From positions 1-22,100 of the IMG/VR virus record IMGVR_UViG_3300034524_000071: a stretch of DNA of 22,100 nt; one strand, given 5' to 3'. A program made the translations under genes and the position numbers. The notes below the pieces were generated by a model. It made no database searches, had not been told where the DNA came from, and saw only the letters and a program-made list of their open reading frames with translations. Origin of the DNA: a virus. Positions within the stretch are counted from its first letter, which is position 1; each line of letters opens with the position of its first letter. This document shows positions 1 to 22,100 of the stretch, piece by piece.

Positions 1-402
1 CGTAATCTGTGACTTAGTGTGTGTATGGCTGGAAGGGGCCGCCCCTATATCAGAAGGTGAGATGGCGTCAGCGCCCCCGCTGGCATGGGTGCTCTTGTGA
101 GCACTCGGCGTAAAGCTGGAAGGCTTGCCATCAATGTCGTTCCATTTGACGACGCCCACTTTTGCCCAGGCTGAACCGGTGTCGCGGTAGATTATCTGTG
201 TATCGGTGGCCACGTAGAGACGGCCGGCAGTGCCTGGGGCAGGCTTGCTGGCGTCAGGGCCGGCCTGGATGGAGGGGACGCCGCCCTTGTCGGCCACCGT
301 GTTTTGATCGATTATGTCCCAGTTCTCGTTGAAGGCTGCTCTAGATACTGTTTCATTGCCAAGAGGTTTTTTAATCCCAAGTTTAGGCGTTAGTTCCGGC
401 AT
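1..402 (-). CDS. Tail fibre / tail collar-type protein, N-terminal 134 residues (runs off left edge)
   Basis: This open frame is uninterrupted from an ATG at 402 to the window edge and has no stop, so the protein is partial. It begins MPELTPKLGIKKP and carries an N-terminal segment typical of Firmicute prophage fibres (NENWDIIDQN), then a segment like APGTAGRLYVATDTQIIYRD that reads as a small beta-structured attachment region. It ends in the fibre signature DIGAAPSSHTHTKSQIT, the His-Thr-His motif that precedes shaft repeats in many long tail fibres. An SD (GGAGGTGAG) lies about 12 nt upstream, and the gene follows the xkdU-like gene with one base between them. By position and motif it should attach to the baseplate through its N-terminus and bind the host surface with its missing C-terminus. 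Fibre identity is well supported; receptor and length cannot be seen. Confidence 0.8.
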   Translation of the reverse strand, partial: MPELTPKLGIKKPLGNETVSRAAFNENWDIIDQNTVADKGGVPSIQAGPDASKPAPGTAGRLYVATDTQIIYRDTGSAWAKVGVVKWNDIDGKPSSFTPSAHKSTHASGGADAISPSDIGAAPSSHTHTKSQIT

Positions 403-403
403 C

Positions 404-979
404 TTAATCTCTCACCTCCAGTTGATCCCACGTGAGCAAGAGACTATCAAATTGATCCCAGGTTTCCTGTTTTCGATCCCATTCATCCCAAAGGAAATAG
501 TTAAACTCGTACAAGATCTCCAGGTGCGCCGGCACCACCCCCCGGACGGCCGCCTTCAAGTCGTCCAGGTTGGGCGGCACGCCGGTCGTGTCCACGAACT
601 GGATGATCACCGTATAGGCCGCATGGTCTTCTACGACATCTATGGCTCCCTTATCGTAGGCTTCGGCCACCTGCTTGACCATCGAAATTGTAGCCGTTCC
701 GTACCCTCGCAGCCGGGAGATGATTTTATCCCGCCGCTCGGCCTCGGGCTGGTCTGGTGTGACGGGGAGGCCCACCTCCTCCTCCCAGCGGTCGAGGCCC
801 CAGGTAGCCGTCCGGACGAAGAACTGGTCCAGTATTTCATCTAGGGCCTGGCGGAGCTTATCAAGCTCGCTACCTTCAGCCTGGAGAATGGCCCGCATGA
901 TCCGGCTGGTTTCATAGTAGCGGGGCAAGTAGGTAAGCATCTCCTGCCCCCGCGTGCTGGTTATCGGGTATTCGCTCAT
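404..979 (-). CDS. xkdU: XkdU/YmfQ-like baseplate protein (DUF2313 type)
   Basis: This 191-residue protein matches the YmfQ/XkdU family (analogous to P2 gpI), which sits at the edge of the contractile-tail baseplate and links it to the tail fibre. The N-terminus (YLPRYYETSRIMRAIL), the segment WGLDRWEEEVGLP and the following REKIISRLRG-like stretch (here RRDKIISRLRGYGT) are the usual family landmarks. The last 30 or so residues carry three Trp-Asp units (LWDEWD, TWDQFD, TWDQLE), a short tandem repeat common at this C-terminus in Firmicute prophages. The ATG overlaps the stop of the upstream baseplate J gene in an ATGA, indicating translational coupling. The next gene is the tail fibre, as expected for this family. 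Confidence 0.88.
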   Translation of the reverse strand: MSEYPITSTRGQEMLTYLPRYYETSRIMRAILQAEGSELDKLRQALDEILDQFFVRTATWGLDRWEEEVGLPVTPDQPEAERRDKIISRLRGYGTATISMVKQVAEAYDKGAIDVVEDHAAYTVIIQFVDTTGVPPNLDDLKAAVRGVVPAHLEILYEFNYFLWDEWDRKQETWDQFDSLLLTWDQLEVRD

Positions 980-2544
980 GTCAGGTTCACCGTCCCCAGC
1001 ACGGCCACTTCCTGCTCACCTATGGCCACGTTGGCCGTGCCGCCGTTCACGGTGAGATTAGCATAGTCCTGCACCCCTGGGGTATCTAAGATGGCCTGGC
1101 CTATGCGAACGTAGCGAACATCATTGTCGCTGGTGAAGGCCAGGGATTTGATATAGACCGCGATATTATCCCGGACTGCGCTTTTAACGCTATCGGCGTT
1201 ATATCCAGCGGCGATGGTCAGGGTGGCCGAGACGTTGATCAGCACCGCCGTAGCCGGCTCCACAGTGACCCGGGCGCCCACGGGGGCCTTACCCTCGCCG
1301 GTGTCCTTGCTAAAAGTGGACCGGTAGACTGCCCGGTCTACCCAGACTGTTGTCGTGGTGTCGGTAGTTAGCCGGGTGATCCGCAACTCAAGCTGGTCCT
1401 GGCCGTTCCAGTAGAATTCCACAATCTTGTCACCGAAGGCGGTGGCCAAGTCACTTGCTTTGAGGGTGATGACGGCATCAACCGTCCCGCCCGGGCGGGT
1501 CTTTGCCCAGGCCGCCGCCGAGACGTTATAAACGCCTATCTGCAGGAGATCGGCTGTCCCGGCATTGTTATCCACCTTCACCCTGGCCCTGGCCTGCCAT
1601 ATGCCAGGCTGCTGAAGGATAGCTTGGAGGTTAGCATGGGTGATACTCCCAGCTCCGGTAGCGTCGTAGACCATCTTCACGCTGTCGCCGGTGTCATCGG
1701 TCTGGGTGGTATCTATGCTGGTACCATAGCCACCCAGGGTCATTGCCTCGGCCTCTGCTTCATTAATCCAGGGCGGGGCGATGTAATTCTGTACCTGATC
1801 AATGAGGGCCTGATCAGCTGGCACTTTGTTGGTATTAATAATGGCGATACTCACCGTGCCAGGGGCGTCTCGGACAGGCACTACGGACACGCCGCCCACC
1901 CCGGGCACTTCCATAGCCCAGTTTACGTAGTCCGCCTTATTGCCCCCGGCCGAAGGGGATCGCACACGCTGGAGGTAGCGGGCTAAAAGGGAGGCATCAT
2001 CCTCCTCGTCCAGCCCCCCAGCGGTGGCCGCCGCGTTGGTCACTGAGGTTACCCCGGCCACTGGCTGGGCCAGCATAGTAATCGTCCCCGCCGCTACATT
2101 GCCGCTGGCCCCGGCTTCCACGGCTTCAATGTCCACGGTGACGGTTCCTCCGGCGCCAATGGTCGCGTCGCTCTTTGTGGCGAAAAAGATAGCCGGCGCC
2201 GCCTCGCTGCTGGCTGTGCTAACCCGGGTGCCGGCGGGGATCACCGTACCCGGGGTGCCGGTGAAGGTTACCTGGCCGGTTGCCTTGACTACCGGCCGGC
2301 GAGTGATGCCGTGCTCCTCGCAGCGCAGGTCCAGGTAGGCGCCGAAGGTGGTGCTGGCGAAACCCCGGCGCAACACTTCTTGCGCCCAAATTGCGGCAAG
2401 GGCTAACTCGATGGCAGCAGGGGAAAGGGTGTCCCAAATAAAACTGCCTTCCGACTTATCCAGGTCAGAAGGCAGAGTATCAAGCATGCGCTGGAGAATG
2501 GTTTCATACGTCTGGTCTGTTAAATACTCCGGAAGTTCAGCCAC
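976..2544 (-). CDS. xkdT: Baseplate J / gp47 family protein (XkdT-like) with inserted domain
   Basis: This is a baseplate wedge protein of the Baseplate_J family, which forms the ring around the hub and triggers sheath contraction. The N-terminal half (residues 1-258) is standard: FIWDTLSPAAIELA, YLDLRCEEHGI, VTFTGTPGTVIPAGT, then GGLDEEDDASLLARYL and PGVGGVSVVPV. The C-terminal part (about 415-522) resumes the family with GEGKAPVGARVTVEPAT and ends with ILDTPGVQDYANLTVNG. At 522 residues it is well above the 350 or so usual for XkdT; the excess is a beta-rich block at about 259-414, listed separately. The start is a GTG with SD GGAGGTG, and the start region overlaps the xkdS-like stop by 8 nt. 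The family call is secure. Confidence 0.92.
   Translation of the reverse strand: MAELPEYLTDQTYETILQRMLDTLPSDLDKSEGSFIWDTLSPAAIELALAAIWAQEVLRRGFASTTFGAYLDLRCEEHGITRRPVVKATGQVTFTGTPGTVIPAGTRVSTASSEAAPAIFFATKSDATIGAGGTVTVDIEAVEAGASGNVAAGTITMLAQPVAGVTSVTNAAATAGGLDEEDDASLLARYLQRVRSPSAGGNKADYVNWAMEVPGVGGVSVVPVRDAPGTVSIAIINTNKVPADQALIDQVQNYIAPPWINEAEAEAMTLGGYGTSIDTTQTDDTGDSVKMVYDATGAGSITHANLQAILQQPGIWQARARVKVDNNAGTADLLQIGVYNVSAAAWAKTRPGGTVDAVITLKASDLATAFGDKIVEFYWNGQDQLELRITRLTTDTTTTVWVDRAVYRSTFSKDTGEGKAPVGARVTVEPATAVLINVSATLTIAAGYNADSVKSAVRDNIAVYIKSLAFTSDNDVRYVRIGQAILDTPGVQDYANLTVNGGTANVAIGEQEVAVLGTVNLT
1303..1770 (-). other. Domain insertion inside the baseplate J protein (about residues 259-414)
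   Basis: Between YIAPPW, the end of the family's central domain, and GEGKAPVGA, where the family normally continues almost directly, there are about 155 extra residues. The block is rich in alternating hydrophobic residues and ends in LELRITRL and VWVDRAVYR, a pattern seen in jelly-roll carbohydrate-binding modules, whose last strands often read like this. It contains no Cys and no stop or frameshift, and it stays in frame with both flanks. The sequence shows the insertion boundaries by comparison with the remembered XkdT pattern; the jelly-roll or sugar-binding reading is inference. Confidence 0.6.
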
Positions 2545-2992
2545 TTATTTTCACCTCCAGCCTTTCTGGAGGCCCAATAACTGGAACCACCGTAAGGGCC
2601 ACTGTTACTTCATCTCCTTGCCAATCGAAAGCAAAATCCCGCACCAACTCAGTCCTAGGGTCTGCAAGCAGGGCTTCGGTAATTGCCCGCTCCAGTTCCG
2701 CTTCCACTGCTTTCCTCGACGGCTGCCTTAGTGCCTCTTCTAACTCGGTTCCGTAGTTAAAACTGTAAATCACATGAGCAAATCTCTGTGTTAGAACGGT
2801 CTTAATGCACCACTGCACCCAAGCTGTGTGGCCGTCCGCTTCCGCCACCCGCCCGGAGCCGCCCACCACGAAGTCGCCCTTCGCAAAATCAAAGAGCCAG
2901 CTTCTGCCGTACTTCGGCGCTGGCTCTGTCTGTTGCTGTTCTACCAGAGACGGCATCTCGAAGGAAGGGTATAATGATGGCAATTTAAGCAC
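2537..2992 (-). CDS. xkdS: XkdS-like baseplate protein (DUF2634, gp25/W-type wedge)
   Basis: This 151-residue protein fits the DUF2634/XkdS family, a small baseplate wedge component equivalent to T4 gp25. Landmarks are the segment KGDFVVGGSGRVAEADG, followed by AWVQWCIKTVLTQRF and the family motif YSFNYGTELEEAL, then an alpha/beta tail ending VVPVIGPPERLEVKIS. The GTG at 2992 lies only 3 nt from a GAAGGTGG SD, so a TTG at 2983 (9 nt spacing) could be the true start. The SD overlaps the end of the inserted HNH gene just upstream. It precedes the baseplate J gene with an 8-nt overlap. PBSX order is xkdR-xkdS-xkdT, and here the HNH gene splits R from S. Confidence 0.85.
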   Translation of the reverse strand: MLKLPSLYPSFEMPSLVEQQQTEPAPKYGRSWLFDFAKGDFVVGGSGRVAEADGHTAWVQWCIKTVLTQRFAHVIYSFNYGTELEEALRQPSRKAVEAELERAITEALLADPRTELVRDFAFDWQGDEVTVALTVVPVIGPPERLEVKISG

Positions 2993-2998
2993 CCACCT

Positions 2999-3661
2999 TC
3001 AGCATATGTGTTCTACTGAAAAGGGCATATGTTTCTTGCGCCATTCTGTAGCAACTCTTGCTGCTTCAATTTCGCTGTCAAACAAACCAAGATAATAATT
3101 TTTTCCGCCTAATTGTGCTTGAGCTGCCCATTTATTCTTTTCTTTTCTCCATGTTACACCACGGTACTTGCTACTAGAATTTCTACGCGGTGAGGTATTC
3201 TGAGCGCTTTGTTGTGGAGTCACAATACGTAAGTTTGCTTTTCGATTATCTAATTTATCGCCGTTGATATGGTCGACATACCTGCGGTCGCCTACGGATA
3301 ATCCAAGAATTTGTCGGTGCATAGAAATTGTTCGATGTTTACCGTTATTCTTTCCACCGCCAAGGTATACCGGACGGGTTGCGTAACCTGTGGTGTTATC
3401 TAGATTCCAAGACCATTGATATAACCATTCTAGGTCCTCACGATCAATAAGTGCCCAACCCTTTATAATCCCGCCTTTGCCCCACAAAGGGATTCGCGCC
3501 TCCAAATCGTTTAAAATACAATCTTCGATCCTCACAGCAGACTTATAATCTCTATCAGAAGATGTATTACCCGTGCGCTTCCAACGAAGGTAATGTTTAT
3601 TACACATCCCACGTGCTCTGACAAGTTGCCCACAGCCCAGAACAGAACATCTCTTTCCCAT
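2999..3661 (-). CDS. HNH homing-endonuclease-like protein with AP2 DNA-binding domain
   Basis: This 220-residue protein has three recognisable parts. An N-terminal Cys/His cluster (C5, C10, C20, H23; GMCNKHYLRWKRTG) is common in phage HNH enzymes. An HNH core at about 112-145 shows MHRQILG, then DHINGDKLDNRKANLR with D130-H131 and N133. A C-terminal AP2 domain at about 164-210 shows KYRGVTWRKEKNKWAA and YYLGLFDSEIEAARV. Such proteins nick or cut DNA and spread as selfish genes. It is a free-standing insertion: the xkdR-like gene upstream ends 3 nt before it and the xkdS-like gene begins 7 nt after it, both complete. It is visibly more AT-rich than its neighbours, suggesting recent arrival. 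It is not expected to have a structural role. Confidence 0.93.
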   Translation of the reverse strand: MGKRCSVLGCGQLVRARGMCNKHYLRWKRTGNTSSDRDYKSAVRIEDCILNDLEARIPLWGKGGIIKGWALIDREDLEWLYQWSWNLDNTTGYATRPVYLGGGKNNGKHRTISMHRQILGLSVGDRRYVDHINGDKLDNRKANLRIVTPQQSAQNTSPRRNSSSKYRGVTWRKEKNKWAAQAQLGGKNYYLGLFDSEIEAARVATEWRKKHMPFSVEHIC

Positions 3662-3663
3662 GT

Positions 3664-4080
3664 TTAAGAACTTACCACCTTTGACAGTATAATCGGTTCA
3701 GTTCCATCCAACACCCAGGCAACTAACACCCGGTCGCCGGGCTTTAGGTCGGGTTTAAATTCCAGTTTTACCTGGTCAACTTCGAATTCCCGAAATTCGT
3801 ACTTCGTCAGCGGGGTTGTCGTGGCACCAGGTTGCGGCACTCCCTGCTCATCCACGGGGCTTGTTTCTGTTCCAAGTAACGAAAACACAGGCAAACTCAC
3901 CTTCACCAGCCACTCTGCTATAAGGTAATCCCCCTTCGGTATCGGCACCGCAAACCTGTCCAGCTTCAGGCTCATATCGCCCTGGATAGTGCCCAGTTCT
4001 AGTGCGTCCGGTCTCTGTGTTTGGCTGGCTATCCTTGATGCTATCACCTGCGCCAGCTTGCTTACCCCACTGTTAGCCAA
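3664..4080 (-). CDS. xkdR: XkdR-like baseplate protein (DUF2577)
   Basis: This 138-residue protein matches the DUF2577 family found between the XkdQ and XkdS genes in PBSX-like tails. It begins NSGVSKLAQVIASRI, shows the family's short beta-rich core (GTIQGDMSLKLDRFAVPIPKGDYLIA), and ends LKPGDRVLVAWVLDGTEPIILSKVV, the typical conserved finish. It probably packs against the hub, perhaps as an OB-like spike adaptor; that role is inferred. The start is a TTG preceded by GGAGGT 9 nt away, and it overlaps the stop of the upstream hub gene by 8 nt, so the two are translationally coupled. Confidence 0.85.
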   Translation of the reverse strand: MANSGVSKLAQVIASRIASQTQRPDALELGTIQGDMSLKLDRFAVPIPKGDYLIAEWLVKVSLPVFSLLGTETSPVDEQGVPQPGATTTPLTKYEFREFEVDQVKLEFKPDLKPGDRVLVAWVLDGTEPIILSKVVSS

Positions 4081-5074
4081 TGTCCTCTACCTCCAGGCTC
4101 ATGGTCCGGTCATTTGCGTTGTGTACTACCCCGGCAACCAGGTAATACCCGATTAGTGTCCCGGCTGCAATATGCACTTTATCCCCGCGACGCAGGAAAG
4201 GCAAATCAGGGGCCGTGATGCGCCGTTTCTTTCTCGGCTGTCCCCGTTCGGCCAGGACATCCTGGGCCGCCGCCTTCGCCGCCGCCAGATTGTCATATTG
4301 CTCCTGGTATATGAGGTCCTGGAGCACCCCGAATTCAGTCCGGCCGTCGAGTGTAGCCACTACTGGAGCTCGGCCCTCTTTATCTTCGGCGCCCACTATT
4401 TTTACTCTGGTGACCAGATCCTCAATATCCTGCTGGTCTTCAACCTGCGCTACGCTGTCATCTGCCCCAAAACGATAAACCGGGCTGTTCTGGCCCGGCC
4501 TCACTATGTCGATCTTCCCTTGTTTGCTCCGCACTATCCACTTTCCAGCCCCGCGCTTTTTTGCCTGGTCAAGTACGTCGAAGATCATATCAGCCAGGGT
4601 ACGGCCCCGAAATACCTGTTTGGCGAGGGCTACGTCCGGCCCTTCTACGTTGCCCAGAGGTATCTGCCAGGCTTTGGCTATGTCTTCAATTATGACCCGT
4701 GCAAGGGTTCCAGAAGAATAGTATCGGTCATCCTTGCTTTTGGCCAGGTAAATCAGGGGGTCATAGGCGGTTATGGTGAAGTGCCCCAGAGGGTCTGTCC
4801 GGTACTGCCAATTAAAAATGGTCCCCCGGAAAATCTCCTGCCAGCCTTCTCCCCATTCCGAAAGCAAAACCACCTGGCTGCCAAGCGGCATTTTTTGGTG
4901 TAACCATTCGCCGTCACTCATTTGCTTGTTTTGTATCTCGGCTTCAAGTCTTACGGCAAGTTCTCCGCTATTTTCTTCCCAGGAAAGGGAACGCAAAGCT
5001 TCATAAAGCCGTATTTTATCGCCGTTAGGCAGGATAACGGCAATATCATATCTGATTTTTGATACATTAATCAT
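4073..5074 (-). CDS. xkdQ: XkdQ/YqbQ-like baseplate hub protein (gpD-like)
   Basis: This 333-residue protein corresponds to the XkdQ/YqbQ family, analogous to P2 gpD and T4 gp27, which forms the baseplate hub at the tip of the tube. The N-terminal beta-domain includes LRSLSWEENSGELAVRLE and FRGTIFNWQYRTD, and FTITAYDPLIYLAKSKDD is a family signature. The middle contains the YSSGTLARVIIEDIAKAWQIP and RTLADMIFDVLDQAKKR helical segments. The C-terminus has RRGDKVHIAAGTLIGYYLVAG, another conserved stretch. The length is normal for the family. The ATG has GGGAG 5 nt upstream. It lies 15 nt after the LysM gene, as in PBSX order xkdP-xkdQ. Confidence 0.88.
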   Translation of the reverse strand: MINVSKIRYDIAVILPNGDKIRLYEALRSLSWEENSGELAVRLEAEIQNKQMSDGEWLHQKMPLGSQVVLLSEWGEGWQEIFRGTIFNWQYRTDPLGHFTITAYDPLIYLAKSKDDRYYSSGTLARVIIEDIAKAWQIPLGNVEGPDVALAKQVFRGRTLADMIFDVLDQAKKRGAGKWIVRSKQGKIDIVRPGQNSPVYRFGADDSVAQVEDQQDIEDLVTRVKIVGAEDKEGRAPVVATLDGRTEFGVLQDLIYQEQYDNLAAAKAAAQDVLAERGQPRKKRRITAPDLPFLRRGDKVHIAAGTLIGYYLVAGVVHNANDRTMSLEVEDIG

Positions 5075-5089
5075 CGCTTCTCCCGCCTC

Positions 5090-5749
5090 TTATACCGGGA
5101 TTCTAAGCGTCTGCCCAGGAATAATTAATGACGGGTCTTTGCCTATAACACTTAAGTTTGCCTGGTATATTTCCTTCCACCTGGACCCGTCACCTAAAGT
5201 CTTTTTGGCTATCGCCCAGAGGGTGTCACCCGGCTTAACTGTATAAGTTTTAGGCGGCGGTGGCGCTGGCCTGGCAGCAGTTTGCTGGCCAGCTGACGCA
5301 TCACCCAATTTAGCCTGCCTTTCCGCGTCGGTCATTACTATTAAATCCCTGGCCTGGACCAGCTCAATACGGTATTGGGCATCACCATAGCCACCGCCCC
5401 AGGTATGCTCAAAGGTTTCAATGTAGCAGTCATGGTTGATGGGCGTTTCCGTCACCAGCAGGCGCACTTTCTCCCCGTTGGCACGTATAGCTGATATGTC
5501 CCCTACAATTTCTTTAGGCGGCCGCCAGGACTTGATGAAAGGAAGGTTTTTTCTCGCTTCCCCCGGGAAAAAACCCTCCCAGGAAAACCGGGTAGGTACT
5601 ATGCCACGGGGGAGGGCAATGTCGCCCAGGGCAATAACCTCGAATGTCTGTATTTTGCTCCCGGTTTGGGCGGTAATACGTTCTGGGTTGATGGGGAAAT
5701 GAATAAAGCGCCCCGAGGGCGCTATGAGGTAGAAGTCCATTGTGATCAC
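5090..5749 (-). CDS. xkdP: LysM-domain tail/baseplate protein (XkdP-like)
   Basis: The C-terminal 53 residues are a complete LysM domain (YTVKPGDTLWAIAKKTLGDG, then the YQANL and IIPGQTLRIP segments), which binds peptidoglycan or helps link the tape measure end to the hub. The N-terminal 140 residues (FPINPERITAQTG, FSWEGFFPG, RLLVTETPINHDCYIETFEH) match the XkdP/YqbP family, the functional analogue of P2 gpU/gpX or T4 gp53 at the hub. A Pro-rich linker (ARPAPPPPK) joins the two parts. The listed start is GTG, with AAGGA 7 nt upstream. An ATG three codons later, at 5740, is preceded by AGGTGAT at 4 nt and is an equally good or better start, giving 216 residues. Confidence 0.9.
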   Translation of the reverse strand: MITMDFYLIAPSGRFIHFPINPERITAQTGSKIQTFEVIALGDIALPRGIVPTRFSWEGFFPGEARKNLPFIKSWRPPKEIVGDISAIRANGEKVRLLVTETPINHDCYIETFEHTWGGGYGDAQYRIELVQARDLIVMTDAERQAKLGDASAGQQTAARPAPPPPKTYTVKPGDTLWAIAKKTLGDGSRWKEIYQANLSVIGKDPSLIIPGQTLRIPV

Positions 5750-5752
5750 CTG

Positions 5753-6127
5753 TTAATCCTTTTTGCCGGCCTGCCACCATTCTTTGAGTAGGGATTTTAT
5801 AGAGGTATCCTCGCTTTGCGCATCATTATTTCTGGCTTCTGCTTTTCTGACTAAAATACCACTAATAACAACCAAGGCCCCGGCTATTAACCCAATTGCA
5901 GTGAACCCCGGGGACAAAAGACCACCAACTAAACCAAGGACAATTAAATAGGAACCTGTGGAAGATGGAGTTTTAAAACTAAAAGCTGCGGCAACCAATG
6001 CTCCCAAAAAGCTCAACATTGCAAGCCAGCTAAATAACCCGTTTACTAGAAACGTTACCAGAGAAGCGTTAAATAAAACTCCAATAATGCTCCCAATTAT
6101 TCCCAAGATGGAAGCTGCTATATTCAT
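5753..6127 (-). CDS. Small multi-pass membrane protein of unknown function inserted in the tail module
   Basis: This 124-residue protein is strongly hydrophobic. Helices can be drawn at roughly 5-20, 24-48 and 60-92, followed by a charged cytoplasm-like tail (RKAEARNNDAQSED, ending WWQAGKKD). It loosely resembles small DUF4064-type membrane proteins but has no catalytic motif. It lies between the tape measure and LysM genes, where PBSX-like phages have no membrane protein, and it is more AT-rich than its neighbours. These traits fit a moron: an extra gene carried for lysogenic benefit such as superinfection exclusion. Its SD (GGAGGTG) is 5 nt from the ATG and lies inside a perfect inverted repeat. 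Function is unknown. Confidence 0.75.
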   Translation of the reverse strand: MNIAASILGIIGSIIGVLFNASLVTFLVNGLFSWLAMLSFLGALVAAAFSFKTPSSTGSYLIVLGLVGGLLSPGFTAIGLIAGALVVISGILVRKAEARNNDAQSEDTSIKSLLKEWWQAGKKD

Positions 6128-6128
6128 G

Positions 6129-6174
6129 GGCGCACCTCCGACAGTGTTTTATTAAACTTATTTCGAGGTGCGCC
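6129..6174 (-). promoter_or_regulatory. Perfect 10-bp inverted repeat sequestering the RBS of the membrane-protein gene; possible own promoter
   Basis: In the mRNA sense, GGCGCACCTC (6174-6165) is followed by 26 nt and then GAGGTGCGCC (6138-6129), an exact reverse complement. The 3' arm contains the SD and ends two bases before the ATG at 6127. Folding would therefore hide the ribosome binding site. The DNA also contains a weak promoter-like pair, TTGGCG (6176-6171) and AATAAA (6153-6148), 17 bp apart, with four of six matches each. The arms could alternatively be an operator. The repeat is seen directly; its function is inferred. Confidence 0.6.
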
Positions 6175-6189
6175 AATAGTTTCCTCTTT

Positions 6190-8421
6190 TTATCCCGGCA
6201 AATTATGGAATATCACTTTAAGTTTATCGCCTACCATCCCTGCTATTTGGTCGGCAATATCGTCAAGATTTTCTCTTGAACTTACGGAAACTTGCCCCAC
6301 TAAACCGCCTAGATTTAAATTTACGTTTATTATCGTGCTATTTCCCGATGTGGTCACTGGTAACGGAGCACCAATATAGCGGCCTGTGGCTTGCCAGAGT
6401 TCCAATGCTCTGTTGCGATAAGGAGAAGAAAGCGGGATGATTGCTTCCGGACCAGCTTCGGCGACTAAACCTATATGGGGGCGGCTAAATATCCCACCAG
6501 AGGCATGAGCCGGACCTATAGTTTGCCCTTTAAACAAAGGCTCTGTGTTAGGTGTAACAGCGCTACTCTTCTCAAACCACTGCCAGGCCTGGGTCTGTTG
6601 CCTGATTTTTGGCTCTGGATTCAATGGGCTGTTTTCAGAAATCCAATTTAGAATTCGCATTACCCATGGTGCTGCCGCTATACTAATAGCAATAACTGCC
6701 TTAAGTTGAATAGGTCCTGGAGCCTGCAATCCAACATACGCCCCAAGAAGTAAAGCTAATAAAGGATGATTAAGTACTGCTGTCATAGCTGCTGCGCCCA
6801 TGGAAGAAATAAGACTCGCCCCAAGACTGGCACCTAAATTTCGAACCATTACCCCTCCTGGGCCATTCCACCACATTTCAAAGGCTTTACTGAGGTCATC
6901 TATAACAAAGTTAACTTTGCCCGCAAAATCCAACTGCTGAAACTCCGGGTTATCCAGGTAACGTACCCGGATATACCCAAATGCACTTTCCAGGTTTCGC
7001 ATAAGCGCCTCGCCGGCTTCCCTGGCAGTCCGTTCAAGGGTATTACCCCATCGCTCTACGGCATCCCCATTCTGCTCAAACCATTCCACCAGGCGCAGGA
7101 CCCTAGGTTGAATAGCCTGGCGCAGGCCCTCACCCCAGCGGTAAAGAATTTGCATGTTAAAGGTATCCTTAATGGTGCTCCACAACCCCAGGAGAGACAC
7201 ACTCTGGTTTTTCATCATGTCCTTGAAACGTTCATTCATGCCTTCCACAATGGCTTTAATCGCGGCATCAGCGCTAATACCCGCTTTACCTAGATTATCC
7301 ATCTGTTTTGCGCTGAGGCCAAACTTTTTCTGCAATATCTCATAAGCCGGGATGCCTATTTCCGTAAGCTGCATAATCTCCTCAGCGCTAACCTTGCCCT
7401 TAGCCCTCATCTGCCCTAAAGCCCTAACAGCCCGGTCAATGCCTTCGGCACCTACTCCCAACCCTGCGGCAGCATTACCTATAGCTGTCATCATCGGCAG
7501 TACATCCTCGGCCGCAAATCCGAAGGCCAGTAGCAGGCGACTGCTTTCTTGCAACTGCGGAAACTCGAATGGGGTCTTTGCAGCAAAAAGCTGCAACTCT
7601 TTAACGAACGCCGTCGCTTTCTCGGCACTGCCAAGCATAGTGGTAAAACCGATACGTGCCTGTTCCATGCTGCCGGCTAGTTCCAAGGGGGCTTTGATTA
7701 GCCCGGCGGTTACAGCAGCTCCTCCAACCCCGACGCCCAGCAACCCAAGAGGCGAAGTAACTATGCTGGTAAGCCGCCTGATGGCACCCAGGGCGGTATC
7801 TTTAATTCCCAGGGTTATATTCCAGGCCCGAGACGTTAAACCCCGCAGAGCGCTCATTATCTCTCGCGCTTTAGTAATGACCCGCTCTCGCAGATTCGCC
7901 TGCGGTTCCGCTCTTACCTGGTCGAGCTGCCGAGCCACGGCCATCGCCCTGGTGAGCTGTGCAAACAATTTTCCGCGCAGCTCCGCTACCGGCGCGGATT
8001 GAACCTTACTCAAAGCCACAAGCGCGGTCCTGGCCTCGTTAATTTCGTCCATAAGCGGCCCCTTCATGTCGGCCAGCACGTCAACTTTATTCTTCTCTAT
8101 AGCCTCAAGTATCTGGTTAATCCGAAGCACCACGGCGGACACTTTATCCTGGGCTGTAAGCACAGGAGCGGCCTGCTCCGCACCGAGCATCTTTACCAGC
8201 CTATCAGCCTTAAGTACGCCGGCGGTGAGCTTGTCTCTTATCCGCATCACCGGCTCAATCCGGAGTTTAGCGAGGGACTGCATCTGCTTCTGAATCATTC
8301 GGTTCGACTTTTCAGCTGCCTGCTGGAAACGGTTTACCCGTTCCTTAGCCCGCTCAAGCGGAGCCTCCGACTGGTCGTCAACAATTATTGGTATCTCTAC
8401 CCGGTAAATTTCACTTGCCAC
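6190..8421 (-). CDS. Tape measure protein
   Basis: This is the 743-residue tail length ruler, assembled in the tail tube lumen. The conserved tape-measure domain spans about 243-415 (MEQARIGFTTMLGSAEKA, FAAKTPFEFPQLQESSRLLL, GEMNERFKDMM-like end) and shows GKVSAEEIMQLTEIGIPAYE. Hydrophobic stretches at about 215-240 and 530-590 could cross the host membrane during genome injection. The C-terminal motif GGIFSRPHIGLVAEAGPEAI (642-661) is conserved in many tape measures. The N-terminal 55-225 region is built from degenerate units of about 29 residues. The start is a GTG with AAAGGAGG upstream, and it lies within the end of the -1 frameshift chaperone ORF. At about 1.5 angstroms per residue it predicts a tail of roughly 100 nm. 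Confidence 0.93.
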   Translation of the reverse strand: MASEIYRVEIPIIVDDQSEAPLERAKERVNRFQQAAEKSNRMIQKQMQSLAKLRIEPVMRIRDKLTAGVLKADRLVKMLGAEQAAPVLTAQDKVSAVVLRINQILEAIEKNKVDVLADMKGPLMDEINEARTALVALSKVQSAPVAELRGKLFAQLTRAMAVARQLDQVRAEPQANLRERVITKAREIMSALRGLTSRAWNITLGIKDTALGAIRRLTSIVTSPLGLLGVGVGGAAVTAGLIKAPLELAGSMEQARIGFTTMLGSAEKATAFVKELQLFAAKTPFEFPQLQESSRLLLAFGFAAEDVLPMMTAIGNAAAGLGVGAEGIDRAVRALGQMRAKGKVSAEEIMQLTEIGIPAYEILQKKFGLSAKQMDNLGKAGISADAAIKAIVEGMNERFKDMMKNQSVSLLGLWSTIKDTFNMQILYRWGEGLRQAIQPRVLRLVEWFEQNGDAVERWGNTLERTAREAGEALMRNLESAFGYIRVRYLDNPEFQQLDFAGKVNFVIDDLSKAFEMWWNGPGGVMVRNLGASLGASLISSMGAAAMTAVLNHPLLALLLGAYVGLQAPGPIQLKAVIAISIAAAPWVMRILNWISENSPLNPEPKIRQQTQAWQWFEKSSAVTPNTEPLFKGQTIGPAHASGGIFSRPHIGLVAEAGPEAIIPLSSPYRNRALELWQATGRYIGAPLPVTTSGNSTIINVNLNLGGLVGQVSVSSRENLDDIADQIAGMVGDKLKVIFHNLPG

Positions 8422-9084
8422 CGCCCCTCGCCCTCCTTTCTGCTTCCTTGCGTTCCTCTTCTTCGGCTTCTATCTGCACCTGCATCGAGGCCAGCATAAA
8501 TTCCCTTACCTTGTACGGCTTGGCATAAAACTCATCAGGGGTAATGCCGAGCCGCTGGAAGAGGTGATGCAGTAAAGCGGCTCGACCCCCTGCTTTTATG
8601 AGTTTTTTAGCACTTCTTCGGTGGTTTCAGCCTCCTCATCTGAATAACCACTCAGCTTCTCGATAAGCTCTATAGCTTTTTCCTTTTCGCCCCGCTTCAG
8701 TACCCTGTCTACCAGTTGCCATCCCGTCACAACCTTGGCTTTTTCCCAGAGGTCCTTGTTGTCCCAGAGAGCCCTTCGGTCATCGTCATGTGTGGCGGTG
8801 TAGATTACCAGCGAATTAAACTTTGCAGAATTGAATTCTCTAGGTACAGCCAGGTTGCCGAGGCGGCGGTCCTTAGCAACCTTCGTGGCCTGGTCGCGGC
8901 ATTTCTCAAACTCCTCATCGTTAAGTCCCCGCACCCGGAAAGAGAAAAGCTTTTTGCCTTCACGGACCACATCAAAAGCTTCATAGTGTGTTATCGTCTC
9001 CATTGCCTTCAGGACACCGCCGATGTCTTGAAGAATAGTGTTTTCAGCAGTTAAAAGTTCATCTCTCTTGGTTTCGTCCATCAT
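8411..9084 (-). CDS. Tail assembly chaperone frameshift fusion (GT-like product, by -1 slippage)
   Basis: Ribosomes that slip back one base at the heptamer A AAA AAC (8608-8602) leave the 162-residue frame one codon before its last and continue for 63 more residues to a TGA at 8413-8411. The product would be 161 + 63 = 224 residues. The extension reads LIKAGGRAALLHHLFQRLGI, then TPDEFYAKPYKVREFMLASM, then a Glu/Arg-rich tail ending RGGGK. It has no start codon and SD of its own suited to separate expression, and it ends just inside the tape measure gene. Its composition matches the T-domains of long tail chaperones, which bind the tape measure. The arrangement is that of lambda G/GT. The readthrough frame is seen directly; the slippage itself is predicted. 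Confidence 0.82.
8536..8608 (-). promoter_or_regulatory. Programmed -1 ribosomal frameshift signal
   Basis: The slippery heptamer A AAA AAC occupies 8608-8602 in the correct phase of the zero frame (CTA AAA AAC TCA TAA). A 9-nt spacer follows. The stem CAGGGG (8592-8587) pairs with CCCCTG (8541-8536), and inside it CGAGCCGCT (8584-8576) pairs exactly with AGCGGCTCG (8556-8548) around a 19-nt loop. Heptamer, spacer length and stem are all in the range of known -1 signals of tail chaperone genes. All elements are read directly; efficiency is unknown. Confidence 0.85.
8596..9084 (-). CDS. Tail assembly chaperone, short (zero-frame) product (XkdN-like)
   Basis: This 162-residue protein lies between tube and tape measure genes, the position of XkdN-type chaperones (lambda gpG role). 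It begins with a helical region (LLTAENTILQDIGGVLKAM), contains SFRVRGLNDEEFEKCRDQAT, a typical stretch of these proteins, and the segment NSLVIYTATHDDDRRALWDN, then ends in acidic residues DEEAETTEEVLKNS. The ATG at 9084 has GAGGTGAT 2-6 nt upstream and an ATG-ATG double start. A -1 frameshift near the end gives the longer form described separately. The two forms together would coat the tape measure and recruit tube subunits; this is family knowledge. Confidence 0.85.
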   Translation of the reverse strand: MMDETKRDELLTAENTILQDIGGVLKAMETITHYEAFDVVREGKKLFSFRVRGLNDEEFEKCRDQATKVAKDRRLGNLAVPREFNSAKFNSLVIYTATHDDDRRALWDNKDLWEKAKVVTGWQLVDRVLKRGEKEKAIELIEKLSGYSDEEAETTEEVLKNS

Positions 9085-9095
9085 TTATCACCTCA

Positions 9096-9545
9096 TTATG
9101 CCTCATTATGGCCGCGCAGGACGCCCTGGAAGTTAAGCACAGCGTCTGGCGCACCGTCTTTCAGCCCGTCTACAATCTTCTTCAAGAGTATTGCGTCCCT
9201 AATAACCGTTTCGGTGAAAGTCAGGGTTACGCTGTACCCCTGCGAAATAGCCCACTTGATCTTCTTCCCGGCAGGCTGATAATCAGAGTTCTCAACGTTA
9301 ATCTGCCCCTGCCATTCGTTGACTTCGGCCAGGAAGTTTCCGTCACCGTCATAGAGTTCACCGTCATAACCGCGCAGGATGTTGCGCGGGTCAAAGGTGC
9401 CGGAATCAAGCAAACTCTGTAAATCCGGCGGCTCGTTTACCCGGAAGGACCAGGCTCGGGTGATAACATCACCCGTTTTTACGTTCGCTATGTCGATATT
9501 CCCGTCGGGGACACATGATCTAAAGATGTAGCGTCCATCAGACAT
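9096..9545 (-). CDS. xkdM: Tail tube protein (XkdM-like, DUF2001 type)
   Basis: This 149-residue protein follows the sheath gene and precedes the chaperone, the tube position in PBSX-like tails. It has the short beta-barrel pattern of tube subunits, with RGYDGELYDGDGNFLAEVNE as the recognisable family segment and a long beta-hairpin region (QGYSVTLTFTETVIRDAILL). It polymerises into hexameric rings inside the sheath and around the tape measure. The ATG has GGAGGTG at good spacing. The gap to the chaperone gene is 11 nt. Confidence 0.86.
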   Translation of the reverse strand: MSDGRYIFRSCVPDGNIDIANVKTGDVITRAWSFRVNEPPDLQSLLDSGTFDPRNILRGYDGELYDGDGNFLAEVNEWQGQINVENSDYQPAGKKIKWAISQGYSVTLTFTETVIRDAILLKKIVDGLKDGAPDAVLNFQGVLRGHNEA

Positions 9546-9559
9546 TTATCCCACCTCCA

Positions 9560-10993
9560 TTAGCTTTGAGTTGCGGGCGGAGCGAATCTAAACGCAAATG
9601 TCAGGTATACCTTCTCGGCGCTGTCGAGGTCGTCCACGGCCACCACGAACCAAGCCGAATCGCCAGCAGGCGGGTTGTTCGGATCTTCGTAAATTGTGCC
9701 ACTTAGCAAGGCACCTTCGGCAATCATCTTGTTGATAACACCCTGGGCAGCTGCAATGAGTGTAGCCCGTCCGTCCGGGCTGTTGTTGATTTTCCCGATG
9801 AGCGGATCCCAGATGGCCGCAATGCGGTCCATCAAGTTATCCCTGGTCCTTACCCGGCGGATCTTCTTCCAGCCGGCATCCATGTCGGCGGTAGGCGTTA
9901 TAAAGGTGTTGATCCCGTATTCAATCTGCACCTGCTTCTGGGCGCTCATGGTGAACACCAGGGCGCCGGACTGGATGGCTTGTTCGATTTCGGCGTTTGT
10001 AAGAGCGCCGACAATTTCGGTAGCGCCTTTGACTACTGCATGAGTAAGGGATTCGGTGATATTAGCCGCTGCAATCATACCAGCTACCCTGGCTGCGGCC
10101 CTGTATCCTTCTCTAGCAACCCCGTCGGAGCCCTTAAAACCGTTGAGCGCATAACCAATCGGGGGATCGTTAAATGCCCTGCAATTCGTAAGTCTGGTTG
10201 ATAACTGCACGCTAGTCGGCTCACCTACAACGGCGATAATTCGCTTACCTTCGCTGCGTACCCGGTCGACATAGGTCTGCACCATTACGTGGGTTGCCGG
10301 TTCCTCGCTGTCCACAGCCAGCACGTTCCAGTCGATAGCCTCAATTGCCGAAAGTCCCGCGCTGTAGCTTGCTCCGTCTACGGTCGGATCCTGGCCGCCG
10401 GTTAGTGCCTGCTGGGTCACGGTGGCCAGGATGCCATTGCCATCCGCCAGTTTCGTGGCCGTGATATACGGACTATTGGAAGCATTCACGGCATCAACCA
10501 GGGCCTGCGGCTCTCCGGTACCTTTCGCGAAAGTAACCACCTGCAACAGCGTTACTCCTTCGTAAAGCAGGAGTTCCCGCTTAGTCGTATCGGTGAGGGA
10601 ATCCCTGACGGTCACCTTGAAGTCGTTGCCACGGATGCCCTCGTATTTAGCCGTGATAGTCACTACATCTGCTGGAGTAGCAGCTGTATCTTTAAGAGTA
10701 ATTACAGCCTTTGCGCCCCCACTACCCAGGCGGTAGCCAACCACTCTGCGGCAGCCGCCACGGAAGGCCTCAAGAGCGGTGTCAACAGTACCACTACTAC
10801 CGAAGGTAGCAGTAACTGCGTCGGCGTTCTCAAGGTAAGTCACCTGTGCCAGCGGCCCCCAGGAGGCCCGAAACAGGGCCGCCACGATTCCCTGCGGCAC
10901 AATCGCCTCCGGGGGCTCACCGATATTGGTTACCCTCACGTACACACCGGGGCGTATTTTTTGCTCGCCCACCTGAAACACAGCACCAGCCAT
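9560..10993 (-). CDS. xkdK: Tail sheath protein (XkdK-like)
   Basis: This 477-residue protein is a contractile sheath subunit. Landmarks are the N-terminal RPGVYVRVTNIGEPPEAIVPQ, the KYEGIRGNDFKVTV central insertion domain, YVDRVRSEGKRIIAVVG, FNDPPIGYALNGFKG with AAARVAGMIAA, and the C-terminal IEYGINTFIT with WKKIRRVRTRDNLM, all characteristic of XkdK and related sheaths. The presence of a sheath fixes the phage as myovirus-like rather than siphovirus-like despite its HK97-type head. An SD-like AAGGTGTG lies about 10 nt before the ATG. The gene follows the YqzN/YkzM-type gene with 7 nt between, the same order as in PBSX and skin. Confidence 0.94.
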   Translation of the reverse strand: MAGAVFQVGEQKIRPGVYVRVTNIGEPPEAIVPQGIVAALFRASWGPLAQVTYLENADAVTATFGSSGTVDTALEAFRGGCRRVVGYRLGSGGAKAVITLKDTAATPADVVTITAKYEGIRGNDFKVTVRDSLTDTTKRELLLYEGVTLLQVVTFAKGTGEPQALVDAVNASNSPYITATKLADGNGILATVTQQALTGGQDPTVDGASYSAGLSAIEAIDWNVLAVDSEEPATHVMVQTYVDRVRSEGKRIIAVVGEPTSVQLSTRLTNCRAFNDPPIGYALNGFKGSDGVAREGYRAAARVAGMIAAANITESLTHAVVKGATEIVGALTNAEIEQAIQSGALVFTMSAQKQVQIEYGINTFITPTADMDAGWKKIRRVRTRDNLMDRIAAIWDPLIGKINNSPDGRATLIAAAQGVINKMIAEGALLSGTIYEDPNNPPAGDSAWFVVAVDDLDSAEKVYLTFAFRFAPPATQS

Positions 10994-11000
10994 CTACTTA

Positions 11001-11207
11001 TCACACCTTCCTTTCCAAAAATGTTTTAATCGCCTTCTCGGCCTCTGCCCTGGTCAGACTATCTTTGCCCGCCAGCCGTAGAGCGCCGGCCACCACCTCG
11101 GGCTTAACGCCGAAAGAAGAGGCTGCGGCAATGAGTTCGTCACGGCTGTAAACAGGCTCTTGCTCCCGCGCTTGCTCAACAAAAGTCTCCTTTGTTTCTT
11201 TAGCCAA
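11001..11207 (-). CDS. YqzN/YkzM-type small phage protein
   Basis: This 68-residue protein has the YSRDELIAAASSFGVKPEVV and SLTRAEAEKAIKTFLERKV helices of the YqzN/YkzM domain, a short protein seen immediately before the sheath gene in Bacillus PBSX and skin prophages. Its function is unknown; position suggests a tail assembly role. The start is a TTG with GGAGGTG 9 nt upstream; no ATG is available. Charge is high and no membrane segment is present. Confidence 0.7.
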   Translation of the reverse strand: MAKETKETFVEQAREQEPVYSRDELIAAASSFGVKPEVVAGALRLAGKDSLTRAEAEKAIKTFLERKV

Positions 11208-11208
11208 A

Positions 11209-12042
11209 TCACTTCACCTCCCCGGTAAGCGCACCGCCAACAACAGCCCTGCTTAGAATTATTGCCTGGGCAGTAGGCTGCAGCACCCCAAACCTGGTGT
11301 TCAGCTGCACCTGTCCCTGCCGCATCGGGTCGGCCTCGCTGTCAACAGCTACTCTCAGTAATTCCAGAATGCCGCCGTCGGACATCTTAAGCCTGCGCTG
11401 TCTTACTACACCTTCCGTAAGCTTCCGCACCCAGGACAGCCGCACCGCCGGGCTTGGTGCCAGGACGTGGCCCGTTATCTGCGCTTCAATCCAGTTAACC
11501 GCCTGCGTTTGCGATACCGGTGTTAGCCGCACCAGCCTCCAGTAAACTCCAGGCGCTGTATCTGCAGGTGACCATGTAGCCGGGTCCGTCTGCACTTCCG
11601 GCCAGGTCGCCGCCGTCCAGCTGCGCAGTGCAGACACCGGGTCCGGGTCGTAGGTGAGGCCGTTAAGCCAGCCCAAAGCAAAAACCCGGAACCGCAGGCC
11701 CCGGGTGATAGCATCCCAGTCATCGTCGGCAAAGTCCTGGCCGACAGTGCCCAGGTAATCTATCAAATACTGCTCCCCGCTGTCGGTAAAGCGGGCTCTG
11801 TGCAATACGTTAATTACTGCTCCGGCCAGAGCATCAACCTGCTGAAATGTCGTGCGGTCAGCATACGGCCATACCTCGACAACGGTCGAGAATGCGGCCC
11901 AGTCAGTACCACGGTCCTGGACGCCTTCTCTGACTACAAGGAACGGTTTCCCTATGTTCGGATTGACAACATGTGGTTCATAAACCCGTCCTTGTACCTG
12001 GGGGATATTTTCTATGAGCATCTGCCTGATTGTAGCGCGCAT
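11209..12042 (-). CDS. Tail terminator-like protein (gp17/DUF3168-like N-terminal part) with extra C-terminal domain
   Basis: Counted from the ATG at 12042 (the frame stays open to 12111, but that region overlaps the previous gene), the protein has 277 residues. Residues 1-127 (MLIENIPQVQGRVYEPHVV, WPYADRTTFQQVDALAGAVI, RGLRFRVFALGW) fit the tail-terminator or tail-completion fold that caps the tube and joins it to the connector. Residues 128-277 are an additional domain (ATWPEVQTDPATWSPA, GVYWRLVRLTPVSQ, RLKMSDGGILELLRV) with no family I recognise. The ATG follows the previous stop by one base and has no clear SD, so it may be read by coupling. Terminator assignment rests on position and weak pattern. 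Confidence 0.55.
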   Translation of the reverse strand: MRATIRQMLIENIPQVQGRVYEPHVVNPNIGKPFLVVREGVQDRGTDWAAFSTVVEVWPYADRTTFQQVDALAGAVINVLHRARFTDSGEQYLIDYLGTVGQDFADDDWDAITRGLRFRVFALGWLNGLTYDPDPVSALRSWTAATWPEVQTDPATWSPADTAPGVYWRLVRLTPVSQTQAVNWIEAQITGHVLAPSPAVRLSWVRKLTEGVVRQRRLKMSDGGILELLRVAVDSEADPMRQGQVQLNTRFGVLQPTAQAIILSRAVVGGALTGEVK

Positions 12043-12043
12043 T

Positions 12044-12457
12044 TTAATCGCCCCAGTAGTCGAGTATATCCCTTGTAATACGGCCGATGTTCGCGTCAAC
12101 AGTCGGCACAAGCACAGCGTATGACTTCATACCCGGATGCCTGATTTTCCCGGCGAGAGGATGCTCCGTCCCTGCCCAGGACAGGGCCTTTTTGACCTCC
12201 GGCTCTATTTCATGCGGTTGTGTCCCTTTTTCGAGGAAGCGGGCATACCACGTGGTATGTTCCAGGTAAAGGGTAAAACCGCCCCTTCTCGTCTTTACCC
12301 CGGCGCGTATACCTTTTCTGGCCTCCCCTGTCCGGTCCATCCAGGCAGCATGGGCCTGCGCGTATTCCTGCAGGTCGGCTGCCTCTTCTTCCAGCAGTCC
12401 CCACATGCCGGCCATTTTGTTCCGTATGTACTGCCGCGTCTGGTCGCCCAGGGCCAT
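12044..12457 (-). CDS. HK97-gp10-like head-tail morphogenesis protein
   Basis: The frame opens at 12481, but an ATG at 12457 is preceded by GAGGTGAGG, which overlaps the stop of the head-closure gene, so the protein most likely has 137 residues. It has the family pattern: helical N-terminus (WGLLEEEAADLQEYAQAH), then a beta segment GGFTLYLEHTTWYARFLEKG followed by TQPHEIEP, and HPGMKSYAVLVPTVDANI near the end. Such proteins act as tail-completion or neck factors between head closure and tail terminator. The context of connector, closure, gp10-like and terminator is the standard order. Confidence 0.82.
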   Translation of the reverse strand: MALGDQTRQYIRNKMAGMWGLLEEEAADLQEYAQAHAAWMDRTGEARKGIRAGVKTRRGGFTLYLEHTTWYARFLEKGTQPHEIEPEVKKALSWAGTEHPLAGKIRHPGMKSYAVLVPTVDANIGRITRDILDYWGD

Positions 12458-12462
12458 ATTCC

Positions 12463-12780
12463 TCACCTCAGCTCGGCGCACATAATCTGCAGTAACCGCC
12501 TGCGCCCGTCGGGGTTGAGGATGGTTTTTATATCGAAAAGCCGATTACCAAACTTTATGCGCATATGCGGATCAATATCGGACCTCCACCTGACCGTTAT
12601 CCTGGAAGTAACTTGGGAGGCTTCGCCCAGCATCTGCGCCTGGAAGTAGTCACGCCCGGATAGGTCTTCTACCTTGGCCCACACCGTCACGTAATCCGCC
12701 CAGCCGGTCAGGCCGCCTGTCGCGGGGTCAATCCCGCGTTTTTGGAATGTAACACGGTGCCTCAGTTCCCCGGCGTTCAT
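12463..12780 (-). CDS. Head closure protein (head-tail adaptor, SPP1 gp16 type)
   Basis: This 105-residue protein matches the head-closure/head-tail adaptor family: an opening MNAGELRHRVTFQKRG and the central GWADYVTVWAKVEDLSGRDY are the classic motifs, and RSDIDPHMRIKFGNRLFDI is the usual distal segment. It plugs the connector after DNA packaging. Its ATG overlaps the stop of the connector gene in an ATGA, a sign of translational coupling. The assignment is secure. Confidence 0.9.
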   Translation of the reverse strand: MNAGELRHRVTFQKRGIDPATGGLTGWADYVTVWAKVEDLSGRDYFQAQMLGEASQVTSRITVRWRSDIDPHMRIKFGNRLFDIKTILNPDGRRRLLQIMCAELR

Positions 12781-13355
12781 ACCGGCACCACCCGCTCCTG
12801 CCAGAGCAAAGCGTTAACGGTAAATGGTACTTCTGCTATTACATGTCCCACTGCGGCAATTTCTCTTGTATCGTACCAGTGACTTATCAGGAGTAGCATC
12901 GCCTGCTTCACCCGCTGGGGCACCTTGTCCGCACCGCCGTAGCCAGCCACGAACTCGACACATACCGCGTTCGCAGGCCGTAGTGTGACTGACGGCCAAC
13001 ATTTATCGTAGGCCAGCACTATGCGGCCCGGCTCACACGCAGTGTCAACGATATAATCCGATGGCGGCAAAACGTATTCGGCATTGTCGGCACCGTAGTA
13101 CCTGACACTGTTCACCGCCTGCAGCGGAGGGCGGGGTATCATTATTTCGCTGCCATTCGGCCAGGCGTCCAGCCAAAGCTGCCAGATCTGGGTGATGTAG
13201 GCCCTGTTCTGAAAGCCCTCGCAGTATTCCCGGGCGGCAGTGATCAGCGCCGTTATAAGAGTGTCGTCATCGGGAATGTCTACCCGCAGGTGATTTTTTG
13301 CTTCCTGTAATGTAACCGGCTCCACCGCCGGGGGAGTTACCAGGACCAGGGCCAT
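12777..13355 (-). CDS. Head-tail connector protein (HK97 gp6-like adaptor)
   Basis: This 192-residue protein starts with VTPPAVEPVTLQEAKNHLRV, the hallmark of the gp6/YqbG-type adaptor that sits below the portal. The following DTLITALITAAREYCEGFQN helical pair is also typical, as is the beta-rich IPRPPLQAVNSVRYYGADN and the C-terminal helix VPQRVKQAMLLLISHWYDT. It probably forms a dodecamer on the portal. An SD-like GCGGTGA lies about 7 nt upstream of the ATG. It is well supported. Confidence 0.9.
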   Translation of the reverse strand: MALVLVTPPAVEPVTLQEAKNHLRVDIPDDDTLITALITAAREYCEGFQNRAYITQIWQLWLDAWPNGSEIMIPRPPLQAVNSVRYYGADNAEYVLPPSDYIVDTACEPGRIVLAYDKCWPSVTLRPANAVCVEFVAGYGGADKVPQRVKQAMLLLISHWYDTREIAAVGHVIAEVPFTVNALLWQERVVPV

Positions 13356-13356
13356 G

Positions 13357-13563
13357 CTACTTCACCGCCTTTCTCGGCTTCCCTCGCGGCAGCACCGCCT
13401 TTTCCGGCGGTTCGACGTTGGCCGTTTCAACCTCACCTTTCTCCGGTACTGCAAAGCCAGCGGCAATCAGCCGTGCCGCCTCTTCTTCGTCCACTTCAAT
13501 AACCTGGCCGGGCTCTCTTACACCAAGAGGCCCGGCCATGGATACAAGCATCTTAACGTGCAT
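13357..13563 (-). CDS. Small conserved phage protein (DUF7302-like), unknown role
   Basis: This 68-residue protein has an N-terminal MLVSMAGPLGVREPGQVIEV and EEEAARLIAAGFAV, a short beta-then-helix pattern common in small proteins found beside capsid or connector genes of HK97-like phages. The C-terminal part is Pro/Lys-rich (LPRGKPRKAVK). Function is not established. The ATG at 13563 has TAGGTGAT 6 nt upstream; a second ATG four codons later is possible. It ends one base before the connector gene. Confidence 0.6.
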   Translation of the reverse strand: MHVKMLVSMAGPLGVREPGQVIEVDEEEAARLIAAGFAVPEKGEVETANVEPPEKAVLPRGKPRKAVK

Positions 13564-13573
13564 CAGAAATCAC

Positions 13574-13954
13574 CTACGCCGGCATGGAATAGGGCCGCCC
13601 GCGCACCACGAAAGCGGCATACACGCCACCGGTGGTGGCCCCGGTGACGTTTACATTAACCCGGATATAACGCTTGCTGCCGATGTAGCCGATTTCCTGC
13701 ACGGTATTGCTTGCTATGTTAGCAAGGGTGCCCTGCAAATCCTCGGCGGCAACGTCGGTAAAGGTTACGTTATCATCCGATTCCTGCACTACCGGGGTAT
13801 GTGTCCCGTCGGCGATTGTGCCAGCAACGATGTAAATAGAGGCGGCATGGTAACCGGCCAGGTCAACACCAGTACCGGTTTCGCTTGCTGTGCGGGCGGC
13901 AGGAACCAGGGTCTGTGCCACGCTTATCCGGCTCGAAAGTTGCCTGTTAGACAA
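13574..13954 (-). CDS. Probable capsid decoration or head protein
   Basis: This 126-residue protein lies just after the major capsid gene. It is beta-rich (LAGYHAASIYIVAGTIADG, NVTFTDVAAEDL) and ends KRYIRVNVNVTGATTGG then AAFVVRGRP. That finish recurs in phage head genes downstream of the capsid, which suggests a decoration or stabilising protein. No catalytic motif is visible, and Cys is absent. The start is a TTG with GGGGG 8 nt upstream. A strong stem-loop separates it from the capsid gene. Identity as a head decoration protein is inferred from context. Confidence 0.5.
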   Translation of the reverse strand: MSNRQLSSRISVAQTLVPAARTASETGTGVDLAGYHAASIYIVAGTIADGTHTPVVQESDDNVTFTDVAAEDLQGTLANIASNTVQEIGYIGSKRYIRVNVNVTGATTGGVYAAFVVRGRPYSMPA

Positions 13955-13978
13955 CCTAAATACCCCCTTTAAAGCTTA

Positions 13979-14005
13979 GGGCCGGAGAAGTTATATCTCC
14001 GGCCC
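13979..14005 (-). terminator. Strong stem-loop between the capsid and decoration-like genes (attenuator or mRNA-stabilising hairpin)
   Basis: GGGCCGGAGA (13979-13988) and TCTCCGGCCC (13996-14005) are exact complements around a 7-nt loop. The hairpin begins about 18 nt after the capsid stop codon. No T-tract follows on the minus strand (TAAGCTTTAAAGG), so it is not a classic rho-independent terminator. Partial termination or protection of the highly expressed capsid mRNA is more likely. Confidence 0.6.
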
Positions 14006-14023
14006 ATCAAGGATTACTCAGCT

Positions 14024-15223
14024 TTACGGATGCACCAGCACCTTGACCGCTTCAGGCAGTACCAGCACGCCGTCCACCCGCTGGTAGGCGCGGAAGCCTA
14101 CGTGCCCGGTGGTGGCATACAGTTCATTCAGGCGCTGGAAGACGCGGCCCTGGCGGTCAGCGATCCAATAAAAGCTGTAGTCTCCGAAGGCGATGGACTT
14201 GGCCCCGGCGCCAATAGCCGGCATAGCGGCAGATACAGCCACAGGACGCCCCAACAGGCGGTCAGGCTGCCCGGCCTGTAAACCCGGCTGCCACATATAA
14301 TCGCCGTTGGTGTCCTTCAGCTTGCGGATGGCCTTAACAGTACTGTCGTTCATCAACCAGGTCGCCCGGTTGCGGTAGGGCCGCCTCAAGCTGTGGAACA
14401 GGTCAATCAACTCGTCAGCGGCAACGGCAGTAGCGGAAGCGGCGGTCACGCCGGTCTGGGCATCCAGGATAACGCCGCGCGGCTTGCCAACGCCGTCACC
14501 CGCTACAAATGCATCTTCTTCCTTGACACCTGCCCGGCGGGCAAACTCACTGGCAACGTAGGTTTCCAGGTCGAAGGCCGAATCCTGAAGCAGTTCTTCG
14601 CTGATCTTCATTAGTACGGTCAGCTTGTGCGCGGATAACAGCTTTTGACCGAAGCTGTCATCGGATTCGGTGAAGCTGCCCTCTTCAGCCGTCCAGTAAG
14701 CCTGACCGTGGGAAGCCACAACCGGGATCTGGCGGTCGCTGGAGCTGGTAATCACGGTGGCCAGGGTGCGCATCACGTTTTCTTCCATCAGTATGTCGAT
14801 TATGCGGCGCTCAAAGTCTTGAGGCACCAGGAAGCCACCGGCGGCATCCGTCCCTACGTTCAGGGCGCGGTATTCCTCGGCAGTCAGGGCCTGCTTGCCG
14901 TGCCTGAACTGTTGCCAGTAGGCGGCACGGTATTCTTTCGTCGCACACGGGTCGGCATTCCTGACATCGCCGTCGTCGCCGGGCTGGTACGCATGGGCCG
15001 CAATGGTGCCCTGAGATTGGGCCAGTTCCCTCTCCAGGGCCTGCTGGCGCTCTTCGCGCTCGATGGCCTTGCCCAGCCTGTCCACCTCGTCCATGATGTT
15101 GTTGTACTGCTGTTCTTCTTCAGCCAGAAGGTCGCGCTTCTCGGCCTCGGCCCTATCCAGGATTTCCCGGGCCTGCTTGACTAATGCGGCCCGTTTTTGA
15201 CGCATTTCTAAAATCTTGTCCAT
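14024..15223 (-). CDS. Major capsid protein (HK97 gp5-like)
   Basis: This 399-residue protein has the HK97 layout. The first 110 or so residues are a highly charged coiled-coil delta domain (MDKILEMRQKRAALVKQARE, EEEQQYNNIMDEVDRLGKAI) that scaffolds assembly and is removed by the protease. The mature part begins near ALTAEEYRALNVGTDAAGG, where FLVPQDFERRIIDIL is the usual N-arm. Later motifs are AYWTAEEGSFTESDDSFGQ, AFVAGDGVGKPRGVI, TWLMNDSTVKAIRKLKD and LLGRPVAVSAAMP. No separate scaffold gene is needed. The ATG has GGAGGGG at good spacing, 14 nt after the protease gene. Confidence 0.96.
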   Translation of the reverse strand: MDKILEMRQKRAALVKQAREILDRAEAEKRDLLAEEEQQYNNIMDEVDRLGKAIEREERQQALERELAQSQGTIAAHAYQPGDDGDVRNADPCATKEYRAAYWQQFRHGKQALTAEEYRALNVGTDAAGGFLVPQDFERRIIDILMEENVMRTLATVITSSSDRQIPVVASHGQAYWTAEEGSFTESDDSFGQKLLSAHKLTVLMKISEELLQDSAFDLETYVASEFARRAGVKEEDAFVAGDGVGKPRGVILDAQTGVTAASATAVAADELIDLFHSLRRPYRNRATWLMNDSTVKAIRKLKDTNGDYMWQPGLQAGQPDRLLGRPVAVSAAMPAIGAGAKSIAFGDYSFYWIADRQGRVFQRLNELYATTGHVGFRAYQRVDGVLVLPEAVKVLVHP

Positions 15224-15237
15224 CTTGATCCCCTCCG

Positions 15238-16257
15238 TTAGATTGCTTTTTCAAGTAATTCCAACCGTTTGCGCAGGATGGACAACCGCCCCTGCCAGTT
15301 ATCCTCCTGGCGTTCTTCCTCCGGCTGCCCCTGCATGCTGGAGGAAATATATTCCCTGTAAACTTCCTCCGCCGACCGTACCCCTACAGACGTTTGCGGG
15401 TAGGCAGGGAAGGTTACTGGCGATACATCAAAGAGTTCCACCTCAAGCAACTCCCGCACGGTCTGACCGTTTTCAGTGCTCCACCTGTCCTGTACCGCGA
15501 AGAAACCGAAGCTCATTTGATCCACGTCCCCGCGCCTGATACTCTCCATCAGGTCTTTAGCCCAGCTCGTATTCGGCGGGGTTATCTCGATGGCCAGGCC
15601 GTGGTCGTCCTCGGTTAGCTTCAAGGTGCCGCTCTTGGTGCGGCCCAAGACATAGTTAGGGTCGTGGTTCCATAAAGCCCGCACATCGGCGGTCTTGATA
15701 GTTTTACTGAAAGCGCCGGGCCGGATAACCTCCCGGAATCCACCGCCGCCAAGCGGTTCCGAAAACTCGTTGAACACCGCCGCATAGCCAACAATCTTGG
15801 GCGGTTCACTTTCTTCTTCCGCCCTTACTTCAACCTGCGTCAAAGAAAAAGCCCTGCGTTCTATCGCAAGGCCCCAATCGCGTTTTAATTCAGGCGGTTC
15901 TTCGTCAAACCGGCGATATTGTTTCGCTACTTCCCTGTAAACGCCTTCTTTTGCGCTATCAGGTATGTTTGTTCCACCACGCCCCCCATTTAGTACGGCG
16001 ATTATGGCGGCCAGGGCACGAAACACAACGTTCGGCTCACCGTCTATGATGTCAACATAAGGGAAGAGGTAACTTGTTAAATTGTCCTCGCCGTCTTCAC
16101 TGCGTACATACAAAAAACAGGACCGGAGTTTCGACCATTTTATGTTCTCCTTATCCGGCCCACCGGCCCAGCGGACTATCCTGTCCCGTGCCGCCGCCGC
16201 GTCCCAGGCCCTGTCCTTCGGTGCCAGCGGCCAGTTTTTAGAAGCTATAACTCCCAT
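15238..16257 (-). CDS. HK97 family prohead protease (S78) with N-terminal extra domain
   Basis: The frame is open from a GTG at 16278, but AAGGAGGTG sits 5 nt before an ATG at 16257, so the protein most likely has 339 residues. The protease core is at about 160-300 (GTG numbering): IVGYAAVFN, RPGAFSKTI, ALWNHDPNYVLGRT with the catalytic His at 205, DVDQMSFGFF with the catalytic Ser at 256, and DVSPVTFPAYPQT. The first 125 residues (WDAAAARDRIVRWAGG, CFLYVRSEDGEDNLTSYLFP) form an extra domain seen in a subset of phage proteases. It cleaves the capsid delta domain and itself. It follows the portal gene in the standard portal-protease-capsid order. Confidence 0.93.
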   Translation of the reverse strand: MGVIASKNWPLAPKDRAWDAAAARDRIVRWAGGPDKENIKWSKLRSCFLYVRSEDGEDNLTSYLFPYVDIIDGEPNVVFRALAAIIAVLNGGRGGTNIPDSAKEGVYREVAKQYRRFDEEPPELKRDWGLAIERRAFSLTQVEVRAEEESEPPKIVGYAAVFNEFSEPLGGGGFREVIRPGAFSKTIKTADVRALWNHDPNYVLGRTKSGTLKLTEDDHGLAIEITPPNTSWAKDLMESIRRGDVDQMSFGFFAVQDRWSTENGQTVRELLEVELFDVSPVTFPAYPQTSVGVRSAEEVYREYISSSMQGQPEEERQEDNWQGRLSILRKRLELLEKAI

Positions 16258-16270
16258 GTCAGCACCTCCT

Positions 16271-18262
16271 TCAAGCACCAGACACTATCATGCAGTCGCA
16301 TCCCTTGTGCGCAGGTGGATGCTTCACGTTCCTGCTCGGTACAAGGGGCCGATCTGCTCCATCCGGCTTCAATTCCTCGCCCATCTTTACAAAGGCGGTG
16401 TTAATACCGACCACCTTGCCGTTGAGGCTCTGGCAGTACGGGCAGCTTTTGCTGGTAGCTATCCAGCGGACTTTACTAACGCCTCCCAGCGTGTATGTCA
16501 TCAGGGCCACCGCATTGCCTGCCCGGACCGCTTCTTCCTGCGCCGTCTCGTCCGGCCTGTCCTGCCAGCTATCGAATTCCTCTTGCAGCACCTTCAGTTG
16601 GTCGCCGTAGTCCGGACCCGCCATCTCAAGTGCTGCCCGGATCTGCGTCAGAGACTTGCCGATGTGCCGCGAACGGTAGGTGGCCACATAGTCCCGGATA
16701 AACTCTTCAAGTTCCGGGGTAATGCCCGGCTCCGTGCCTATTTCATCCGCAACCGCCGCGTTTATCGCCTCGGCCAGCGCGTACAATACCGGGAGCATGT
16801 TTGATTCAACAAACTCTTCGTGTTCCCGGTAAAAATCCTGCAGCCATGCGTCGAACAGGAGAGTATCCACGTTCCGCCTGCCGAAGTATTTCTCGGCAGC
16901 CCGCATTATGTCCGCCTGCTCACGCTTGATGATGCGCCTCACCGTCTCGCTGATAACTTTCTTGTACGAGTTAGCCACGCCCCGACGGATGTTAGCCGAC
17001 CGCAGGGCGCGTTCTTCGTCCGGCAACCACATCCTATGCTCAATGCTCCGCTGTGCCTCTCCGGCGCTTCCGGCAGGCACCATGTTCAGCGGGATAAGGT
17101 AAACGTCCCCGCCCGGTATCGGGTTCATATTCTCCAACTCCCGCACGTCATTGGCCGACATCCAGCCCCACTGCCTGGCCGTTGCATAAGCACGATAGCG
17201 GCTTTCGATGTCGCCGCGCAGGAGGCCGTCAACAAGAAATTCGGCAAAATATATTTCCCGTTCGCCGGGCAGGAACAGATCGCGTTTAAACGCCTGTTCC
17301 CAGCGGACCAACCAGGGGCGGATAGTGTGGACGACAAACTCGATGGACTGATGTTCGATATTGGAAAAGGTTGCGCGTTCCAGGTCGGCTAACATATGAG
17401 GTGGAATCCTGAAGATACGGGCAATCTCTGTTACCTGAAACTTCCTAGTCTCCAGAAACTGCGCATCTTCGGGAGGAATACCAATCTGCGTCCACTTCAT
17501 CCCCTCTTCCAGGATCGCTATCCGGTGCGCCCCGGAAAGCCCGGAATGCATCCTCTCCCATGACTCGCGAAGGTTTTCCTTGGCTTCTTTGCTTAATTTC
17601 CCCGGGTGCTCCAAAACCCCACTCGGCCTGCTTCCCTGGCCGAAGAACCTAGCACCGAATTCCTCTGTTGCTAAAGCAAGACCAATCGCTTCCCGCGCCA
17701 TACGGATAGGGCTGTAGCCAACAAGACCGTCACCGGACAGGCCCCGGATGTGCATAATGTTCCGCTGCCGCAGGACGGCTGTGGTACCGTCAGGCAGGGT
17801 GTATTTGTACTGCAGGCCCTGGTCGTCACGGCTTACCCGCATCCGGTCCGGACGCAGCGGCCATAGCGCAACCACTTCACCCGCACCGTTACGCTGTATT
17901 TCAGCATAGGCATTACCCCATAAGGCTAGGTGCCCCATCAGCGTCTCTCGGAACTCGAATGAAGTCATCTCCGGGTTGGGCTGGTCGTGCAGGAGCGGGT
18001 AGAGATAGTGATCTGTGGCCCGCTCTTTGCCGCCACCCGGCAACCGGCGGTAAACAGGGAGGGGTAAACTGGCAACTGTCTCGGCAAGTATCCTGACACA
18101 AGCAAACACCGCCGTTGATTTTAAGGCGGTGTTTTCGTTTACCGTTACTCCCGAAGCGGCCTTCCCGCCGCCCAGGGCCTCCACAAGCCACGATTGGGGG
18201 TTAGCCAGAGTGGAACGTATTTCGATACATCTATTGCTGAACGGTATGCGGATTTTCAGCAT
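16271..18262 (-). CDS. Portal protein fused to a MuF-like (SPP1 gp7-type) head morphogenesis domain
   Basis: The frame opens with GTG at 18268. An ATG two codons in (18262) is preceded by GGGGGTGAT, giving 663 residues. Residues 30-395 (GTG numbering) are an HK97-type portal: STAVFACVRILAETVASLPL, LYPLLHDQPNPEMTSFEF, HLALWGNAYAEIQRNG, FQVTEIARIFRIPPHML and GWMSANDVRELENMNPIPGG. Portals of this family usually end near residue 420. Here a helical linker runs from about 405 to 595, then a MuF-like end has KVRWIATSKSCPYCQSLNGK, HPPAHKGCDC and metal-ligand-like C609, C612, H650, H654, C657 and C659. No separate gp7 gene occurs between portal and protease, consistent with a true fusion. Confidence 0.9.
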   Translation of the reverse strand: MLKIRIPFSNRCIEIRSTLANPQSWLVEALGGGKAASGVTVNENTALKSTAVFACVRILAETVASLPLPVYRRLPGGGKERATDHYLYPLLHDQPNPEMTSFEFRETLMGHLALWGNAYAEIQRNGAGEVVALWPLRPDRMRVSRDDQGLQYKYTLPDGTTAVLRQRNIMHIRGLSGDGLVGYSPIRMAREAIGLALATEEFGARFFGQGSRPSGVLEHPGKLSKEAKENLRESWERMHSGLSGAHRIAILEEGMKWTQIGIPPEDAQFLETRKFQVTEIARIFRIPPHMLADLERATFSNIEHQSIEFVVHTIRPWLVRWEQAFKRDLFLPGEREIYFAEFLVDGLLRGDIESRYRAYATARQWGWMSANDVRELENMNPIPGGDVYLIPLNMVPAGSAGEAQRSIEHRMWLPDEERALRSANIRRGVANSYKKVISETVRRIIKREQADIMRAAEKYFGRRNVDTLLFDAWLQDFYREHEEFVESNMLPVLYALAEAINAAVADEIGTEPGITPELEEFIRDYVATYRSRHIGKSLTQIRAALEMAGPDYGDQLKVLQEEFDSWQDRPDETAQEEAVRAGNAVALMTYTLGGVSKVRWIATSKSCPYCQSLNGKVVGINTAFVKMGEELKPDGADRPLVPSRNVKHPPAHKGCDCMIVSGA

Positions 18263-18274
18263 TATCACCCCCTT

Positions 18275-20059
18275 CTACAATACCAGGATCCCACGGTCCT
18301 CGTACACCGAACGCAGGGGCTGTTCGTTCAACATCGCCCGGACAAAGGCGTTGATTAATGCCGACACCAGGTCGATCCTCTGGCTGTCGTCTTTATGTTT
18401 CTTGGACAGTTTTATGTTCCCGTCGCTGTCGCTGGTTTCTACGGCATTTGACAGGCACCAGGTTAACAGCGGGCTGCCGTCGTGGACGATTTTGCCTTTG
18501 AGTGTCAATTCCCGGAATTTCTTGGTCGGCTCTGACAGAATCCCTCTCCGTTGCGGTATCTCAACGCAGGTATATCCTTTTTTGGTCATATCGTTTGCAA
18601 ACTGCCTGGCCCCGTAAGGGTCGAAGCAGATTTCTTTAATTTTCCACTCTTCATCAAACTCTTTCTCGTGGATGTAATTCTTGATAAATTCATCGTCTGT
18701 TACATCGCCCTCGGTGAGCGTGCACCATCCTTGCTGTGCCCAGGCTTTGTAAGGCACGCGGTCGGTGTGTTCGTGCTTTGTAGCCGCGTTCTCGGGTATG
18801 AATCCGTGGGCACATACCGCAAAGCGTCCATCATCAAGCGGAAAAACAAAGCCGGCGGCAGTCAGGTCTATACTCTTCGATAAGTCAATGCCGGCGTAGC
18901 ACTCCCGGCCACGGACAAGCTGCAGAAATTCGCTTCTCGGCACGGCAAGCGCCTTCCATTTGTCCATACAGCCGGAAAAGTATTTGTTTTCGCTGTCAGC
19001 CTGCCATAAATTGCACCGTTTAGTTAGGAATTCCCTGATTTTATCCGGGTCGCCGCTGCCGTAAGCCAGATTGTGTTCGGCCCGGATCTGTTCAAGCAGT
19101 ATCCTGGAATATTCGTTGTCCTCCTGCAGAACCGGGTTGGCTTTGACCCACTTGCTTTCGTCATGCGGGTCGTCGCCTTTGTCTAGTTCCCGGATCATTA
19201 CGAAGTAGGTTTCATCAACCAGGGTGCCGTCAAGGATTTTGCAGCAGATGTCGTATTCCTTCTTGCAGGGACTGTTCTCAGCGTCCTTGCCGGCAGTGGT
19301 GATAATGCACATCAGGGACTGCTGGCGTTTTCCGAAACCGGAGTAAAGTACGTCGTGAATCTCTGATGTTGGGTGCGCGTGGTACTCGTCGATTATCACT
19401 ATGCACGGGGCACCGGAATCTTTGTTTTTTGTATCCTTCGACAGCGGTCTCAGCCAGCCGCCCCGGCTCTGGTGCTCGACATACGTCCGCCTGATCCGCA
19501 GCCGCTTCAGGATGTCCGGGCTGGCCTCGCCCATCCTCTTGGCATCCAGCCATATCCGCTTGGCCTGCTCCCTGTCCACAGCGGCACACTCAACTTCCGG
19601 GCTGTCCTCGTACTGCTTCAATTCCGGGTGCCCTGGTGGATATACGCAGTCGCCGCACATGCCGTAGAGGGCAATGCCAGACATTTCGGTGGACTTCACA
19701 TTGCCCCGGGCACGCATGTTAAACGACTTCTTAAACCTGCGGCGGCCCGTGTCTTTGTGAACCCAGCCGAACAGGCAGCCTAAATCAAACTTCTGGAAGG
19801 CCTGCAGTTTAATCAGTTGGCCCGAAAAAGGCCCGCGAACGTGCCGGCAGCACCTCTCGAACCAGTCAAAAATGCGGTTCGCCCGACTCTCGTCAAAAAC
19901 AAAAGGGAACTCATTGGTTCCCTGTCTTTGTAAATCTTTAAGGTGCCGTTCGCAAGCCTGCCATTCCCGCTTGCAGGCAGGACGCAGCCCGGATACCACT
20001 TCAACGGCGTAACGGGTTGTCGGGTGGAGTTTTTCCAGCTCACTCAAAGAGGTCCGCAT
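18275..20059 (-). CDS. terL: Terminase large subunit (HK97-like, Terminase_1 type)
   Basis: This 594-residue protein is the packaging ATPase-nuclease. The ATPase part includes a Walker A-like segment MRARGNVKSTEMSG (115-128) and Walker B CIVIIDEYHAH (219-229) with D224-E225. The nuclease part has YAGIDLSKSIDLTA, EICFDPYGARQFANDM and QRIDLVSALINAFVRAM, giving the acidic residues of an RNase H-like fold. The Walker A-like segment has Val where Gly usually precedes Lys; see findings. The length is normal for the family. The ATG is 20 nt inside the end of terS and has GAGGAAG about 9 nt upstream, so the two are coupled. Confidence 0.95.
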   Translation of the reverse strand: MRTSLSELEKLHPTTRYAVEVVSGLRPACKREWQACERHLKDLQRQGTNEFPFVFDESRANRIFDWFERCCRHVRGPFSGQLIKLQAFQKFDLGCLFGWVHKDTGRRRFKKSFNMRARGNVKSTEMSGIALYGMCGDCVYPPGHPELKQYEDSPEVECAAVDREQAKRIWLDAKRMGEASPDILKRLRIRRTYVEHQSRGGWLRPLSKDTKNKDSGAPCIVIIDEYHAHPTSEIHDVLYSGFGKRQQSLMCIITTAGKDAENSPCKKEYDICCKILDGTLVDETYFVMIRELDKGDDPHDESKWVKANPVLQEDNEYSRILLEQIRAEHNLAYGSGDPDKIREFLTKRCNLWQADSENKYFSGCMDKWKALAVPRSEFLQLVRGRECYAGIDLSKSIDLTAAGFVFPLDDGRFAVCAHGFIPENAATKHEHTDRVPYKAWAQQGWCTLTEGDVTDDEFIKNYIHEKEFDEEWKIKEICFDPYGARQFANDMTKKGYTCVEIPQRRGILSEPTKKFRELTLKGKIVHDGSPLLTWCLSNAVETSDSDGNIKLSKKHKDDSQRIDLVSALINAFVRAMLNEQPLRSVYEDRGILVL

Positions 20060-20492
20060 TCGGGTCTACTTCCTCGTCGGCACGTTTCTTGGCAAGCCTG
20101 GCACGGGCCTCCGGGGTTAGTCCCAGCGCTTTAGCGTATGTCAAGGACGTCTTGGCAAGGCGGTCGAACAGAGCTACGTTGCCTTCTTGGATGGCCCTCT
20201 CCTTCTCTACTTCCAGTTTGCAGTAGGTGGCCAGGGTGTTGGCGTCCAGGGCGTCCAGCAGGTCCAGTTCCTTCGCGTCCCGGACCACCTTCTGCCAGAT
20301 GGCATAAACCTCCGGATCATTGATAACCTTGCCGCGCTTAATCCAGGCTGGAGGCTTGGGTGCTTTCGGCTTTTGACGGGTAATAAGCTGAGCGGCTGCC
20401 TTCCGGCGTTCAACTTCTGCCTTCGTCCAGTGTTTGCCCTTGCCCTTGCGCCCTACCTGCATTTTGTCAAATGTTACCACGTTTGCTGGCAA
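20040..20492 (-). CDS. terS: Terminase small subunit (P27 family)
   Basis: The frame is open from a TTG at 20510, but GGGAGGTGAG ends about 6 nt before a second TTG at 20492, so the likely protein has 150 residues. The pattern is that of P27-family small terminases: a basic N-terminus (GRKGKGKHWTKAEVERRKAA), KAPKPPAWIKRGKVINDPEV with EVYAIWQKVVRDAKELDLLD, then TLATYCKLEVEKERAI and a Glu/Asp-rich C-terminus. It recognises the packaging site and recruits TerL. It lies immediately downstream of a non-coding segment that resembles a cos region. Confidence 0.9.
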   Translation of the reverse strand: MPANVVTFDKMQVGRKGKGKHWTKAEVERRKAAAQLITRQKPKAPKPPAWIKRGKVINDPEVYAIWQKVVRDAKELDLLDALDANTLATYCKLEVEKERAIQEGNVALFDRLAKTSLTYAKALGLTPEARARLAKKRADEEVDPNADLFE

Positions 20493-20600
20493 TCCGCTCA
20501 CCTCCCTCAAGCATCATCGGGGACATTTTCTCGCAAACGAGCGGGCGCGCGGTCTCGGGCTAAGAGGCCGTAGAAAAGTTTACCCCCATACCCTTCCATT
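20493..20600 (-). other. Non-coding segment before terS, candidate cos packaging site
   Basis: In transcription sense the segment carries GGGGGTAAACTTTTCTACGG (20587-20568), then GACCGCGCGCCCGC (20554-20541) with the palindrome GCGCGC at 20550-20545, and then a CTCG-TTTG-CGAG small hairpin. It contains no plausible gene. From memory, HK97-like phages of Gram-positive bacteria with 3' overhang cohesive ends keep a similar G-run, CTA and CGCG arrangement between HNH and terS. The sequence is seen directly; the cos role is inference. Confidence 0.5.
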
Positions 20601-21410
20601 TTATCCAAATAATTTCAATTGCCCGTATCCCTTATTACTTTTGCGACAGTTACATATAAAATGCGCCAATTGTATATTCTTCTTCTCGTGTAATCCACCA
20701 TTCGCTAATGGAATTATGTGATCTAGTGTTGCAGCCAAAGGATGGGGTACCTGATATTTGAGATTTACCTTCTTCCCGCATATCTGACATCGGCCACCAT
20801 CTCGTTCGTAAATATAAGCCAAGCTAACCTCTTCAGCATATTGCCTTCTTTTTCGCGCTCGACGTTGCCTTTTTTGGTGTTTAATCTGGCAAAAATCAGA
20901 GCAAAACTGCCTCCGCTTCGTGCCGTATTCTGGCTCAAACTCACGACCACAATGTTTGCATTTAACTTGCTTATTTGCTAGCTTATGCTTAGTTTCCGCA
21001 TATTTTCGTGCATCTTGCCGCGACTTTTCTTTTCTGCACTCATCAGAACAGTATCTTGCTCCGGTTCTACCTATAAACACCTTGCCACAAACTATACACT
21101 TAATCTCATGGTGAGTTGCATTAGCTTTACATTCATCTGAACAATAATCACTTCGACTTCCGGTTATCACCTTTCCACAAACTTTACATTTCTTAGCTTT
21201 ATCGGCAAACGCACATTCCCTTGAGCAGTAAGTCGTTCGATTGATCTCTTTGGGAATAAACTTCTTACCGCAATGCTTACAAACAACTGGTGTATATTTG
21301 GGGTTTTCATAATCCCATTTGTCCTTGCATTTTTTCGAGCAAAACCTTTGCCTACCTCCAGCGTACTTAGAAGGTATAAACTCTTTTCCGCAATACTGGC
21401 ACGTAGCCAT
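20601..21410 (-). CDS. HNH endonuclease with five N-terminal zinc-finger-like repeats
   Basis: The frame opens at an ATG at 21416, but GGGGAGGA is spaced better for a second ATG two codons later (21410), giving 269 residues. Five Cys4 units of 20-25 residues follow each other (about residues 6-30, 46-68, 77-96, 107-127 and 153-176), each with CxxCGKxF, a short turn and YCSxxC. A very basic linker (KHQKRQRRARKRRQY) leads to an HNH core at about 205-263 with GGRCQICGKK, ATLDHIIPLANGG and CNCRKSNK (D232-H233, H252). It sits between the standard terminase-associated HNH gene and the cos-like segment, so it may be an inserted mobile endonuclease or a DNA-binding partner in packaging. AT-rich relative to neighbours. 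Confidence 0.88.
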   Translation of the reverse strand: MATCQYCGKEFIPSKYAGGRQRFCSKKCKDKWDYENPKYTPVVCKHCGKKFIPKEINRTTYCSRECAFADKAKKCKVCGKVITGSRSDYCSDECKANATHHEIKCIVCGKVFIGRTGARYCSDECRKEKSRQDARKYAETKHKLANKQVKCKHCGREFEPEYGTKRRQFCSDFCQIKHQKRQRRARKRRQYAEEVSLAYIYERDGGRCQICGKKVNLKYQVPHPLAATLDHIIPLANGGLHEKKNIQLAHFICNCRKSNKGYGQLKLFG

Positions 21411-21508
21411 TGCCATTCCTCCCCCAATGGCATCTCCCAGATAGAGATCCGCTCAAGCAGGGGTGGGAGTTCCCTTTTCGCTGGCCAGGCTAGCTTGAGC
21501 GGGTCTTA
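21411..21508 (-). promoter_or_regulatory. Structured intergenic leader upstream of the zinc-finger HNH gene
   Basis: This 98-bp gap holds a perfect 10-bp inverted repeat, CCGCTCAAGC (21449-21458) and GCTTGAGCGG (21493-21502), around 34 nt that contains an inner GGGAGTTCCC palindrome. A second small hairpin (ATCTC and GAGAT) lies closer to the start codon. No T-tract is present for termination. It may shape expression of the downstream gene or mark an insertion scar. The repeats are seen directly; the role is unknown. Confidence 0.45.
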
Positions 21509-21883
21509 TTAACTTGTCGTTATATTCCCAAACCCTCCGTCCTCTCTAGCTGTCTTCCTATCATGACACCGCTTGCATAGCGCCTGATGATTACCTGGAT
21601 CCCAGAACAGCCCCCGATCTCCCTTATGTGGCACGATATGGTCCACCACTGTCGCTGGTGTCAGCCTTCCTTCTTTCTGGCACTCCACACATAACGGGTG
21701 CTGCCGCAAGTACATCTCCCGGTACCGTCGCCACCTGGCATCATAACCCCGTTGCGCCGCCGTCCCGCGCTCCTGGTCGTATCGCCTGGCCTCCTGCCGT
21801 CTATGTCTAGCGCAGTATCGCCCTTCTCTCACCAGTTCCGGGCACCCCGGATAAGCACAGGGCTTTAAGGGTTTATTTGGCAT
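21509..21883 (-). CDS. HNH endonuclease, terminase-associated type (HK97 gp74-like)
   Basis: This 124-residue protein is the small HNH endonuclease commonly encoded just upstream of terminase in HK97-like phages, where it cooperates with terminase in cutting DNA at cos. A Cys cluster lies at the N-terminus (CAYPGCPELVREGRYC then ARHRRQEARRYD). The core has HPLCVECQKEGRLTPATVVD, then HIVPHKGDRGLFWDPGNHQAL and CKRCHDRKTAREDGG, with the D-H, N and H residues and two CxxC pairs in order. The ATG has GGGGGTGA at good spacing. Unlike the usual layout it is separated from terS by another HNH gene. Confidence 0.93.
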   Translation of the reverse strand: MPNKPLKPCAYPGCPELVREGRYCARHRRQEARRYDQERGTAAQRGYDARWRRYREMYLRQHPLCVECQKEGRLTPATVVDHIVPHKGDRGLFWDPGNHQALCKRCHDRKTAREDGGFGNITTS

Positions 21884-21968
21884 AATCTTTCACCCCCGGC
21901 CCCTCCCCTGGCCTTTCGCGGGGCGTACTGACCCGCCTTGCTAGGCCACCGTTTTTCGCAAATAATTA

Positions 21969-21988
21969 AGCCGCCCTCCCGGACGGCT
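21969..21988 (-). terminator. Hairpin with GNRA-type loop followed by an AT-rich tract
   Basis: In transcription sense AGCCGTCC and GGGCGGCT pair (eight pairs, one G-U) around the tetraloop GGGA. The sequence TTAATTATTT follows. It could end transcription of genes beyond the right edge or, because the candidate promoter lies just upstream, serve as a 5' stabilising or attenuating hairpin of the late mRNA. The stem is seen directly; the T-tract is weak. Confidence 0.45.
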
Positions 21989-21998
21989 CCACACTCTC

Positions 21999-22053
21999 AA
22001 TATACCACACTTTAAGCCGATTTTTCTGCCACGTTTCTGCCATCTTTCTGCCA
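21999..22053 (-). promoter_or_regulatory. Candidate activator-dependent late promoter with three 11-bp iterons
   Basis: In transcription sense three copies of TGGCAGAAA occur at 22053-22045, 22042-22034 and 22031-22023, exactly 11 bp apart, about one helical turn. Then TGG-TATATT, an extended -10, lies at 22007-21999. No good -35 hexamer exists at 17 bp; that position is covered by the last iteron. This arrangement suits a regulator binding one face of the DNA to recruit RNA polymerase. The repeats are seen directly; promoter function is inferred. Confidence 0.5.
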
Positions 22054-22098
22054 CCGCAAAAATTGAGCCGGCAGGCACTCATAAAAAGTCTTCACGAC
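22012..22098 (-). CDS. Possible C-terminal end of an upstream gene (partial)
   Basis: One minus-strand frame is open from the right edge to a TAA at 22014-22012, reading VVKTFYECLPAQFLRWQKDG then RNVAEKSA. It could be the last 28 codons of a gene beyond the window, but it is too short to recognise and overlaps the 11-bp iterons, whose spacing is not a multiple of three. Chance openness is quite possible. Confidence 0.25.
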   Translation of the reverse strand, partial: VVKTFYECLPAQFLRWQKDGRNVAEKSA

Positions 22099-22100
22099 AT

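Follow-up and report, generated by a model that had tools for sequence, protein, structure and literature searches.

Programmed frameshifting of the lambda G/GT type in tail assembly chaperone genes is textbook knowledge and has been known since phage lambda. In lambda, the tape measure is bound by G and by the G part of GT, and T binds the tail tube subunit; assembly needs a low ratio of the two products, and G and GT are both absent from the virion (PMC5009743). The frameshift work on lambda G/GT (Levin 1993; Xu 2004, 2013, 2014) is cited here as reviewed in PMC5009743. Bacillota phages with G/GT-type genes have been described for Paenibacillus larvae, where AAAAAAC was tentatively proposed as the slip site of phage Dragolir and AAAAAAG was assigned to the other phages of that study (PMC6003738). 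For phiCD508, the XkdN-like chaperone was undetected in virions (PMC11948020). In the openly accessible literature we found no description of the PF08890 family as one that uses A AAA AAC throughout.

The locus studied here resembles lambda G/GT in that the slip site lies between the tail tube and tape-measure genes, a short product and a fusion are predicted, and low use is expected. It also resembles the Paenibacillus larvae genes as a G/GT-type locus of a Bacillota phage. Unlike lambda, it has the heptamer A AAA AAC ending one codon before the stop, a Bacillota host lineage, a contractile tail, a strong downstream stem and a chaperone of the XkdN/PF08890 family. The kind of cassette is well known, and this one is a further member of a family with an invariant heptamer.

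The tail module and the layout of the probable cassette

The window, by which we mean the whole stretch of viral DNA analysed, comprises 22,100 nt (positions 1 to 22,100 of IMG/VR record IMGVR_UViG_3300034524_000071). Profile searches of the window gave the minus-strand gene order tail sheath, tail tube, XkdN-type chaperone and tape-measure protein (Table 1), so that the chaperone gene is placed as in known G/GT systems. The sheath gene shows that the tail is contractile (myovirus-type). The chaperone matched PF08890 (Phage_TAC_5) at E=9.1e-16 with 58.5 bits against a curated cut-off of 27, and phrog_389 (tail protein XkdN-like) at E=1.5e-23. In a comparison with solved structures no homologue of the chaperone appeared, and designed repeat proteins alone matched, with borderline scores. 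By analogy with lambda, the tail tube protein is likely the partner of the T-like domain, and the G-like part would bind the tape measure. The nearest relatives of the phage sit in thermophilic Bacillota, e.g. Moorella, Desulfovirgula and Thermoanaerobacteraceae.

Table 1. Coordinates of the tail genes and of the elements of the putative frameshift cassette in the window.
Feature	Coordinates	Strand	Evidence or remark
Tail sheath protein	9560..10993	-	phrog_279 E=4.3e-101; PF04984 E=5.8e-21
Tail tube protein	9096..9545	-	phrog_365 E=8.1e-11; DUF2001 tail tube 6.8e-4, under its own cut-off
Tail assembly chaperone, zero-frame product (G-like), XkdN-type, 162 aa	8596..9084	-	PF08890, phrog_389
Slippery heptamer A AAA AAC, zero-frame phase	8602..8608	-	sequence; relatives
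9-nt spacer TCATAAAAG, heptamer to outer stem	8593..8601	-	sequence, fold
Zero-frame stop TAA	8596..8598	-	separated from the heptamer by one sense codon (TCA)
-1-frame extension (T-like domain), 63 codons, LIKAGGRAALLHHLFQR...GGGK	8411..8602	-	open frame, homologous relatives
Outer stem 5' arm CAGGGG	8587..8592	-	folding; synonymous-site covariation, 106 relatives
Inner stem 5' arm GTCGAGCCGCT	8576..8586	-	fold; 9 perfect bp starting at 8584, with G-C and U-G added
Inner stem 3' arm AGCGGCTCGGC	8546..8556	-	fold
Outer stem 3' arm CCCCTG	8536..8541	-	folding; covariation
Tape-measure protein, 743 aa, GTG start at 8421, overlaps the extension end	6190..8421	-	PF20155 TMP_3 E=1.5e-24; phrog_12798 E=8.9e-49

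A preceding sequence-only reading had placed a complete -1 frameshift cassette at 8411-8608, and these coordinates proved exact, on the minus strand. The chaperone ORF ends in GTG CTA AAA AAC TCA TAA, with A AAA AAC in the right phase, as had been claimed, and it is the sole in-phase X XXY YYZ within the gene. The earlier description put the heptamer two codons ahead of the stop, which is roughly correct, a single sense codon intervening. The 9-nt spacer is there, and the -1 frame runs for the expected 63 codons (LIKAGGRAALLHHLFQRLGITPDEFYAKPYKVREFMLASMQVQIEAEEEERKEAERRARGGGK) before it closes at TGA (8413-8411), within the tape-measure ORF. The predicted fusion accordingly has 161 + 63 = 224 aa, the length given earlier. 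The stretch between the called genes (8422-8595) measures 174 bp, close to the false gap of about 175 bp that had been foreseen.

Judging from these features and from the relatives described below, 8411-8608 is very probably a cassette for programmed -1 ribosomal frameshifting of the lambda G/GT type. Most ribosomes would read A AAA AAC TCA TAA and terminate, yielding the 162-aa chaperone. A minority would stall at the RNA stem 3' of the heptamer, where tRNA-Lys and tRNA-Asn could slip one base back on AAAAAAC, and the slipped ribosomes would translate the 63 further codons of the 224-aa fusion. A low ratio of fusion to short product would be important in tail assembly. In E. coli, A_AAA_AAC is less effective as a -1 site than A_AAA_AAG (PMC5009743), and such a site fits a low-level fusion product, which by analogy would be acceptable for G/GT. 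Zero-frame readthrough was considered as a separate candidate and rejected: the next stop in that frame comes ~30 codons on in the window, and a conserved frame is absent.

The heptamer by itself says little. AAAAAAC occurs six times in the window against 4.0 +/- 2.0 expected and is not rare per se, and a frequency about as expected would suit a reading without any recoding, in which the extension is a decayed or chance open frame past an ordinary stop. The case therefore rests on the phase, place and conservation of the heptamer; these, together with the fold, are beyond chance.

Conservation of the heptamer among relatives

With the extension as the query, a scan of genome contigs from IMG/VR and GTDB found AAAAAAC at the junction in 160/160 loci, a count biased by one search pattern that held KKLI. 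Since this pattern favours the heptamer, the scan was redone with downstream-residue patterns only, and AAAAAAC was present in 77 of the 78 loci with readable upstream sequence; the two scans overlap, many contigs being common to both. A further sample was drawn from the zero frame: whole genomes were searched with the PF08890 HMM as the sole query, a profile blind to the extension. All 72 PF08890 genes sampled in this way, which span a wide score range, carried an in-phase AAAAAAC near the stop, and in each a -1 extension followed, 47-71 codons long, including cases in which it had diverged past easy alignment. The large zero-frame sample came from the order of the Paenibacillus genome, and a class-level search around Moorella covered 22 genomes and gave two matches. 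B. subtilis, too, has a PF08890 gene. The alignment of homologues that the sequence-only reading had named as a check thus bears it out for both the heptamer and the downstream frame. Absence of recoding has close to no probability: 72/72 is impossible by chance, and the extension can be aligned as protein even between members that are very distant, and its evolution follows the -1 frame.

In 103 of the 106 non-redundant relatives the zero-frame stop begins at +7 or +10, counted from the heptamer, and in the others at +28. The same layout was found in distant members, namely the Clostridioides phages phiCD27 and phiCD418, Geobacillus phiOH2 and Sporosarcina Lietuvens, as well as in Selenomonas, Anoxybacillus and Paenibacillus among distant phages and plasmid prophages. 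The XkdN-like genes of the four named phages are like that of the window in having A AAA AAC before the stop, a -1 extension and a tape-measure gene downstream. PF08890 was scanned and matched for three of the four; their extensions have diverged (29-72% identical in the matched stretch), and none of these genes is annotated as a fusion. Overall, the relatives speak very strongly for a functional -1 programmed frameshift, and they favour the lambda-like mechanism first proposed from the window.

Loss of the heptamer in homologues, which would have spoken against this proposal, was looked for and seen once. The sole relative that has kept the extension and lost the heptamer (L192, IMGVR_UViG_2617270891_000004) reads GCACGGGACTGA. 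A sheath gene was not found in its 23-kb prophage fragment, a baseplate-like gene comes after the chaperone, and the tape-measure gene is ~6 kb off. The locus looks rearranged, and its slip site was possibly lost once the tail module had stopped working.

Selection on the slip site and on the extension

The residue preceding Lys-Asn varies among Ala, Leu, Ile, Val and Ser, and the last base of its codon is A in 106/106 non-redundant relatives, a pattern that points to selection on the nucleotide. The A run has exactly six bases: it is preceded by T or C in every sequence (161/161 and 72/72) and always followed by C. This homopolymeric run might suggest that the polymerase slips on A6, such that some mRNAs lose or gain bases and the identical fusion results without any ribosomal frameshift. 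Efficient transcriptional slippage, however, usually takes about 8-9 or more A or T residues, and if polymerase slippage were selected for, one would expect longer runs than the six A found in every case, never more. In addition, the phase of the heptamer is X XXY YYZ without exception, and a structured element follows it, as the ribosome model expects. We therefore consider transcriptional slippage very unlikely and take the slippage to be, in all probability, ribosomal.

Comparison of the window with eight relatives in the first 26 codons of the extension gave 18/0/92 differences at -1-frame positions 1/2/3, which reads as a clear signature of coding in the -1 frame. Members far apart in the family can still be aligned over the extension as protein, and the N-terminal LIKAGG segment of the extension is its best-conserved part.

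A 5' internal Shine-Dalgarno stimulator of the dnaX type would be a purine-rich element about 10 nt before the heptamer. The heptamer of the window is preceded by GAAGAAG. Among Glu-Glu pairs at codons -4/-3, relatives favour GAG GAA (42 of 65), at a spacing that is short for a -1 stimulator. Taken singly, the Glu codons of relatives are GAG at -4 in 52/77 and GAA at -3 in 78/89, and the preference for GAG GAA places AGGA ~6 nt before the heptamer in many of them. This AGGA element of the relatives is a possible SD-like stimulator, absent from the window.

Annotation of the extension

We surveyed the annotation of the extension in eight records; the gene tables of plasmids were incomplete. In seven of the eight annotated relatives the extension had been left as a gap of about 175-200 bp, much as the sequence-only reading had expected of automatic gene callers. 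The eighth departs from this expectation: in Lietuvens the extension is a separate ORF labelled 'hypothetical protein'. A joined gene was annotated in 0/8. A model for the extension was not found in Pfam or NCBIfam, and the PF08890 profile stops at the slip site in many members. Two PHROGs families of 'unknown function', phrog_4503 and phrog_5646 (50 and 39 aa), match the extension; for phrog_4503 the values are 4.9e-9 in Lietuvens and 9.6e-4 in the window. Both families probably consist of T-like domains whose gene calls were truncated.

Taken at face value, the annotation of Sporosarcina phage Lietuvens (ORF17) and the two short PHROGs families would favour independent initiation or coupled restart, with the extension as a separate small protein that has its own start. 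Nevertheless, ATG, GTG and TTG are absent from the -1 frame between the upstream stop and the conserved LIKAGG in 102/106 relatives, yet this N-terminal segment is the most conserved. Independent initiation would also leave the invariant in-phase heptamer unexplained, and we regard it as extremely improbable. Under a programmed frameshift, a simple annotation rule follows: every PF08890 gene should be carried via A AAA AAC into the -1 frame.

Structure of the RNA downstream of the heptamer

The region after the heptamer in the window folds at -34.1 kcal/mol (dinucleotide z = -5.9), and 0/200 shuffles were as good. The two-part stem that had been described, CAGGGG/CCCCTG followed by a perfect 9-bp stem, is present. 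Its 9-bp core pairs CGAGCCGCT (8584-8576) with AGCGGCTCG (8556-8548); when folded, the inner stem lengthens to 11 bp via a G-C and a U-G pair, and the outer stem has 6 bp. What did not extend to the family is the exact inner stem, which is confined to the window's own lineage.

Stable structure 5-9 nt past the heptamer, beyond what the sequence would lead one to expect, was found both in the window and in the family. For 57 non-redundant relatives selected through the zero frame, dinucleotide shuffles of the 73 nt after the heptamer gave a mean z of -2.40, with 36/57 below -2. By contrast, two control stretches further downstream in the same relatives gave mean z values of -0.35 and -0.41. The 106 relatives selected through the extension behaved similarly (z -2.04 after the heptamer vs -0.44 for the control). 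Folding beyond the dinucleotide expectation is thus confined to the stretch directly after the heptamer.

We also permuted synonymous codons within alignment columns. In this comparison the outer stem GGnGG/CCnCC was fully paired in 36/106 relatives vs 13.1 +/- 3.2 under permutation (maximum 24 of 1000), and the synonymous pair 20-68 was paired in 64 vs 39.4 +/- 4.6, figures to be read with the controls of the same test, which also deviate (z -2 to -7) as relatedness inflates the statistic. Because the control windows deviate, we prefer the dinucleotide-shuffle contrast. One alignment (A5) was hand-picked after the folds had been seen, and its covariation count is optimistic; the unselected set of 106 relatives therefore serves as the main evidence. 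Within the window's own clade, covariation of the inner stem was not significant, and the stem is kept in several close relatives. Taken together, the comparisons indicate that the outer stem covaries and that the exact inner stem is lineage-specific.

Other members have the inner stem in a shifted register, or a local hairpin on the same AGG codons, and the stems behind the heptamer in phiCD27, phiCD418, phiOH2 and Lietuvens differ from that of the window in sequence and topology. One might speculate that the PF08890 family is locked to A AAA AAC with exactly six A, that its stimulatory RNA adopts one of two mutually exclusive folds on the same codons (either the local hairpin GCAGGnGG/CCnCCTGC or long-range pairing of GGnGG with CCnCC), and that the choice of stem tunes the ratio of chaperone to fusion across lineages; we hold this full proposal to be rather unlikely. 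A search of Rfam gave no match within the window. With its many natural stimulatory stems downstream of a single fixed heptamer, the family lends itself to the study of what determines frameshift efficiency in Bacillota.

Other features of the window

A gene within the tail/baseplate cluster (2999-3661, minus strand) encodes an HNH endonuclease that is free-standing and also contains an AP2 domain (PF13392, PF00847); it is likely a homing enzyme. Further HNH proteins, which carry other domains, are encoded at 20601-21416 and 21509-21883. The portal protein (16271-18268, minus strand) has 665 aa, of which the Pfam portal match spans residues 53-380 only, and its long C-terminal part might be a fused minor head domain.
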